Below are positions 1 through 64,000 of a DNA stretch of 64,000 nt, in pieces. Source of the DNA: a bacterium. Its GTDB lineage: Bacteria; Myxococcota; UBA727; JAUIJE01. The position numbers and the translations under genes are program-made. Under the pieces are notes generated by a model. The model searched no databases and was not told where the DNA came from. It was given only the letters and a program-made list of their open reading frames with translations. Where the stretch lies: contig JAUIJE010000013.1 of assembly GCA_030431455.1 (NCBI GenBank), positions 1 to 64,000 of the forward strand, in the 5' to 3' direction. Within the stretch, counting starts at the first letter, position 1; each line of letters opens with the position of its first letter.

Positions 1-12
1 CCCTCAACAAGC

Positions 13-155
13 GCAACAAGCCCCACAAGCCCCCTAAACCGCACCCCCTCCTCCGCGTCGACAAACCCAAACCCCCACCCCCGACACCGCAACAAGCCCC
101 ACAAGCCCCCTAAACCGCTCTCCCCTCCTCCGCGTCGACAAACCCAAACCCCCAC
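13..155. repeat. Direct repeat of about 67 bp, two copies
   Basis: A C-rich block at 13-79 recurs at 89-155 with one 1-nt indel and a few substitutions. Each copy holds CCCCACAAGCCCCCTAAACC followed by a TCCGCGTCGACAAACCCAAA-type stretch. A degenerate third start follows at about 157. It lies upstream of the first gene at the window edge. I see no coding signal in it on either strand. Confidence 0.75.
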
Positions 156-233
156 CGCAAAAGCCCCACAACCAGCCGCCCGACCCGGCGGCGCCGTCGG
201 CCGAGCCGACGCCCTGCCGCCCGACGAGACCCG

Positions 234-1055
234 ATGCCCCTGCTCGATCTGTTCACCTGGGATGCCCTGCAAGGCCGCGCGCTGTCGTCGGTGCTCAGCG
301 TGCTGTTGCTCGCGTTGGCGTTCGTGCCCCTCGAGCGGGCCTTCAAGACCCAGGCCGACCAACCCGTCCGCCGCCGCGGCCTCATCACCGACGCCCTGTT
401 CCTGTTCGGCCAACACCTCGTGTGGGGCGCCCTCGCCGTCGGCGTGCTCGCCTGGCTGTTCGCGCCGCTGCGCGCCGCGGCGTGGCTCGCCCCCGTGCAC
501 GCCACCACCCGCGGCTGGCCCGTGGTCGTGCTCGCGGGGCTCGCCATGGTGGGCGGCGACCTCACCATGTACCTGCATCATCGCCTGCAACACCGGGTGC
601 CTCTGCTCTGGCGTTTTCACGCCGTACACCACACCGCCGAACAATTGGATTGGGTCGCGGCCCACCGCGAACACCCCGTCGACGGCCTCATGACCCAAGC
701 CTGCATGAACCTCCCCGCGGTGCTGCTCGGCCTGCCCCTCGAGGCGGTGATGGGGCTCATCACCTTTCGCGGCCTGTGGTCGATCCTCATCCACGCCAAC
801 GTCACGTTGCCCCTCGGCCCCCTCGCCTACCTCCTCGGCGCGCCGCGCCTGCACCGTTGGCACCACGCCCGAGACCGCGCGGTCAACTTCGGCAACCTCG
901 CCCCCTGGGCGGACGTGTTGTTCGGCACCCACCACGACCCCGGGCATCCCCCCGGCGCCCTCGGGCTCGCCGACCCCGCCCCCGCCGGGTACGGCGCGCT
1001 CCTCTTCTGGCCCTTTCGCCGCGCCGGGCCAAAGCGCCCAGCCAATGGGGCATAG
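234..1055 (+). CDS. Sterol desaturase / fatty acid hydroxylase family protein
   Basis: This 273-residue integral membrane protein belongs to the di-iron fatty acid hydroxylase superfamily, which hydroxylates or desaturates lipid substrates in the membrane using O2. The histidine clusters of the family are visible: HHRLQH at 115-120, HAVHH at 129-133, HREHP at 144-148 and LHRWHH at 206-211. Hydrophobic segments lie at about 15-35, 55-80, 95-112 and 160-200. The start is the ATG at 234; the ribosome binding site is weak. It is followed by a 101-nt gap and an SDR gene on the same strand, so the two may act on related lipids, but this is only positional. The substrate cannot be told from the sequence. 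Confidence 0.85.
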   Translation: MPLLDLFTWDALQGRALSSVLSVLLLALAFVPLERAFKTQADQPVRRRGLITDALFLFGQHLVWGALAVGVLAWLFAPLRAAAWLAPVHATTRGWPVVVLAGLAMVGGDLTMYLHHRLQHRVPLLWRFHAVHHTAEQLDWVAAHREHPVDGLMTQACMNLPAVLLGLPLEAVMGLITFRGLWSILIHANVTLPLGPLAYLLGAPRLHRWHHARDRAVNFGNLAPWADVLFGTHHDPGHPPGALGLADPAPAGYGALLFWPFRRAGPKRPANGA

Positions 1056-1156
1056 CGCCCGCCTCGCCCCCGGCGGTTCGCGGCCCCACCCCGCGGGGGG
1101 ACCTGCGCACGTGGCCCGGGGTCTGCATGTTGGGGAGGCAGCCCAGGAGGTTTCGC

Positions 1157-1963
1157 ATGAAAATCAACGGCCACACCTTTGTTGTCACCGGCGGCGGCAG
1201 CGGCATGGGACAGGAGCTCGTCCTGCAATTGCTCGCGCGCGGCGCCACCGTCGCGGCGGTGGACATCCGCCAAGCCGGTCTCGACGAGACCACCGCGCGG
1301 GCGGGCGCCACCGACCGCCTGTCGACCCACATCGCGGACATCTCGGACAAGGACGCGGTGGACGCGTTGGTGGTCAGCGTGCTCGACCGACACGGCACCG
1401 TCGACGGGCTGTTCAACAACGCGGGGGTGATCCAACCCTTCCAAAAGGTGCTGCAGCTCGACCTCGCGGTCATCGAGCGGGTCATGAACATCAACTTCTA
1501 CGGCACCCTGCACATGACCCGCGCGTTCTTGCCCCACCTGCTCGAGCGCCCGGCCGCGCACATCATCAACACCTCGAGCATGGGCGGGTTTTTGCCCGTG
1601 CCCGGGCAGGCGATCTACGGCGCCTCGAAGGCGGCGGTGAAGTTGATGACCGAGGCGTTGTTTGCCGAGCTGCTCGAGACCAACGTGCACGTCTCCGCGG
1701 TGTTCCCCGGCGCCATCGCCACCCACATCTCGGAGAACTCCGGCGTGGCCGCGCCCACCGGATCGGGGGCGGACGAGTCGAAGTTTCATCCCATGGCCGC
1801 CGACGAGGCCGCGCACAAAATCCTCGACGGGGTCGAGGACGACGACTACCACATCCTCGTCGGGACCGACGCGTTCATGATGGACAAGCTCACCCGGCTG
1901 ATGCCCGAGCGCGCGGTGAAGATCATCCAAAAACAAATGAAGGCGCTGCTCGGTGACGGCTGA
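1157..1963 (+). CDS. SDR family NAD(P)-dependent oxidoreductase
   Basis: A 268-residue short-chain dehydrogenase/reductase. The Rossmann nucleotide-binding motif TGGGSGMG is at 11-18, NNAG at 87-90, catalytic Ser at about 140-141, and the YxxxK pair at Tyr154 and Lys158 (YGASK). The acidic residue ending beta-2 (VDIRQ) suggests a preference for NAD(H), as in many classical SDRs. The start is the ATG at 1157, because it has a strong AGGAGG ribosome binding site 6 nt upstream and begins the conserved fold at once; the open frame upstream is antisense-like composition and was excluded. A C-terminal tail rich in Lys/Met follows the fold. The substrate is unknown; a hydroxylase gene lies just upstream. 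Confidence 0.92.
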   Translation: MKINGHTFVVTGGGSGMGQELVLQLLARGATVAAVDIRQAGLDETTARAGATDRLSTHIADISDKDAVDALVVSVLDRHGTVDGLFNNAGVIQPFQKVLQLDLAVIERVMNINFYGTLHMTRAFLPHLLERPAAHIINTSSMGGFLPVPGQAIYGASKAAVKLMTEALFAELLETNVHVSAVFPGAIATHISENSGVAAPTGSGADESKFHPMAADEAAHKILDGVEDDDYHILVGTDAFMMDKLTRLMPERAVKIIQKQMKALLGDG

Positions 1964-2013
1964 GCGCCGGTCGCCCGATTGACCGGGCGGGGGGATTGCG
2001 CGTCAATGCCACC

Positions 2014-3237
2014 ATGACGCGCGCTCTTCCCCTCGTGCTGCTCGTGCCGGTTTGGGCCTGTACCCCCGCCATCCCCGACGTGGATGGCGGGCCATCCCCG
2101 GCCGACGCCGGCACCACCCCCGTCGATGCCGGCGCAGGGGCGACGGAGGATGCGGGACCGCACCCCGACGCCAGCGCGGGGGCGCCCGACGCCAGCGCGG
2201 GGGCGCCCGACGCCAGCGGGGGCACAGACGACGCCGGCCCGGCCCCTCACGACGCCGGGGCCGGCGCGCCCGACGCGGGCCCCCCCGCGGGCGATGCCGG
2301 GCCGTCCACCATCGCCGGGCTGTGTTTCGCCGACATCGCCGAGGGGGGCGTGGGCCCGGTCTACGACGGGTTCGGCCCGGTGGTGGGCGATCACTGTTAC
2401 GGCACGCACCACCAACACATCACCGGGGTCGAACGTGTGGTGTTCCTCGGGGACTCGGTCACCGTGGGCACCCCGCCGACGTCGTCGGGCGACTTCTACC
2501 GCACCAAGCTCGCCAACGCGCTCGCCACCCAGTTCGGGCTCGAGGCGCCGGGGTTTGGCTGGCAGATCGCCGACTACATCAACGGCACCGCGGGACAGGT
2601 GCATTCCGGTGATTTTTGGAGCTGCGCGGAATGGGGCGCGCGCACCGACGACCTCATGCAGGACAACAACCAGGTGCTCGATTGTTTCCCCCCCGAGGAG
2701 CGCGACAAGACCACCTTGGTGGTCATCACCATGGGGGGCAACGACATTGCGGCGCTGACCAAGGACGGCCCCGCTGGCGTCCCCTATGACCAGATCTGGC
2801 AGAACACCGAGGAGTTCGTGCAGCTGATGCGCGACGCGGTGCAATGGATGCTGGACCCCACCAACGTGCCCGGGACCACCTACGTGGTGTTCGCGAACAT
2901 GTTTGAGTTCACCGACGGCACCGGTGAGATCGACTCCTGCGTCTCCGCGCAGTTCGCGGGGTTCGACCCCTGGGAGAACCCCGACGATCTCGCCGCGTTG
3001 GTGATCTACGCCAACGAACAATACATGGACATTGCGGTGTCCACCGGCACGGACATGATCTTCATGCTGGAACATTTCTGTGGGCATGGGTTCAACTACG
3101 ACGACCCCACCTCCCCGTGCTACCGCGGACCTGACGCAGAGCGTTGGTTCGACATCTCCTGCACCCACCCCAATCCCACAGGACACCAGACCATCTTCGA
3201 GATGTTCTCGGCGGTGGTGCAGGCCGGCCCCCTGTAG
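2014..3237 (+). CDS. Lipoprotein with SGNH/GDSL-like hydrolase domain
   Basis: A 407-residue secreted lipoprotein. The signal peptide ends in a lipobox at VPVWAC, followed by a linker of about 90 residues rich in Asp-Ala-Gly, part of it encoded by 21-nt tandem repeats. The hydrolase part shows block I as FLGDSVTVG and block III as MGGND, with a terminal HPNPTGH resembling block V. The catalytic Asp normally three residues before the His is replaced (SCTH instead of DxxH), so activity may be altered. I chose the ATG at 2014 over the TTG at 1996 because it gives a compact signal peptide. Relatives are extracellular esterases or lipases; the substrate is unknown. Confidence 0.75.
   Translation: MTRALPLVLLVPVWACTPAIPDVDGGPSPADAGTTPVDAGAGATEDAGPHPDASAGAPDASAGAPDASGGTDDAGPAPHDAGAGAPDAGPPAGDAGPSTIAGLCFADIAEGGVGPVYDGFGPVVGDHCYGTHHQHITGVERVVFLGDSVTVGTPPTSSGDFYRTKLANALATQFGLEAPGFGWQIADYINGTAGQVHSGDFWSCAEWGARTDDLMQDNNQVLDCFPPEERDKTTLVVITMGGNDIAALTKDGPAGVPYDQIWQNTEEFVQLMRDAVQWMLDPTNVPGTTYVVFANMFEFTDGTGEIDSCVSAQFAGFDPWENPDDLAALVIYANEQYMDIAVSTGTDMIFMLEHFCGHGFNYDDPTSPCYRGPDAERWFDISCTHPNPTGHQTIFEMFSAVVQAGPL
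2167..2222 (+). repeat. 21-nt tandem repeat in lipoprotein linker
   Basis: Two identical 21-nt units beginning GACGCCAGCGCGGGGGCGCC stand at 2167-2187 and 2188-2208, with a partial third unit after them. They encode DASAGAP heptads in the linker of the SGNH lipoprotein. Length changes by slippage would keep the frame. Confidence 0.8.
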
Positions 3238-3268
3238 GCCACCGCCCACACCGAGGTACCTAGAGGTA

Positions 3269-3299
3269 TTGCTCCCGCCCCCCGGGGCTCCCGTACAAT
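3269..3299 (+). promoter_or_regulatory. Candidate sigma-70-type promoter for the CBS gene
   Basis: A -35-like TTGCTC at 3269-3274 and a near-consensus -10 TACAAT at 3294-3299 are separated by 19 nt. The start codon of the CBS gene lies 21 nt past the -10. The AT-rich hexamer stands out in this GC-rich background. Confidence 0.5.
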
Positions 3300-3319
3300 C
3301 ATGTTTTGGGGGTTCCGAT

Positions 3320-3820
3320 ATGCCGAAGACCATCCGCGACATCATGAGCAAGAAGCTCGTGACCTTCACACCCGATACCGACCTCTACGAGGCGATGGCC
3401 ACCCTGGTGAAAAGAGCCATCTCCGGCGCGCCGGTGGTGTCCGATGCAGGGGCATTGGTGGGGATCTTGTCCGAGAAGGACTGCCTCAAGGTGGTGATGC
3501 AGAACGCGTTTGAGAGCTTGCCGTCGCCGACGGTGGGCCTGCTCATGACCCGAGAGGTGATCAGCGTCGAGGCCGACGCGAGCATCATGCAGGCCGCACA
3601 AATGTTTGTGCAAAAACCCATCCGGCGGCTCCCGGTGCTCGACAACGGGCGGTTGGTGGGGCAGGTCTCGCGCCGCGACGTGGTCAAAGCGGTGGTGGAG
3701 CTCGGCCCGGGCTACCGCTGGCGGTCGAAAAAGGACGACGTCGCCCAGACCGGGCTGATGGCCGGCAACATCGCCCACGACCGGGTGGTGGGGCCCGAGA
3801 CCAACCGCCGGTTCGCCTGA
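3320..3820 (+). CDS. CBS-domain pair protein
   Basis: A 166-residue protein made of two tandem CBS motifs (about 7-62 and 74-130), the Bateman module that binds adenosine nucleotides and usually senses energy or ligand state. Typical signatures are DIMSKKLVTFTPDTDL and APVVSDAGALVGILSEKD in the first, and LMTREVISVEAD with LPVLDNGRLVGQVSRRD in the second. There is no other catalytic domain, so it is a stand-alone sensor or regulator of an unknown partner. The ATG at 3320 begins the first CBS motif; an upstream in-frame extension is not supported. A good promoter lies directly ahead. A C-terminal 25-residue tail after the second motif is not recognised. Confidence 0.9.
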   Translation: MPKTIRDIMSKKLVTFTPDTDLYEAMATLVKRAISGAPVVSDAGALVGILSEKDCLKVVMQNAFESLPSPTVGLLMTREVISVEADASIMQAAQMFVQKPIRRLPVLDNGRLVGQVSRRDVVKAVVELGPGYRWRSKKDDVAQTGLMAGNIAHDRVVGPETNRRFA

Positions 3821-3845
3821 CCGACGAGCCGGCGTCCACCCTCGC

Positions 3846-3857
3846 GTGCCTAGGCAC
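3846..3857. promoter_or_regulatory. 12-bp perfect palindrome GTGCCTAGGCAC
   Basis: A perfect dyad lies 46 nt ahead of the lipoprotein gene at 3904 and just upstream of a -10-like TATAGC (3874-3879). Its place fits an operator, but no binding protein can be named. Confidence 0.35.
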
Positions 3858-3879
3858 CGCGGCATCGACAAGCTATAGC

Positions 3880-3902
3880 GCGCGCTCCAGCCAGGAGCGC
3901 GC
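3880..3902 (+). promoter_or_regulatory. Hairpin sequestering the ribosome binding site of the 3904 gene
   Basis: A perfect 9-bp inverted repeat, GCGCGCTCC (3880-3888) and GGAGCGCGC (3894-3902), is separated by AGCCA and ends one base before the ATG at 3904. The 3' arm contains the GGAG ribosome binding site, so the folded mRNA would hide it. This could give translational control or simply low expression. Confidence 0.5.
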
Positions 3903-3903
3903 C

Positions 3904-4818
3904 ATGTCCCTTCGTTCGCCGTTCGCCCGTCGTCTTGCCTATACACTGTTGGTGGTGGTGGCGCTGGCCCTCGTCGCCGGCTGTTCGCGCCGGCGTCGCA
4001 CCCGACCCGCGTTCTCCACCGTGATCGACTACCAGCTGCGCCTGGACGGCCACCACAAAAACGTGCTCGCCGCCGATGGCGCGGCCCTGTCCGCGGCCCT
4101 GTCCGGGGTGGTGCTCAGCCCCAACCTCGTGTTCGAGGCCGCGCGCTCCACCGGTCCCGTGGGTCCCCTCGACCAGCCCGGCGGCCCCAGCCTGCCCAAC
4201 GCCCGCGGGCAGCTCGTGCCCACGCCCTCGCACCCCTTTGGCGAACCGGTGTCGGTGGCGCTCGGCCAGCGGCTGCTCAAGCGCCTGGTCGACAAGGGCG
4301 CGACCCTGATCGCCCCCGCGGCCGCCCCCGACTGCGGCAAGGACTGCGGCGACCGCACCTGGGTGGAGCGCGCCATCGCCATCCCCCGCCAAGACGGCGC
4401 GCTGCCGTTCCGGGCCATCCTCGCCGTGCGCCGGCTCGAGGCCGGGCCCCTGCCGCTGGCGGTGACCGTCCGGGAGAACCGCGAAGAGGAAGGGCCCGAC
4501 TTCTACGTCCAGGAGCGGACCAGCTACGCGGAGTACTCGTTGTGCGACGACTTCACCGTGGCCGCGCCCGGGGTCTGGTTCCAAGCCGAGCTCATCGAGG
4601 CCGGCACCGGCCGGCTGCTCGCCCAGTTCGACGAGTTGCGCTTCGTGAAGCTCGAGCGCGGGCTGCGCAACCGGGAGCTCGACCCCGCCGGCCTCGAGGT
4701 CTGCCCCTTGGTCCGGTACGCGTTCTCCGGCGCGGTGCGGGACAACCTCGACGCGGTCCGGGCGGTCGACGCGTTGGCCGACGAGGTCTTTGCCGCCACC
4801 GTCGACACCTTGCGCTGA
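3904..4818 (+). CDS. Lipoprotein of unknown function
   Basis: A 304-residue predicted lipoprotein. The signal peptide has an Arg-rich n-region, a hydrophobic core and a lipobox ending VAGC at residue 27, followed by a very basic RRRRTR stretch. The mature part is mixed alpha/beta in character with two Cys clusters (CGKDCG near 140 and CDD near 215). I recognise no family. The ATG start sits immediately after a hairpin that overlaps its ribosome binding site. A TATAGC -10-like element lies 25 nt upstream. It runs tail-to-tail with the minus-strand selenoprotein gene, with 20 nt between their stops. Confidence 0.8.
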   Translation: MSLRSPFARRLAYTLLVVVALALVAGCSRRRRTRPAFSTVIDYQLRLDGHHKNVLAADGAALSAALSGVVLSPNLVFEAARSTGPVGPLDQPGGPSLPNARGQLVPTPSHPFGEPVSVALGQRLLKRLVDKGATLIAPAAAPDCGKDCGDRTWVERAIAIPRQDGALPFRAILAVRRLEAGPLPLAVTVRENREEEGPDFYVQERTSYAEYSLCDDFTVAAPGVWFQAELIEAGTGRLLAQFDELRFVKLERGLRNRELDPAGLEVCPLVRYAFSGAVRDNLDAVRAVDALADEVFAATVDTLR

Positions 4819-4838
4819 GCCATCACCGGGCGCGGCCG

Positions 4839-5696
4839 CTATTCACAAATGTCCACGTCGCTCTGGAGGTTTGCCACCGCCTCCTCCACCGCGGCGAGGA
4901 TGTCGTCGCCGTTGAGGTTCTCGTTGCCCGCGGTGGTCCCGTGCCCGGCGGTGAACACCACATTCATGCGGCGGGGGTCGACGATCACGTCGATGCCCCG
5001 CTGGGCCGAGAAGGGGCTGTTCCAGAAGGTCAGGGGGTTGGGCTGGGTCTCGCTGTCCCCCACGCAGATGCCTCGGGTGGTCTGCTTGCTCGACATGAAG
5101 GTGTAGCAAGTCTCGGCGGTGCCATCGTCGAACTGGCCCGTGTACTCGAGCACCCAGATGATCTGGGCCCCCGCGGCGATGATCTCGTCAGCTTTGTTCG
5201 CCACCGAACCGGCGTGCGTGTTGCACGCGGGTCACCACGCGGGGATGGCGATGAACAGCAGGACCTCAAACGGGTCCCAGGCGGTGTTGTCGCCGCAATA
5301 GGCGTCGAGCAAATCCAAGGTCTCTTCGGTGACCGCCCCGCCGCCGTCCATCGGGGCATAGCGGGGCCAGGACAACCGGGGGAACGGCTCGCAGAACGCC
5401 ATCGGATCCGCCGCGTCCGGCAGGTAGTCCGGGCAGTGATTCACATCCCCGTCGCCGTCGCCGTCTCCATCGCCGTCGCCGTCCCCATCGCCGTCACCAT
5501 CCCCGTCGCCGTCCCCATCTCCGTCCCCATCGCCGTCCCCATCACCGTCCCCATCGCCGTCGCCGTCCCCATCTCCGTCCCCATCACCGTCGCCGTCCCC
5601 GTCCCCATCGCCGTCACCCATTCCTGTGCCATTGTCGCACGCGGCCACGCCCAGCGCGGCCAGGGACAACAGCAGGGGAAACAGCCAACGAATCAT
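4839..5696 (-). CDS. Thioredoxin-fold selenoprotein lipoprotein (UxxC motif; in-frame TGA at 5232-5234 read as Sec)
   Basis: Read through one in-frame TGA, this is a 285-residue lipoprotein: signal peptide with lipobox VAAC, a (Gly-Asp)n linker of about 60 residues, then a thioredoxin-like domain. The TGA is codon 155 and falls exactly at the first redox cysteine of a CxxC motif: the strand VLLFIAIPAW, then U, then PACN. The same frame stays open for 130 more codons with normal composition, a clear helix after the motif and a further strand (IIWVLEY). Selenocysteine in UxxC is well known in thioredoxin-fold oxidoreductases. A SECIS-like hairpin follows the TGA. The ATG overlaps the stop of the upstream glutamate-synthase-family gene (ATGA). 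The alternative is a nonsense mutation in a pseudogene, but the exact position of the TGA argues against it. No sel genes lie in this window. Confidence 0.78.
5199..5214 (-). promoter_or_regulatory. SECIS-like stem-loop downstream of the Sec TGA
   Basis: On the minus strand a CGCC/GGCG stem (5214-5211 with 5202-5199) closes an 8-nt loop GGUUCGGU beginning 17 nt after the TGA. Bacterial SECIS elements are short hairpins at about this distance with a G in the first two loop positions, which this has. A competing hairpin (GCGTG/CACGC) lies between the TGA and this stem. Predicted by eye only. Confidence 0.5.
5445..5619 (-). repeat. Hexanucleotide array encoding a (Gly-Asp)n linker
   Basis: About 29 degenerate GGNGAY hexamers encode alternating Gly-Asp between the lipobox and the redox domain of the selenoprotein. 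The same type of array occurs in the lipoprotein gene at 13011. Expansion or loss of units keeps the frame. Confidence 0.9.
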
Positions 5697-7429
5697 GCCA
5701 AGGGCAGACTAGTCGGTTTGGTCCGGCCCGACAAAGCGCGGTTCAAGTTTGGCGCGGTGCGTGGCGTAAAGGACTCAGGGTCCGCTGCGTCCCACCACCG
5801 GCGGTAGTGGTCGGGGCAGTCATCGTCGACGAGGCAGCCCCAGGCCAGGGTCGGGTACAGGTCCGACACCGGCTGCACCGCGGTCTGGGACGTGCGCCGA
5901 ATCAGCAGCTCGGGGTGCAGGTCCGCTGGGGTGTCCAGGCCCGCGGCCCCGGTGAGTTCGAGCAGAGACTCCACCGTCTTGTCGTGGAAGTTGCGCACCC
6001 GGTCAGCTTTGTCGTCGACGTCCAGGCCGCGCATCAACCGTTCGTCCTGGGTCGCCACCCCCACCGGGCAATGGTTGGAGTTGCATTTCAACGCCTGGAT
6101 ACAACCGAGCGCGAACATCATGCCCCGCGCGCTGTTGCACGCGTCCGCACCTATGCACAGTTGATGCATGATGTGGTACCCGGTGGCGATCTTGCCCGCG
6201 GACAGCAGCTTGAGCTGGTCGCGCAGGCCCGCCCCCACCAACGTGTTGTGCACCAACCGCAACCCTTCGGTCAGCGGCGCCCCCACCGAGTTGGTGAACT
6301 CGAGCGGCGCCGCCCCCGTGCCCCCCTCGCCCCCGTCGACGGTGATGAAGTCCGGCATCAGGCCGGTCTTCATCATCGCCTTCACGATCGCCATGAACTC
6401 CGACGGGTGGCCGACGCACAGCTTGAACCCCACCGGCTTGCCCCCCGACAGCTCGCGCAGCTTGGTGACGAACTCGAGCAACCCGGTGGGCCCCTTGAAC
6501 GCGGTGTGCCCCGGCGGGGAGTTCACGTCCTTGCCCACCTCGACCCCGCGGATGGCGGCGATCTCGGGGGTGACTTTTTTGCCTGGAAGAATGCCCCCGT
6601 GGGCGGGCTTGGCCCCTTGGGAGAGCTTGACCTCGATCATGCGCACCGACTCGCGCTGGGCATTGACCTTGAACTTCTCGGCGTCGAAGCCGCCGTCCGC
6701 GGCCCGGCACCCGAAGTACCCGGTGCCCACCTGCCACACCAGATCGCCCCCGTGCTCGAGGTGGTAGGGGCTGATGCCGCCTTCGCCGGTGTTGTGGGCG
6801 AAGTTGCCCATCTTCGCGCCCTTGTTGAGCGCCCGGATCGCGTTCTTCGACAAGGACCCGTAGCTCATGGCCGAGATGTTGAGCAGCGACGCGCTGTAGG
6901 GTTTTTCGCACCGGCCTTCGCCAATGAGTATGCGTGCCGTCTCGGGGGCGGGGTGTTTGGGCTCGAGGGAGTGGTTGATCCACTCGTAGCCGGTGGCGTA
7001 CACGTCGCGCCGGGTCCCAAACGGGAGCGTGTCGAGGACGCTCTTGGCCCGTTGGTAAATGATCGAGCGCTTCTCGCGGCTGTAGGGATTCTGTTCGTGG
7101 TCGGACTCGACGAAATATTGCCGCAGCTCGGGGCGAATGGACTCCGCGAGATAACGGGCGCGCCCGAGCAACGGGAAGTTGCGCAGGATGGCGTGGCGGG
7201 TCTGGGTGTAGTCCTTGATGCCGGCGACGAAGTACACGATGACCGGCAACCCCAAGATCGCCGACGGCCACCACAGGTTGGTGAGCCCCGCCACCACCAC
7301 CACCTGCCCGAAGCCGAGCAGCAAGAACGGCCACAGCCCCCACTTCTCGATGAAGGCGGGCACGCGGTCGGCGTTGCGTTCCCAGCGGTGGATGTAGCGG
7401 TCGTCTTTGGAAGGAATGGGGCTCATCAT
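5693..7429 (-). CDS. FMN-binding glutamate synthase family protein, membrane-anchored
   Basis: About 578 residues. Two hydrophobic segments near the N-terminus (LLLGFGQVVVVAGL and ILGLPVIVYFVAGI) are followed by the alpha/beta-barrel glutamate synthase domain that binds FMN. Visible signatures include ISAMSYGSLSKNAI, NTGEGGISPYH, the VDGGEGGTGAAP phosphate-binding loop, and a Cys set (CNSNHCPVGVATQ) resembling the Fe-S ligands of glutamate synthase. It lacks the glutaminase domain of GltB, so it is one of the stand-alone enzymes of this family with uncertain substrate. The start is placed at the MMSPIPS methionines; upstream codons look non-coding. The stop overlaps the ATG of the selenoprotein gene, so both are translated from one mRNA and a redox link is plausible. 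Confidence 0.85.
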   Translation of the reverse strand: MMSPIPSKDDRYIHRWERNADRVPAFIEKWGLWPFLLLGFGQVVVVAGLTNLWWPSAILGLPVIVYFVAGIKDYTQTRHAILRNFPLLGRARYLAESIRPELRQYFVESDHEQNPYSREKRSIIYQRAKSVLDTLPFGTRRDVYATGYEWINHSLEPKHPAPETARILIGEGRCEKPYSASLLNISAMSYGSLSKNAIRALNKGAKMGNFAHNTGEGGISPYHLEHGGDLVWQVGTGYFGCRAADGGFDAEKFKVNAQRESVRMIEVKLSQGAKPAHGGILPGKKVTPEIAAIRGVEVGKDVNSPPGHTAFKGPTGLLEFVTKLRELSGGKPVGFKLCVGHPSEFMAIVKAMMKTGLMPDFITVDGGEGGTGAAPLEFTNSVGAPLTEGLRLVHNTLVGAGLRDQLKLLSAGKIATGYHIMHQLCIGADACNSARGMMFALGCIQALKCNSNHCPVGVATQDERLMRGLDVDDKADRVRNFHDKTVESLLELTGAAGLDTPADLHPELLIRRTSQTAVQPVSDLYPTLAWGCLVDDDCPDHYRRWWDAADPESFTPRTAPNLNRALSGRTKPTSLPLA

Positions 7430-7538
7430 GGGCGCATAGATATCGCAGGCCCGAAAAATGGGGACCCGCCCCCCGCTCGCCACACCGGGCCCGCCCGGCC
7501 GGTTGCGGGCACGCGGGGGGTTGGGGTAACTCAGGGTG

Positions 7539-9056
7539 ATGACGACAAGAATGTGGTGGTTCGCCCTACCTCTGATCGCCTGTGCCCCCGCCGCATTCGG
7601 TCAGGCCAGCGACGGGGTCTCCGTGGCCGTGGTCGCGGTGGCCAAAGACAGCCCCTCGCAGGTGCCGGCGGTGGTGGTGGGCAAGGTCGCCCGCGACAGC
7701 TACCGCCGCAGCCCGCGCTACGCGGTGCTCGATCTCGAGGTCGCGCTCGAGGGCCAGACCAACGCCACGCGCGCCCAGCGGCTCCAGGCCGCGGAGGATG
7801 CGCTGGAGCGGGGCCAGGCCGCCTACGACGCGTTTGAGCTCGACCCTGCGCTGGAGGCCTTGGCCGAGGCCATCGTCGCCTACGAACAGTCCGTGGCCGG
7901 GCTCGACGACGTCGCCCCCCTGATCGAGGCGTTTATGCTCCAGGGCGCGGCGTTCGCGCTCAAGGGCGAAGAGGAGAATGCCACTGCAGCGTTCAAGCGG
8001 GCCCTCGCTCTCGACGAAGCCGCGACCATGGAGGGCTCGGCCTTCCCCGAGACGGCCAAGGCGTTGTTCGAAAAGGCCCGCACCGAGGTGCAGCAGATGA
8101 GCACCGGCACCGTCACGGTGTACAGCGCGCCGGCCGCGGCCGAGGTGTACATCGACGGCCGGTTCCGCGGGTCCGCCCCCCTCACCGTCGACGACCTGCG
8201 CTCCGGACGCCACGTGGTGCGCATTCTGCGCGACGGCTACCAACCCTTCGGGGAGACGGTGGACGTGGCGGAAAAGCGCGAGGAGACGGTGCAGGCCACG
8301 TTGCGCCCCACCAAGTCGTTGAGCGAGTTCGAGGGTTTTCAGAGCCGGATCAAGAACGACGACGAGCGCGCCCCCGCCGGGCTCGCGGCGTTCCTCAAGG
8401 TCGAGCAGTTGTTCGTGCTCGTGGTCGAGGCCAACGGCGACAACGTGCAGGTCACCGGCAAGCTCATCGACGGGGTGACCGGCCAAGAGGTCGCGGGCGC
8501 CAACAAGACGTTCGTGGCCACCTCCGCCCGCTATCGCGTCGAGGTCGAGAACTGGGTCGCGGAGAACTTCCGCAAAGAGGGGGGCGGCAAGTCCGGCGGC
8601 ACCACCGGCAACAATGGCAATGAATCGTTCTTGCCGGACAAACCCGTCGAGCCCCCCACCCCCGGGATCCTCATCGCGGGCTGGGTGATCGCCGGGCTCA
8701 CCGTGGTCCCGGTGCTGGTCGCGATCGTGTCCGGGGTGTACGCGCTCTATGCCTACGACACCTATGCCCTGCAGGGACGGTACCTCGCGCAGATCACCGG
8801 GGAGCCGCCCCAGGGGGTCCCGGATCAGCCCACCGCGGTCAACGATCCCAACGCGCAGTTTTTGTTCGCCACCCTCGGCATCTCGTCGATCCTGTCCGAC
8901 GTGATGTGGGTGGTGGCGGCGGCCACGTTGACCACCGGGATCACCCTGATCGTCATCGGGCTCAACCAAAAAGCGGAGATCGATGATGTGCTCGCGGCCA
9001 CACCGATCCCGGCCGATTCCGCGCTCGCGGCGGCGTTCGATGGCGGGGTGGAGTAA
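7539..9056 (+). CDS. PEGA-domain and TPR-like periplasmic/membrane protein
   Basis: A 505-residue exported protein. The signal peptide is at 1-22 (cleavage near AFGQA). A helical TPR-like region spans about 65-185 (repeated A-Y-E and A-F-K-R-A-L units), and a PEGA domain about 195-255 (TVTVYSAPAAAEVYIDGRFRG, then GRHVVRILRDGYQPF), a fold often placed at the cell surface. Two membrane segments near the C-terminus (about 372-400 and 440-470) anchor it. The ATG at 7539 follows a GTG in the same frame. Its TAA overlaps the ATG of the next gene (TAATG), so the Cys-rich lipoprotein is probably made together with it. Myxococcal PEGA/TPR proteins are common, but the role is unknown. Confidence 0.8.
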   Translation: MTTRMWWFALPLIACAPAAFGQASDGVSVAVVAVAKDSPSQVPAVVVGKVARDSYRRSPRYAVLDLEVALEGQTNATRAQRLQAAEDALERGQAAYDAFELDPALEALAEAIVAYEQSVAGLDDVAPLIEAFMLQGAAFALKGEEENATAAFKRALALDEAATMEGSAFPETAKALFEKARTEVQQMSTGTVTVYSAPAAAEVYIDGRFRGSAPLTVDDLRSGRHVVRILRDGYQPFGETVDVAEKREETVQATLRPTKSLSEFEGFQSRIKNDDERAPAGLAAFLKVEQLFVLVVEANGDNVQVTGKLIDGVTGQEVAGANKTFVATSARYRVEVENWVAENFRKEGGGKSGGTTGNNGNESFLPDKPVEPPTPGILIAGWVIAGLTVVPVLVAIVSGVYALYAYDTYALQGRYLAQITGEPPQGVPDQPTAVNDPNAQFLFATLGISSILSDVMWVVAAATLTTGITLIVIGLNQKAEIDDVLAATPIPADSALAAAFDGGVE

Positions 9057-9943
9057 TGTGGGGCATGGGCCGAAATCTGCTGATCCTCGGGGCGCTGTTC
9101 TGCCTCACCGGGTGCGAGGTGCTGTTCTGGCTGACCCTCAACCCCGCCGGGCTGCCCTGCAAGACCAACCTCGAAGCGGGCGAGACCGCGTGCGTGGCCG
9201 GCTACGTGTGCATCGAGGGGCTGTGCCAACTCGCCGACGCCCAGGGGGTGGGCCAGGCCTGCACCATCGATGACGAATGCGAAGACGGCCTGGTGTGCCG
9301 GGACCACTACCTCAACGACGCCAACCAATGCGAGAACGACCAATACGATCGCATTTGCGAAACAGGGGATAGCTCGGTCAACAGCCTGTCGGGGGGCAAA
9401 GCCTGCCGGGAAGTCTGCGACCCGAGCAACATCGAGTCCTGGACGTCGGTGTGCGAAAATGGCGAGTTCTGTTTTCCCGACCGGGTCGCGGCGGTGAGCG
9501 GCTACTGCCAAGCCGGCAACTGCCGCAACGACACCGAGTGTGGCAACGACGCGCTGTGTGTGTTCAAGGACGTCAACCCCGACCCCACCGACGTGCTCGG
9601 TGGCGGCCTGTGTTTCGAGACCTGCAGCCCCCTCAACTGCAACCCGGTGGGCGGGTGCGTGGGCTGCCGCACCGATGACGACGTGGACGGCGACAACGCC
9701 CCCGACGTCATGAACTGCGCGCCCCGGGAGAGCCTCGAGCGCCTGGTCTGCCAGAAGGCGGGCCCCGGACAGCGCCTCGACAACTGCCTCAACCAAGAGG
9801 ATTGTGGGCCCGGGCTCGCCTGCATCAACGAACAGTGTTTGGCCTGGTGCACGACCGTACCCGGCGAGCCGGATTGTAACGCCGGGGAGATTTGCAACGC
9901 GGTGAGCAACAGCCCGGTGAACAATCTGGGGTATTGTTTCTAG
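9056..9943 (+). CDS. Cysteine-rich lipoprotein
   Basis: A 295-residue lipoprotein with a short signal peptide and lipobox LTGC. The mature chain holds more than 30 cysteines in spaced pairs such as CTIDDECEDGLVC and CLNQEDCGPGLAC, resembling the Dickkopf/EGF-like Cys patterns common in secreted myxobacterial proteins. These would form disulfides outside the cytoplasm. It overlaps the preceding PEGA gene by one base and is likely co-translated; an alternative ATG lies at 9065. No catalytic motif is visible. A binding or structural role at the cell surface is the most that can be said. Confidence 0.8.
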   Translation: MWGMGRNLLILGALFCLTGCEVLFWLTLNPAGLPCKTNLEAGETACVAGYVCIEGLCQLADAQGVGQACTIDDECEDGLVCRDHYLNDANQCENDQYDRICETGDSSVNSLSGGKACREVCDPSNIESWTSVCENGEFCFPDRVAAVSGYCQAGNCRNDTECGNDALCVFKDVNPDPTDVLGGGLCFETCSPLNCNPVGGCVGCRTDDDVDGDNAPDVMNCAPRESLERLVCQKAGPGQRLDNCLNQEDCGPGLACINEQCLAWCTTVPGEPDCNAGEICNAVSNSPVNNLGYCF

Positions 9944-9988
9944 GCACACACACCAAAGACCCAGAACGGTCGGCGCAGGGGAGAAGCG

Positions 9989-11332
9989 TTGAGCCGCGAG
10001 CAAGCGAACACGTTTAAGAAGTTCCGCGATGCGGACGACGCCATGGGCAACCTCGGCTGGGCGTCCAAGATGGCGAAGAACGCGGTGTGCCAAGCGCCCG
10101 AGGCCCCCGACGACATCGAGGGCACCTTCGGCTTCACCGAGGCGGAGCGGGTGCTGTGGGTGCTGATGCGCATCCCGCGTCGCTACTCAGACATCGAGAC
10201 CTGCGGGGTGCTCCCGGCGGAGAAGGTCCGCGGCATCCTGCGCGGCCTCGTCGCCGCCGACGTGCTCGACATGCGCGACAGCGCCGACGCGAAGAACCTC
10301 CTGCCCCTGGAGATCAACCGGGCCAAAAAATCGGTCAAAGGCGTCGCCCCGACCCGCCCCCCGAGCAAACGCAAGGCGATCAACGAACGCGTGTTTCGCC
10401 CCGACATCGGCCTGTCCGGCGAGGGCGCCCCCGAGGGCCCGCCGCCCCCCACCCACCAAGGCACCACCACCCAGCCCGCCCCCGCGGCGGTGGACTTCGG
10501 CGCCTCGGTCAAGACCCCGCCCCCCACCCCCACCGGCGAACGTGGCCCCCTCGACGCCAAGACCTGGTCGATCAAAAAGCGCATCCTCGAGGCCCACGAA
10601 AAACTCGCCCGCCAGAATCACTATGCATTTTTGGGTGTGCGCACCGACGCCGCTCTCCCCGACATCCGCAAGGCCTACGTCGAGCTCGCCCGGGACTATC
10701 ACCCCGACGTCATCGCCGGCACCGAGCTCGCCGACGACGAGGACACCAAGGAGCGCCTGGCCGCCCTGTTCAAGCGGCTGCAGGAGGCCAACAAAGTCCT
10801 CTCCGACGCCACCTCGCGCATGGACTACGACGCCAAGCTCAAGTCGGGGGCGTCCACCGCGCCCACCGAGGGCAAGAAGGTCCGACGCCCCGCCGAGGCC
10901 CGGGTGATGGCCAAAAAGGGCGATACCTTCTTCACCCGGAAGGACTACGCCAACGCCGAGAAACACTTCCGCACCGCGGTCAGCCTCGACGAGGAAGACC
11001 CGCTGCTGCTCACCAAGCTCGCGTGGTGCATCTATCTCAACCCCGACCGCAAAGAGGCCGAACGCATCGCTGACGCCCAAAAACGCCTCAAGGAACTCGT
11101 GTTCCAACACAAGCACGGCGACGCCGCCTACAAGCTCGGCCTCATTGCCCGCAACCAAGGCGACGAACGAGAAGCGACCAAACAGATGCGCGACTGCCTG
11201 CGCCTCGACCCGCGCCACGCCGAAGCCCGCCAGGAAAAGCGGCTGCGCGAAATGCGCGAACGCAAACGCCAAGACGACGCCCCCGCGGCCAAGTCCGACA
11301 AGGGCGGGCTGTTCGGGCGGTTCAAGAAGTAG
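9989..11332 (+). CDS. J-domain (DnaJ) protein with N-terminal winged region and C-terminal TPRs
   Basis: A 447-residue cytoplasmic protein. Residues 40-110 look like a helical domain (FTEAERVLWVLMRIPRRYSD) as in DUF4388-like or winged regions of Myxococcota. A Pro-rich linker follows to about 190. A J-domain spans about 207-283 with the essential HPD triad in DYHPDV, which stimulates DnaK ATPase. Two or three TPR units follow (about 305-420), and the end is basic (LFGRFKK). I chose the TTG at 9989 because a GGGGAG ribosome binding site stands 6-8 nt upstream. This is not classical DnaJ: there is no G/F region or zinc centre. Probably a co-chaperone or scaffold with a specific client. Confidence 0.85.
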   Translation: MSREQANTFKKFRDADDAMGNLGWASKMAKNAVCQAPEAPDDIEGTFGFTEAERVLWVLMRIPRRYSDIETCGVLPAEKVRGILRGLVAADVLDMRDSADAKNLLPLEINRAKKSVKGVAPTRPPSKRKAINERVFRPDIGLSGEGAPEGPPPPTHQGTTTQPAPAAVDFGASVKTPPPTPTGERGPLDAKTWSIKKRILEAHEKLARQNHYAFLGVRTDAALPDIRKAYVELARDYHPDVIAGTELADDEDTKERLAALFKRLQEANKVLSDATSRMDYDAKLKSGASTAPTEGKKVRRPAEARVMAKKGDTFFTRKDYANAEKHFRTAVSLDEEDPLLLTKLAWCIYLNPDRKEAERIADAQKRLKELVFQHKHGDAAYKLGLIARNQGDEREATKQMRDCLRLDPRHAEARQEKRLREMRERKRQDDAPAAKSDKGGLFGRFKK

Positions 11333-11352
11333 GCGACGGGGCCCCGATCGGT

Positions 11353-11661
11353 CTACTCGTCGTTGCTTTCGACGCGCTCGTCGAGCCAACGACCCAATGC
11401 TTCATACAGGTTGGCCATCTGCTCGTGGTTGGTGAGCACCAACTTGTTGTGCACGTTCCACGCGCCGGCGCGTTTTCGATAGCGGCGAAGGTTGATCTTG
11501 GGCGGCTTGACCTCGCCGTCGGGATCGATCTCCGAAAACAGGTAGGCCACCGTGGCCCAGCCCGAGCCTTCGGACAGCACCTGCTTGTCCAACTCCCGCA
11601 CCATCTCGGTGCCGTCCTCGTCGACCCACGAGACCGTGAGCTCCTCGACCGTCTTCGGCAT
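11353..11661 (-). CDS. Small conserved-looking hypothetical protein
   Basis: A 102-residue soluble protein with no signal or membrane segment, acidic at both ends (SWVDEDGTEMV at the start, DERVESNDE at the end). The centre (PPKINLRRYRKRAGAWNVHNKLVLTN) is basic. I recognise no family. It lies downstream of rplC on the same strand, but a strong terminator separates them, so it probably has its own promoter. A purine-rich ribosome binding site (AGGACGAGAGGG) precedes the ATG. It converges with the J-domain gene, with 20 nt between stops. Confidence 0.7.
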   Translation of the reverse strand: MPKTVEELTVSWVDEDGTEMVRELDKQVLSEGSGWATVAYLFSEIDPDGEVKPPKINLRRYRKRAGAWNVHNKLVLTNHEQMANLYEALGRWLDERVESNDE

Positions 11662-11689
11662 CCCTCTCGTCCTTCGTCCCTGCGCGTCG

Positions 11690-11717
11690 AAAAAAAAGGC
11701 GACGCCGAAGCGCCGCC
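11690..11717 (-). terminator. Rho-independent terminator of rplC
   Basis: On the minus strand an 8-bp stem GGCGGCGC/GCGTCGCC (one G-U pair) closes a UUCG tetraloop and is followed by eight T residues. It begins 21 nt after the rplC stop, so rplC ends as a one-gene transcript. Confidence 0.92.
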
Positions 11718-11737
11718 CCTTTTGTGCCTTGTCCCGA

Positions 11738-12457
11738 TCAACGACCGCCGGCTTTGGACGCCTTCATCGGGTTCTTCGAGCGGGCTTGCGCTTCGGCGCT
11801 GATGCCGCGGCCACGCTTGGCGGTGCGGGTCGACGCCCGCAGCTCCACCACCGCGCCCTTGCCCCCGGGCACCGCGCCCCGGAGGAACACCAACCCGTCG
11901 TCGGGCCGAATCTCGACCACGGCCACGTTCAACGTGGTGACGCGCTCGTTGCCCATCTGGCCGGCCATCTTCTTGCCCTTGTGCACCTTGCCGGGCTCGG
12001 AGCGGCAACCGATCGACCCGCCGTGGCGGAAGTATTCGTGGGTGCCGTGCGTGGCCCGGAACCCTTTGAAGTTGTGGCGCTTCATCACCCCGGCGAAGCC
12101 CTTGCCTTTGCTGGTGCCGGAGACGTCGACCGACTTCACGTCGTTGAGCACTTGGATGCTCAGCGGGGTCCCGAGCTCCAGGCCCTCGAGGTCTTTTTCC
12201 TCGCAGCGGAACTCACGCACCACGCGCTTGGCGTCGATGCCGGCTTTCTTGAACTGGCCCGCGTCCGGCTTGTTCAGCCGCTTTTCGCGCTTGGCCGCGT
12301 AGCCGACTTGCAGGGCGGTGTAGCCGTTCTGCTCGACGGTGCGCTTGCCCATGATCATGTTGTCTTCGATCTTCAGGATCGTGACCGGGACGCACACGCC
12401 CTCTTCGGTGAAGATTTGGGTCATGCCCTGCTTGGTGGCGAGAATTCCGAGCGCCAT
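11738..12457 (-). CDS. rplC: 50S ribosomal protein L3
   Basis: A 239-residue L3, an early-assembly protein of the large ribosomal subunit that reaches into the peptidyl-transferase region. Family signatures are clear: GILATKQGMTQIF at the start, the SGTSKGKGFAGVMKRHNFKG loop, and GKKMAGQMGNERVT. The Gln methylated by PrmB in enterobacteria (GSIGQ) is Cys here (GSIGC), so this modification is not expected. A Lys/Arg-rich C-terminal extension (from about 215) is longer than in E. coli. The ATG at 12457 has a GGAG site 6 nt upstream. Oddly, rplC is normally second in the S10 operon; here no other ribosomal gene is adjacent and it has its own promoter and terminator. Confidence 0.97.
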   Translation of the reverse strand: MALGILATKQGMTQIFTEEGVCVPVTILKIEDNMIMGKRTVEQNGYTALQVGYAAKREKRLNKPDAGQFKKAGIDAKRVVREFRCEEKDLEGLELGTPLSIQVLNDVKSVDVSGTSKGKGFAGVMKRHNFKGFRATHGTHEYFRHGGSIGCRSEPGKVHKGKKMAGQMGNERVTTLNVAVVEIRPDDGLVFLRGAVPGGKGAVVELRASTRTAKRGRGISAEAQARSKNPMKASKAGGR

Positions 12458-12515
12458 GTTGTCTCCATCGATCATTCGCGGGGCGACCTGCCGCGCCAGA
12501 GGATCGGAAGCGGCG

Positions 12516-12543
12516 ACTGTATCGGCGGCGTCCGGCCGGTCAA
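12516..12543 (-). promoter_or_regulatory. Candidate promoter of rplC
   Basis: On the minus strand TTGACC (12543-12538) and TACAGT (12521-12516) are spaced by 16 nt, close to the sigma-70 consensus, with about 55 nt of leader to the rplC ATG. It lies in the divergent gap shared with the metal-binding lipoprotein gene. Confidence 0.6.
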
Positions 12544-12595
12544 GAGGAGTGGGCAGGCCAACCACGATTTGCTACATCGCGGACAGAGGTGTCCC

Positions 12596-12940
12596 GTGCG
12601 CACGCTTACAGCAGTTTCTCTTTTGATTTCAGGTATTTGCACCGGAGTGGGGTGCTCCGAGGAGCCCGCCCCGGCGGCGGTGGAGGTGACCGAATCGAGC
12701 GCCGCCCCCGCGACCCACGTGCAGACGGTGACCGTGCCCGTCGAGGGCATGGTCTGCGACGGGTGTGCCGAGGCCATCCAAGAGAAGCTCAGCGGCATCG
12801 ACGGCGTGAAGAGCTGCACCGCCAGCTTCGCGACCACGAGCGCCACGGTCACGTACGACCCGGAAAAGGTCGCTCCCGCGGCGCTGCACCAAGCGATCAC
12901 CGAGCTCGGGTACAAGGTCGCGGCCGCCCCCAGCCCGTAG
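12596..12940 (+). CDS. Heavy-metal-associated (HMA) domain lipoprotein
   Basis: A 114-residue exported protein with signal peptide and lipobox GVGC at about residue 20, then an HMA fold (about 45-110) with the metal-binding loop GMVCDGCAEAI. This CxxC loop binds Cu(I), Zn or Hg in copper chaperones, the N-domains of metal P-type ATPases and MerP. As a lipoprotein it would act in the periplasm, like MerP. The GTG start at 12596 has an AGAGG ribosome binding site. It is divergent from rplC and no metal transporter or regulator lies beside it, so the metal is unknown. Confidence 0.85.
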   Translation: MRTLTAVSLLISGICTGVGCSEEPAPAAVEVTESSAAPATHVQTVTVPVEGMVCDGCAEAIQEKLSGIDGVKSCTASFATTSATVTYDPEKVAPAALHQAITELGYKVAAAPSP

Positions 12941-13010
12941 ACCCACGCCGGGCTTGATACCCTCGAGGGACTGTCCTGGCGCGGCCCGCGCCAGCGACGG
13001 CGGGGGTGCC

Positions 13011-15134
13011 ATGTTGCGTGGGGTCGTTCAGGGAATGTTCGTGCTGGCGCTGGCGGGAAGCCTCGCCGCGGCGGGCGGCTGTTCGTTTTTTCTGAACGTC
13101 GACGGGGATGGGCCGCCGGACGCTGGCGGGGACGGAGACGGAGACGGCGACGGAGATGGGCCGGATGGCGGCGGCGATGGCGACGGCGACGGAGATGGCG
13201 ACGGAGATGGGCCGGATGGCGGCGGGGAAGAGCCGCCCGACGGCGGGGCCGGCGACGCGGGTTCTTCAGGCGACGGAGACGGCGACGGGGATGGCGATGG
13301 CGATGGTGATGGCGATGGCGACGGTGATGGTGATGGTGATGGCGATGGCGACCCTTGCGTCGTCGAGGACGGGTCGGCGTTCGCCGCGGCGTGGTGGCAT
13401 CCAGATTTTTCGCACCGGGCGCGCCTGCGGGTGGTCACGCTCAACCTGACCAACCCGGCGCGCGGCCCCCTCAAGGTCGTGCTCGACGGTTGTGACCTGG
13501 ATTTTGCCATCGCCGACGCGGCCGGGGACGACCTCCGGGTGGTGCAGGAAGACCCCGTGGGCACCTTCGTGGAGATCGCGGCCGAGCTCGAGCGGTTCGA
13601 CCCGGTCGAGCGGCAGGCGGTGTTGTGGGTGAAGGACACGCCGCTGTTTGCGCCCCATCGCGCCGACGAGGCGCTGTGGCTGTACTACGGCAACCCCAAT
13701 CCCGGCCCGGGGCCGACCGGGGTGTTCTCGGCGTTTGAGGCGGTCTTTCACGGGACGCTCAACGGGGACAACGCGATCAACACCGTCAGCGCCGCGAGCG
13801 TCCCGGTGGGGGCCTTGGTGGGCGGGGCCACCGACGGGGCGCAGGGGCCGTACTTCACCCGCAGCAACGGCGGGGTGAACGATGAGCCGATGCTCGACGC
13901 CAGCGTGTTCAATGATGCGGTGTGGCAGAACCAACAGGGCACGGTGGAGTTTTTGTTTCGACCCACGAACAACAATGCCAATGAAGTCTTATTCGGTGAA
14001 ACCGGGGTGGCCAACGCGGTGTGGGTCGAGCGCACCGACGTGGACCAGTACATGCTCCACATCGTGGACGACACCGGCATCGACTGGGGGACGGCCTTTT
14101 ACGCCGCCCCGGGGGAGTGGACCAACTTCAGCCTCAGTTGGCTCGTGGTCGAGAACAACGTCAACTTCCGCTACTTCGTGGACAACCGCCGCGAGTCCTA
14201 CGGCGCGGCCACCTTCGCCAGCCCTGCCGACGCGATGACCGCCCAGCGATTTGTCGTCGGGCTTGGCATGAATGGTGACGTCGACGAAATCCGGCTGTCC
14301 GACAACGTCTCGAGCCCGGTGCAGCTGGCGTTCGCCGCGCTGGCCATGCGCAACCAGGTCCTCGACGTGCAGACCGCGCCCCCGCCGCCGTTTCCCCCCA
14401 GCCAAGCCGTCCCATTCCCGCTCGACCCCGCCCTGGCGCCCGACCTGGAGTACACGTTCAGGCCCTATCAGCTCATCGACGCCCAACACGTCTTGGCCCA
14501 GGGCAACATCGACCAGCTCGAGGCTTTGCCCACCGCGACCAACGACCAAGAGCCGGTGATCGAAAACGGCCGCGTGGTGTTCGACTCCCCCGGCCTGCTT
14601 CGGGAGGAGAACAACATCATCAACCCGCCCCACTTCGCCACCGCCTGCGACAACGCCCAGGAGCTCACGGTGGAGACCTGGCTGTCGTTCGAGACCGCGC
14701 ACGTGGGGGGGCCGGCCCGGGTGTGGGGCTTCAGCGCGTCGACGGGCAGCCGGGGCTTTTCGGTGGTGGCCCAGCACGGCCGGGTGGGGCTGCGCCTGAG
14801 CTACGACGGGGATGTCAACGGGGCGTACGGGGGGCGAGAGGCCTTCGCCACCACGGTGTTCGAGGACCGCGCGCCCCACCATGTGGTGTTCGTCTATTCA
14901 GAGGGGCTCATCGACATCTACGTCGACGGGTGGTGGGAAACGAGCTGGGGGTGGGCGGATTCGTTTCAGCTCGACCGGCAAAACAACCTCATTGTGTTCG
15001 GCAACGAGATCGGGAGCGACACGTCGGCCAACCAACAGCGGACGTTCTTGGGGGCGGTGTACACCGCGGCGGTGTATTGCCAAGCGCTCGACGACATGGC
15101 GGTGGATGTTCTTTATTCCGCGGGCACGCGCTGA
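13011..15134 (+). CDS. Lipoprotein with DUF2341 and two LamG-like domains
   Basis: A 707-residue surface lipoprotein: signal peptide with lipobox AGGC, a Gly-Asp/Pro linker of about 90 residues, a DUF2341-like region (about 125-235; HRARLRVVTLNLTNP to ALWLYYGNPNPGP), then two concanavalin/LamG-type lectin folds (about 245-450 and 500-705; motifs TVEFLFRP and LTVETWLSFE, each ending in a strand such as VDEIRLSDN or FLGAVYTAAVYCQAL). DUF2341-LamG proteins are large secreted binding proteins, probably for glycans. The ATG at 13011 opens the signal peptide. It converges with clpX, 22 nt between stops. Confidence 0.85.
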   Translation: MLRGVVQGMFVLALAGSLAAAGGCSFFLNVDGDGPPDAGGDGDGDGDGDGPDGGGDGDGDGDGDGDGPDGGGEEPPDGGAGDAGSSGDGDGDGDGDGDGDGDGDGDGDGDGDGDPCVVEDGSAFAAAWWHPDFSHRARLRVVTLNLTNPARGPLKVVLDGCDLDFAIADAAGDDLRVVQEDPVGTFVEIAAELERFDPVERQAVLWVKDTPLFAPHRADEALWLYYGNPNPGPGPTGVFSAFEAVFHGTLNGDNAINTVSAASVPVGALVGGATDGAQGPYFTRSNGGVNDEPMLDASVFNDAVWQNQQGTVEFLFRPTNNNANEVLFGETGVANAVWVERTDVDQYMLHIVDDTGIDWGTAFYAAPGEWTNFSLSWLVVENNVNFRYFVDNRRESYGAATFASPADAMTAQRFVVGLGMNGDVDEIRLSDNVSSPVQLAFAALAMRNQVLDVQTAPPPPFPPSQAVPFPLDPALAPDLEYTFRPYQLIDAQHVLAQGNIDQLEALPTATNDQEPVIENGRVVFDSPGLLREENNIINPPHFATACDNAQELTVETWLSFETAHVGGPARVWGFSASTGSRGFSVVAQHGRVGLRLSYDGDVNGAYGGREAFATTVFEDRAPHHVVFVYSEGLIDIYVDGWWETSWGWADSFQLDRQNNLIVFGNEIGSDTSANQQRTFLGAVYTAAVYCQALDDMAVDVLYSAGTR
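13122..13352 (+). repeat. Hexanucleotide arrays encoding Gly-Asp linkers
   Basis: Degenerate GGNGAN hexamers at about 13122-13222 and 13267-13352 encode (GD)n blocks split by PDGGG segments. They match in kind the array at 5445-5619, on a different gene. Confidence 0.88.
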
Positions 15135-15156
15135 CCAAAGCGGCGGCCAAGACGCG

Positions 15157-16407
15157 TCAGGCGCTCTGCTTTTTCTCGAAGGTGAGCAGGGGCTCGGCCC
15201 CTTTGGTGATCACGTCTTCGGTGACCACGCACTCGACCACGTCGTCGAGGTAGGGCACCTCGTACATGATGTCGAGCATCGCGGTCTCGAGGATGCTGCG
15301 CAGGCCGCGGGCGCCGGACTTGCGCTTGATCGCTTCCCGGGCGGTGGCGAACAGCGCGCCGTCGGTGAAGGTGAGCTTCACCCCCTCGAGGGAGAACAGC
15401 TTCTGGTACTGCTTGACCAGGGCGTTCTTCGGTTCGCGCAGGATGATGACCAGGTCTTCTTCGGTCATGTCCTCGAGGGTGACGTACACCGGGAGGCGGC
15501 CGACGAACTCGGGGATGAGCCCAAACGTGGTCAGGTCCTCGGTGCTCACCTCTTTGAGGGTCTCGCCCAGGCGCTTTTTCTTGGCGATGGACCGCACGTC
15601 GGCGCCAAAGCCCATGGATTTTTTGCCGATGCGGCGCTCGATGATCGGGTCGAGCCCCACGAACGCCCCGCCGCAGATGAACAGGATGTTGCCGGTGTCG
15701 ACCTGCACGGACGCCTCTTGGTGGCCGTACTTTTTCGAACCCCGCGGGCTCACGTTGCACTTGGTGCCTTCGATGAGCTTGAGCAGCCCCTGCTGCACGC
15801 CCTCGCCGGACACGTCGCGGGTCACGCTCGGGCCTTCGCCCTTGCGCGCGATTTTGTCGATCTCGTCGAGGTAGACGATGCCGCGCTCGGCTTTGTCGAC
15901 GTCGTTGTCGGCGGCGGCGAGCAGATTCTGCACGATGCTCTCGACGTCTTCGCCGACGTACCCGGCCTCGGTCAGGGTGGTCGCGTCGGCCACGGTGAAC
16001 GGCACCTTGAGGAACCGCGCCAGGGTCTGGGCGAGCAGGGTCTTGCCGGTACCGGTCGGTCCGATGAGCAACACGTTGCTTTTTTCGAGCTCGACCCCGG
16101 CCGCGTCCCCGCGGGAGTTGATGCGCTTGTAGTGGTTGTAGACCGCGACGCTCAGGACCTTCTTGGCCTGCTCTTGGCCGATGACGTACCGGTCGAGGAA
16201 GTCTTTGATTTCACGCGGCGGGGGAAGGTCGAGCTTCTCCTCGTGCGCGCGGTCCTTGGCTTCTTCCGCGATGATGTCGTTGCACAAGTGGATGCACTCA
16301 TCACAGATGTACACCGTGGGGCCGGCGATCAGCTTCTTCACTTCCCGCTGGCTCTTGCCGCAAAAGGAGCAACGAAGGTTGCCGCTCTGTGTGTCCCGCT
16401 TCGCCAT
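15157..16407 (-). CDS. clpX: ATP-dependent Clp protease ATP-binding subunit ClpX
   Basis: A 416-residue AAA+ unfoldase that feeds substrates to ClpP. The N-terminal zinc-binding domain has CSFC (Cys13, Cys16) and CDEC (Cys35, Cys38). Walker A is GPTGTGKT, Walker B is [10 protein letters not shown], the sensor region is near [11 protein letters not shown], and an MGFG loop corresponds to the IGF loop that contacts ClpP. Full length for the family. It is usually next to clpP; here neither clpP nor lon is adjacent. It is divergent from the DHH phosphoesterase gene, and a TATATT -10-like element lies about 58 nt upstream of the ATG. Confidence 0.97.
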
Positions 16408-16464
16408 TCCTCAGAACTTCCTCAACCTGCAGCAGCGGGGCCAGCGTGGCCCGATCCTTTGGGT

Positions 16465-16470
16465 AATATA
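16465..16470 (-). promoter_or_regulatory. Candidate -10 element (TATATT) for clpX
   Basis: On the minus strand TATATT stands 58 nt upstream of the clpX ATG in an otherwise GC-rich divergent gap. No good -35 box is visible at 16-18 nt, so an activator or alternative sigma factor may be needed. Confidence 0.4.
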
Positions 16471-16639
16471 GCGGTTCTCGCCCGCTGACGCCTGCTCCTG
16501 ACCCGTTTTTTCCCTCCGCGGGCTGCCCGATGCGCGCGGGGCGGGGCAGACGCAGTTTGAACGCAGAATATCGCACCGCGCCGTACCTGCAGGACCTTGA
16601 CCCCACCGACGCGCGGTGGTGTACCGTCCCGACAAGCCC

Positions 16640-17764
16640 ATGGAGTTAGACCAACAACTCTCCATCCGCGAGCGCGTCAGCGTCCTGCTCAAGATGTTTG
16701 ACGGGCATGAGTCCGCGCTGATCTGCACCCACGACAACCCGGACCCCGACAGCATCGCGTCGGCCTTCGCCCTCGGCAAACTGCTCGAGGCCAAGCGGGG
16801 CGTGACCTTCACCCTCACGTACGGCGGCGTGCTCGGGCGCGCAGAGAACCGGGAGATGGTGAAGCTGCTCAAGATCCCTCTCGTGCCCTTCCATCGGATC
16901 GATCTCGCCGAATTCGATGTCGTGGGCCTCGTCGATACCCAACCCGAGGTGCGCAACCACGCGCTTACCCAAGATCGCATCGAGGGCAAAAAGATGATCT
17001 GCATCGATCATCACCCCGCCCGGGCGCACTCCAAAGACGCGGAGTACGCGGACGTGGGCGGCGACTTCGGCGCGACCTCGACGCTGCTGACCCACTACCT
17101 GCACGAAGCCAAGGTCGTGCCCGATCGCCAGCTCGCGACCGCGCTCTTTTACGGCATCAAAAGCGACACCCGCGACCTCGGGCGCGAAGTGTCGGCCGAG
17201 GACGTCTGGGCCTACACCCACTTGGTCGGGCTCACCGACATGCCCACCGTGTCCGCGATCGAACACCCCAAGCTGCCCCGCGATTATTTTTCGGTGCTGG
17301 TGCGGGCGATCCAAAAGGCCGAGGTGTTCGGCGACAACGTCGTGGCTTGTGATCTCGGCCCGGTGTACGTGCCCGACCTCGTGCCCGAGACCGCGGATCG
17401 GCTCGCCACCGCCAAGGGCATCCGCTGGTCGATCGTCGTCGGCGAATACCAAGACGAGATCTACTGCTCGCTCCGGGTCAACGACCGCCGCTTCTCGGCG
17501 GGCAAACTCGTGCGCGAGGTGATCACCAACTACCCCGACGGCAGCGCGGGCGGGCACGGCAGCATGGCCGGCGCGCGGCTGCCGCACCGCCCGTCGGTGA
17601 AGAGCGGCCAGGCCCGGACCAAAGCCCGCCGCGGATTTTTGCGGGCGATGCTGATGGCCGCGGGGGTGAGCGCGGACGAAAAGCCCGAGAGTTTCGCCCC
17701 GTCCTCGACGGGCAAAGGCCACAACGGCAAAACCCAAAACGGCAAGACCCAGAGCGCGGCGTGA
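16640..17764 (+). CDS. DHH-family phosphoesterase
   Basis: A 374-residue cytoplasmic phosphoesterase. The DHH domain shows HDNPDPDSIAS (metal site), VDTQPE and CIDHHPA; the DHHA1 domain shows GGHGSMAGARLP. Family members include NrnA-type oligoribonucleases, cyclic-dinucleotide phosphodiesterases and RecJ; without RecJ extensions this is closest in outline to NrnA-like enzymes. A basic tail with GKGHNGKTQNGKTQ repeats follows the catalytic part and is unusual. The ATG at 16640 is preferred; a GTG at 16616 is in frame. The stop overlaps the GTG of the next gene (GTGA), so the NifS-like gene is translationally coupled. Confidence 0.88.
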   Translation: MELDQQLSIRERVSVLLKMFDGHESALICTHDNPDPDSIASAFALGKLLEAKRGVTFTLTYGGVLGRAENREMVKLLKIPLVPFHRIDLAEFDVVGLVDTQPEVRNHALTQDRIEGKKMICIDHHPARAHSKDAEYADVGGDFGATSTLLTHYLHEAKVVPDRQLATALFYGIKSDTRDLGREVSAEDVWAYTHLVGLTDMPTVSAIEHPKLPRDYFSVLVRAIQKAEVFGDNVVACDLGPVYVPDLVPETADRLATAKGIRWSIVVGEYQDEIYCSLRVNDRRFSAGKLVREVITNYPDGSAGGHGSMAGARLPHRPSVKSGQARTKARRGFLRAMLMAAGVSADEKPESFAPSSTGKGHNGKTQNGKTQSAA

Positions 17765-18891
17765 GTCCCGCCCCGCGTCTTTTTTTGGACGCCAACGCCC
17801 AGGTCCCGGTGCTCGACGTGGCCAAGGACGCGTTGGTCGCCGCGCTGTCGGTGCCGGGCAACCCCAGCTCGCCCCACGACCGGGGCCGCGCCGCCCGCCG
17901 GCTCGTCGATCGCGCCCGCGAACAGGTGGCGCAGGCCACCGGCTTTGCCCCCCGGGGGCTGTTTTTCACCTCGGGGGCGAGCGAAGCCAACCGGTGGCTC
18001 GCCGACGCCATCGCCGCCGACGAGGGCGCGCCCTGGACCGTGGTGTGCTCGCCCCTCGAGCACCCGTCGCTGCACAAACCGCTCCAAGCCCACGCCGACG
18101 CCGGACGAATCCAGTTGCATTGGATGGCGGTCGAGGACGAGCGGTTGGTGTTCGACCCCGCGGGGCTCGGCGCGGCCCGGGCGGTGTTGTGCACCGCGGC
18201 CCACAACGAGACCGGCCTGCTCCCCGACCTCGACGCCCTCGCGCGGCTGCTCCCCGATGACGCGGTGTTCGCCACCGACGTGTCCCAAGCCCTGGCCCGG
18301 CTGGGCCCGGTGCCCGCCCGGGCGGACGCGTTCGCGGCCTCGGCGCACAAGGTCGGCGGCCTGTCCGGCTGCGGGGCCCTCGGGGTGCGCGGCCGGGCCG
18401 AAGCCCTCGCCCCCCCGTGGACGGGCGGGGGCCAAGAAAAAGGCGTACGGCCCGGAACCGAAGCGAAGGAGCTCATCGCCGCGTTCGGCGCGGCCTGCGC
18501 GGTCATCGGCGAGACCCGGGCGGCCCACGCCGGCCTCGCCCCCGCCCGCGACGCCCTCGAACAGGAGATCTGCGCGGCCTTCCCCACCGCCCGCGTGCTC
18601 GGCGCGCGGGGCCCGCGGCTGCCGCAGACCAGTGCCATTTGTTTTGCCGGGGCCGACGGCGAAGCGATGCGCATGGCATTGGATCTCGGGGGGCTCGACG
18701 TGGGGTTCGGGAGCGCGTGCAGCGCGTTGGCGGTGGAGCCGAGCCGGTCGTTGATGGCCCTCGGGCTCAGCCCCCAGGAGGCCCGGGCCACGGTGCGGCT
18801 CAGCCTCGCCCCGCCGTTTACCCTCGACGACGCGGCCGGCGCGGCGCGGCGGTTCATCGACATCATGCGGCCGGTGCTGGGCAGCCACTGA
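17761..18891 (+). CDS. Cysteine desulfurase-like PLP enzyme (NifS/IscS family)
   Basis: A 376-residue class V aminotransferase fold. The PLP Schiff-base lysine is Lys197 (SAHKVGG), the aspartate contacting PLP is Asp173 (DVSQAL), the His stacking on PLP is His101 (EHPS), RPGT is at 230-233, and the active cysteine is Cys320 (GSACSA), all as in cysteine desulfurases that mobilise sulfur from cysteine. The sequence is divergent from IscS/SufS and no iscU, sufE or fdx lies nearby, so it may supply sulfur for tRNA thiolation or a special cofactor. The GTG start overlaps the preceding stop. Selenocysteine use in this genome (see the selenoprotein) gives another possible context, but this is speculative. 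Confidence 0.88.
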   Translation: MSPAPRLFLDANAQVPVLDVAKDALVAALSVPGNPSSPHDRGRAARRLVDRAREQVAQATGFAPRGLFFTSGASEANRWLADAIAADEGAPWTVVCSPLEHPSLHKPLQAHADAGRIQLHWMAVEDERLVFDPAGLGAARAVLCTAAHNETGLLPDLDALARLLPDDAVFATDVSQALARLGPVPARADAFAASAHKVGGLSGCGALGVRGRAEALAPPWTGGGQEKGVRPGTEAKELIAAFGAACAVIGETRAAHAGLAPARDALEQEICAAFPTARVLGARGPRLPQTSAICFAGADGEAMRMALDLGGLDVGFGSACSALAVEPSRSLMALGLSPQEARATVRLSLAPPFTLDDAAGAARRFIDIMRPVLGSH

Positions 18892-18913
18892 AGTCGGGCG
18901 TACACTCCGTGGC

Positions 18914-19591
18914 ATGCGCGAACTCCTCTTGGCGACAGTGTGTGTGGCCGCCCTCGGCGGGGCGGCGAGCGGGTGCGTCAGCGCCGGCGAGGTCCGGGTC
19001 GAGACCGCGGTCCCCGGCGCGGATGTGTACGTCGACGACCACCGGGTGCCGGTGGGCAAGACCCCGGTCACGGTGGGCACGGGGGCGGGCTTTTTTGGCA
19101 CCCCCGCGGCGCGCATCCACGTGCGCGACCACGAGGGGCGCCGGGTGAGCTTCGATGTGTTCCGCCGGGAGGTGACCTGGCGGGCGATCTACCTCGCCGC
19201 GTTTGGCTTTGGGGGCGCGAGCTTGGTGCTGGCCGGCGCGGCCGCGTTGATCGCCCAGACCGGGCTGACCTTCGTCGCGGTGGGTCCCGCGGTGGCGGTG
19301 CCGGGCGGCGCGGTGGCGGTGTGCGCGCTGTTGTTGATCCCGATCTTGCCCTTGGCCGCGGCGATGAACGTGTTCGCCGCCGAAGGCACGGTCTTGGTCG
19401 ACCTCGAGCAGGGCACGGCCACCGGCGAGCCGGCCGAGCTTCTGACCACGCCGCTGTTTTGGTTGGGACCGCCGGACATGAACAAGTTCGCCGACGACGA
19501 CGCGCCCCCCGCGGCCCCCGCGGACGGGTCCACGCCCCCCGCCCCGCTGTCGGGCGGCAGCGCCCCGCCCCCGCCGGCCCAAGGGTATTGA
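18914..19591 (+). CDS. PEGA-like lipoprotein with membrane segments
   Basis: A 225-residue predicted lipoprotein with lipobox ASGC at residue 21, then a PEGA-type strand set (GEVRVETAVPGADVYVDDHRVPVGKTPV, shown here as known from the family pattern; about 27-55). Two hydrophobic segments at about 95-150 (AFGFGGASLVLAGAAALIA and GGAVAVCALLLIPILPLAAA) may cross the membrane. The end is a Pro/Ala/Ser-rich tail. A TACACT -10-like element lies about 12 nt upstream of the ATG. The next lipoprotein gene starts 2 nt after the stop, so the two form an operon of unknown role. Confidence 0.75.
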   Translation: MRELLLATVCVAALGGAASGCVSAGEVRVETAVPGADVYVDDHRVPVGKTPVTVGTGAGFFGTPAARIHVRDHEGRRVSFDVFRREVTWRAIYLAAFGFGGASLVLAGAAALIAQTGLTFVAVGPAVAVPGGAVAVCALLLIPILPLAAAMNVFAAEGTVLVDLEQGTATGEPAELLTTPLFWLGPPDMNKFADDDAPPAAPADGSTPPAPLSGGSAPPPPAQGY

Positions 19592-19592
19592 G

Positions 19593-20195
19593 ATGACACG
19601 GGGGGCACGGTGGGGGGCCTTCGTCTTGGTCGTGGCCGGCGGCTGCGCGTCGAGCCCGCGCCCCGCGCCCGAGCCCGCGCCGCCGCCCGCGCGCAACGCG
19701 GATGCGGTGCTGCGCGGCGATGCGCCGGCGCCGGATTCGGCGGCACAGGCCGACGTCGAGCGCATGATCCGGCAGGCCGAGTCCGAACGCGCGAGCGTGG
19801 TCACCGTCGAGGGCTGGGTGGTGGCGCGCCAAGATGGGGTGCGGCGCAATGTCCATGGAGAGGTCACCACCGCGCGGTGCGGCACGTTCGAGGATGTCAC
19901 CGTGCGCAAGGGAGACGAGGTCCGGCGCGCGGTGTTGATCACCGGCTGCCGGGCCGCGCCCACCGGCGCGCCCCCCGAGGGGTCGCAGCGGGTGCTCGGG
20001 GCCGCGGCCCTCGCCGCGAGCATCGCGGGGGCGGGCGCCACCGCGCCGGTGCGGGCCCGAGAAAAGAGCGCGGTGCTCGAGTCGATGGGCGTGTTGGTGA
20101 AGCCCGCGCCGTCGGTGGCCGAAGGGTTTGAGCGGAGCTTGGTGCTCGACACCGACACCGCCACGCTGCTGCCCAACCTGGTCAAGCCGCCCTGA
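19593..20195 (+). CDS. Lipoprotein of unknown function
   Basis: A 200-residue predicted lipoprotein: short signal peptide with lipobox AGGC at residue 18 and a Pro/Ala-rich stretch after it. The mature part has a possible beta-rich core with two cysteines (TARCGTF and ITGCRAA) that could pair, and an Ala-rich segment near 140-155. No family recognised. The ATG lies 2 nt after the stop of the PEGA-like lipoprotein gene, so they share a transcript. The stop abuts the stop of the minus-strand methyltransferase gene. Confidence 0.72.
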   Translation: MTRGARWGAFVLVVAGGCASSPRPAPEPAPPPARNADAVLRGDAPAPDSAAQADVERMIRQAESERASVVTVEGWVVARQDGVRRNVHGEVTTARCGTFEDVTVRKGDEVRRAVLITGCRAAPTGAPPEGSQRVLGAAALAASIAGAGATAPVRAREKSAVLESMGVLVKPAPSVAEGFERSLVLDTDTATLLPNLVKPP

Positions 20196-20918
20196 TCAGG
20201 CCGCGTCTTTGGTCGCCACGAACCCTCGCACGTCCTCGTCGAGGGCGTACCGGCCATAGCTGGTTTTGACCGCCACCGAAAAACCGCGCCGGCGCAGCCA
20301 GACCACCCAGTCGTCCTCAGGGGGCAGACACAGCACGTGCTGCTCGTCGGCGCGGCGCCAGTTCTTGCCTTCCGAGGTGAAGGTGGTGATGTCGCGGACC
20401 AGCTCGCGGCCGCCCTTGCGGTACGCGATGGACGCGAACACCGCGTAATCCTTCTGCACGTTGCCCGCGGTCCGGGCGGGGGGGATGTCGTCCACGGGGA
20501 GCCGGGCGTCGAACACAAACACGCCCCCGGGGGGCAGCGCGGCCGCGATGCGGTCCAGGGCCTGGGCGATCGCGGCTTGGTCCTTGAGGTAGTTGAGCGG
20601 CTCCCCGATGGCGGTGATCGCGTCCACCGCCGGCAATGTCATTTGGTGCACCGAGCCGGTGAGCAGCTTCGAGCGCGGGCTGTTCTTTTTGGCCAGCTTG
20701 ATCATCGAGGGGGACACGTCGAGCCCCACCGTGTCGTAGCCCAGGTCGGCGAGGGCGCGCAGCCACTGCCCGGCCCCGCACCCGACGTCGAGCACCCGCC
20801 GCACCTTGTGCGGCGCGTTGGTGAGCACCTGGCGCACAAAGGGCGCGGCCGACTCCCCATGAAAGCCGTAGCCCGCGGCGTGGGCTTGGGCGAGGTCTGG
20901 CCCGTAGAGGCTGCTCAC
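20196..20918 (-). CDS. Class I SAM-dependent methyltransferase
   Basis: A 240-residue cytoplasmic methyltransferase. Motif I is VLDVGCGAGQWL, motif II/acidic residue VGLDVSPSM, and later strands GEPLNYLKD and GGVFVFDAR fit the Rossmann-type SAM fold of the methyltransferase-25 group. The GTG start at 20918 overlaps the stop of the upstream phosphatase gene (GTGA on the minus strand), giving translational coupling. The C-terminal part (VWLRRRGFSVAVKTSYGRYALDE would be too long to be a motif) looks like the usual substrate-binding end strands. The acceptor substrate is unknown. Confidence 0.85.
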   Translation of the reverse strand: MSSLYGPDLAQAHAAGYGFHGESAAPFVRQVLTNAPHKVRRVLDVGCGAGQWLRALADLGYDTVGLDVSPSMIKLAKKNSPRSKLLTGSVHQMTLPAVDAITAIGEPLNYLKDQAAIAQALDRIAAALPPGGVFVFDARLPVDDIPPARTAGNVQKDYAVFASIAYRKGGRELVRDITTFTSEGKNWRRADEQHVLCLPPEDDWVVWLRRRGFSVAVKTSYGRYALDEDVRGFVATKDAA

Positions 20919-21358
20919 GATTTGTCGAGCACCGCGTCGAGGGTGGGCTCCATCGCCTTCATGCCCGTGCGCCGGCCCTCGGCGAGGGCGGCGGCCTTGT
21001 CCGCGGCGGTCTTGTCCGCCCAGTACAGCGCCCAGGCCGCCCCGGTGCGGTTGGCCGAGCCGCAATGCAGGTACACTTTGGTGACCCCGTCGCGGACCTC
21101 GTCGAAGATCGCGAACAGCTGGCGCTTCCAGTGCTCGTCGGTGAACGACGCGGGGGTGGTCGGCAACCGGATGAGCCGGCCCCGCTGGGCGGCCACCATC
21201 CGGTCCTCGTCGAACGGGTCTTCGTGGGGCCGGCGGAGCGTGACCACGGTGGCGCCCTCGTCGAGCACCTCTCGCAGCCGGGCCTCATCGGGCTGCCCGG
21301 CGCTGATCAAGAGCGGATCCACCTGGAACTCTTGTGGACCCTTGGCGCTAAATCCCAT
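20915..21358 (-). CDS. DUF442-type protein tyrosine/dual-specificity phosphatase-like protein
   Basis: A 147-residue protein with the Cys-based phosphatase P-loop HCGSANRTG (HCx5R), which carries the nucleophilic Cys and phosphate-binding Arg. The pattern LISAGQPDEARL near the start and the loop sequence followed by AAWALYWA match the beta-lactamase hydrolase-like/DUF442 group. Members occur alone or fused to sulfide-oxidising domains. The ATG at 21358 has a strong GGGGAGG ribosome binding site. It is translationally coupled to the methyltransferase downstream. The substrate is unknown; it may be a protein or a small phosphorylated or persulfide compound. Confidence 0.82.
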   Translation of the reverse strand: MGFSAKGPQEFQVDPLLISAGQPDEARLREVLDEGATVVTLRRPHEDPFDEDRMVAAQRGRLIRLPTTPASFTDEHWKRQLFAIFDEVRDGVTKVYLHCGSANRTGAAWALYWADKTAADKAAALAEGRRTGMKAMEPTLDAVLDKS

Positions 21359-21587
21359 CGTGCCCTCCCCGCGCCGCCCCGCGTTCGGCGCGGCGCGTAC
21401 GCGAGGTGTAAGGGCCGGCGGGGAGTGGGGCAAGGCGTGTCGGCCACGTTCGACCGGGCGCGGCCGGGCGCCGCGGCCCCGCCAGGTCGGGGCATCGCGC
21501 AGGCCCTGCCCGCGCCAGGGTCTGGCGCTCCCGCGTCCGCCCACAAACGACGCCGCCAGCGACAAGGCGTGATGTTAGCATCGGGGC

Positions 21588-22253
21588 ATGGGTCGATGGT
21601 TGTGTTCGCTGGTCGTGGTCGCGTCGTTGGTGCCGCTTTTCGCGTGTACCGAAAAGCCGGCCGCGGGCCCCGACGAGGACGGTCACGCCGAGGCCCCGGT
21701 CCCGGTGCCGGTGGTGCGCGATGAGAGCACCAATCTGCTGTTCTCCTACGTCGACGTGCGCGGCCGCATCCAGGCCGCCTCGCGCGTGGCCGAGGTCCCC
21801 GACGACGTCAAAGAGCGGGTGCTCGTGGTCGACCTGCAAAAGACCCCCGATCAACGCGCGGCCCACCGCTATGCTTTTTTTGCCGACCTCACCGCCAAAA
21901 AACCCGACGGGACCTACGACGTCGTGGTGGTGAGCCGCTACAACGCGGCCCGGGGCGAGGCCCCCCAGCTGCTGCCCAATGTGCCTGCGGGCACGGTGGT
22001 GCTCTACAGCGCGGTGTGGTGTGGGTTCTGCAAGAAGGCCAAGGCCTGGCTCAGCCAGAACAACGTGCCCTTCGTCGAGCGCGACGTGGAGCGCACCGCG
22101 GGCGCGTCGGCCGAGCTGTCGAAGAAGCTCGCCGACGCCGGCCTGCAGGGCGGCGGGGTCCCGGTGATCGACTGGGGGGGCACGTTGGTGATGGGCTTTG
22201 ACGTGGGTAAGCTCGAAAAACTCCTCGCGGCCCAGGGCCAAAACGCCCCTTGA
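21588..22253 (+). CDS. Glutaredoxin-domain lipoprotein
   Basis: A 221-residue lipoprotein with lipobox LFAC at residue 20 and an acidic linker. Residues 45-130 are an unassigned domain (YVDVRGRIQAAS; VVDLQKTPDQ). A glutaredoxin/thioredoxin-like domain follows (about 135-215) with the redox motif WCGFCKKAK and the cis-Pro loop GGVPVIDW. It would act as a thiol-disulfide oxidoreductase in the periplasm. It is the first gene of a run with a membrane protein and tsaD, 30 nt before the next start. Unlike the protein encoded at 4839-5696, both redox positions here are cysteine codons. Confidence 0.85.
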   Translation: MGRWLCSLVVVASLVPLFACTEKPAAGPDEDGHAEAPVPVPVVRDESTNLLFSYVDVRGRIQAASRVAEVPDDVKERVLVVDLQKTPDQRAAHRYAFFADLTAKKPDGTYDVVVVSRYNAARGEAPQLLPNVPAGTVVLYSAVWCGFCKKAKAWLSQNNVPFVERDVERTAGASAELSKKLADAGLQGGGVPVIDWGGTLVMGFDVGKLEKLLAAQGQNAP

Positions 22254-22283
22254 CGGGCTGGGCCCACGCGCGAGCATGGCCCC

Positions 22284-22820
22284 ATGACGTTCCCCATCTT
22301 CTGTGCGGTGCATCTCATCTATGGCGCGGTGATCGCCTACTTGGCCAAGCCGCGCATGATGCACGACGGGGAGGTGCTCGGCTGGCCCCTGGTCGCGACC
22401 TTGGCCCCGGTGGCGCTGGTGTCGGTGCCCCTGGGGGCGGTGTTGACCCGGTACAACGGCGACTGGTTCTTTCAGGGGGTCGATCTGTCGTCGTACGCGG
22501 TGTCGTTTGAGCGGTTTCACCTCGCGGTGCTGTTGTTCGTGGCCGCCTGCGCGACGCTGTGCACCCTGGCGGGCAAGTTCTTCACCATCGCGTTCATCAG
22601 CCGCGACATCGCCAAGTACGGGCTCATCCCCATCGGGTTGGGGGTGTTGTCGATCATCCTGTTCGTGGCGTTCGGCTTTGAGCACGTCTGGCACCCGAGC
22701 CCGGGCACCCCGCTGGTGACCCACCCCGCGGGGGTGGTCAGCCTCGGCATCGGCCTGTGTCTGCTCGCCGCGGTGCTGTTTGTGCGGGCCCGCCTGTCGC
22801 GTCCCCCCACGCCCCAATGA
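22284..22820 (+). CDS. Multi-pass membrane protein, unknown
   Basis: A 178-residue protein with about five hydrophobic segments (about 5-20, 32-54, 75-95, 105-128 and 142-165). There is no signal peptide apart from the first segment and no recognised motif. It sits between the glutaredoxin lipoprotein and tsaD. Its stop overlaps the tsaD ATG (ATGA), so its translation feeds into tsaD. A membrane partner for the upstream redox lipoprotein is possible but rests only on position. Confidence 0.75.
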   Translation: MTFPIFCAVHLIYGAVIAYLAKPRMMHDGEVLGWPLVATLAPVALVSVPLGAVLTRYNGDWFFQGVDLSSYAVSFERFHLAVLLFVAACATLCTLAGKFFTIAFISRDIAKYGLIPIGLGVLSIILFVAFGFEHVWHPSPGTPLVTHPAGVVSLGIGLCLLAAVLFVRARLSRPPTPQ

Positions 22821-23857
22821 CATTGGGTCCGCTGCTCGCGATCGAGACCTCCTGCGACGAGTCCGCGGCCGCGGTGCTCGACGACCAGGGGCGGGTGCTG
22901 TCCAATGTGGTGCACTCCCAGATCAAAGACCACGCCCCCTATGGGGGGGTGGTCCCCGAGATCGCCTCGCGCGAACACCTCGCGCGGCTGCCCGGCCTGG
23001 TCCGCCGGGCCCTCGACGAAGCCGGGGTCGCCCCCGCGGACCTTCAGGCGGTGGCGGCCACCTACGGCCCGGGCCTGATCGGGGCCCTGCTCGTCGGGCT
23101 GCAGTACGCCAAGGGCCTCGCCCAAGGGTTGAACACCACGTTCATCGGGGTGCACCACCTCGAGGGCCACCTGATGGCGGGGACGCTGGACCCCGCGTTC
23201 GACCTCGCGTTCCCCTTCATCGGCCTGGTCGCGTCCGGGGGCCACAGCGCGCTGTACCGGGTCGAAGAGGACCTCTCGATCCAGCTTCTGGGCGAGACCC
23301 GCGACGACGCCGCCGGCGAGGCGTTCGACAAAAGTGCCAAGCTGCTCGGTCTCGGCTACCCCGGGGGGGCGGTCATCGATCGGCGGGCGGCGCAAGGCGA
23401 CGACACCCGGTTCGACTTCCCGGTCTCGCTGCGCGACCGGGGCACGTACGATTTTTCCTTCTCCGGGCTCAAGACCAAGGTGCGCCTCACGGTGGAGAAG
23501 CTCCAGGCCGCGCAGGGGGCCTTGAGCGACCAGGACGTCGACGACGTGTGCGCCTGCCTGCGCAAAGCCATCGTCGAGGCCCTGGTGAGCAAGAGCGTGC
23601 TCGCCTGCCGCCGCACCCAGGTGCACCGGTTGGTGCTCGGGGGCGGGGTGGTGGCCAACTCCCGGCTGCGGGAAGAGGCCGTGCGCCGGGGGGCCGACAA
23701 TGACATTGCGGTGTACGTGCCCCCGCGCCCGCTGTGCACCGACAACGCGGCCATGATCGGGGCCGCGGCCCTCGCGCGGTTGCGCCAGGGCCGCCAGCAT
23801 GCGTTGACATTGGCCCCGCGGCCCAGCCTTCCCCTGGGCGACGACGGCCGGGCCTAA
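22817..23857 (+). CDS. tsaD: tRNA N6-adenosine threonylcarbamoyltransferase TsaD
   Basis: A 346-residue ASKHA-fold enzyme that transfers the threonylcarbamoyl group to A37 of ANN-decoding tRNAs, working with TsaB and TsaE in bacteria. The start LAIETSCDESAAAV, the metal-binding HHLEGH, the SGGHSALY loop and the late LVLGGGVVANSRLR and CTDNAAMIGAA are all typical. Full length. I chose the ATG at 22817, which overlaps the stop of the membrane protein gene; the upstream frame is not protein-like. The first bases form CAATGACATTG, an 11-mer that recurs inside the gene at 23698-23708. It ends tail-to-tail, overlapping by 3 nt, with the large secreted-protein gene. Confidence 0.97.
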   Translation: MTLGPLLAIETSCDESAAAVLDDQGRVLSNVVHSQIKDHAPYGGVVPEIASREHLARLPGLVRRALDEAGVAPADLQAVAATYGPGLIGALLVGLQYAKGLAQGLNTTFIGVHHLEGHLMAGTLDPAFDLAFPFIGLVASGGHSALYRVEEDLSIQLLGETRDDAAGEAFDKSAKLLGLGYPGGAVIDRRAAQGDDTRFDFPVSLRDRGTYDFSFSGLKTKVRLTVEKLQAAQGALSDQDVDDVCACLRKAIVEALVSKSVLACRRTQVHRLVLGGGVVANSRLREEAVRRGADNDIAVYVPPRPLCTDNAAMIGAAALARLRQGRQHALTLAPRPSLPLGDDGRA

Positions 23858-26574
23858 CCCCCGGTGGTGAAGTCGGGGGTGTCCTCGGGCGGGTGGTTCA
23901 CCTCGTCGGCCCACGCGCAGTAGGTGTGGTAGCCGGCCACCGCGCCGCTGGTCCCGTGGGCGTCGTTCCACATCTCGATGAGGTCATCGGCATCGCCGTA
24001 CACCGTGCACAGCCCATCGAGGGCGGCGCCGAGACATTCGTTGCGCAGCTGGTTGGCCGCGCCCCCCACCGTCACCGCCAAGGGGTTGTCGTCGACGTAA
24101 TCGGACACTTCGGTGGCCACGCAGCGGAACAGGTCGAACCACGCGGGGTGCGCGTGGCCAGTGGCCTCGGCCTCGAGGCGTTTGCCCGTGCCCCAACGCT
24201 GTGCGCCATTGTGGTCGATGTGGGGATCGAACGCCGCCGAGAACGGTTCTTCCGCGCAGATGCTGCCGGTCTCGTCGCTGTTGGCCGGGGGCCAGATGCA
24301 GATGTCGGCCGGGGAATCCGTGGTCACCGCCCCGGTGGTGTGCTGGCCGACGTTGGCCCAGGCCTCGATGTTCTGCGTGGGCGAGCCATAGCCCGCGCCC
24401 AGGACCGGGCGGTTGACGAACGGCCGCACCTCGAGGGTGCCGCCGAAGCGGGTGCACTCGGTGTACAGGCCGTAAAACGGCGAGGTCATCTTCCGGTACG
24501 ACGGGGGGAAAATGGCATTGCAGCCGCGGACCATGGCCCGCTTGGGTTGGGGAAAGCTCGCCGACAGCGTCCCGGCCATGTCCCGCAGGGTGTCGAGCAG
24601 CATGTCCTGGAGCACGTACTTGAGCCCGATGCCGTCGCTGTCGAACCCGGGGTTGGTCCCCGCCGCGTCCCACACCGCGAGGTTGGACAAGCTGATGCCG
24701 AGGGGATCGAAGTCGTTGAGGAACGCCTCGGTGAAGTTGAGGGTCTCGCCGTCGGCCGCGTCCCAAGCCGCGCCGCTTTGCAACAAGAAGCGCACCACCA
24801 GATTGCTCAACGCCGTACCCCCGCCGAGGACGGCGGAGGTGACACTGGCCTCGGATCCGGGCGCGTAGGAGAAGCTCGCGTCCCGGGTCCAGGTGAGCTC
24901 GGGCGTGGCCACCAGGTTCACCGACGCGATGCGCATGGAGATGTTGGTGCTGGTGTTGATGGTCCCGCCGCCGTTGGCCACGAAGGTGGGATCCCCGAAG
25001 GCGAAACCCCGGGTGGTGTCGTCGTCGTCCGGTCCATTGTCCACCGCCACGGTGAAGGCGCCGCATACCTCCACGGGGAGGGAATCGATCTGCACCGACC
25101 CCAATGACACTTCATCGATCACCGCGGTCTTCTCCCCCTTGAGCAACGGGTCATGCCACAGCTCGATGTGGGCCGGTGCCGTCCCGGTGTGCACCTCGAC
25201 CCCGGGCAGGTACATGCGCACGCAGAACTGCAGCTCACCCGGGTACTCCTCGTTGAGGCTGGACGCGAACTTGAAGTGCACATCGCTGCTGTGCACCCGC
25301 ACCTGGTCGTCGTTGAGCATGTCGTCGGTGACGCCGTACACCGGGTGGCTCACCTCCTCGCCTTGTTCCCAAGGGTAGGCGTAGCCAAGTTGCGTGATGT
25401 CGTACGGCGCGCCACGCGCTTGGCGACGCCCGACGTAGAACGGCACCGTCACCGGGTCGGTGGCCCTGATTCCCGCCAGAGGCTTGAACAACACACACTT
25501 GCCCTCGTGGCAGATGTCGCTGCTGCACTCGGCGTCGGCGCTGCATGATTCGCCCCCTTTCAGCCCGATCCCGAAGGTGACTTCGGGGACCTCTTGGGTG
25601 TAGCTCTGCCCCACCAAGCGCTTGTACTCGAGGCCGTCGTCCCACATGGTGTTGCTCAGGCTGCCGATGGGGTACTCGCCGCATTCGTAGCCCGCGCCCG
25701 CGCCGGGATTGGTGAACGGCGCCCCGAAGGGGTGCATGCCATAGTCACTGCATTCATCGTAGAAGACCTGCTCGAGCACGCCTTCCACCGCCCGGGAAAA
25801 GCCGCTGTAGCCCAAGGCCACGCTGACGTCCCCCTCGGTGTCCGCGCCGGGGGACTCGTGCAGCCAGAACAACGGGAACCACCCGCGCTCCATCGCGCCC
25901 GAGGTGCGCTGGACGTCGACCAACACCTGTCCGCCGTTGTTCACCGGCAGGGTGTCGTCCACCCGGACCAGCTCGCTGGGGTCGAGGGTCGCGATCCGGT
26001 TGTCGACGTCGAACAGGTCGGCCAGGGGCGCGTCGGGATCGTCGATCATCGGGAGGCCGCTGCCCCCGACGTACCGGAACACGTACGCCTGGGTCTCGGT
26101 GGCGTAGCCGTCGCCCACGGTGTTCCCCGCTTGGGTGGTGCCTTGGTACACGGTGTAGGTCTCGGTGCCCGACGAGCCCCCGTCATGAAAGTCAGTCAGG
26201 TACACCATCAACCCGGTGGCGCCCGGGTTGTCGAGGAGGAATGGGTCGTTGTCGACCGGGGTCTTGACCGGCGACTGCACCATCATGGTCAGGGCCAACG
26301 ACGCGGCGAGGTCGTCGCTGATGGCGCCGTTGAGCTCGTCGAGGAACGCCTGCTCTGCGCCGTCGTCACCGAACAGCGACACCACCGGCGCGGACGGGGC
26401 GATGGTGTACGTCTCCTCGGCCACGGTGATGAGGCGCCCCGCCGGCGTGGGATCGCGCGGAGTGATGGTCTTGATGTCGGTGGTCCGCGCCGGGGCCGGG
26501 CCGGCGGTGACAAAGATCAGCGCCGCGGCGGCCAAGGCCTGCAGACGACGTGCATGGGGACGGGGGACGAACAT
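23854..26574 (-). CDS. Large secreted protein of unknown function
   Basis: A 906-residue exported protein. The signal peptide has basic residues then LAAAALIFVTAGPAPA, with cleavage near residue 33. No lipobox. A Dickkopf-like Cys cluster (CSADAECSSDICHEGKC) lies near 400. Otherwise beta-rich, with many Asp/Asn/Gly turns, several isolated Cys pairs (for example CNAIFPP, CTRFGG, CIWPP) and a C-terminal Thr-Gly-Gly end. No catalytic motif is recognised. The ATG at 26574 has a strong AGGAGG ribosome binding site 5 nt upstream. The gene is single. It may be a surface or secreted adhesin-like protein; this is a guess from composition. Confidence 0.8.
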   Translation of the reverse strand: MFVPRPHARRLQALAAAALIFVTAGPAPARTTDIKTITPRDPTPAGRLITVAEETYTIAPSAPVVSLFGDDGAEQAFLDELNGAISDDLAASLALTMMVQSPVKTPVDNDPFLLDNPGATGLMVYLTDFHDGGSSGTETYTVYQGTTQAGNTVGDGYATETQAYVFRYVGGSGLPMIDDPDAPLADLFDVDNRIATLDPSELVRVDDTLPVNNGGQVLVDVQRTSGAMERGWFPLFWLHESPGADTEGDVSVALGYSGFSRAVEGVLEQVFYDECSDYGMHPFGAPFTNPGAGAGYECGEYPIGSLSNTMWDDGLEYKRLVGQSYTQEVPEVTFGIGLKGGESCSADAECSSDICHEGKCVLFKPLAGIRATDPVTVPFYVGRRQARGAPYDITQLGYAYPWEQGEEVSHPVYGVTDDMLNDDQVRVHSSDVHFKFASSLNEEYPGELQFCVRMYLPGVEVHTGTAPAHIELWHDPLLKGEKTAVIDEVSLGSVQIDSLPVEVCGAFTVAVDNGPDDDDTTRGFAFGDPTFVANGGGTINTSTNISMRIASVNLVATPELTWTRDASFSYAPGSEASVTSAVLGGGTALSNLVVRFLLQSGAAWDAADGETLNFTEAFLNDFDPLGISLSNLAVWDAAGTNPGFDSDGIGLKYVLQDMLLDTLRDMAGTLSASFPQPKRAMVRGCNAIFPPSYRKMTSPFYGLYTECTRFGGTLEVRPFVNRPVLGAGYGSPTQNIEAWANVGQHTTGAVTTDSPADICIWPPANSDETGSICAEEPFSAAFDPHIDHNGAQRWGTGKRLEAEATGHAHPAWFDLFRCVATEVSDYVDDNPLAVTVGGAANQLRNECLGAALDGLCTVYGDADDLIEMWNDAHGTSGAVAGYHTYCAWADEVNHPPEDTPDFTTGG

Positions 26575-26819
26575 ATTTCCTCCTGCTGGGTCGAAGTGGG
26601 TCTGGTTCAAGGCTCGGCGGGGCCGGGTACAGATCGGATACAGGGGGCCGGATCGGTGACCGGCGGCACACCACCGCGGCCTCCGGCGTCGGCGGGGGGC
26701 GGCGGACATCGGCCGGGCCACACCCAGCAATGTCACTGTACTCGGTTGCCCCCCAGACGGCCGGTGGCGGCCTGGGCGCCGTGTTGTGCCCGTCGGGCAA
26801 AGGCCGCTAAAAGGAGCAG

Positions 26820-27887
26820 ATGGCGCGCGTGGGCCCCCTGTTGCTGTCGACCTGGACGCTGCTGCTCGCCGCGTGTGCCGACCCGCCCGCCCCCGCCGCG
26901 CCCCCCGGGCTTGTCGTGTCCGGTCCGGCCGCGGGCCTCCGTCCCTGGCTCGCGCGCCTCGGGACCGTGCCCCCGGGCGAGCGCCCCACCCGCCTCGGCC
27001 TGAGCGCCCAAGCCGCGGCCGAGCGGCTCGCGGGCTGCCCCGCCGGGTACCGCGCCCACGCCGAAGACGGCCGCCTCGACACCCTGCTCGACAAGCTCGC
27101 CTGCGCCGACGGCGCCGAGGACGAACACCGGGTGTTCGGCCCTGTGCTCTCCACCGCCGGGGCGCGGCTGCAGGGTCAGCTGCGCGGCACCGACGCAGAG
27201 CTCACGTTGGCGCTGGCGGTGCCCCCGGCCGCGCCGGGCTGGACGGGACTGTTCGTCGTCGACCAGCCCGCGACCAAGGTGCCTTGGACCCGGCCCGACG
27301 ACGCGGTGGCCTTCGGCCAGGCCCACGCCGCAGAGCTCCCTTTGCCCGCCAGCGTGTTGCACGCCCTCGGTCGCGACCTGAACGCCCTCGAGGCCGCGGC
27401 CCTCCAGGCGCTCTTCACCGGACGCTGGGCGTTCGTGTTGCGCCCCCCCGGCGGCGATCCTGCCACATTGCGCCTGGCGGTGGCCCTCGAGGCCCGGGAC
27501 GCGGGCCTCCTCGCCCGGGGCCTGCGCACCGAGCTCGACGCCCTCCGCGAACGGTTCGGGTTCGGCATCGCCCCCGCCGCCACCCCCGGCGGCGGCACCG
27601 CCCAATGCGCCACCGGGCTTTCGCTGGTGCCCGGGTTCGCCCCGTGCCTGACCACCCACGGGCGCTGGCTGGTCGTGGGGTGGAACGCGGCGAGCATGCC
27701 GGCGCTGGGCCGAGACCAACCCGCCCCCGCCGCGTTCCACATGTCACTGGAGGCGTTTGCGCCCATCGACGCCGGCCTCGGCGGGCCCGGCGCGGCCGCG
27801 GTCGCCTACCCGTTCGCCCGGGTCGACGCCCGGCTCTCGCCGGGCCACCTCGACGTGACCTTGCCGTTTGCGGGGCCGCGGCCATGA
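26820..27887 (+). CDS. Lipoprotein, first gene of a three-gene operon
   Basis: A 355-residue predicted lipoprotein with lipobox LLAAC at residue 19. The rest is Ala/Leu/Pro-rich with few hydrophobic runs; a pair CATGLSLVPGFAPC near 275 may form a disulfide. No family recognised. The ATG has an AAAAGGAGC ribosome binding site. Its stop overlaps the ATG of the alkaline-phosphatase-superfamily gene (ATGA), and that gene overlaps the next in the same way, so all three products should be made together at the envelope. Confidence 0.75.
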   Translation: MARVGPLLLSTWTLLLAACADPPAPAAPPGLVVSGPAAGLRPWLARLGTVPPGERPTRLGLSAQAAAERLAGCPAGYRAHAEDGRLDTLLDKLACADGAEDEHRVFGPVLSTAGARLQGQLRGTDAELTLALAVPPAAPGWTGLFVVDQPATKVPWTRPDDAVAFGQAHAAELPLPASVLHALGRDLNALEAAALQALFTGRWAFVLRPPGGDPATLRLAVALEARDAGLLARGLRTELDALRERFGFGIAPAATPGGGTAQCATGLSLVPGFAPCLTTHGRWLVVGWNAASMPALGRDQPAPAAFHMSLEAFAPIDAGLGGPGAAAVAYPFARVDARLSPGHLDVTLPFAGPRP

Positions 27888-30166
27888 GCGGGCGCACGGG
27901 GGGGTTGCTCGTGCTCGTGCTCGCCCTCGCCGGCGGCGCGTGGTGGTCGTTCCGGGCCCTGTCCCAAGACCGGGCCCGCGCCGAGCTGTGCACCGCGGCC
28001 GCCGCCGGGGGCGCCGACGCGGCCCTGGCCGCCTTCGCCAAGTTGTCCCCCGGCGCGCGCGACGGCGCGGCGGTGGACTGTCTGTGCTTGGCCACCCTGC
28101 GTTCCCCCGCCCGCGGCGCCTGTGTCGACGCGCTGGCCGCGGCGGTGCCGCGTGATGCGTCGTACGTGCCCGACGCCGCGGTGGCCGCGGTCGCCCTGCC
28201 CGCGCTGGAGGAAGCCGGCGAATCCGACGCCGCGCACGAGCTCGGCCGGCGCGCCCGGGCCGCGTACCCCGACGACCACACCGTGTACGCGGCCGCGGTG
28301 TGGGCCCGGCTCGCCGCCGCCGACGACGTGGGCGCGGCCGCGGCCGACGAAGCCGCGCGGCTCCCCGCCGGGCCACGCCGGGCGCGGTGGGGGCTCGCCT
28401 TGGTCGACGGCCTGCGCAAGGTCGGCCGCCCGGGCTTGGCCCTCGAAAAGCTGCGCGCGCTCGGCCCGCCCGACGACGACGCGGCCTTCAACCGCTGGGC
28501 GCGCGCGATGATCGGGCTGGCCGGGGCCGTCGGCGACCGACAAGGGCTCGACGACGTGCTCGCGCACGCCGCGCGCTTGAGCGTGCCCGCGGAGGTGGCG
28601 GTCGCGCTCTATGCGTTCGAGCGCTCGCAAGACTTGGCCAACCTCACCGACGAGGACCGCGCGGCCCTGTTCGCCGCGCTCGACGTCCCCGACGAGGTCG
28701 CCCGTGGGCAGTCCGTGTTCGAAGCGGTGTTCCGGCGGGCGATTTCGACCCGGGCCCTGCAGCGGCGCGAAGAAGAGGCCCTCGCCTTGCTCGACCGGGC
28801 CCGGCGCCTGTTCCCCGCGTTCAACCTCACCGCCGCGGACGTGCGCCGGGCCGCGGCCCAATCGGGGCGGTTCGCGGGCGCGGGCGGTCCAGGGACATTG
28901 CGGTTTGTGCCCCCCGGGCCAGGGCGCCTGCGCGTGGCCGATCAGGACCCGGTGGCGCCCTTCGTCGAGCAGCTCGCCCACGGCCCGGTCACGGTGTCCC
29001 GCGCGGTGGGCGCAACCCCGGTGCGGTGGGCGTGGCTCGACGAGAACGGCCAGACGTTGCGCGGCGGGGGCAGCGCCTGGCCGGTGGCCGGCGCGTCGGT
29101 GACGGTCCCCATCGAGTCCCGCGACAAACAGCCGGTGTCGACCTACGCGCCCCCCCCGCGCCGGGTCGCCGACGGGCGCCGGCGGGTGGTGGCGGTGTTG
29201 CTCGATTCGTTCGACTGGGCGGTGCTTCGGTACGTCGAGGCCCGCGGTGAGCTGCCGTTTTTGTCCTGGGCCATCCCGCGCAGCCGGCACGGGGTGTTGC
29301 GCTGCGTGCCCGCGACCACCGCCGCGTCGGTGAAGAAGCTGCTCTACCCCGGGGCCGAGCAAGCGCCCACCTTCGCCACGTTCCTCGCCGACCACGCCAA
29401 CCAGGTCGGCTTTGCCCTCGAGACCGACGCGGGGCTGTCCCGGCCCTTTTCGTGGCTCAGCCCCACCCGCGAACACCTGTTCACGACGTTGGCGAAGGCG
29501 GGCGTCACCGCGGTCGACCTCGTGCCCGACTTCACCGCCCCGGGGCGGCCCGCCCGGGCCGGTCTGGTGCACCGCCCTGGCCAGGGGCCGAGCCCCCGGG
29601 TTCCCGATCACCAAGACCCCGCTGCGCTCGACATCGCGCGGGTGGTGCCCTCGTTCGCCCGCTGGCCGGCCAAACATTCACATTGGGGGTTCGAGACCGC
29701 GGCGGTGTTTCGCCGGGTGGACGCGGCGGTGGCCGACGCCGGCGTGGACCTCGTCGTGGCCCACGTCGACCCCACCGACCTCGCGTCCCACAATGACCTG
29801 CGCCCGCTCGACACCGGCGCCCAGGAGGCCGACGTGAGCATCCTCCGGGACCTGTACCGCTACGTCGATCACCGCCTCGCCCATGTCTATGCACAGCTCG
29901 ACAACGACGACGTGCTCTTGGTGTTCTCGGACCACGGGGCCACCTCCGCCCTCGCCCATTCGCCCCGGGGGGTGTTCATCCTGCTCGGTGGCCCCCTCGA
30001 CGCGCGCGGCCGCCAGCCCGACGGAGACTGGTCCATCGACGGGCTGAGCTGGCTTTTGCACCGCCTGGTCGTGCCCGGCGCCGGGCCGGACTGGCCCACC
30101 GGAGGCTTCGCCGAGACCGGCGACCGGTTGCCGCTTCTGCCTCCACAAGGCACGACCCGACCATGA
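27884..30166 (+). CDS. Alkaline-phosphatase-superfamily (type I phosphodiesterase-like) membrane protein
   Basis: A 760-residue protein: an N-terminal membrane anchor (LLVLVLALAGGAWWSF), an alpha-helical TPR-like region to about 330, a small beta region, then a phosphodiesterase/nucleotide-pyrophosphatase-like domain (about 425-750). Metal-site candidates are Asp in VAVLLDSFDWA, His/Asp in VAHVDPTDLASHND and Asp-His in VFSDHGATS. The nucleophile position probably lies in CVPATTAASVKKL. The active domain would face the periplasm. Enzymes of this superfamily include phosphoglycerol transferases and phosphodiesterases. It starts and ends with 4-nt overlaps. The substrate is unknown. Confidence 0.78.
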   Translation: MSGRTGGLLVLVLALAGGAWWSFRALSQDRARAELCTAAAAGGADAALAAFAKLSPGARDGAAVDCLCLATLRSPARGACVDALAAAVPRDASYVPDAAVAAVALPALEEAGESDAAHELGRRARAAYPDDHTVYAAAVWARLAAADDVGAAAADEAARLPAGPRRARWGLALVDGLRKVGRPGLALEKLRALGPPDDDAAFNRWARAMIGLAGAVGDRQGLDDVLAHAARLSVPAEVAVALYAFERSQDLANLTDEDRAALFAALDVPDEVARGQSVFEAVFRRAISTRALQRREEEALALLDRARRLFPAFNLTAADVRRAAAQSGRFAGAGGPGTLRFVPPGPGRLRVADQDPVAPFVEQLAHGPVTVSRAVGATPVRWAWLDENGQTLRGGGSAWPVAGASVTVPIESRDKQPVSTYAPPPRRVADGRRRVVAVLLDSFDWAVLRYVEARGELPFLSWAIPRSRHGVLRCVPATTAASVKKLLYPGAEQAPTFATFLADHANQVGFALETDAGLSRPFSWLSPTREHLFTTLAKAGVTAVDLVPDFTAPGRPARAGLVHRPGQGPSPRVPDHQDPAALDIARVVPSFARWPAKHSHWGFETAAVFRRVDAAVADAGVDLVVAHVDPTDLASHNDLRPLDTGAQEADVSILRDLYRYVDHRLAHVYAQLDNDDVLLVFSDHGATSALAHSPRGVFILLGGPLDARGRQPDGDWSIDGLSWLLHRLVVPGAGPDWPTGGFAETGDRLPLLPPQGTTRP

Positions 30167-32607
30167 GTGCGCGCGCGCCCTCCCCGTCGTTTTTGTGGGT
30201 GCTCTTTTTTGGCACCGGCCTGTCGGGCCTGTTGCTCGAACAAAGCTTCGAACGCTGGCTGAGCACCGTCGTCGGGGCCAGCCGGCAATCGGGCGCGATC
30301 GTGCTCGCCCTGTACTTCGTGGGCTTGGCCCTGGGCGCGCGCCTGTTCGGCCCGCTGTCGCGCCGGGTGCGCGACGGGGTCCGGCTCTACGGCCTGCTCG
30401 AGGGTGCAGTGGGATTGTACGCGATGCTGCTCGCGTACCTGCCCGAACCCCTGCTCGAAGCCTCCACCCGGTTGGTCGCGGCCGCGCCCGCGGGCTCGGC
30501 CGCGGCCACGGGGGTGCGCATTCTCGTCGGGGCGCTGTGGATCTTGCCCCCCACCTTGGCCATGGGCGCGACGTTCCCCGCGGTGGTGCGCGCCCTCGAA
30601 CAACGCGGTGACCACGCCCGGCTCTCGAGCCAGATGTCGAGCCTGTACGGGGCCAACCTGCTCGGCGCGGTCACCGCCGCGTTCCTCGCGCCCTACTTGT
30701 TCTTTGCCTACCTCGGGGTCAACGGCACGCTGCAGGTGGTGGTGGCGATTCAGGTCGCGATCGTGGGCACGGTGCTGTGGCGCAGCCAGGGCCAAGACCC
30801 CGGTCCCGGTCTTGACGACGACGACGGCCCCGGGCCCCGCCCCGCGCCCGACGACGGGGGCCGCTCCGGCCGGGCGGTGGTCCTGCTCGCGTTCGTGTCC
30901 GGCGCGGTGGTGTTCTCGTTCGAGGTGTTGTGGATCCACCTCATCGGGGCCGCGATCGGGATGAGCGCGTTCTCGTTTTCGCTGATGCTGGTGTGCGTGC
31001 TCCTCGGGCTCGGGTTGGCCAGCGCGGTGGTGGCGAAAATCCGGCCCGCGGGGCCCGCCCTCCCCGACGCCGCCTTGGGGGGCGCGTTCGCCGCCGCGGC
31101 GGTGGTGTGCTTGGCCAGCTTGCAGCTCTGGGACGTCACCGGCGACATCTTGCTGTGGTTTGGCGACGGGGCCACGACGTTCGCGGCCGGCGAGTGGGCC
31201 CGGTTCGCCACCGCGGCGGTGGTGTTGCTGCCCTGCGCGGTGGCGCTCGGCATCACCTATCCTCTGTTGTTCCGGGTGGAGCGCTTCCCGCGGGCGCGGG
31301 CCGCGGTGGTCTCCAGTCACATGGCGGCGGCCAACGCGCTGGGCTCGATGGTGGGCGCCCTCGGCACCGGGTTTGTGTTGCTCAACACCCTGGGGGCAGA
31401 GTGGACCATGCGGGGCTTGGTCGCGGTGTTGGCCGGAGCGGGCGCGTTGTTGCTCATCGGCCCCGCCCGGGCGAGCACCGCCCGCGACCCCAAGTTGTTG
31501 CTCGCGCTGTGCGCGGGGCTGGTGCTCTTGCCCTGGCTCACCCCGCGCTGGGACCTGCCGCGCCTGCTCTCCGGGGTGAACGTCTATTTCGCCCCCAGCC
31601 ACGCCAACCCCGACGACAAAATCGTGTATTTGGCCGAGGACAATGTCTCTGGGTTCACCACCGTGGTCCGCCGCGCGGGGACCCCAGAGCGGCCGCCGCT
31701 GCTCACGTTGCTCACCAACGGCAAGTTCCAGGGCAACGACGGTGGCGAGGTCACCGCCCAGCTCGGCTTCGCCTATCTGCCCGCCGCCTACGCCCACGGG
31801 CGCCGCCGCGCCCTGGTCATCGGGCTCGGCACCGGGGCCTCGGCCGCCGCGATCCACGCCGCCGGCTTTCGGGCGGTGGACGTCGCTGAGCTGTCCCCCC
31901 ACATGCCCGAGGCGGCGCGTCGGTTTGGCCACATCAACCGCAACCTGCTCGACCTCGAGGGGGTCACGCTCTTCGTCGAGGACGGCCGCACCCACCTGAC
32001 CCGCTCGCCCCCCGGCCACTACGACGTGATGAGCCTGGAGCTGTCGAGCGTGTGGTTTGCCGGGACCACCAACCTGTACAGCCGCGACTTCTACCGCCTG
32101 GCCAAGGACCGTCTCGCCGAGGGCGGCGTCTTGCAGCAGTGGGTGCAGCTGCACCACATCGGCACCGGGGAGCTGCTCTCCATTGTGTCTACCCTGCGCG
32201 ATGTGTTCACCCACGTGCAGCTGCATTTCGTGGGCGGCCAGGGCATTCTCCTCGCCAGCGAACGCCCCTTGGTGCTCGATCCCGCCCACGCCGCCGACAC
32301 CGCCGAACAGCTCACCGCGGCGTTCGCGAATGTGCCCCGGGCCGGGCGCCTGCTTGATCCGCGCATGGTGGAAGGCACCCGCGTGCTCGACGACGCGGCC
32401 GCCACCCGCCTGTGGGCGTACGTCAAAGACAATGGCCTCATCCTCAACGACGACCTCAACCGCTACCTGGAGTTCTGGTCTCCCCGCTACAACCTGGAGC
32501 GGCGCGACCACGTGCGCATCAATCTTCGTCGGCTGTTGCAGTTCGCCGATGCCCCCACCCGGGACACCCTCACCGCGCGATACGGCCTCGCCCCCGACGA
32601 CGGGTGA
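30163..32607 (+). CDS. Membrane-fused spermidine synthase-like protein
   Basis: An 814-residue fusion. Residues 1-450 hold about 12 membrane segments in two halves (split by a DDDDGPG linker near 215), as in the fused MFS/spermidine-synthase group. Residues 490-800 are an aminopropyltransferase-type Rossmann fold with ALVIGLGTGASAAAI, ELSPHMPEAA and the segment YDVMSLELSS. Spermidine synthases have a catalytic Asp in the last segment (YDVIxxD); here it is Glu/Ser, so classical activity is doubtful. It is the last gene of the operon that starts at 26820. The substrate could be an exported small molecule; not known. Confidence 0.85.
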   Translation: MSARAPSPSFLWVLFFGTGLSGLLLEQSFERWLSTVVGASRQSGAIVLALYFVGLALGARLFGPLSRRVRDGVRLYGLLEGAVGLYAMLLAYLPEPLLEASTRLVAAAPAGSAAATGVRILVGALWILPPTLAMGATFPAVVRALEQRGDHARLSSQMSSLYGANLLGAVTAAFLAPYLFFAYLGVNGTLQVVVAIQVAIVGTVLWRSQGQDPGPGLDDDDGPGPRPAPDDGGRSGRAVVLLAFVSGAVVFSFEVLWIHLIGAAIGMSAFSFSLMLVCVLLGLGLASAVVAKIRPAGPALPDAALGGAFAAAAVVCLASLQLWDVTGDILLWFGDGATTFAAGEWARFATAAVVLLPCAVALGITYPLLFRVERFPRARAAVVSSHMAAANALGSMVGALGTGFVLLNTLGAEWTMRGLVAVLAGAGALLLIGPARASTARDPKLLLALCAGLVLLPWLTPRWDLPRLLSGVNVYFAPSHANPDDKIVYLAEDNVSGFTTVVRRAGTPERPPLLTLLTNGKFQGNDGGEVTAQLGFAYLPAAYAHGRRRALVIGLGTGASAAAIHAAGFRAVDVAELSPHMPEAARRFGHINRNLLDLEGVTLFVEDGRTHLTRSPPGHYDVMSLELSSVWFAGTTNLYSRDFYRLAKDRLAEGGVLQQWVQLHHIGTGELLSIVSTLRDVFTHVQLHFVGGQGILLASERPLVLDPAHAADTAEQLTAAFANVPRAGRLLDPRMVEGTRVLDDAAATRLWAYVKDNGLILNDDLNRYLEFWSPRYNLERRDHVRINLRRLLQFADAPTRDTLTARYGLAPDDG

Positions 32608-32613
32608 CCCGCC

Positions 32614-35160
32614 TCAGCCCCCGCGGGCCTTGAGCGAGGCGAGCACATTTTTGAGCTCCCGGGCGAACCGCCCGTTGGGGGCCAGCTCCAGGTACTTCTC
32701 GTAAGCCTCGATGGCTTTGCTGCGTTTGGCCGCCGACTGGTACACCGCGCCGAGCAGCACGTAGACCTGGGGATCGCGCGGGTTGAGGGCCCGGGCCCGC
32801 TCGAGGTGGACCAACGCCGCGTCCAATGAGTTGAGCTCGTAGTAGGTGTTGCCGATGCCGAGGTGGGCCGCGGCGCTGTCCCCCTTGAGACGCAATGCTT
32901 CTTTGTAGGCTTTGATCGCCTTGGTGAACTTGCCTTTGTCCGACAGCTTGGTGGCCTTGCGCAACGCCGACGCGAACTGTTTTTTCTTGTCCGCCTCGGG
33001 GTCCCGGGCCGGCTTGTCCCCGTCGTCCGGCTTGGTCGTGGCCGGCTTGTCCGAGGCGGGCTTGGTCGTGGCCGGCTTGCCCGAGGCGGGCTTGTCGGCG
33101 GTGGGTTTGGTCGAGGTTGGTTTGGTCGACGTGGGTTTGTCGGTGGTGGGCTTGGTCGAGGTCGGCTTGTCCGAGGTCGCCGGGTCGGTCGTGGCCGGCC
33201 CGTCGCCGTCGCCCGGGGGGGGATCGGCGAGCGCGACCTTCGGACCCGCATCGGGGGCGCCGGCCACCGCGGTCCCGGTGGGGTCGGTGCCGGTGTCGGC
33301 GGGGGGCGCGGCGCTGGGCTCGGGGCCGATCGCCACCGGATCGTCGCCGTTGTCGGCCTTGAGCAGGCGCGCGCCGAGATAGAACACCAACGCCGCCACC
33401 AACACGGTCAAGGTCAGGGCCGCGGCCCGGCGCCACAGCGGCGAGGGCGCGGCCTCTTCCTCGTAGGTGTCGAACTCGATCTGCGAGGCCGCGTCGGCCG
33501 CGCTGATCACCCGCACATGGGACACCGGGGTGTCCTCTTCGGGCACGTCGAAGCTGTCCGCGAACGCGTCGGCCAAGTCGCTGTCATCCCCGTCGAACGC
33601 CGACGGGCGCGCGGGGGTGGTCGGCCCGGGCGGGGGCGCGAGGTCGTTGTCCACCGCCGGGGTGGAGAGCACCTCGTCGAACATCACCTCGCCGGCGGCC
33701 GGGGACAGGTCGTCGGCGGGAACCGGAACCTCGGCGTCGGGGAGCGCCGCGGCCAGCTCCTCCTCCAGCGTGCCCTCGGGCGCCGGGGGTGGGTCTTTGA
33801 CCAGGGTCGAGGCGTCCACCGCGGTGGCCGGGGCCTCGTCGTCGACCGGCGCGCCCTCGTCGGACAGCGCGTAGGCCACCTCGTCTTTGGACAGGCCAAG
33901 TTCCTCGGCCAACGCCCCGGTGCTTTGGTCGTCGACCGCCGGGGGCGCCATGTCGATCTGGGTGTCGGCGGGGCCGGCGGCCGCGGCCGCCACTTCGTCC
34001 CAGACCTCGTCGTCATCGGGGGGAATCTCGATGGTGTCGGGGTCGAGCTCGGCCTCGGCGTCGGCCGGGGGGGCGAGGGTGAAGGGCTCGTAGGGCACGG
34101 CCGGCGCCACCGGGTGGGGCTCGGACTTTTCCACCGCCGCGTGGTCGTCGAGGGCGGGCTCGTCGTCGAGCCACTGTTGGATCGGCTCCTCCCGGGGGGC
34201 CATCGAGGCATCCTCCCGGGTGGCCACGTCGTAGATCAGCCCCTCGAAGTACAGTTTGCTCGCGATCTCGAGGGCCTCAAGATCGCCAAAATCGCTCTCG
34301 TCGACGACGTCGAGCAGCGACCGGTGCCCATCGAAGAGCCGCAAAATGCCATTGATCTCGTCGGGGATCTCCGCGAGCCGGTCCACCAACTCGGTGTAGT
34401 CGATCTCAAACACCCGCTCGAGGGGCGGGAGCTGCTCGAGCAGGCGCCCCCACTCGTCGACCCGGCGCATGCCCTCCATGAGCAAACCCTGGGTCGACAG
34501 CTCGATGACGTCCGACTCCCCGTGGGGGCCGAACTCCATGTTGAACACGCCCTCGTTCCACACCAACATCCGGTAGAACGCGCGCTCGCCCGACAGCCGC
34601 CCGGTGTGCGCGTCGACGACCTTGCCGTCGGTGAACGCGATCTCGCCCTTGTGGCGGCCGGTGTCGATGGTGATGGTCCCCGTCTTCCGCCCGATCTCGA
34701 TGGTCTGCACGAGGTCGACGAGCCCCATCTCGCCCAAGAACCCAGAGAAGGTCGCGGACCGGTCGCGCCGCTCGACCTTCTCTTTTTCCAACTTCTCGAG
34801 GAGGATGCGCACGCGGGTGAGCACCTCTTTGAGGTAGATGGGCTTGGTCAGGTAGTCCTCGACCCCCAGCTCGAGACCGCGGACCTTGAGGTCCAGGCTG
34901 TCCTCGCTGGACAGGAAGATCATCGGGATGTTCTCGGTGCGGCGCTGGGTCTTGAGCTCCGCCACCAGATCGAGCCCCGACATGTCCGGCAGACGGGTCT
35001 CGACCAGGATCAGGTCCGGCGCGGACAGCTCGATCTTGGCCCGCGCGTCCGCGGCCGACACCGCGGTGGTCAGCGAAAAGCCCGCCTTCCGCAGGCTGAT
35101 TTCCAGCATGCGGAGGGACTTTGCGTCCGAGTCGACCAGCAGGAGGTTCTTCTTCGCCAA
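32614..35160 (-). CDS. Degenerate receiver - DUF4388 - TM - TPR signalling protein
   Basis: An 848-residue protein. A receiver domain (1-122) has the acidic pair near Asp10/Asp12, SSE and the TKP lysine loop, but the phospho-acceptor Asp is Glu54 (LVETRLPDM), so normal phosphorylation is not expected. DUF4388 (about 135-310; FSGFLGEMGLVDLVQTIEIG) follows, then a long acidic Ala/Pro linker, one membrane segment (about 600; ALTLTVLVAALVFYLGA), Thr/Ser-Lys-Pro repeats (TSTKPTTDKPT type), and TPR units (about 745-845). The receiver and DUF4388 would be cytoplasmic and the TPRs periplasmic. The TTG start at 35160 gives the usual MAKKxLLLVD beginning. Similar receiver-DUF4388 proteins occur in Myxococcota with motility or polarity roles. 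Confidence 0.85.
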   Translation of the reverse strand: MAKKNLLLVDSDAKSLRMLEISLRKAGFSLTTAVSAADARAKIELSAPDLILVETRLPDMSGLDLVAELKTQRRTENIPMIFLSSEDSLDLKVRGLELGVEDYLTKPIYLKEVLTRVRILLEKLEKEKVERRDRSATFSGFLGEMGLVDLVQTIEIGRKTGTITIDTGRHKGEIAFTDGKVVDAHTGRLSGERAFYRMLVWNEGVFNMEFGPHGESDVIELSTQGLLMEGMRRVDEWGRLLEQLPPLERVFEIDYTELVDRLAEIPDEINGILRLFDGHRSLLDVVDESDFGDLEALEIASKLYFEGLIYDVATREDASMAPREEPIQQWLDDEPALDDHAAVEKSEPHPVAPAVPYEPFTLAPPADAEAELDPDTIEIPPDDDEVWDEVAAAAAGPADTQIDMAPPAVDDQSTGALAEELGLSKDEVAYALSDEGAPVDDEAPATAVDASTLVKDPPPAPEGTLEEELAAALPDAEVPVPADDLSPAAGEVMFDEVLSTPAVDNDLAPPPGPTTPARPSAFDGDDSDLADAFADSFDVPEEDTPVSHVRVISAADAASQIEFDTYEEEAAPSPLWRRAAALTLTVLVAALVFYLGARLLKADNGDDPVAIGPEPSAAPPADTGTDPTGTAVAGAPDAGPKVALADPPPGDGDGPATTDPATSDKPTSTKPTTDKPTSTKPTSTKPTADKPASGKPATTKPASDKPATTKPDDGDKPARDPEADKKKQFASALRKATKLSDKGKFTKAIKAYKEALRLKGDSAAAHLGIGNTYYELNSLDAALVHLERARALNPRDPQVYVLLGAVYQSAAKRSKAIEAYEKYLELAPNGRFARELKNVLASLKARGG
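33028..33182 (-). repeat. Degenerate repeats encoding Thr/Ser-Lys-Pro units
   Basis: About ten imperfect 12-18 nt units encode DKPTSTKPT-like motifs between the membrane segment and the TPRs of the receiver-DUF4388 protein. They probably form an extended spacer through the envelope. Confidence 0.75.
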
Positions 35161-35305
35161 ACCGCGTACCCCGGCGGAGGATGCCGCAAACCGCGTGTGA
35201 AAACAAAGGATTGCCCTGTCGGAAGATCCTCCAGGGGAACGGCCCGCACGATGGACAAACGGGCCAGCCTCCGGATCGATTCAGGCCCCAGCCGGGGTCA
35301 AGCGG

Positions 35306-36727
35306 TCAGGGGCAGGCCTCCTCGGGGTAGCCGTTTTCGATCCAGGTGGTGAGCATTTGGACGTCGCTCTCGAACGTCGCCGGGGGCGCCGGGTAGTAGT
35401 CCCCCGCCGAGCCGTAGGGGGGCATGGTGCGGTCGGCGATGCGGTGCACCGACGCCTCCCACAACGAGACCGGCTGGTAGAAGGGATGCGAGGCGTCGAG
35501 CAGGCCAGCGGCGTAACTGTCGAGGGGGGGCACGTCGGGGTTGCCGCCGGTGTAGTGGCAATACTCGCAGTTGACCGAGAGGATGGGTTTGATGTCGTCG
35601 TTGTAGTTGGGGCTGCCGCAGGGCAACGGATCGCGCGGGATGAAGCCCTCGATGATGTCAGGCTCGCATTTGGCGTCGGGGGCGCCCCGCTCGAACCACA
35701 GCAGCGCCAGCGAGAGGTCGTCGGCATCGATGGGCGACGTCGACGACGGCGGCATGTGCAGCGCCTCGGCCACGTGGAGCTGCATCAGCTCCGCCGCGGT
35801 CTCGTACAACGGACGGCCCTGGTTGCGCAGGCTGTCGGTGCGCCAGTCGTCGTAGTCGACCAGGGGCACGGTGGCGCCCAAGATGGGGGTGTCTTTGTGG
35901 CAGCCGGCGCAGTTTTTCAGGAGGGCTTGGCTCGCCTCGGGGAAGCCGACGTCGTCGTCGCACGCGCCCTCGTAGGGGAACGTCTCGGGCACGTACTCCT
36001 CGACCACCCCCGCGTCGACCCCGGCGGCTTGTTCGCCCGGCTCGAGCACCAGCTTGAGCACGACCCGGAAGTCGGACTGAATACAATTGGACCCAAAGCC
36101 CGCGGGCATGCCGTGGGCGGACCCGTCGAGGGTGCCTTCGCCTTCGATGGTGATCGTGTCCCCGTCGCGGGTGGCGTCGAAGCTGAGGCCAAAGGTGCTG
36201 TCGGTGTCCTTGATGGTGGCGGTGACGTCCGCGGTGAGGCCGGTGCCGTCGACGCCGCTGATGTTGGCCGCGGAGAAGGTCAAGGTCGGGAAGTCGGGGG
36301 CGTCGAGCTGCTCGGACAACATGCCCGCGCGAATGGTCGAGCGATCGCTGTCCGACAGGTCGACGTCGTTGGTCTCCTCGAACTGGGCGCGCAGCGCGTT
36401 GTCGTCGGGCATCAGCCCGGCCGCGGCGATGTTGGCGGTGATCGAGGACGCGCCCGGGTCGTCGTAGTCGACGACAAACTCGAGCCCGATGGTGGTCGCT
36501 TCGATCGCGTGCGAGTGAAACACCGTGCACCCGGTGGCGTTCTCTTTGGGCACGATGATCACAAACTGGCTGTCGGCCACGTTCATGCGGTAGGCGGACT
36601 CTTCGCCCCCCTCCCGGACCACCCCCGCGCTCTCGCTCACCCCGGCGTCCGCCCCGGGGCCGGTCCCGTCGTCCGGACACCCGCTCAGCACCAACCCGAT
36701 GGCCAGAACAACCGAAAATCGCCTCAT
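35306..36727 (-). CDS. YceI-like and di-heme cytochrome c fusion lipoprotein
   Basis: A 473-residue lipoprotein with lipobox LSGC. Residues about 50-245 resemble the YceI lipid-binding beta-barrel (FVIIVPKENATGCTVFHSH, later FPTLTFSAANISG and FRVVLKLVLEPG). Residues about 265-473 hold two heme-attachment motifs, NCAGCHKD and CEYCHYTG, and a Met-rich HMPPSS that could give an axial ligand, as in planctomycete/myxobacterial c-type cytochromes. YceI proteins bind isoprenoid quinones or lipids, so a quinone-to-heme electron route in one protein is plausible. The ATG at 36727 has a GAAGGAGG site. Single gene, minus strand, divergent from the MJ0042 gene. Confidence 0.8.
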   Translation of the reverse strand: MRRFSVVLAIGLVLSGCPDDGTGPGADAGVSESAGVVREGGEESAYRMNVADSQFVIIVPKENATGCTVFHSHAIEATTIGLEFVVDYDDPGASSITANIAAAGLMPDDNALRAQFEETNDVDLSDSDRSTIRAGMLSEQLDAPDFPTLTFSAANISGVDGTGLTADVTATIKDTDSTFGLSFDATRDGDTITIEGEGTLDGSAHGMPAGFGSNCIQSDFRVVLKLVLEPGEQAAGVDAGVVEEYVPETFPYEGACDDDVGFPEASQALLKNCAGCHKDTPILGATVPLVDYDDWRTDSLRNQGRPLYETAAELMQLHVAEALHMPPSSTSPIDADDLSLALLWFERGAPDAKCEPDIIEGFIPRDPLPCGSPNYNDDIKPILSVNCEYCHYTGGNPDVPPLDSYAAGLLDASHPFYQPVSLWEASVHRIADRTMPPYGSAGDYYPAPPATFESDVQMLTTWIENGYPEEACP

Positions 36728-36840
36728 GCGCCCTCCTTCACCCGGGGAATATGCCACTTCTACGGGCGGGCCGCCCACCCGGTGCAGAGGCATCGCCCCA
36801 AATGTGATAGCTGGACGGCGCCAGCCCGATTGAGCCGCCT

Positions 36841-37515
36841 GTGATTGTCACCTGTCCCAACTGCCGAGCCCAATACCGCGTCCGCGATGAGCAGGTCGCG
36901 ACCGATGGCTCACAGCTGCAGTGTCCAGAATGTTCGACCCTGTTTCTGGTCAAGCCGCCGCCGCGCGACGACCTCGGCGCGGTGATCGACAAGCTGCAAC
37001 AGGAGAACGAACGCCTCGAGACCAAGGTCAACGACCTCGAGCGCCGGCTGGCCAAGCGCGACGCCGACGTCGCCCAGGCCAAAGAGCGCCTCGCCCGGGG
37101 GGGCGCGCAGTTCGACGAGTTGGTGCGCGAGCTCGCCGACGCCAAACGGGACCTCGGGGCCTACCCCGCGCGGGAGGCGCAACTTCTCGAGGAGCTCGCG
37201 GGGCGCGACGAGCTGCTCGGCCGCTACGAGGCCCAACACAAAAACCGCGCCGCGGCCGAGGCCAGCCTCCAAGCCGAGCTCGAGTTTTTGCGCGAACAGC
37301 TCGCGCGCCGCATGGGCAGCGCGGGCGCCCCCAAGGGGACATCCGACGAGCTCATGGCCCTCATCGCCGGCCTGCCCCCCATGTTGTGGGGGCTTCAGCA
37401 AGCGGTCGACTTTCTGTCCCCGTACGCAGCCAAACAAGAACAGCTCAAGCCCCACGTCGAGAAGATGCGTCTGCTCGCCGCGTTGCTCGAGCGCATCGTG
37501 GGACAAACGTCATGA
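36841..37515 (+). CDS. MJ0042-type zinc-ribbon coiled-coil protein
   Basis: A 224-residue cytoplasmic protein. The N-terminus is an MJ0042 zinc finger (IVTCPNCRAQYRVRDEQV, then QCPECSTLFLV; Cys5, Cys8 and about Cys29, Cys32), followed by a long charged coiled coil (about 45-165; KLQQENERLETKVNDLERRLAK style) and a short helical end. Such proteins are common in Myxococcota, often with motility or polarity functions. The GTG start at 36841 gives the standard finger beginning. The stop overlaps the TetR ATG (ATGA), so the two are co-translated, and the coiled-coil protein might be the regulator's first target or partner. Confidence 0.85.
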   Translation: MIVTCPNCRAQYRVRDEQVATDGSQLQCPECSTLFLVKPPPRDDLGAVIDKLQQENERLETKVNDLERRLAKRDADVAQAKERLARGGAQFDELVRELADAKRDLGAYPAREAQLLEELAGRDELLGRYEAQHKNRAAAEASLQAELEFLREQLARRMGSAGAPKGTSDELMALIAGLPPMLWGLQQAVDFLSPYAAKQEQLKPHVEKMRLLAALLERIVGQTS

Positions 37516-38147
37516 CGCAGGAAAAACGCTCGCCCCGGGGTCGTGGCCACCGCCGCGAAGATCTCATCGACGCGGCGGAGGCGGTGTTTTCCACCGGCAC
37601 CTTCGAGTCCGCCACCGTCGACACCATCGCCCAACGCTGCGGCGTGGCCAAAGGCACCGTCTACCGGTACTTCAAGACCAAACAGGATCTCTACCTCGCC
37701 GTCGCCGCCCGGGGCATGCAGACGTTGCTCGACATGTTGAACGCGGTCCCGCCCACCCCCGACGGCCGCCGCCAGCTTGAGGCCTATTTGCGGGTGTACG
37801 CGCGGTTTTCCCTCGAGCAGCGGCCCTACTTCGACGCGTTCTGTTTCTTCAACGCCGCCGAGGTCAACTTCTCCGACCCGTCGCCGGCGCTGGCCGATTG
37901 CATGGCCCTCTATGCACAGATTCTCGGTCTGTTGCACGGGGCGCTCACCCGCGGGGCCGGGGACCAAACCCTCGCCCCCCTCGACGACGCGACCAAGACG
38001 GTGGCGCTGTTGGCCATGGCCACCACCGGGTTTTTGGATCTGCTCGCCCGCCGCACCCCGTACCTGCAAGCCGTGTTCGACGACGACTTCGACGGCTTCT
38101 TCGCGGTGTTCATGAACATGGTGTCCGCGTATCTGACCCGCGGCTGA
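37512..38147 (+). CDS. TetR/AcrR family transcriptional regulator
   Basis: A 211-residue regulator. The HTH spans about 15-60 (REDLIDAAEAVFSTGTFESATVDTIAQRCGVAKGTVYRYFKTK is the known TetR pattern, with recognition helix GVAKGTVYRYF). The C-terminal ligand/dimer domain is all-alpha. It is co-translated with the zinc-ribbon gene upstream. No obvious TetR operator palindrome is visible in the gap ahead of the operon, so the target is unknown. It converges with the CheC-like gene, with 3 nt between stops. Confidence 0.92.
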   Translation: MTQEKRSPRGRGHRREDLIDAAEAVFSTGTFESATVDTIAQRCGVAKGTVYRYFKTKQDLYLAVAARGMQTLLDMLNAVPPTPDGRRQLEAYLRVYARFSLEQRPYFDAFCFFNAAEVNFSDPSPALADCMALYAQILGLLHGALTRGAGDQTLAPLDDATKTVALLAMATTGFLDLLARRTPYLQAVFDDDFDGFFAVFMNMVSAYLTRG

Positions 38148-38150
38148 CCC

Positions 38151-38702
38151 TCAGCGCTCCGGGGCCAAGGCGACAAAAAAGCCCGGCCCCCGAGGACCGA
38201 GATCCGCCCGGAGCCAGGCCGCGCCCGCCCCGGCCTCGGCCAGCGCCCGCCGCAACCACCCGTGCACCTCGGCCGCGCGCTCGGCGTCGGCGAGGTCGGG
38301 CACGCTGGGCACCACCGCGCTCCCGAAGTGCGCGCTGATCTCGTTGAGAAACGCGCTGACCACGATGTTGCCCATCTCCGCCAACGCCGCGCGCTCGGCC
38401 CGGGTCAAGGCCGCGGGGTTCACCCCGCCGTGCCCGAGCAGCTGGGTCACGGTGCCGGCCACGTCGTCGGCGGTGAGGATTTGGATCAACGTGCCCGACA
38501 CCGCGCCGGACACTTCAAATGCCACTGCACAGGCGGTGTCCTCGGGCGCGCGCTCCGACACCGTCCAGGGACGCACGTCGACGATCACGTGATCGCCATC
38601 GGTCGACAACAACCGGGCCAGGGCCCGGGCGCTGCTCTGCATCGCTTGGTGACACACCGCCAGCATGGAACCGGCGGGCGCCGCGTCGAGATCGTGGTCC
38701 AT
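38151..38702 (-). CDS. CheC/CheX-type chemotaxis phosphatase-like protein
   Basis: A 183-residue soluble protein. The segment LAEMGNIVVSAFLNEIS matches the E-x-x-N signature of CheC-family phosphatases, which dephosphorylate CheY-P. Only this one clear copy is visible, so it is not a two-site CheC. The rest, with GTLIQILTADDV, fits the alpha/beta fold of the family. It is the last gene of the chemotaxis cluster, 46 nt after cheA, where it could reset the CheY of the operon. Confidence 0.78.
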   Translation of the reverse strand: MDHDLDAAPAGSMLAVCHQAMQSSARALARLLSTDGDHVIVDVRPWTVSERAPEDTACAVAFEVSGAVSGTLIQILTADDVAGTVTQLLGHGGVNPAALTRAERAALAEMGNIVVSAFLNEISAHFGSAVVPSVPDLADAERAAEVHGWLRRALAEAGAGAAWLRADLGPRGPGFFVALAPER

Positions 38703-38748
38703 CTGGTGTCATCTTAACGAGGGACGGAGGACGGATCGATTTGTTGGT

Positions 38749-40950
38749 TCAGCCCAGCCGGGTGGGCTCGAGGATGTACGCGCACCGCCCGTCGGCGAGC
38801 AACGCGGCCCCCGACAGGTATTCAAACGTAGACAAGGGTGGTCCCAGCGGCTTGACCACGACCTCTTCCTGGCCCACCACCGCGCCCACGCGAAACGCGA
38901 GCTGCTCTTTGTCGTCGCTGACCAGGATCGCGGTCCCGGCCGCGGCCTTGCCCCGCCCGCTCCCGTCCGCGGCGGCGTCGAACCCGAGCTCGCGCCCGAG
39001 GTCGAACAGCGGCACCAACGCCCCCCCGACCACGATGTGGCTCTGGCCATGCGCCTGCTCCAAAGCCCCGGGCGCAAAATCGATCGCCCGATCCACGCGG
39101 TGGATGGGAATCGCGTAGACATCGTCACTCGGGCCAGACGTGGGCTGCACCACCAGGACCTGGATGATCGCCACCGTCAGCGGCAACCGGACGGTGAATG
39201 TCGTACCTGCCCCCACCTCGGACTCAATGCGCAGGCTGCCCCCGATCTTGTCGAGGCTGGCCTTGACCACATCCATGCCCACGCCGCGGCCCGAGGTCTC
39301 ACTCACCGTGTCGCGGGTGGTGAAGCCGGGGGCGCAGATGAGTTCGACCTTCTCGTCGTCGGACAGCAAGGCCAAGTCCGCTGCGCTGATCAGCCCGCGC
39401 CGCAGGGCCCGGTCCGCCACCGCCCCGGGATCGATGCCCCCACCGTCGTCGCGCAGTTCGACCACCACAAAGTCGCGGTCCCGGCGCGCGCGCAGCGACA
39501 ACGTGAGCACATCGGGCTTGCCCGCGGCCAGTCGCGCGGCGGTGCCCTCGTGGCCGTGGTCGACCGCGTTGCGCAACATGTGGATCAGGGGGGTGGCCAT
39601 CTCGTCGAGGATCGACCGGTCGAGTTCGATCTCGGTGCCCTGGACCGAGAAGTCGACCTTGCGATCGAGCTTGCGCGCGAGGTTGCGCACCAATGGGGGA
39701 AAGCGATCGGTGATGAACGACAGGGGCGTCATCCGGGCGGTGACCACCCGATCGTGCAGATCGCGCGTGACCCGCTCGATGTCGTCGACGAGGGCGAGCA
39801 GATCCGGGACCCCAGACTGTTGCGCGACCTTGGTGAGCCGGCTCTTGGTCAACAACAGCTCGCCCACCGAGTCGATGAAGCCGTCGAGCAGGCTCGTGCG
39901 CACCCGCACCGTGCGCTCGTCGGCCACGGTGGGGGCGCGGCCCTCGGCCACCCGGGCCTCGGCCTTCTCGGCCACGATCTCGACCTCGCGCACCCCGGGC
40001 TCTTGGGACAGCGCTTCGGCCAGGCCGTCGATGCCCTCGGCCCCCTCAAAGAAAAACCGCACCCGGCCGGCGAGACCGCCTTTGCGGATCACGTCGAGGG
40101 GGGGCGCGGTGCGCACGTACCCGGGGTGGGCCGCGGCCATCCGGTGCAGCAACATCGCGCGCGGCGCGGACAGGCTGTGCTCGTCGTCGAGCGTGACCTC
40201 GAGGCATTGGCCTTGGGGAACGGGCGCGGGCTCGGCCGCGGCCGCCCCCACCCGCGGCGCGGGGAGCGCGATCTCCGCGATCCCGTCGAGAGACTCGAGC
40301 GCGGGCCGGTGCACGGACAGATCCGTGCCCCGCGCGAACAACAACGTCAGGGTCCCGGCGAAGGTGCCCGGGGTCTTGAGCGCTTCTTTGTCGGGCACGC
40401 TGCGCACAAACCCGTCGAGCTCGGACACGCGGCCGAGGCCCATGTAGGCGCGCACCGCGGTGGCGGCGCTGTCGTCGACAAAGTGCAGGGTGAGCACCTC
40501 GCCGTCCTGCTCGGTGGGCAGCGCCGGCCCCGCCGGCCCTCCGGCGGGCGCGGCTTCGATCCCCGCCGCCGTGGCCCAGATGCGATCCGCGAGCCCGTCG
40601 TCGGTGAGGGTCTCGTCGCCGGCCGCGACCTGTTCGACCATGCCGGCCAACACCTCGGCCCCTTCGAGCAACACGTCGAGCGCGGCCGGCGGCAACCGGG
40701 CCCCGCCCCGGCCCTTGTCCGCGAGGTCCTCGAGGGCGTGCGACACCTTGGTGAAGCCGTCGTAGCCCATGGACGCGGCCATGCCCTTGAGGGAGTGCGC
40801 GGCGCGAAAGACCTCGTCCATCGCCGCCCGGGTGGCCCCGGCGTCATCTTGATCTTGTCTGCGTTCGAACTCGACGAGCTGGTTTTGCAGGGCGGCGAGG
40901 TTCTCGCGGGCCTCGTCGACGAACAGCCGGCGATAGCGCTCGCGATCCAT
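38749..40950 (-). CDS. cheA: Chemotaxis histidine kinase CheA
   Basis: A 733-residue CheA. The HPt domain (1-110) carries the phosphorylated His in AHSLKGMAASMG. Two P2-like segments lie at about 150-235 and 245-320. Dimerisation (P3), then the ATPase domain with N box (LIHMLRNAVDHGHE), G1 DDGGGIDP and G2 GRGVGMDVVKASL, and a CheW-like P5 domain at the end. All catalytic boxes are intact. It phosphorylates CheY encoded just upstream (18 nt). The CheC-type gene follows. The system has one MCP but no CheR/CheB in view. Confidence 0.95.
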   Translation of the reverse strand: MDRERYRRLFVDEARENLAALQNQLVEFERRQDQDDAGATRAAMDEVFRAAHSLKGMAASMGYDGFTKVSHALEDLADKGRGGARLPPAALDVLLEGAEVLAGMVEQVAAGDETLTDDGLADRIWATAAGIEAAPAGGPAGPALPTEQDGEVLTLHFVDDSAATAVRAYMGLGRVSELDGFVRSVPDKEALKTPGTFAGTLTLLFARGTDLSVHRPALESLDGIAEIALPAPRVGAAAAEPAPVPQGQCLEVTLDDEHSLSAPRAMLLHRMAAAHPGYVRTAPPLDVIRKGGLAGRVRFFFEGAEGIDGLAEALSQEPGVREVEIVAEKAEARVAEGRAPTVADERTVRVRTSLLDGFIDSVGELLLTKSRLTKVAQQSGVPDLLALVDDIERVTRDLHDRVVTARMTPLSFITDRFPPLVRNLARKLDRKVDFSVQGTEIELDRSILDEMATPLIHMLRNAVDHGHEGTAARLAAGKPDVLTLSLRARRDRDFVVVELRDDGGGIDPGAVADRALRRGLISAADLALLSDDEKVELICAPGFTTRDTVSETSGRGVGMDVVKASLDKIGGSLRIESEVGAGTTFTVRLPLTVAIIQVLVVQPTSGPSDDVYAIPIHRVDRAIDFAPGALEQAHGQSHIVVGGALVPLFDLGRELGFDAAADGSGRGKAAAGTAILVSDDKEQLAFRVGAVVGQEEVVVKPLGPPLSTFEYLSGAALLADGRCAYILEPTRLG

Positions 40951-40968
40951 CAGCGCTCACCCCGCGCG

Positions 40969-41340
40969 TCAGCCTTCGCCGGCCTGGACCTTCTTGACCA
41001 CCGCGAGCACGTCGTCGGCCTTGAACGGCTTGACGATGAAGTTCTTCGCGCCGGCGTCGAGGGCTTCCATCACCAAGGACTCTTGGCCCAGGGCCGAGCA
41101 CATGATGATGGTGGCTTTGTCGTCGAACGCGAGGATCTCTTTGGTGGCCTCGATGCCGCTCTTGAACGGCATCACAATGTCCATGGTCACCAGGTCGGGC
41201 TTGAGCTCTTTGTACTTGTCCACCGCTTCGACGCCGTGCACTGCCTCGCCCACGATCTCAAAGTCGCCGCCCGAGAAAATGTCTTTGATCATGTCCCGCA
41301 TGAACACTGCGTCGTCGACGATGAGTACCCGGGTGGCCAT
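40969..41340 (-). CDS. cheY: Response regulator CheY
   Basis: A 123-residue single receiver domain. The acidic pair is in IVDDAVFMR, the phospho-acceptor Asp in TMDIVMPFKSG, the switch Ser/Thr in MCSALGQ and the conserved Lys in VKPFKADD. This is the CheA phosphorylation target; it would act on a motor, gliding machine or other output. The ATG follows a GGGGAAT-type site. A 98-nt gap separates it from cheW, long enough for its own promoter. Confidence 0.93.
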   Translation of the reverse strand: MATRVLIVDDAVFMRDMIKDIFSGGDFEIVGEAVHGVEAVDKYKELKPDLVTMDIVMPFKSGIEATKEILAFDDKATIIMCSALGQESLVMEALDAGAKNFIVKPFKADDVLAVVKKVQAGEG

Positions 41341-41438
41341 GTGCGATTCCCCGTCCTAACTGCGCAACATCTGCGCGCGGTGCATTTCTACACCAAACCG
41401 AAGCGGGGGTGAAGTCGCCCCCCGTGCACCCGGTCATC

Positions 41439-41900
41439 CTAAGGTGCCTCCGCTGTGGCTTGGAGCATCGCCCCACCGAGCCGTTCGGTCAAAATTACGT
41501 TCGCCGCCCGTCCGCGGTGGGACAGGACCTGGATCGCCGGATGCACGCCGGGCCGCGACGCGGAGAGGTTCACCGGGGCGATCTCGTCGATGACGTCCAC
41601 CACGATGCAGCGGTTGCGCTGGCCGTGATCGAGCACCAACAGGCGCGCGCTCGGCGCCACCCGGGCCCGCCGCGGCCGGTCGAACAGCAGGGCGGCAAAG
41701 TCGAACACGGTGTAGATGCGGCCCCGGTGGTGGGCGATCCCGAGCAGGGGCGCGGGCAGGCGGGGAATGCGATTGAGCTGGGTGGGTTCGATCACCCGGA
41801 CCACGTCCTCGGCCCGCATCAGGTAGCGCTCGTCGTCCACGCGAAACGACAGCGCCAACACGCGGCCCGCGGCGCGGGACAGCGCGGGGGCGTCATTCAC
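41439..41900 (-). CDS. cheW: CheW-like coupling protein
   Basis: A 153-residue CheW-fold protein that couples a chemoreceptor to CheA. Signatures are [18 protein letters not shown] near the start, [20 protein letters not shown] in the centre and [11 protein letters not shown]. The start is the GTG at 41900, which overlaps the end of the MCP gene by 8 nt; the frame and the CheW fold begin there. The first 15 residues are not part of the fold. Confidence 0.9.
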
Positions 41901-43185
41901 GGTTCGAGACCCGCCGCTCCTCGCTGAGCCGGAAGCGGCTGACCGTCTCCTCGAGCTCCAGCGAGATGTTGGACAGCTCCAGCGCCGACGAGGTGAGGCG
42001 CTTGACCACCGTGGTCTGGTCGTTGATGGACTTGCGCACGCTCTCGGTGGACCGGGCGTTTTGTTTGGCCAGGTCGGAGATGTGGGCGATGGCCTTGACC
42101 ATCTCTTGGCCGCCTTGGAGCTGGCCCGCCGACGACAGCGCGATCTGTTCGGCCTTCTCCGCGCCACGCAATGCTGAGGTCACGATGCCGTCGAGGCTCT
42201 GGATGATCGAGGCGAGATCTTCGCGCGAGGTGGCGAGATCGTTGGTGGCCTCGGTCATGCCCTCGACCGCTTGCACCGAGTCTTCCTTGAGGTCGTTGAG
42301 CAGCTCGGTGATCTGTTCGGCCGAGCTCCCCGCGGATTCGGCCAGCTTGCGCACCTCGTCGGCGACCACGGCGAAGCCGCGGCCATACTCGCCGGCGCGG
42401 GCGGCCTCGATGGTGGCGTTGAGCGCGAGCAGGTTGGTGCGTTGGCTGATCTGGGTGATCACGTCGACGATCTTGCCGATCGCTTGGCTCTTTTCGCCGA
42501 AGGCAAACACCCGCTCGGACGCGGCCTCGACCCGCTCAAACACCTGGTGCAGCTTGTCGACCGCGAGGTTGGCGACCTCGGTCCCGGTGCGCGCCGCGGT
42601 GTGCGTCTCCGCCACCGCCCGGTTGGCGGCCTGGGCCGCTTCGGCGCTTTTGTCGATGCCGGTGGCGATGCCGCCCATCGTGGTCTCGGCCTTGGCCACC
42701 AGCTCCGTCTGGAGCTCGGCCCCGCGGGAAATGTTGGCCACCGACGCGCTGACCTCGTTGTTGGACATGGTCACGTCGTCGGCCCCGCTGGACAAGGTGT
42801 CGGCCGAACTGCGGATGTCCTGCGCGGTCTGCTTGAGCTGTCCCACCAACTCGCGGAGGTTCTCGAGCATGTTGTTGATCGACTCGGCGAGGTCATTGAC
42901 CTCGTCGGGGTAGCGGCTGGCGGATTCGAAGCGCACCAGGTGCGACAGGTCCCCCGACGAGATCCGGGTCGCGGTCTCGGACAACGTGTGCACATTGCGG
43001 GTCAGCAGCTGGGTGAAATAGATGCTCGAGACCACCGCGACCACGATGAGGATCGACGCGAACCACGCGAGCTGCTGCGACGGGTCGTCGACCGCGGTGC
43101 GCACGCCGAGGAAAAGCAAAATGGCCAGCAACACAATGGCCATGTTCACGAGCAGGATTTTGCGGCCGAGCCGGCTTTGCAGCAC
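41893..43185 (-). CDS. Methyl-accepting chemotaxis protein with HAMP domain
   Basis: A 430-residue receptor. Two membrane segments (about 12-30 and 42-60) enclose only a tiny periplasmic loop, so it lacks a normal ligand-binding domain. HAMP spans about 60-115, and the methyl-accepting signalling domain follows with the conserved hairpin [21 protein letters not shown] and [15 protein letters not shown]. It probably senses membrane state, redox or a partner protein. It is first in the cluster, upstream of cheW with overlap. No methylation enzymes are encoded here. Confidence 0.93.
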
Positions 43186-43218
43186 GCGTCCTCCGTCGCG
43201 AATCGCGCAGGCCGGACG

Positions 43219-44136
43219 TTAGCAGGGTTTTGTGCTTCGTCGCGAAAACGGGTCGTGGCCCCGCGCGGGCACCCGCCAGCGGCCGCGCGGCCCCTCGACA
43301 AACACCCCCGACCCCGCCTCGATGTGCCCGATGGCGTGCGCGCCGGGCGGGGGCGGCCCCGGCCAGGTGAACAGCAGCGCGTAGTCGTCGCCGCCGTAGA
43401 GCGCGTCGTCCACCGTGGCCCCCGGGGCCCGGGCCGCGTCGAGGTCGGTCAACACCGCGCCCACCGCGCTGCGGCGGCAGAGGCGGTGCAAATCGAGCGC
43501 GAGACCGTCGCTCACGTCGAGGCACGCCGTGGCCCGGGGCGCGATGTGCGCGCCCTCGTCGAGCCGGGGGCGCGGCCACAGGTAGCCCTCGACGAGCGGC
43601 CCCTGCCCGCCCTGGCCCAGCTGGCGCCGGCCGGCCGCCCCTTGCCCCACCGTGCCGAACACACACACATTGTCGCCGGGGCGGGCCCCCCCGCGGCCCG
43701 GCAGGCGCGGGCTGTCGCCGAAGGCGGTCACGCTGCACAAAAACCGCGCGCTCCGGGTGATGTCGCCCCCGAGCAGCAAAAGGCCGGTCGCCGCGCACAG
43801 GCGCGCCGCCCCCGCGCAGAAGCCGCGCAGAAAATCCCCGTGCACGTCGGGGTCGACGCCGAGGGTCCAGATCATGCCCACGGGACGGGCCCCGGCCGCG
43901 GCGAGGTCGGACAGGTTGCGCAGCACGGCCCGGTGCCCGACCGAGGGCGCGGGCTCTTGCCCGCTGAAGTGCCGGCCCTCGTGCATGCTGTCGGCGGTGA
44001 CCACCCGGGTGGTGCCCGGCGCGGGCGGCTCGAGCACGCCCACGTCGTCCCCGAGGTCGCGGGCCCCGGCCCCCAGCGCCCCCGCGGCCGCGAAGGCGCC
44101 GCGCACGATGGCCAAGAGCGCGGCCTCGTCGGTCAC
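43219..44136 (-). CDS. thiL: Thiamine-monophosphate kinase ThiL
   Basis: A 305-residue AIR-synthase-fold kinase that makes thiamine diphosphate from thiamine monophosphate, the last step of cofactor synthesis. Signatures: LGDDVGVL, TADSMHEGRHF, NLSDLAAAGARP, GGDITRS and DVSDGLALDL. Some positions differ from the standard (DDVG for DDAA), which is common. The GTG start at 44136 overlaps the stop of the TolB-like gene (GTGA). It is the last of five overlapping genes of envelope character, which is an unusual place for thiL. The next gene, on the same strand downstream, is the MCP start 33 nt away. Confidence 0.92.
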   Translation of the reverse strand: MTDEAALLAIVRGAFAAAGALGAGARDLGDDVGVLEPPAPGTTRVVTADSMHEGRHFSGQEPAPSVGHRAVLRNLSDLAAAGARPVGMIWTLGVDPDVHGDFLRGFCAGAARLCAATGLLLLGGDITRSARFLCSVTAFGDSPRLPGRGGARPGDNVCVFGTVGQGAAGRRQLGQGGQGPLVEGYLWPRPRLDEGAHIAPRATACLDVSDGLALDLHRLCRRSAVGAVLTDLDAARAPGATVDDALYGGDDYALLFTWPGPPPPGAHAIGHIEAGSGVFVEGPRGRWRVPARGHDPFSRRSTKPC

Positions 44137-45311
44137 GGGGTGGCTTTGGCCTCGACCCAATCGGCGATGAAGATGTTGGTCTCGCCGCGCACCTGGTTGT
44201 GGCGGTTGGACGCGAACACGAACTTTTTGCCGTCGTGGCTCCACATGGGAAAGCCGTCGAAGGTGGGGTTGTGGGTGATCTGTTGTTCGCCTTGGCCGTC
44301 GACGCCCACGAGGTAGATGTCGAAGTTGCGGCCCTGGGGATCGCCCTTGTTGCTGACGTAGACCAGCCGCTGGTTGTCGGGGTGCAGGTAGGGGGCGAAG
44401 TTGGCCGCGCCGTTGTTGGTGACCTGCACGACGTTGCCCCCGTCGGCGTCGGCCACGTAGATCTCAAGCCGGCTCGGCCGCACGAGGTTCTGCTTGAGCA
44501 GGGCTTGGTAGCCCTCGAGGTCTTTGCCGGTGGGGCGGCTCGCCCGCCACACAATCTTGCTGCAGTCGGCGGAGAAGAACGCGCCCCCGTCGTAGCCCGG
44601 GGTGTGGGTCAAGCGGGTGACGTTCTTGCCGTCCTTGTCCATGGTGTACAGCTCGAGGTCGCCGTCCTTGGTCGAGGTAAAAATGATGCGGCCGTCTTTG
44701 TGGCACACCGTGGCCTCGGCGTCGTAGCCGTCCGATTGGAACAGCACCTTGGCATTTTTGCCGTCAGCGTCCGCGCGCCAGATGTCCATCTCGGGGTAGA
44801 TGGGCCAGACGTACCCTTGGCTGTGATCGGGTTGCCACAAGCAGCCCTCGCCGTGGCCATGGGTCGAGCTGTACAGGATGCTGCCGTCGACCTGGATGTA
44901 CGCACAGGTGGTGCGGCCGTCGCCCACCGACACCTGGCGCACGTTCTGTCCGTCGATGCCCATGCGAAAGATCTGATCGCAGGCGAGCCCGTCTCGCTTG
45001 GACTGGAACGTCAGCTCGGTCCCGTCCTTCGAAAAATACGCCTCGGCGTTCTCGCCCCCTTGGGTGAGCTGCACGAGATTGGCCAGGTGCGGCTCATCGT
45101 CCCGCACCATCGGGGTCTGCGCGTGGGGGGCCCCGGGGCCGGGCCCGGCGTGCGGGTCTTTTTGTCCCGGGGGCGTGCCCTTGTCATCGGGGGCCGCGGG
45201 CTTGGTCGGCTTTTGGCCGTCAGCGGCTTTGTCGGTGGCGGCCTCTTTGGGGCAACCGGTGAGCGCGACCAAGGCCCCGCACAAGATCCATATGCACTGT
45301 TTTTTCATCAT
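44133..45311 (-). CDS. TolB-like beta-propeller lipoprotein
   Basis: A 392-residue lipoprotein: lipobox LTGC at residue 20, a Lys/Pro/Asp linker, then repeated PD40/WD40-like blades (for example AYFSKDGTELTFQSKRDG, GRIIFTSTKDGDLELYTM, FPMWSHDGKKFVFASNRH), as in the C-terminal propeller of TolB. Periplasmic, probably protein- or glycan-binding. The ATG overlaps the end of the pseudokinase gene (ATGA), and the stop overlaps thiL. Without Tol-Pal genes nearby it is not TolB itself. Confidence 0.88.
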   Translation of the reverse strand: MMKKQCIWILCGALVALTGCPKEAATDKAADGQKPTKPAAPDDKGTPPGQKDPHAGPGPGAPHAQTPMVRDDEPHLANLVQLTQGGENAEAYFSKDGTELTFQSKRDGLACDQIFRMGIDGQNVRQVSVGDGRTTCAYIQVDGSILYSSTHGHGEGCLWQPDHSQGYVWPIYPEMDIWRADADGKNAKVLFQSDGYDAEATVCHKDGRIIFTSTKDGDLELYTMDKDGKNVTRLTHTPGYDGGAFFSADCSKIVWRASRPTGKDLEGYQALLKQNLVRPSRLEIYVADADGGNVVQVTNNGAANFAPYLHPDNQRLVYVSNKGDPQGRNFDIYLVGVDGQGEQQITHNPTFDGFPMWSHDGKKFVFASNRHNQVRGETNIFIADWVEAKATP

Positions 45312-47704
45312 CTCTCCCCTCCGGTGGCGAACACCACGTCCGCGAGCTGGCCCGCCACCCGGTCCACCGCCCCCCGCACCAAGGCGTCCGCCACCTCCTG
45401 CAGGAACATGGGCCAGGCGTCGAGCTGCCCCGCTTCGATCAACGCCACCAAGCCGTCGCCCCCCTGCCGCGAAAGCAGGTCCCGGCCGATCAAATACCCG
45501 AGGAGCTCGGTGCGCAGGCTGGGCCCGACCTCGAGGTCAAACGCCCCCGCCAGGCCCTCGGCAAAACTCTGCCAGTCGGCCCCGATGTCGGCGGGGCTCT
45601 GGGCCACCGGGGCCGCGAACGGGGCCCACCGAAGGCGGGGGCCGGCCGGGCCGTGCATGCGCTCGGGGGCGAACCCGCCGAGGGCGTAGCCAGCTTGGTG
45701 CAGCGCGAACAGCGCGCTCGCGACCTGGGACAGATCCCGGAACAGGCCTTGGGGCACGGTGAGCAACGACGACCAAACCGGCGCCACCCGGCCCTCGGCC
45801 CGGGCCACGACCACGTACCCGGGGGGCGGAGACAGGTCGAACACCGGCTGGGTGCCCCCCAGGAGCTGCCCTGCAGTCACATACGCGGCGTAGGCTTCTT
45901 CGGACTGGGGCTCGAGCAGCCACACCGGCCGGTCGAGGGTGAGGTCCCACCCTTCGAAGGCTTTGACCGAGTCGTGCCGAAACACGAGCGCGTCCTTTTT
46001 GTACCGCGACGCCTCGGTGGCGGGCCCCTCCGCGTCGGGGGCCCCGTCGAGCGACGGGGCCTCGGGCAAGGCCAGGCCGGGCGGCAGGGTGGGCAACGCC
46101 TCGGCCATGGCCGACGCGTCCGCGAACCGGTCGGCGGGGTCGTGGGCCAGGGCTTTGCCCAAAAACATGTCCCACGCCTCGAGACCGTCCCCCGGCCGCA
46201 GCGCGGTGAGGGGGGCGATGTCGCCCGCGCGCACGTCGAGGGCGTCGGCGAACGCGGGGCGACCGGACAGGGCCCGGTACAAGATCGCACCCACCGAGAA
46301 CACGTCCGAGGCCAGGGTGGCCCGGCCCCCCACGAGCTGCTCGGGGGAGAGGTAGGGCCACACCGAGGCGAGACCGCCGGTCTCGGTGCTGCGCAGGGCG
46401 AGCAGGTGGTGGGCCCCGAAGTCGACCACCCGCACGCCGCCGGGAACTGTGAATAGGTTGGTGGGCTTGAGCGCGCCGTGCACCAAGCCCACCCGGTGGC
46501 AAGCCGCGAGCATGTGCAACAAGGCCTTGGTGAACGGCAACAACCAGCCCGCGTCCCCGCCCTTTTTCATGCGCTGCTCGAGGGGGGTGCCGGTGCACAG
46601 GGCGCTGACCACATAGCCCTGGTCCATGTTGAGCTCGATGAGCGGCACGATGGCCACGTGCCCCACCGCCTGGCTGGCCCGCGCGTCCTGGGCGTAGGCC
46701 TGCACCGCCTTGCTGCCCATCGCCCCGCTGCCGAAGATCTTGACCGCCACCGCCTGGTCCATGAGCGCGTCGAACGCGCGGAACACCTGGCCCACCCCGC
46801 CCCCGCCGAGGGGGGCGCCGAGCAAGTACCGCCCCCCGAGCAGCAGCGCGCCCTCCTCGTCGTCCTTGTCCGCGACCTCAAAAAAGTCCGGCGACGCCGG
46901 GTCCGGCTCCTCGACGAGCGCGGTGCCGTGGCGCTTGGACATGAGCAGGGCCCGGGCGCGGTCGGAGGCGAGAAAGTCCTCGACGGTGGCGGGCACGTCC
47001 TGGTCCGGCCCGGCGCGTTTGCGCCACCGCTCGAGCACCGCGCGGGCCGCCACCGGGTAGCTCTGGTTGAGGAACGACAGGACCAACCACGGCGCGACCT
47101 TGTCGAGCATCGCGGCCTCGTCGTGGGTGCCGCGCAGCGCGGTCTGGAACAGCGCGATGGCCTCGTCGTGTTTGGAGAAGCGGGCGAGGATGCGGCCCAG
47201 TCGATACGCGGCCTCGGCGTCGCCGGGATGTTCCTGCAGGTGTTGTTCGTAGAGCAGGCCCGCGGCCCGGCTCTCGCCCAGCTCTTCTTTGCAGCGGGCG
47301 GCGCGGTCGAGTTGGCCGGCCTTTTCGAAGGACCGGGCGGCGTCCTCGTGGGCCTTCTCCGCGAGGTGGATCTTCCCGATTTCGCTGAAGCGTTTTTGGC
47401 GCTCCAGCATGGGGACCAAGCCGCGGGCTTCACCGAGGGCGGTGGCGCGGATGATGGCGGCATCCACCCGGTCCTCGTCGCCTTCTTTGAGCGCGACCCG
47501 CAAGGCCCCCCGCGCGTCCCCGGCCACGTCGTACGCCTCGAACGCCCGGTCGAACTCGAAGATGTCCTCCCAGACCCGACCCGCGAGGGCGGGATAGCCG
47601 GCGTGCTCCCAGGCCCGGGCCGCGGCCGCGTGCTCCCCCCCCGCCACCAGCCGGTCGATGTCCGCGCGCAACGCCTCGTCGGGCCCGTCGGCGGGTTCGG
47701 TCAT
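45308..47704 (-). CDS. TPR plus protein pseudokinase
   Basis: A 798-residue soluble protein. TPR-like helices occupy about 15-215. A Hanks-type kinase fold spans about 290-545: Gly-rich loop LGGGGVGQVF, Lys322 in AVAVKIF, the DFG at 428-430 (VVDFGAH) and a YLSPEQ activation end. The catalytic HRD is HGA (LVHGALKPTN, Ala411 in place of Asp), so phosphotransfer should be absent or weak: a pseudokinase. A C-terminal region (about 560-798) has no known domain. Myxobacteria have very many Ser/Thr kinases. Placed between a glycosyltransferase and a propeller lipoprotein with 4-nt overlaps, it may regulate or scaffold the envelope step made by its neighbours. Confidence 0.85.
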   Translation of the reverse strand: MTEPADGPDEALRADIDRLVAGGEHAAAARAWEHAGYPALAGRVWEDIFEFDRAFEAYDVAGDARGALRVALKEGDEDRVDAAIIRATALGEARGLVPMLERQKRFSEIGKIHLAEKAHEDAARSFEKAGQLDRAARCKEELGESRAAGLLYEQHLQEHPGDAEAAYRLGRILARFSKHDEAIALFQTALRGTHDEAAMLDKVAPWLVLSFLNQSYPVAARAVLERWRKRAGPDQDVPATVEDFLASDRARALLMSKRHGTALVEEPDPASPDFFEVADKDDEEGALLLGGRYLLGAPLGGGGVGQVFRAFDALMDQAVAVKIFGSGAMGSKAVQAYAQDARASQAVGHVAIVPLIELNMDQGYVVSALCTGTPLEQRMKKGGDAGWLLPFTKALLHMLAACHRVGLVHGALKPTNLFTVPGGVRVVDFGAHHLLALRSTETGGLASVWPYLSPEQLVGGRATLASDVFSVGAILYRALSGRPAFADALDVRAGDIAPLTALRPGDGLEAWDMFLGKALAHDPADRFADASAMAEALPTLPPGLALPEAPSLDGAPDAEGPATEASRYKKDALVFRHDSVKAFEGWDLTLDRPVWLLEPQSEEAYAAYVTAGQLLGGTQPVFDLSPPPGYVVVARAEGRVAPVWSSLLTVPQGLFRDLSQVASALFALHQAGYALGGFAPERMHGPAGPRLRWAPFAAPVAQSPADIGADWQSFAEGLAGAFDLEVGPSLRTELLGYLIGRDLLSRQGGDGLVALIEAGQLDAWPMFLQEVADALVRGAVDRVAGQLADVVFATGGER

Positions 47705-49425
47705 GGGGCGCCGTCCTCGCGCAGGGTGACGGTGAGCAGCGGCACGCCCTCGAGGTGAATGACCTTCTGGGGCCCGGTGCGGCCCATCTCGTTGAGCACC
47801 TTGATGAACTCGTTTTTGAACTCGCCCTGGGGCTGCACACTCGCGCCTTGGGCGGTCCGGGGGTGACTGGACTGCACAATGTCACTGCGAATAAGCCCGT
47901 CGCGCTTGTACATGCGCCAGTCGTCGCGGTTGGTGTCCCCCATCATCAGGCGCGAGGGGGCCCGGGCGAGGTTCTCGTTGATGAACGGCAAGGCCTCGCG
48001 CACCTCGTAGCCCCAGAACGTACGCTGGAACCCAGCGTTGGCCGCGCCCCGGGTGAAGCCGATCACGCTGTTGTACGACGACAAACCGTAGGGGTGGGCC
48101 CGGGCGGTGAGCCAGGCCCCGGGCCCGAGCACGAGCACGGCCGCCACCGCCAAGGTCGCGCCCACCGGCATGGCCCGGTGGCGCTGCAACCCCCGCGCCG
48201 GCAACGAGAGCCGGACCGCGGCCTCCTCGATCGCCCACGCCCCGAGCACGCACAAAAATGGCAATGCATTGAGCCAGTGTTTGGTGCCGCCGAAAATCGG
48301 TGAGCTCGGCAGCGCGATCAACAAGAACGGGAACGCCGCGTTGAGCAACAGCAAGAGCACCACCGACGCGCTCCCCTCGCGCGCCCCGGACAACAAACGC
48401 ACCCGGGTGAGCTCGACGGGGGCGGCGGGGAACAGCTTGGGCCACACCACCGCGCGGCCGAGCACCAACCCGCCGAGCACGGTCCCGAAAAGGAGCACCA
48501 CGAGCGCGACCACCGGCACGGTGATGGCGCTCATCACGAAGGGGAAACTCACCGGGAACGGCGGGGCGGTGAGCAGCTCTTTGAACCACAAGATCGGGTA
48601 GTGCTCGTGGCTCAGGTGAAAGTTGATGTACCAGCCGATGCGCGGGCCGATGTCTGGCCACAGGTAAGGCCACAGCGCGATGAACACCAAAGGCCCCACC
48701 ACCGCCATGGACACGAACGACCAGGGGATGGGCGGCAGCCGCCATCCTCGACGAGAGAAAGCAAAACCGCGGGCTTCGGTGAGCAGCCAATGCAGCACAA
48801 AAAACGCCGGGGCCACGAGCACGTTGTGTTTGACCGCGGCGGCGAGGCCGAAGGCGAGCCCGATGACCAACGCCCCGCGCGCGCTCTGCCGGCCCTTGAG
48901 GTAGGCGAGCACCAACCAGAGGTGGGCCGCGCACACCGCAATGTCAAAACACGCCAAGTGCATGTGCCAGAACACCCGCGGCATACACAAGAACATCAAC
49001 GCCGCGAGCAGGCTGGTCTCCCGCCGCAGCCGCACCGCCCGGGCCAGGGCGTAGAGGAGCGCGATGCACAACCCCGAAAACCCGAATGCGGGGAAGCGCA
49101 TCGCCGTGGAATGCAACTGGAACAGGCCGAGCTTCTCTTTGAGCAGCCCCCACGAGACCGCGAACAGCCCTTTGACCAGCCCCGGGTGCTCGTGGTTGTA
49201 CTCCCAGTTGTCGTCGATGACTTTTTTCGTGAACGCGCTCGCGGGGTCCCGGCCCAGGGCCTCGAACCAGCCCCAGTAGTCTTGCGCGGCCTTGAAGTAA
49301 TAGCCCTCGTCCCGGGTGAAGCCCACGTCCCGCTCGGTGGCCCACACCAGCCCCACCACGAGGACGAACAACCCCACGAACACCGCGCCATCGATGCGCC
49401 ACGACCAGCGACCGCCCGCGTTCAT
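47701..49425 (-). CDS. Family-39-type (PMT/ArnT-like) membrane glycosyltransferase
   Basis: A 574-residue integral membrane protein with about 11 membrane segments and the GT-C fold signatures: acidic pair in FTRDEGYYF in the first outer loop, later HEHPGLVKG, and a hydrophobic run RETSLLAALMFLCMPRV. Such enzymes transfer a sugar from a polyprenyl-phosphate donor to protein or lipid outside the cytoplasmic membrane. A soluble C-terminal part (about 480-574) follows. It overlaps both neighbours by 4 nt. The acceptor is unknown. Confidence 0.88.
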   Translation of the reverse strand: MNAGGRWSWRIDGAVFVGLFVLVVGLVWATERDVGFTRDEGYYFKAAQDYWGWFEALGRDPASAFTKKVIDDNWEYNHEHPGLVKGLFAVSWGLLKEKLGLFQLHSTAMRFPAFGFSGLCIALLYALARAVRLRRETSLLAALMFLCMPRVFWHMHLACFDIAVCAAHLWLVLAYLKGRQSARGALVIGLAFGLAAAVKHNVLVAPAFFVLHWLLTEARGFAFSRRGWRLPPIPWSFVSMAVVGPLVFIALWPYLWPDIGPRIGWYINFHLSHEHYPILWFKELLTAPPFPVSFPFVMSAITVPVVALVVLLFGTVLGGLVLGRAVVWPKLFPAAPVELTRVRLLSGAREGSASVVLLLLLNAAFPFLLIALPSSPIFGGTKHWLNALPFLCVLGAWAIEEAAVRLSLPARGLQRHRAMPVGATLAVAAVLVLGPGAWLTARAHPYGLSSYNSVIGFTRGAANAGFQRTFWGYEVREALPFINENLARAPSRLMMGDTNRDDWRMYKRDGLIRSDIVQSSHPRTAQGASVQPQGEFKNEFIKVLNEMGRTGPQKVIHLEGVPLLTVTLREDGAP

Positions 49426-50324
49426 GGCCGGTCCTCGTCGCCCAATGCATAGGCATCGAACGTGAAGTGAGCGCGGGCGTTGCTCTGCTCGGCCCAGATC
49501 TCAAAGGTCACCGGGCCGGGCTGCGCCGCGCGCACGGTTTTTTGCCGGAAGCGGAACGCGCGGGGCACGGACTCGTCGAGCACCACCTCGTCGCCCACCC
49601 GCACGGTGAAGTGCACCGGGGCGTCCTTTTTTTCCGACCCGGTGCGGGTAAAGCCCCACCCCACCGACAATGTCTGCGCCCCCGCGCCGGGGTATTTCAC
49701 CACCAGCCGCTCGGGCTTTTTCGGGGGGTGGGCCCACATGACCTCCCGGCCGTTCTCGGTGACCAGGCGCCATTCGCGGGTCAACCGCTGCCACTCTTTG
49801 CGCCCGTCGCAGTGCACCCCGAGGGCGATGACGTCGGTGCACACCACCTGGGTCTCCCCGCTGCGGTCTTGGATCTCGATGACCGCGTCCTGGAGGTGTT
49901 CGCGAAAGTCGTACACCACCCGCGGGCCAGACAGGGCATAGCGGACCAAGCGAAGCCGGCCCCCCTCGTGCACCAGCTCGCCTGGGCCCCGCTGGGCCAC
50001 GAAGCGTTCGTGCTCGTCGCTGGGGTCCGGCTCGACCACGAGGTAGACTCTGCGGTACCGCAAGAGATCGTCCTCGCTGAGCACGTCGGACGAAATCGGC
50101 CGCACCGGCGCGTCCACCCACGCCCGCAGCGACCAGGCGGGGAACACCGCGATCGCATCCTGCCCGGCGTCGAACCCATCGGCGGCCAACGCCGCGTAGA
50201 GCGCGGGGTACGCATCGTCCGCGGGCACATCCGCGGTCTCGAGCCCCAGGCGCACCACCGCGAACAGCGCGGCCAGCGCCACCGGCCCCAGCACCCCGAA
50301 AGCAAACCGACGATCCGAAGTCAC
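49422..50324 (-). CDS. Membrane-anchored protein of unknown function
   Basis: A 300-residue protein with one N-terminal membrane segment (about 9-27; GVLGPVALAALFAVVRL) and a large outside domain rich in beta strands (about 105-300). No family recognised; the end resembles a carbohydrate-binding beta sandwich in composition, which is only a guess. It is the first gene of the overlapping set ending in thiL. The ATG at 50324 follows a 214-nt gap that holds two inverted repeats. Confidence 0.75.
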   Translation of the reverse strand: MTSDRRFAFGVLGPVALAALFAVVRLGLETADVPADDAYPALYAALAADGFDAGQDAIAVFPAWSLRAWVDAPVRPISSDVLSEDDLLRYRRVYLVVEPDPSDEHERFVAQRGPGELVHEGGRLRLVRYALSGPRVVYDFREHLQDAVIEIQDRSGETQVVCTDVIALGVHCDGRKEWQRLTREWRLVTENGREVMWAHPPKKPERLVVKYPGAGAQTLSVGWGFTRTGSEKKDAPVHFTVRVGDEVVLDESVPRAFRFRQKTVRAAQPGPVTFEIWAEQSNARAHFTFDAYALGDEDRP

Positions 50325-50402
50325 GACGCGGGCTTAGCGCGCTTTGCCCCAGGTTTGAACGCACCCCCCGGACACCGACGCAGGCAAGAAATCCTTGGCT
50401 CG

Positions 50403-50424
50403 TCGTATCCACAGCAGGATACGA
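50403..50424. promoter_or_regulatory. Inverted repeat TCGTATCC-N6-GGATACGA
   Basis: A perfect 8-bp dyad with a 6-nt spacer lies 79 nt upstream of the ATG of the 49422-50324 gene, in a GC-rich gap. It could be an operator or the left half of an attenuator. No partner is known. Confidence 0.4.
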
Positions 50425-50509
50425 CCGGGCCGACGCGACCATCGGGAGCCTGGAGGGCCGACATCGGGGGTGAGGCCAGATTCGGCGAGCTCGCGAGCCG
50501 TGAGGGCCG

Positions 50510-50532
50510 AGGGGGGCTGGGACAGCCCCCCT
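50510..50532 (-). terminator. Hairpin after the pyrG-asd-fusion run
   Basis: AGGGGGGCTG (50510-50519) pairs with CAGCCCCCCT (50523-50532) around a 3-nt loop, a 10-bp perfect stem 6 nt past the stop at 50539. There is no T-tract, so it may be a weak or Rho-aided terminator or an mRNA end stabiliser. Confidence 0.5.
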
Positions 50533-50538
50533 GAAGAT

Positions 50539-52485
50539 TCAGTTCAGCTCGACGGTGAAGCCGCCGTTGATGGTGTACGGCAGCGTGCCCCCGAAGAAGG
50601 GGTCGCGGGGGCCGAGCTTGATGCCCGGCTGCCGGAAGGTGTCGATCTCCGAGTACACCGCCTCGAGGAAGAAGTAGATGTTGCCCACCCGGGACTTGGG
50701 CCGCGCCTTGGGCAGCTTGCCGGTGCGCAGGATGCTGCGCAGGTGGGTGGAGAGGGTCCACATGTGCACGAGGTCGACCCAGTTCACGCCGACCTGCAGA
50801 CCCAATGCCCCTTCAAAACCGAGGCGGGCCCCGAGGGGGTTGCGGTGACCGCCGGCGTTGGCGCTGGCCCCGGCGGGGAGCGGGTTCTGGTCCCACTTGC
50901 CGTCCCGGGAAAACGCGTACCCGGCGCCGATGAGCGCGCCGCGGCCGTAGGGCACCAGGGGAATGCCGAGGTAGTCGTGCAGCACATCGAAGCGGTAGCT
51001 CAGCCGCGGCTTGATCAAGAGCAAGCTGAACTCGACGTCGTTGTCCCCGGGGACGCCGCACCGACCGTCCGACACCAGGGCGGCGTTTTCGGGGGTGTTG
51101 GCGAACGCTTTGCCGCGGGCTTGCATGCCCGCGACCCCGACCCCGAGCTCGAGGCTGCCGAACAGATCGAAGAGGTGGAAGTCGACGTCGATCTCGGGCA
51201 TCGGCAAGATGCCCCGCGGGGGAAAGCTCTCGGACGTTTGGAAAAAGCACCGGTACACGGGGTAGATGTACGGCCCGTTGGTGCCGGTGGTGTTGGTCCC
51301 GCCGTGTTCTTCGAGGTCGATGGACGGGATGTAGGGCCCGACCTTGAAGCTGGCCGTGACCTGACCCGGGTACGCGGCCGCGCTGCCCGCCAGGCCGAAC
51401 ACCAACAGGCCCAGCAGGGCGGCGGACGAACGACGTCGACGGCGGCGGATCAACATGGCCGCGAGCATAGCCGCCCCGAACACCCGAAGCACAGGAAAGC
51501 CCGGCTCGGACTCGGTTTGGCCGCAGGCATCGGCCTCTTCCGCGGCGAGCCCGGGATCGCAGCCCCCCGACGGCGGCTTGACGCTCAGGGGGTTGGGGTC
51601 GCCGTTGTAGGTGCTGCCGGGGGTGAAGCCGGGGTCGGGGGTGGCGGTGACGAACGCCGAGAACGGCCCCTGGTTGTCGAAGTTGTCGACGAGGGCGACG
51701 CGAAACTCGTAGTCGACATCGTTGGTCAGGCCCGAGACGGTGAGGCTCGATTGGGAGACCTCGGTCAACGACACCACCGCGCCGCAGCTGGTGTCGATGA
51801 CGCCGCCGTCGGGGCCGGTGATGGTGCCGCCATCGACCGCGGTCTCGACCGCGTCGGGATCGCACGAACGGTACTGGATGACGTAGGTGATGCTCTCGCC
51901 GTCGTCGGTGATGTCGTCTCGGTTCTCGATCGCCAAGGTCACCGCGTTGTCTTTGCCCACCGGGGTGCCCAAGGTGGGCCGGCCCGGGATCGAGGTGTCC
52001 ACCGTGATCTCGGTGGCTTCGTCGAGGAACACGTTGTTCTGCACGATGGGGATGCCGGCGTCGACCTGGGGCTGCACGTCGGCGAGGTAAAGACACAGAA
52101 TGTAATTGCTGCGCACGCCGTCGTCGCAGATCTCGTCCCCGAGGATCTTCCGCGGGGCGATGACGTCTTCGGCTTCGTCACTGGGCAAAAACCGGTTGGC
52201 GGCGGTGAGGGACACGAAGCTGCCGAAGTCCTGGATCACCCGGGTGGGGGTGACGGTCTGCAGCTGGGGACAGGTGTCGAAGTTCTCGTAGAGGTACAGG
52301 GCGTAGCTGACCATGGTCAGGTTCTCGACGGTGAACTCGTAACGCAGGTCGGCGAGCTGGTCTTCGCCACAGTCCGCGGCGTTGAACGTGTAGTTCTGCG
52401 GGATTTTGTCCGCGAAGCTGACCTGGGCCAGCCCCGGGGTGGCGACGAGCACGGCCAGGAGCGCGGGAAGGGCTTTGGGGCTCAC
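50539..52485 (-). CDS. Fusion: MYXO-CTERM-like surface protein joined to an outer-membrane beta-barrel (MXAN_2561/MXAN_2562-like)
   Basis: A 648-residue protein in two parts. Residues 1-343: signal peptide, a fibronectin-III-like domain (about 125-275) and a tail with two late Cys (GGCDPGL and DACGQTE), a membrane segment and an Arg cluster, the layout of a sorting tag. From Met344 a second signal peptide follows (AALLGLLVFGLAGSAAAYP), then an outer-membrane beta-barrel (about 370-648). I recall these as two neighbouring NCBI families, MXAN_2561 and MXAN_2562, that are separate genes elsewhere. Here one reading frame covers both and the Arg cluster serves both parts. Internal ATG at 51456 could restart translation. 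The GTG start at 52485 overlaps the asd stop. The family naming is from memory and unchecked. Confidence 0.78.
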   Translation of the reverse strand: MSPKALPALLAVLVATPGLAQVSFADKIPQNYTFNAADCGEDQLADLRYEFTVENLTMVSYALYLYENFDTCPQLQTVTPTRVIQDFGSFVSLTAANRFLPSDEAEDVIAPRKILGDEICDDGVRSNYILCLYLADVQPQVDAGIPIVQNNVFLDEATEITVDTSIPGRPTLGTPVGKDNAVTLAIENRDDITDDGESITYVIQYRSCDPDAVETAVDGGTITGPDGGVIDTSCGAVVSLTEVSQSSLTVSGLTNDVDYEFRVALVDNFDNQGPFSAFVTATPDPGFTPGSTYNGDPNPLSVKPPSGGCDPGLAAEEADACGQTESEPGFPVLRVFGAAMLAAMLIRRRRRRSSAALLGLLVFGLAGSAAAYPGQVTASFKVGPYIPSIDLEEHGGTNTTGTNGPYIYPVYRCFFQTSESFPPRGILPMPEIDVDFHLFDLFGSLELGVGVAGMQARGKAFANTPENAALVSDGRCGVPGDNDVEFSLLLIKPRLSYRFDVLHDYLGIPLVPYGRGALIGAGYAFSRDGKWDQNPLPAGASANAGGHRNPLGARLGFEGALGLQVGVNWVDLVHMWTLSTHLRSILRTGKLPKARPKSRVGNIYFFLEAVYSEIDTFRQPGIKLGPRDPFFGGTLPYTINGGFTVELN

Positions 52486-53549
52486 GCCGCCACCTCCTGT
52501 TCGGCCTGGTGGGCGACGAGGGCCTCGGCGATGCGCACCGCGTTGAGGGCCGCGCCGGTGCGCAGGTTGTCGCTCACGCACCACAAGGCAATGCCATTGT
52601 CGACAGATGGGTCCTTGCGAATGCGCCCCACCAACGTGTGGTCCTGGCCGGCCGCGTCCTGGGGCGAGGGGTAGAGATGCTGGCTCGGCTCGTCGACGAT
52701 CAGGAGGTTGGGCTCGGCGGCCAACACCTCGCGGACCTCGTCGGGTGACACCGGCTTTTTGAACGAGACATGGATCGCTTCGGAGTGGCTGTTGAACACC
52801 GGAACCCGCACGCAGGTCGCGGCGATGCGCAGCTCGGGGAGCGACAGGATCTTGCGGGTCTCGTCCATCATTTTGCGCTCTTCCGAGGTGTAGCCATCCT
52901 CGCCGAACGCCTCCTTGCCGGGAATACACGGCAGCGCGTTGAACGCGATGCGCTGGCCGAACACCTCGGTGCTGCGCGGGTCTTTGAAGTTGAACAGGTC
53001 GCGGACCTGATTCTCGAGTTCTTCCACCCCGGCTTTGCCCGCCCCCGACACCGCCTGGTAGGTGCTGACCACCACCCGGTCCAGGCCCCAATGTTGGTGC
53101 AGGGGGGCCAGGACCTGCACCATCTGAATCGTCGAGCAGTTGGGGGTGGCGATGAGCTTGCGCTCCGGGATCGGGAACAGCGCGTCGCGGTTCACCTCGG
53201 GGATGACCAAAGGCACGTCCGGGTCCATGCGGAACAGGCTGGACTTGTCGATGCTGATCGCCCCCGCCGTTTGGGCCAGCGGCGCGAACTTCTTGGTCAC
53301 CGAGCTGCCCGCGGCGAAGAACACCAAGTCCACGCCCTCGAAGCTGTCCTCTTTGAGCTCCTGCACCGCGTGTTCGTCGTCGAACGCTTCGAGCTTTTCC
53401 CCCGCCGAGCGCGCCGAGGCCAACAACCGCAGCTCCTTGACCGGGAACCGCCGTTCACTGAGGATCGACACCGCCTCGCGGCCGACCACGCCCGTGGCCC
53501 CCACCACCGCGACCGTTTGTTGCCGCGTCGCGGCCTTGTTGTTGCTCAT
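52482..53549 (-). CDS. asd: Aspartate-semialdehyde dehydrogenase
   Basis: A 355-residue NADPH-dependent enzyme that reduces beta-aspartyl phosphate to aspartate semialdehyde, the branch point to lysine, diaminopimelate, threonine and methionine. NADP motif GATGVVGRE is at 17-25, the nucleophile Cys138 is in TPNCSTIQM, and the substrate His is in NSHSEAIH. Full length. I chose the ATG at 53549 over an upstream GTG. It lies in a run with pyrG, a HEAT/membrane protein and the fusion protein; the stop overlaps the next start (GTGA). Confidence 0.96.
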   Translation of the reverse strand: MSNNKAATRQQTVAVVGATGVVGREAVSILSERRFPVKELRLLASARSAGEKLEAFDDEHAVQELKEDSFEGVDLVFFAAGSSVTKKFAPLAQTAGAISIDKSSLFRMDPDVPLVIPEVNRDALFPIPERKLIATPNCSTIQMVQVLAPLHQHWGLDRVVVSTYQAVSGAGKAGVEELENQVRDLFNFKDPRSTEVFGQRIAFNALPCIPGKEAFGEDGYTSEERKMMDETRKILSLPELRIAATCVRVPVFNSHSEAIHVSFKKPVSPDEVREVLAAEPNLLIVDEPSQHLYPSPQDAAGQDHTLVGRIRKDPSVDNGIALWCVSDNLRTGAALNAVRIAEALVAHQAEQEVAA

Positions 53550-53591
53550 GATTCCCACCCTTGTGCGTCGTCGTCGTCGACGCTGCGGGGG

Positions 53592-55463
53592 CTAAAACCG
53601 CCCGCTCACCAAGTTGATTCCCCACGCCACGTCTTCCACACCGGGCGCTTGGCTCGGCCGGGTCCACAACGCGGGCAGCCCCGCCTTGATTTCCCCGTCC
53701 TCGATCGCCACCGCGCCGGGCTCTTTGGACGTGCGCGCGTGTTCAAAGATGCGCGCCCACGAATCGGGCAGCAGCACGAAGGTCGCCGCCGAGGCCACCG
53801 CCCCGAGGGCCAAGCCGACCCCCGACGCAATCCGCCCCCGGATCACAACCCCGGTGGGCAAGAACAAATAGGTCAGTCCCAACCCCGTGCTCGCCGCGGC
53901 CAACGCCGCGCCCGACGCGGCCAGCATCCGCCCGTGCGAAATGTCAATGAATGGCGAGACCGCGAGCCCCACCGCCGCGCCCGCCGCCCCCGTGGCGAGG
54001 CCCGAGCCCACCGCGAAGTCGAGGCGCAACACGTTGTTGAGCACGTCGGGGAGGACGAAGTCGACCCCCACGGGCACGATCACAAACGCCAACAGGCCGC
54101 CGGCGAGGGCGAAGTGCATCGCGGTGGTGGCGATGAGCGTGAGGTCGTTGAACGACGGGGGCAGCAGGTAGCCCATCGCGGTGCCCGCCCCGAGGCCGAG
54201 CAGGGTGGTGCCCGCGAGGGTCATGCCCCCCCACGGCTCGGAGAGGCCGGTGGTCAACCCAATGCCCATGCCGAGCGAGGCCCCGGCCAGCGTCATCATG
54301 GTGGTGCCCGCCGCGGGCGCGAAGTCCATGTCCCCCACCAACCAGTTGAGCCCAAACGCCGCGCCCCCGAACGCCGCGCCGGACAGGCCGGCCGCGGCCA
54401 CGCCGAGGACCAGCGACGGCTCCTCCCGGGCAAACTTGGTCTGGCGCCGGGTGTACGTCAGGGTGTCGCGGGGCTGAATGAAACTGCGTGGCATCAGGCC
54501 GCCGAGCATGAACCCGGTGGCCGCGGCGGTGCCGATGAACACCCCGGCCCCGGCCCAGGACCCCTCGCCGTCGATGTCGGTCTGGGGCTTGACCCCCGCG
54601 GGCCCCGGCGCGACCGGGACCGGCTTTTCCGGCAGGCGCGGCCGGGCCACGACGATGTCCCGCTCGGGGAGGGACGCCAACTGTCGCCAGCAGCCATAGC
54701 GCACGTCGGAGGCGGCGTCCGCCCGCGCCTCGATCGCGGCCACCGCGCCCTGGGGGTCGAGGGCCGCGAACAGGCGGCCCCCCTCGCACGCGACCTCGTT
54801 CGACGGGTCATCGAGGGCCCCGCTCGCCAATGTCCCTGCACGTTGTTTTTGGTCTTCGCGCATCTGGCGCGCCACCGCGATCAGGCCGGACAGCGCCATG
54901 GCCCGGACCTCGGGCTCGTCGGCGGTGGCCCCGGCCATCAATGGCTCGAACGCGATGCCCGCGCCGAGCCAGGGCAAAATCGCCATCGCCAGACCGCGCA
55001 CCGCCGCGGGGCCAGGCCCGGCTTTGTCGACGAGGAACGTGCGCTCGGCGTCGTTGAGCGGCTCGCCCATGGACAGCCGGCCCTCGAGGGCGCGCAGGGT
55101 GCGCACGTCGGCGGCCGCGGCCGGCGAAAGCACCGGGACCGCAGCGGCTTCGGCCGGGTCCGGGTCCGGGTCCGCGTCCGCTTGGTCGTCGGCAGGCGCG
55201 CCTTCGGCGGGCACGTCTTCGGCGGGGGGCTTCTCGGCGGGCGCGTCTTCGGCGGGGGCAGCTTCCGCGGCCGGCTCGTCGACGGGGGCAGCGGGGGCGG
55301 GGCCCGGGGTCTCGTCGGGGGCGGCCTCGTCCGGGGCCGCGGCGTCGGCCGGGGCGGGCGTGGCGTCCTTCGCGGGGCCGGGCGCAGGGGCGGCCTGGGC
55401 GAGCGCGCCAGGCGCCGCCAGCACCGCCAGCAAACAGGGCCACAACAGTGTACGCACAGGCAC
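53592..55463 (-). CDS. HEAT-like membrane protein with Ala/Pro linker
   Basis: A 623-residue exported protein: signal peptide (cleavage near ALAQA), an acidic Ala/Pro/Glu linker of about 85 residues, an alpha-helical HEAT-like region (about 110-255; VRALEG, VRAMALSGLIAVA), then about ten short hydrophobic segments (about 285-560) that look like a membrane domain. No family recognised. The GTG start at 55463 is immediately after the pyrG stop. It lies between pyrG and asd, so transcription is probably shared; the function is not evident. Confidence 0.75.
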   Translation of the reverse strand: MPVRTLLWPCLLAVLAAPGALAQAAPAPGPAKDATPAPADAAAPDEAAPDETPGPAPAAPVDEPAAEAAPAEDAPAEKPPAEDVPAEGAPADDQADADPDPDPAEAAAVPVLSPAAAADVRTLRALEGRLSMGEPLNDAERTFLVDKAGPGPAAVRGLAMAILPWLGAGIAFEPLMAGATADEPEVRAMALSGLIAVARQMREDQKQRAGTLASGALDDPSNEVACEGGRLFAALDPQGAVAAIEARADAASDVRYGCWRQLASLPERDIVVARPRLPEKPVPVAPGPAGVKPQTDIDGEGSWAGAGVFIGTAAATGFMLGGLMPRSFIQPRDTLTYTRRQTKFAREEPSLVLGVAAAGLSGAAFGGAAFGLNWLVGDMDFAPAAGTTMMTLAGASLGMGIGLTTGLSEPWGGMTLAGTTLLGLGAGTAMGYLLPPSFNDLTLIATTAMHFALAGGLLAFVIVPVGVDFVLPDVLNNVLRLDFAVGSGLATGAAGAAVGLAVSPFIDISHGRMLAASGAALAAASTGLGLTYLFLPTGVVIRGRIASGVGLALGAVASAATFVLLPDSWARIFEHARTSKEPGAVAIEDGEIKAGLPALWTRPSQAPGVEDVAWGINLVSGRF

Positions 55464-57086
55464 TTACGGGGAGGATGCACCCTTGTGGCGCAGGCCCGCA
55501 AGCACGAATGCGGAGAAAAGCGGGTGGGCTTGCCAAGGCCGGGACAGGAACTCCGGATGGAACTGGCAGGCGATGAAATGGGGGTGGGCGGGGATTTCGA
55601 CCATCTCGACCAGCTCGCCGTCCGGGCTCAGCCCCGAGCAGGTCATGCCCGCCTCGGCCAACGCGCCGCGGTAGGCGTTGTTGACCTCGAAGCGGTGGCG
55701 GTGACGCTCTCGGATCTCGTCGAGCCCGTAGATTTTGTGGGCCAGGCTGCCCTTCTGGAGCACGCAGGGATAGCCGCCGAGGCGCATGGTCGCGCCCTTT
55801 TGGGTGACCGCCTTTTGGTCCTCCATGATGTGGATGACCCGGTGGGCGCCGTCCTTGTCGAACTCCTCCGAGGTGGCTTCGCGAATGCCCCCTTTGTGGC
55901 GGAGACATTCGATCACCGCGATCTGCAGCCCGAGGCAAATGCCGAAAAACGGCACGTCGTGCTCCCGGGCGAACCGGACCGCGTCGATTTTTCCCTCCGA
56001 GCCGCGCTCCCCGAAGCCCCCGGGCACGAGGATCGCGTCCTTGTCCTGCAAGCACGCGGCGGCCCCGTCCTTCTCGATGTCGGCCGCGTCGACGTGGTGG
56101 ATGTTGACCTTGGTCTCGTGCTCGATGCCGGCATGGGTCAGCGCTTCGTTGATGCTCTTATAGCTCTCCACCAATTCGGTGTATTTGCCGACCATGGCCA
56201 CGTCGATGGTGTGCTTGGGGTTTTTGAAGCGGTCGACGATGCGTTCCCATTTGTCGAGGCGCGGGGCCCGGGACCAAATGTTGCAGAGTTCAGTGATGGT
56301 GTCGTCCAGCCCTTCCGCCCTCAGATGCAATGGCACTTGATAGGTGGTGGGGAGGTCGGGGCAGCTCACCACCGCGCTGGTCTTCACATTGCAGAACAAC
56401 GAGATCTTCTCTTTGACCTCCCGGGACACGTCGGGTTGGTCGGTGCGGAGCACGAGGATGTCGGGCTGGATGCCGATGCTGCGCAGCTCCTTCACCGAGT
56501 GCTGGGTGGGCTTGGTTTTGACCTCTTTGGCCGCGCGGATGTAGGGCAGATAAGAGACGTGAACGAAGATCGCGTTCTCCGCGCCCTCGTCGATGCGCAT
56601 CTGTCGGATCGCCTCCAGGAACGGCAACGACTCGATGTCGCCCACGGTGCCGCCGACCTCCCCGATGAGCAGGTCATGGCCTTGGGCCGCGCTCCGGATC
56701 ACGTCTTTGATCTGGTTGGTGACGTGGGGAATCACCTGCACGGTCTTGCCCAGGTAGTCGCCCTGGCGCTCCCGGTCGAGCACGGTGGAGTAAATCTGGC
56801 CCGCCGACGCGCTGTTTTTGGCCGAGAGTCGCTGCGAGATGTAGCGCTCGTAGTGACCGAGGTCGAGGTCGGTCTCGGCCCCGTCGTCGGTGACGAACAC
56901 CTCGCCGTGCTGGAACGGGCTCATCGTGCCCGGGTCGACGTTGAGGTAGGGGTCGAGCTTGAGGATGGACACGTCGAGCCCGCGGTTTTCGAGGAGAGCC
57001 CCGATCGACGCCGCGGTGATGCCTTTTCCGAGTGAGCTGACCACTCCACCGGTGACAAAGATGTATTTGGTTTTCCGCGGGGCCAT
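55464..57086 (-). CDS. pyrG: CTP synthase
   Basis: A 540-residue enzyme that aminates UTP to CTP with glutamine as nitrogen source. The synthase part has [10 protein letters not shown] (ATP loop), [13 protein letters not shown] and GTVGDIES. The class I glutamine amidotransferase part has Cys in FFGICLGLQ (about 385), and late His/Glu in CQFHPEF. Full length. The ATG at 57086 has a GGAGG site 4 nt upstream. It is divergent from the TPR/cNMP gene and is first of the run pyrG-HEAT-asd-fusion. Confidence 0.97.
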
Positions 57087-57233
57087 CGTTCCTCCACGGG
57101 AGGCCGCGGTTCCAGTTTGGTCCCCGGCTGTCAACGGCTTTGCCCCCGCCCGCGGCCTTTTGACCGCGTTTTCCGTGCGGTTTTGTTTTTTTCCCGGCTC
57201 GTGCGAAAACCCGTCCTTCACCGAGGCGAAGAC

Positions 57234-58817
57234 GTGATCCTTTCCGGCCTACAGCGCTCCCACAAAACGAAGGCCGAAGCCGCGCGCCGCAAGGGCGACC
57301 GCAAAAAGGCCATCGAGCTGTACGAAAAGGCCCTCGACAAAGACCCCAGCGATCTCAAGGTCCGCAAAGAACTCGCCGCGCTCTACGCCGAGGAAGGCGA
57401 GACCGCCCGGGCCATCGCCCAGTTCGAGGCCGTGGCCGGGGCCTACGCCGCGGCCGGGCTTTTGCTGCGCGCGATCTCCGCCTGCAAGACCATCCTCGAG
57501 CTCGACCCCGGCCACACCCAGACCCAGAAGACCCTGGCCGCGCTCTACGCCAAAAAGCGCGGCCCCGCGGGCATGGGCCAAGGCCGTCTGCCCCAGTCGA
57601 TGAGCGCCGCGCTTCTGCCCCGGGCCCGGGCCCAGTCCGGACCACCCGCCGCGGGCTTTGACGTCATCGACGCCGACGACATCGTGGCCGAACAGAGCGA
57701 CGTGTTCGAAGACGCGGACCCCGAGACCACCATGGAGGTCGACGACGGCGACCTCATCGGCATCCCCACCTCGGCCCCCCCCACGCTGCCCCCGCACGCG
57801 ATCTCGACCCCGCCGGTGCCCGCATCTGACGACGGTGACCCCCTCGACGACGACGAGGGGGTGGACGCGGCCTTGCTCGACGACGACGAAGGCGTGCTCA
57901 GCACCCAGGAGATCGATCTCGAGGGCTCAGACATCCTCATCCTCGAGGTCGCCACCGACGACGCGTACCAGACCGCGGAGATCACGGTGGGGGGGCTGCC
58001 CGCGTCTCCGCTGTTCTCGGATCTGCCCACCCACGCGTTCGAGGAGCTGGTGCCCGCGCTCTCCACAGTTCGCGCCGCCAAGGGCGCCCACATCGTCACC
58101 CAGGGCGACTACGGCAAGAGCTTCTTCGTCATCGTCACCGGCACCGCCCGGGTCGAACGCGAAGAGGACGGCGCGACCCAGACCCTCGGGCGCTTGCTCC
58201 CCGGCGAGTTCTTCGGGGAGATCGCGCTGCTCGGCCGCAGCCAGCGCAGCGCGTCGGTGATCGCGGAATCGGACATCGAGCTGTTCGAAATCACGCGCCC
58301 CACCGTCGACGCGGTGGCCGGCAACTACCCCTCGGTGAAGCGGGTGCTCAACCGCTTCTGCTCCGAACGCCTGCTGTCCAACATGGTCCGCACCTCGCCG
58401 GTGTTCTCGGACCTCGACGAGGAGATCCAACGCGACGCGGTGCGCGCGTTCCGCAAAAAGGACGTGCGGCTGGGCGAGACCATCCTCCGCCAGGGCGAAC
58501 ACCCCAAGGGCCTGTACGTCATCCTGTCCGGCGAGGTCGACGTCAGCGTCCAGCGCGACGACGGCAGCATCGAGACCCTCAACCAACTCGCCGAGGGCGA
58601 TGTGTTCGGCGAGATGGGCCTGTTTTTGAACCAGCCGGCGATGGCCACCGTCACCGCCCTGAAAAACTGCACGCTCCTGCGTCTGTCCCGCCGGATGTTC
58701 GAGCGGTTTTGCACCCGGCACCCGTCGGTGCGGGCCCGCATTCTCGACGTGAGCCGGGCCCGGGCGGAAGAGAACCGCCGGCAGGGCCTGTCCATGCGCA
58801 GCCTGCCCCCGGTGTGA
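57234..58817 (+). CDS. TPR protein with two cyclic-nucleotide-binding domains
   Basis: A 527-residue cytoplasmic protein. TPR units lie at about 5-105 (GDRKKAIELYEKALDKDP). A Pro/Asp-rich acidic linker follows, with DDDEGV repeats. Two CNB folds (about 265-375 and 385-500) hold phosphate-binding cassette loops: GEFFGEIALLGRSQRSASV in the first and GDVFGEMGLFLNQPAMATV in the second. In the second the Arg that binds cNMP is Pro/Ala, so it may not bind. There is no HTH, so it is not a CRP-type activator. The GTG start at 57234 is chosen. It is 18 nt before the PilZ gene: a probable cAMP/c-di-GMP signalling pair. Confidence 0.85.
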   Translation: MILSGLQRSHKTKAEAARRKGDRKKAIELYEKALDKDPSDLKVRKELAALYAEEGETARAIAQFEAVAGAYAAAGLLLRAISACKTILELDPGHTQTQKTLAALYAKKRGPAGMGQGRLPQSMSAALLPRARAQSGPPAAGFDVIDADDIVAEQSDVFEDADPETTMEVDDGDLIGIPTSAPPTLPPHAISTPPVPASDDGDPLDDDEGVDAALLDDDEGVLSTQEIDLEGSDILILEVATDDAYQTAEITVGGLPASPLFSDLPTHAFEELVPALSTVRAAKGAHIVTQGDYGKSFFVIVTGTARVEREEDGATQTLGRLLPGEFFGEIALLGRSQRSASVIAESDIELFEITRPTVDAVAGNYPSVKRVLNRFCSERLLSNMVRTSPVFSDLDEEIQRDAVRAFRKKDVRLGETILRQGEHPKGLYVILSGEVDVSVQRDDGSIETLNQLAEGDVFGEMGLFLNQPAMATVTALKNCTLLRLSRRMFERFCTRHPSVRARILDVSRARAEENRRQGLSMRSLPPV

Positions 58818-58835
58818 TCAACTGAGGATTTGTCG

Positions 58836-59648
58836 ATGGCGACCAAGAAGAAGTCGAAGGTGAAATCAAAGCGCAAACCCGCGCCCCGCACGGTGAAGAA
58901 AAAGCCCGCCCCGGCCAAGAAGAAGACCACCGCCAAGCCCGCGCCGGCCAAGAGCAAGGCCGCGAAAAAATCCGCCCCCGCGGCGGACAAGCCCCGCGCG
59001 TCCCCCCCCAACCGGTCCGCGCCGCCCCCCGCCCGCCGGCCGGCCCCGCCGAGCCCGCGCAGCGCCGGGCGGTCGTCGGGGACCATGCGCCGCCCCGGCC
59101 TCGCCGAACAGTTCCAGCGGCCGGGCAGCCAGGGGCCGTCCGGCCTGCCCCGCCCCGAGCTGCTCGCCACCGAGGACATCGAGAACAACCGCCGCCGGTT
59201 TCGCCGGGTGCCCAAGGCCCTCAAGGTCCGGCTGTTCGCCGGGGACTCGGCGATGGGGTTTTTGGAAGCCTCGCTCCAGAGCGCGGACATGAGCTTGTCC
59301 GGAATGTTCCTGCAGTCGACGTTCTTTATCCCCGAAGACACCCCGGTGCGCATCGAGTTCGACGCCCCTTGGGGCCAGGTCGCGTCCGCCCGCGGGGTGA
59401 TCGCCCGGGTCCAACGCGACGGCCCCCGCCCCGGCTTCGGCATTCGGTTCCTCGGCCTCAACCAACAAAGCCTGACCGACCTGGTGTGCATCTTCGTGGG
59501 CGATCAGATCCAAGCCTTCGTCGACGCCTTCTGCCAAGCGGGCAAGCGCAGCGAGCGCGAAGCAGCCACATTGTGGGAGGGCATCCTCGCCTGGGAAATC
59601 GACCGGCTGCGGCGCAACCTCGAGGACACCTCCCTCATCGAAGGCTGA
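58836..59648 (+). CDS. PilZ-domain protein with basic N-terminal tail
   Basis: A 270-residue protein. Residues 1-80 are a Lys/Pro/Ala-rich tail (KKKSKVKSKRKPAP), rather like histone-H1-type tails of Myxococcota. A PilZ domain (about 125-225) has RRRFRRVP and DMSLSGMFL, the RxxxR and D/NxSxxG motifs that bind c-di-GMP. The ATG at 58836 has a GAGGA site. It follows the cNMP protein in the same operon. The tail might bind nucleic acid or the envelope; its role is not known. Confidence 0.87.
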   Translation: MATKKKSKVKSKRKPAPRTVKKKPAPAKKKTTAKPAPAKSKAAKKSAPAADKPRASPPNRSAPPPARRPAPPSPRSAGRSSGTMRRPGLAEQFQRPGSQGPSGLPRPELLATEDIENNRRRFRRVPKALKVRLFAGDSAMGFLEASLQSADMSLSGMFLQSTFFIPEDTPVRIEFDAPWGQVASARGVIARVQRDGPRPGFGIRFLGLNQQSLTDLVCIFVGDQIQAFVDAFCQAGKRSEREAATLWEGILAWEIDRLRRNLEDTSLIEG

Positions 59649-59925
59649 GGCCCGTCCCTCCCGGCTCCGCCGGCCCCGGGCTTGTCCATCGGCGCCAACC
59701 CGTGGCGCGATCCGGTGATTCCGCGCCATCGATCCCCGCAGATCTCGAGCTCCACCGCAGCCGCATGCGCTCCGTTGCGCCCGGTGGCGCAGGTGATCCG
59801 GTTCCGTGTCCGACATCACGTCCAAATGTGGGTGGCGCTGCGTTCCATGTGCGTCCGGCGGCGCAAAAGCCGCCCACCACTCACCTATACACGTGGAGCG
59901 TCGCGCTCCTCGGGGAGCATCCAAG

Positions 59926-60519
59926 ATGTCGCGTTCGTTTTTCTCTCGTGTCGGCCTCACCGCCATCGCCGCCGCCCTCTCGCTGGGCGTGGCTTGCACC
60001 GCCAGCGTCGAAGACCGGGTCAAGACCTGGGACCGCAACCAAAAAGACGCGGACACCCTGAAGACCAAATACCCGAACTTCGCCGCCGTGATCGACGCCC
60101 AAAAGGCCACCGCGACCAAAGCGTGGGACGAGGCGATGAAGATCTCCGACGAGGAGAAGAAGGCCGAAGAGCTCGGGGCCGCGTCGGCCAACCTCTCCAA
60201 GCTCACCAACCGCATCAACGAGGTCGACAGCAAGAGCAAGTCGCTGAGCGACAACATCACCAAGCTGGCCAAGCTCAAGCTGCCGAAGTCGAAGGCCCAA
60301 CAGCGCCGTGACGCCATGGACGTGGCCTCGATGAAGCACAGCAACGTGCAGAAGGCGATGCTCGAGGCCCAACCGACCAACAACGCCGAAGCGATGCAAG
60401 TCCTCGACACCCAGGTCTCGACCCTCATCTCGGCCAACAACAACATTGAGCGCACCATCAAGTCGCTCAAGCCCGCCCCGGCCAAGAAGAGCAAGAAGTC
60501 CAAGAAGAAAAAGAAGTGA
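59926..60519 (+). CDS. Small helical lipoprotein
   Basis: A 197-residue lipoprotein with lipobox GVAC (AALSLGVAC) and a mature part that is nearly all charged helix (Lys/Glu/Asp/Asn-rich coiled coil, about 30-170), ending in a Lys-rich tail (KKSKKSKKKKK). It could bind nucleic acid, LPS or peptidoglycan by charge. No family recognised. A TATACA -10-like element is about 35 nt upstream. Two hairpins follow the stop, the second a clear terminator. Confidence 0.78.
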   Translation: MSRSFFSRVGLTAIAAALSLGVACTASVEDRVKTWDRNQKDADTLKTKYPNFAAVIDAQKATATKAWDEAMKISDEEKKAEELGAASANLSKLTNRINEVDSKSKSLSDNITKLAKLKLPKSKAQQRRDAMDVASMKHSNVQKAMLEAQPTNNAEAMQVLDTQVSTLISANNNIERTIKSLKPAPAKKSKKSKKKKK

Positions 60520-60526
60520 TTTCTCC

Positions 60527-60549
60527 GCGTGGTCCTCGTCGGACCACGC
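60527..60549 (+). terminator. Perfect 9-bp hairpin after the small lipoprotein gene
   Basis: GCGTGGTCC (60527-60535) pairs with GGACCACGC (60541-60549) around TCGTC, starting 8 nt past the stop. No T-tract follows. It may pause RNA polymerase or protect the mRNA end ahead of the stronger terminator at 60624. Confidence 0.5.
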
Positions 60550-60623
60550 CCCCCCTCGCGCACGGTGCACGCCGGGGTCTTGGGTCCTCCTCACCTGACC
60601 TCGGACCGCGGCACGCACCGGAG

Positions 60624-60651
60624 AGACCCCGCCTCGGCGGGGTCTTTTTTT
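60624..60651 (+). terminator. Rho-independent terminator
   Basis: AGACCCCG (60624-60631) pairs with CGGGGTCT (60638-60645) around CCTCGG, followed by a run of T (60645-60651). It ends the transcript of the small lipoprotein gene at 59926 and insulates the PEP-binding gene. Confidence 0.92.
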
Positions 60652-60692
60652 GGTTTGGACCACCCGGTTCCCACGCGTTCTGCCTGCGACCT

Positions 60693-60708
60693 GGGCATCG
60701 CGGTTGCG
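60693..60708 (+). promoter_or_regulatory. Weak sigma-54-like element
   Basis: GGGCA-N6-TTGC, with the GG and GC dinucleotides 10 nt apart as in -24/-12 promoters, lies about 100 nt upstream of the ATG at 60808. Two positions differ from the consensus. Confidence 0.25.
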
Positions 60709-60807
60709 GTGTTCACCTCGCACCTGTCGACGACCAACCGAGATGCACCAGACAGTTTCAGCTCCAAAACAGCGAATCGCGCGCTACATCATGGGCAGGA
60801 GGCTGCG

Positions 60808-63165
60808 ATGGCGATTCATCTGCACGTGAACCGGGGCTACGAGTTCAACAAAGAGGTGCTCTACGCGGGCAAGGAGCGTGAGTGGCTGCGCTCGGTGGGG
60901 GACAAGCTCGCCGAGATGAACAGCGCGGTGAAGGTGGGCCAAGGCGATGCCGCCCTCACCATCGCGGACGCGGACAGCCTGGTCGCCCTCTACAACGACG
61001 CGGTGGGGGACATGACCGGCACCGCCCAGCGCCTCGGCCTGTCCGGTTCGGCCGCGCTGGTCGATTGGTTTCGGGATCTGGCCCAGACCCTCGACGACAT
61101 GGTCAAGGGCACGAGCGAAGCCCGCGGCCAGACCCTGGATCTCACCCACCAGAGCGAGACCGCCAAAGCCCTCGGGCTCGACAAGTCCTGGCGGAGCTAC
61201 GCCACGTCGTCCACGCCCTACGGACAAGCCCCGGGCACCATGCGCCTCACCGACGTGATCCTGAGCGAAAAGGCCACCCGCCGGGTCAATCCCGAGGACG
61301 GGGCGGTGGTCATCCCCGACCGGGCGACCTTCGAGTCGTTGGCCCACACCGACGACGTGCCGGGGTCCGCCGGCGTCCGGGAGGTGAAGTTCCTCGTCGA
61401 CATCGAGTCCGGCGAGGTCACCTTCATGAACCACAACAAACACGACTTCCACTACTACTTCGCCAAAGAAGCGCTCGGGTACACGGGGTCGCTGCGGGAA
61501 TTCAACGCCGAGACCTACTTCACCGACAACCGCAAATACATGGCCGGCACCCTCATCGCCCACGACAACTTCGAGGGCGAGGGCATCGGTGATGGCGAAA
61601 AAGGCCTCTACACTCTCGAGTTCTGGCCCACCGACCCGGTCAAAGCCCAGCACGTGGCCACCGCCATGAACCTCGTGAAGGACGCGCTCCCGTTCGCGAG
61701 CAACGACATTGTGTACCACCCCGCGGGTGAGACCCAACGTGCCCTGTACGAGCAAGACAAGGCCGCCTTCGACGCCGCCGGGGTGGACACCATCTCCACC
61801 CAGGAGCTGTTCGCCAACCAGACGTTCTCCGCCCTCAACCCCGGGGTCGGCTTTGGCCGGTTGCGGGTCATCGACGGCAGCGACACCGTGCCCCCCACCG
61901 CGCGGGACCTGGTGATCTTCAAGAACATCCCCAACGACCTGTCCCGGGTGGGCGGGGTCATCACCGCCGAGCCCCAGACCCCGCTGTCCCACGTCAACCT
62001 CAAGGCCAAACAGAACGACACGCCCAATGCTTATGTCAAGGACGTGCTCAGCGACCCCGAGGTCCAGGCCCTGGTGGGCAAGATGGTGCGCTTCGAGGTC
62101 ACCGGTGACGGCTACCAGATTCGCGAGGCCACCGCCCAGGAGGTCGAAGACCACTTCGCGTCCATCCGGCCCACCGAGGTGCAGACCCCGGCCCGCAACC
62201 TTGCGGTCAAGAACATCACCAAGCTCGCCGACGTCGGCACCCGCGACCTGACCACCTTTGGGGCCAAGGCGGCCAACCTCGGCGAGCTCGCCGACATCCT
62301 GCCCCCGGGCATGGTGCCCGATGGATACGCGGTGCCGTTTTCGATGTACGACGACTTCATGAAGGCCAACGGGCTGTACGACGAAGCCCAGGCGATGATG
62401 CAAGACGCCACCTTCCAGTCCGATCCGGTACAGCGCGAAAAGATGCTCAAGGCGTTCCGCAAAAAGATCGAAAAGGCGCCGGTGCCCGACGCGCTCGCGC
62501 AGAAGTTCGCCGCCGTCCACGCCGACCTCAAAGCGACCTACGGCGACGAGCAACCCTTTCGTTGCCGCAGCTCGACCAACAACGAGGACCTGGAGGGCTT
62601 CAACGGGGCCGGCCTGTACGAGTCCAAGACCCACCGGCCCGACGAGGGTGACCTCGAGAACACCATCAAAGAGGTGTGGGCGGGGCTGTGGACGTTCCGC
62701 GCGTTCGAGGAGCGGGAGTTTTGGCGCATCGATCACATGACCGCGGCGATGGGCGTGGCCATTCACCCCAACTTTGACCTCGAGCGGTCCAATGGGGTGG
62801 CGGTGACCAAGAACATCTACGACCCCAACTGGGAAGGGTTCTACGTCAACGTCCAGGTGGGCGAGGACCTGGTCACCAACCCCGAGGGGGGCGCGGTGCC
62901 CGAGGAGTTTCTCATCTCCGCCATCGGGCCCAACCGGGAATGGGAGACGCAGTTTATTCGCCGCAGCAACCTCACCGAAAACGGCGAGACGGTGATGAGC
63001 GACGAGCACATGACCCAGCTGCGCGAGGCCATGCGAAAGATCCAGTCCCATTTCAAACAGGTCTATCGCCAGCAGGGCAACGACAGCTTCGCCATGGACA
63101 TCGAGTTCAAGGTCGACGCCCAAGGCAAGCTCGTGATCAAACAAGCCCGTCCCTGGGTCGACTGA
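60808..63165 (+). CDS. PEP/pyruvate-binding (PEP-synthase-like) protein with rearranged domains
   Basis: A 785-residue soluble protein. An N-terminal region of unknown fold (1-340) is followed by a swivelling phosphohistidine domain (about 345-445; His395 in QTPLSHVNLKAK), then a C-terminal ATP-grasp PPDK/PEP-synthase N-domain (about 470-785; FGAKAANLGEL, RCRSSTNNEDLEGFNGAGL, IKQARPW). In PpsA and PPDK the order is ATP-grasp, then swivel, then TIM barrel. Here swivel precedes ATP-grasp and no barrel is visible. A phosphotransfer from ATP to an unknown acceptor in the N-terminal region is plausible. The ATG at 60808 has an AGGAGG site. Single gene. Confidence 0.85.
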   Translation: MAIHLHVNRGYEFNKEVLYAGKEREWLRSVGDKLAEMNSAVKVGQGDAALTIADADSLVALYNDAVGDMTGTAQRLGLSGSAALVDWFRDLAQTLDDMVKGTSEARGQTLDLTHQSETAKALGLDKSWRSYATSSTPYGQAPGTMRLTDVILSEKATRRVNPEDGAVVIPDRATFESLAHTDDVPGSAGVREVKFLVDIESGEVTFMNHNKHDFHYYFAKEALGYTGSLREFNAETYFTDNRKYMAGTLIAHDNFEGEGIGDGEKGLYTLEFWPTDPVKAQHVATAMNLVKDALPFASNDIVYHPAGETQRALYEQDKAAFDAAGVDTISTQELFANQTFSALNPGVGFGRLRVIDGSDTVPPTARDLVIFKNIPNDLSRVGGVITAEPQTPLSHVNLKAKQNDTPNAYVKDVLSDPEVQALVGKMVRFEVTGDGYQIREATAQEVEDHFASIRPTEVQTPARNLAVKNITKLADVGTRDLTTFGAKAANLGELADILPPGMVPDGYAVPFSMYDDFMKANGLYDEAQAMMQDATFQSDPVQREKMLKAFRKKIEKAPVPDALAQKFAAVHADLKATYGDEQPFRCRSSTNNEDLEGFNGAGLYESKTHRPDEGDLENTIKEVWAGLWTFRAFEEREFWRIDHMTAAMGVAIHPNFDLERSNGVAVTKNIYDPNWEGFYVNVQVGEDLVTNPEGGAVPEEFLISAIGPNREWETQFIRRSNLTENGETVMSDEHMTQLREAMRKIQSHFKQVYRQQGNDSFAMDIEFKVDAQGKLVIKQARPWVD

Positions 63166-63353
63166 CCCTCGGGCGGGGCGAAGCCGGCCCGGGCCGCACC
63201 GGGCGGACGGCACACGCTCGGTTCGCCCGGCCCTCGCCCCCTCGCCGGACCGGGGTCGCGCAAGGGGGAGCCGGTCTCCTCCCTGACCTGACAAACCCGC
63301 GGGTACGCGGGCCGGCGTGGGCCGCGGGCCACGAGGCGCGCTAGACTCGGCCC

Positions 63354-64000
63354 GTGCCCGAGCCCATCACCGCCGAACAAACGTTGTCCGCGCTGCGCAA
63401 GAGCGCGCGGGGTTTTGTCGTCTACCGCCTGCGGGTCACCCCCGACGCCCCCACCGGGGGCGTGGTCGAGTTCGTCACCGACTCCATCCGCGACGTGATG
63501 GGGGTGAGCGACCCGGCGGATCTCAACACCTGGTTTGCCGCGATCCACGACGAGGACCTGCCGCGGGTGATGGAAGTGCAACATCATTGTCGCAGAACCG
63601 GCGAGGCGTTCGACGAGACCTTCCGGGTGGTGCTGCACGGGGAGACCCGCTGGCTGCGATTTCAGTCCAATCCCATTGTCAACGAACAAGGGGAGCACAT
63701 CGCCTTCGCGGGCATGGCCATCGACGTCACCGAGCGCGAACGATCCCGCGAAGCCCAAGCCTTGGTCGCCCAGCGGCTGCACGACACGCACCGGCTCAAC
63801 GCCTTGGCACAGTTTTCGGCGCGCACCGCCCACGACGTGAACAACCTGCTGCAGGGGGTGATGGCCCTGGCCATGCTCCACCAGCACACCGAAGACGAAG
63901 GTCGCCGCGCGGCCCTGGTCGACGACATCGTGGGCCTGATCGAACGCGGCGGGCGCATGACCCGCGACCTGCTCGGCTTCGCCCGGGCCCGGGAAGCCTC
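63354..64000 (+). CDS. PAS-domain sensor histidine kinase, 5' part (cut by window end)
   Basis: 215 residues are visible. A PAS fold spans about 15-125 (IHDEDLPRVM; the C-terminal strand ends in AIDVTERER), then a helical DHp with the phosphorylated His160 in TAHDVNNLLQGVM, the HxxNNLL form of hybrid-type kinases. The ATPase part lies beyond base 64000. The GTG at 63354 follows a TAGACT -10-like hexamer at 63342-63347, giving a very short or no leader. No membrane segment is seen in this part. Confidence 0.85.
   Translation, partial: MPEPITAEQTLSALRKSARGFVVYRLRVTPDAPTGGVVEFVTDSIRDVMGVSDPADLNTWFAAIHDEDLPRVMEVQHHCRRTGEAFDETFRVVLHGETRWLRFQSNPIVNEQGEHIAFAGMAIDVTERERSREAQALVAQRLHDTHRLNALAQFSARTAHDVNNLLQGVMALAMLHQHTEDEGRRAALVDDIVGLIERGGRMTRDLLGFARAREA

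Follow-up and report, generated by a model that had tools for sequence, protein, structure and literature searches.

Selenoproteins that place a UxxC motif on a thioredoxin fold are a known kind, and the 2026 inventory of 119 prokaryotic selenoprotein families includes several with UxxC on related folds (PMC13188914). Two of its entries resemble the gene described here: the Prx-like thiol:disulfide oxidoreductase selenoproteins (PF00578), with selenocysteine (Sec) in UxxC on a peroxiredoxin-like fold, and the Redoxin family selenoprotein (PF08534, HEU0032618.1), which joins a Redoxin-type domain to UxxC (PMC13188914). The AhpC-type peroxiredoxins share the fold, and Cys-type relatives from the same phylum with a WCxxC motif (among loci L018-L022, L024-L026, L050, and L053), mostly predicted lipoproteins, have the same domain with Cys at the Sec column. 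We compared these systems with a gene on the minus strand of the window, by which we mean the whole 64,000-nucleotide stretch of DNA that was analysed. Its protein falls below the Pfam cut-off for PF00578 and, differs from that family in its predicted lipoprotein nature, its Gly-Asp linker, and a further pair of conserved Cys residues. It is also under the cut-off for PF08534, a loosely named entry from which it is set apart by name and model only. Unlike the AhpC-type peroxiredoxins, it has UxxC rather than TxxC and is predicted to be secreted and membrane-anchored. From the Cys-type relatives it differs by sequence (18-24% identity for those aligned), by its separate branch, and by the extra Cys pair, which is missing from the two compared. 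No curated model matches the family, and judged by name and model it is absent from the inventory of 119 families (PMC13188914), in which the entry "Redoxin family protein" could conceivably be an overlapping label for it.

Read with TGA as Sec, positions 4839-5696 form a frame of 285 residues that ends at TAG and contains a single internal TGA, at codon 155. The features of the gene are as follows:

4839..5696, minus strand: complete gene of 285 codons, very probably encoding a selenoprotein (ATG at 5696-5694, TAG at 4841-4839); relatives are conserved on both sides of the TGA
5637..5696, minus strand: predicted lipoprotein signal peptide with a lipobox-like LGVAAC (residues 15-20) of the signal-peptidase II pattern; Cys20 lies at 5639-5637
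5445..5618, minus strand: Gly-Asp linker of 29 repeats (residues 27-84), read from the sequence
4842..5435, minus strand: thioredoxin/peroxiredoxin-like domain (residues 88-285), from an AlphaFold2 model, structure matches, and relatives
5232..5234, minus strand: TGA codon 155, very probably the Sec of UxxC; TGA in 11/11 of the close family, aligned with the invariant Cys of distant relatives
5223..5225, minus strand: Cys158, the UxxC partner of Sec, in an invariant column
5106..5108, minus strand: Cys197, kept in all Sec members and Ala in the two Cys-type relatives compared
5064..5066, minus strand: Cys211, kept in all Sec members and Arg in the two Cys-type relatives compared

The motif around codon 155 reads FIAIPAW-U-PAC. 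A sequence-only reading of this DNA had pointed to the in-frame TGA between FIAIPAW and PACN, to a frame running on beyond it with a matching fold, to a (Gly-Asp)n linker, and to the likelihood that annotation would split the gene in two. These claims are borne out, the TGA lying at 5234-5232 on a strand (minus) that the reading had left unstated. Lipobox-like N-termini are also seen in several relatives. Standard ORF calling divides the locus into a frame of 154 aa at 5232-5696 and a second one downstream at 4839-5204, which is what one would expect if the TGA were a true stop and the locus either a pseudogene with a nonsense codon or a pair of distinct short genes.

The relatives bear directly on this alternative. 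The same genome has a second copy (C12:311375-311899) whose domain shares 46% identity with that of the window protein. The TGA is at the corresponding codon there (PAW-U-SAC), and also in a relative from another family of the phylum (locus L055). An initial scan of the genome contigs with the single window protein, whose patterns lay in less conserved stretches and included a Cys-for-Sec codon, gave no match. A further scan used a three-sequence alignment with the Sec column masked as X and the peptide patterns [DA][ND][RTM][AD]W[SD]PF[DE] and LLF[VI][SA]IPAW. Because these patterns end before the U codon, Cys-containing members matching them would also have turned up. The scan returned nine loci with 43-50% identity to the window protein, located on nine contigs from eight other (metagenome) assemblies; all nine have TGA at this position and none has Cys. 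Sandaracinaceae, Myxococcales, and Deltaproteobacteria appear among the titles of their records, and two are titled Rhodobacterales and Planctomycetota, which may reflect binning or naming. Together with the window gene and the second copy there are 11 distinct Sec members (L055 counted once), and TGA occupies the position of codon 155 in all of them. The clade is small, and UGA occupies this site in all of its known members. One other genome, Myxococcales MAG.005, also contains two Sec members (L059 and L061), like the genome of the window.

Distant relatives from the same order (18-24% identity to the window protein) have WCxxC, with Cys at the Sec column in every one. The two types are separated on a single branch of the tree (support 100/100), many inner branches being weak, and the Sec clade matches the Cys types with an hhalign probability of 99.5. 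Since the column is Cys in all distant relatives and TGA in all 11 close members, the alignments place TGA at codon 155 far beyond chance. The similarity among the 11 members carries on past the TGA, which a true stop would place inside the catalytic motif, and the genome has the full Sec machinery; we therefore regard termination at codon 155 as very improbable. A sequencing or assembly error is more improbable still. TGA is one base away from TGC or TGT and the relatives come from metagenome assemblies, but the same codon is found on two contigs of the window's genome and on nine contigs of eight other assemblies, which excludes an error.

The genome of the window (7.7 Mb, 28 contigs, 96.9% complete) encodes selA (E=2.9e-153), selB (279 bits, above the cut-off), selD (E=1.3e-110; its frame also contains a TGA), and a tRNA-Sec (selC, 69.9 bits) whose anticodon TCA reads UGA, all within about 35 kb of contig C12. 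Two genes of this genome serve as internal controls, because their TGA codons fall at the established Sec sites of both families, GUAAK in SelD and UHAP in formate dehydrogenase (PMC13188914): in the SelD gene (L016, C12:238673-239596) the motif reads GGGUAAK, and in FdhA, the gene for the alpha subunit of formate dehydrogenase (L086, G000:C12:181827-183821), it reads GUHAP. These sites suggest that the genome uses UGA for Sec in other genes as well. selA is present in 8/8 of the genomes with the nine loci and in 1/7 of the genomes with Cys types only. The search for tRNA-Sec was positive in six of the eight genomes with the loci and negative in the other two.

The machinery also bears on whether UGA might be decoded otherwise, by genome-wide reassignment to Trp or Gly or as Cys by an opal-reading tRNA-Cys. 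Such tRNA-Cys variants occur in some bacteria, and Cys at codon 155 would be chemically workable. Against this, the UGA-reading tRNA that was found is the canonical tRNA-Sec and selA and selD are present, while wholesale reassignment is contradicted by TGA terminating ordinary genes, e.g., the one at 3904-4818 of the window and selA; alternative decoding is thus highly unlikely. We hold with high confidence that UGA codon 155 specifies Sec and that the gene encodes a selenoprotein, Sec incorporation being deduced from these data. The sequence-only reading had proposed as much from the UxxC pattern, and had named homologues with Cys or TGA at codon 155, the presence of selA, selB, selC, and selD, and a sequencing error in the TGA as the points on which the proposal would turn. 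The close homologues have TGA and the distant ones Cys, all four genes are in the genome, and an error is excluded; the machinery, the TGA-keeping relatives, and a covarying hairpin now support the use of Sec.

This hairpin is a conserved feature downstream of the UGA that the reading had not included:

5199..5218, minus strand: putative bacterial SECIS hairpin, CGCACGCC-GGUUC-GGUGGCG with one bulged A, from covariation and RNAalifold

The 11 family sequences align without gaps after the UGA, and their RNAalifold consensus is a stem of seven pairs with a five-base loop. The hairpin starts about 13 nt downstream of the UGA, and its loop starts 21 nt after it in the window gene and 21-22 nt after it across the family. 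Paired cells make up 89.6% of the total, with compensatory changes in two pairs: the outermost (C-G, G-C, and A-U) and an inner one (C-G and U-A). The covariation score of the 11 sequences exceeds those of all 500 shuffles and of all slid controls; in two of them (L061 and L062) the hairpin needs a shifted helix. Among 84 folding segments compared with synonymous-codon shuffles, the strongest folding is that of the segment beginning at codon +5 (mean z -1.42), with the one at codon +30 close behind (mean z -1.33). We also checked the published bacterial SECIS rules (PMC13188914), which are satisfied by 11/11 members. In genes as GC-rich as these, however, 311 of 440 control codons satisfy them too. 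As most control codons pass, we gave the rules zero weight and let covariation alone count. Scanned at gathering thresholds, the window gave no Rfam match, and a permissive scan of seven loci recovered SECIS_3 in FdhA only, which is unsurprising because bacterial SECIS elements vary from gene to gene.

The fold was analysed with an AlphaFold2 model of the domain built from 10 sequences (pLDDT 80.7, pTM 0.84). In the numbering of the domain (81 lower than in the full protein), the model shows a strand spanning 64-70, then UxxC at 74-77 and a helix covering 75-85, so that Sec is predicted to sit at the start of the active-site helix of a thioredoxin/peroxiredoxin-like fold. The best match among solved structures is an AhpC peroxiredoxin (Z 13.8, rmsd 2.8, 151 residues aligned). 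At the sequence level, the window protein scores 18.1 bits against Pfam AhpC-TSA (PF00578, cut-off 26), with weak matches in 10/10 members scanned, and 15.7 bits against Redoxin (PF08534, cut-off 26.6), with weak matches in 9/10 (best E 4.2e-05). In NCBIfam 20.0 the domain has no match and none of the ten members has a relevant one. The PDB sequence search gave no convincing relative, the low E-values obtained with the full protein stemming from the Gly-Asp repeats.

These similarities raise the possibility of a Sec-dependent peroxidase, in which Sec155 would attack hydroperoxides and Cys158 or the pair Cys197/Cys211 would resolve the intermediate. The AhpC-type folds nearest in structure and the weak AhpC-TSA matches throughout the family speak for this, as does the strict conservation of Cys197 and Cys211. 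These residues, seen in 11/11 Sec members and in neither of the two Cys types compared, could make up an additional pair, either redox-active or structural. However, function does not follow from fold similarity, and the TxxC/TxxU peroxidatic motif of peroxiredoxins is missing. The motif here is PAWUxxC, with UxxC as in thiol:disulfide oxidoreductases. We thus consider peroxide reduction to be the main rival, though an unlikely one, and favour, with some reserve, selenol-based thiol-disulfide exchange by a lipid-anchored periplasmic protein as the likeliest function.

The analysis shows an open frame with a conserved TGA, a genome equipped for Sec, a hairpin that covaries, and a predicted fold; the mechanism that we propose for thiol-disulfide exchange goes beyond this. 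SelB and the Sec-tRNA(UCA) would read UGA codon 155 as Sec, aided by the downstream hairpin. The product would then be exported and probably lipidated at Cys20, and the Gly-Asp linker would tether it at the membrane facing the periplasm. There, the attack could come from the selenolate of Sec155 and be resolved by the thiol of Cys158, with a selenenylsulfide as the intermediate of the cycle. The most likely task would be to reduce or exchange the disulfides of periplasmic partners. Overall, the family is likely an undescribed one of lipid-anchored periplasmic selenoproteins, all known members having Sec, with an additional Cys pair, specific to the clade, that could exchange electrons with the Sec-Cys centre. 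The records of several members bear the name Myxococcota, and no selenoprotein survey of this phylum was found in the literature searched. Annotation pipelines tend to cut such genes at the UGA and so to overlook them. The all-Sec clade and its distant Cys relatives form a natural pair for testing the benefit of selenium in an exposed periplasmic redox protein.

Further candidates were observed in the same genome. The product of L096 (G000:C7:61299-61673) is of the AhpC/TSA type, begins with a stretch resembling a signal peptide, and contains RGHW-U-PAC, the TGA falling at the Cys position; this UxxC candidate is of the PF00578 Prx-like kind (HWUPAC), and its similarity to the window protein is limited to 32 residues around the motif. 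L094 (G000:C8:224789-225157) is peroxiredoxin-like, with TGA at the peroxidatic position (TPGU), and is probably the known TxxU selenoperoxiredoxin. The genome therefore has at least six selenoprotein candidates (the two lipoproteins, L094, L096, FdhA, and SelD).

The comparison of gene neighbourhoods revealed no redox partner or conserved neighbour gene near the family loci; flanking genes are shared by L058 and L059 only, and their functions are unrelated. In the window, a glutamate synthase-type gene (Pfam Glu_synthase, 5693-7483, minus strand) precedes the selenoprotein gene, and its TGA overlaps the ATG of the latter (ATGA), an arrangement that suggests translational coupling. Finally, a Cys-type paralogue in the same genome (L025, G000:C8:777916-778122) has long Gly-Asp repeats after its lipobox, the linker thus being common to one Sec type and one Cys type of this genome.
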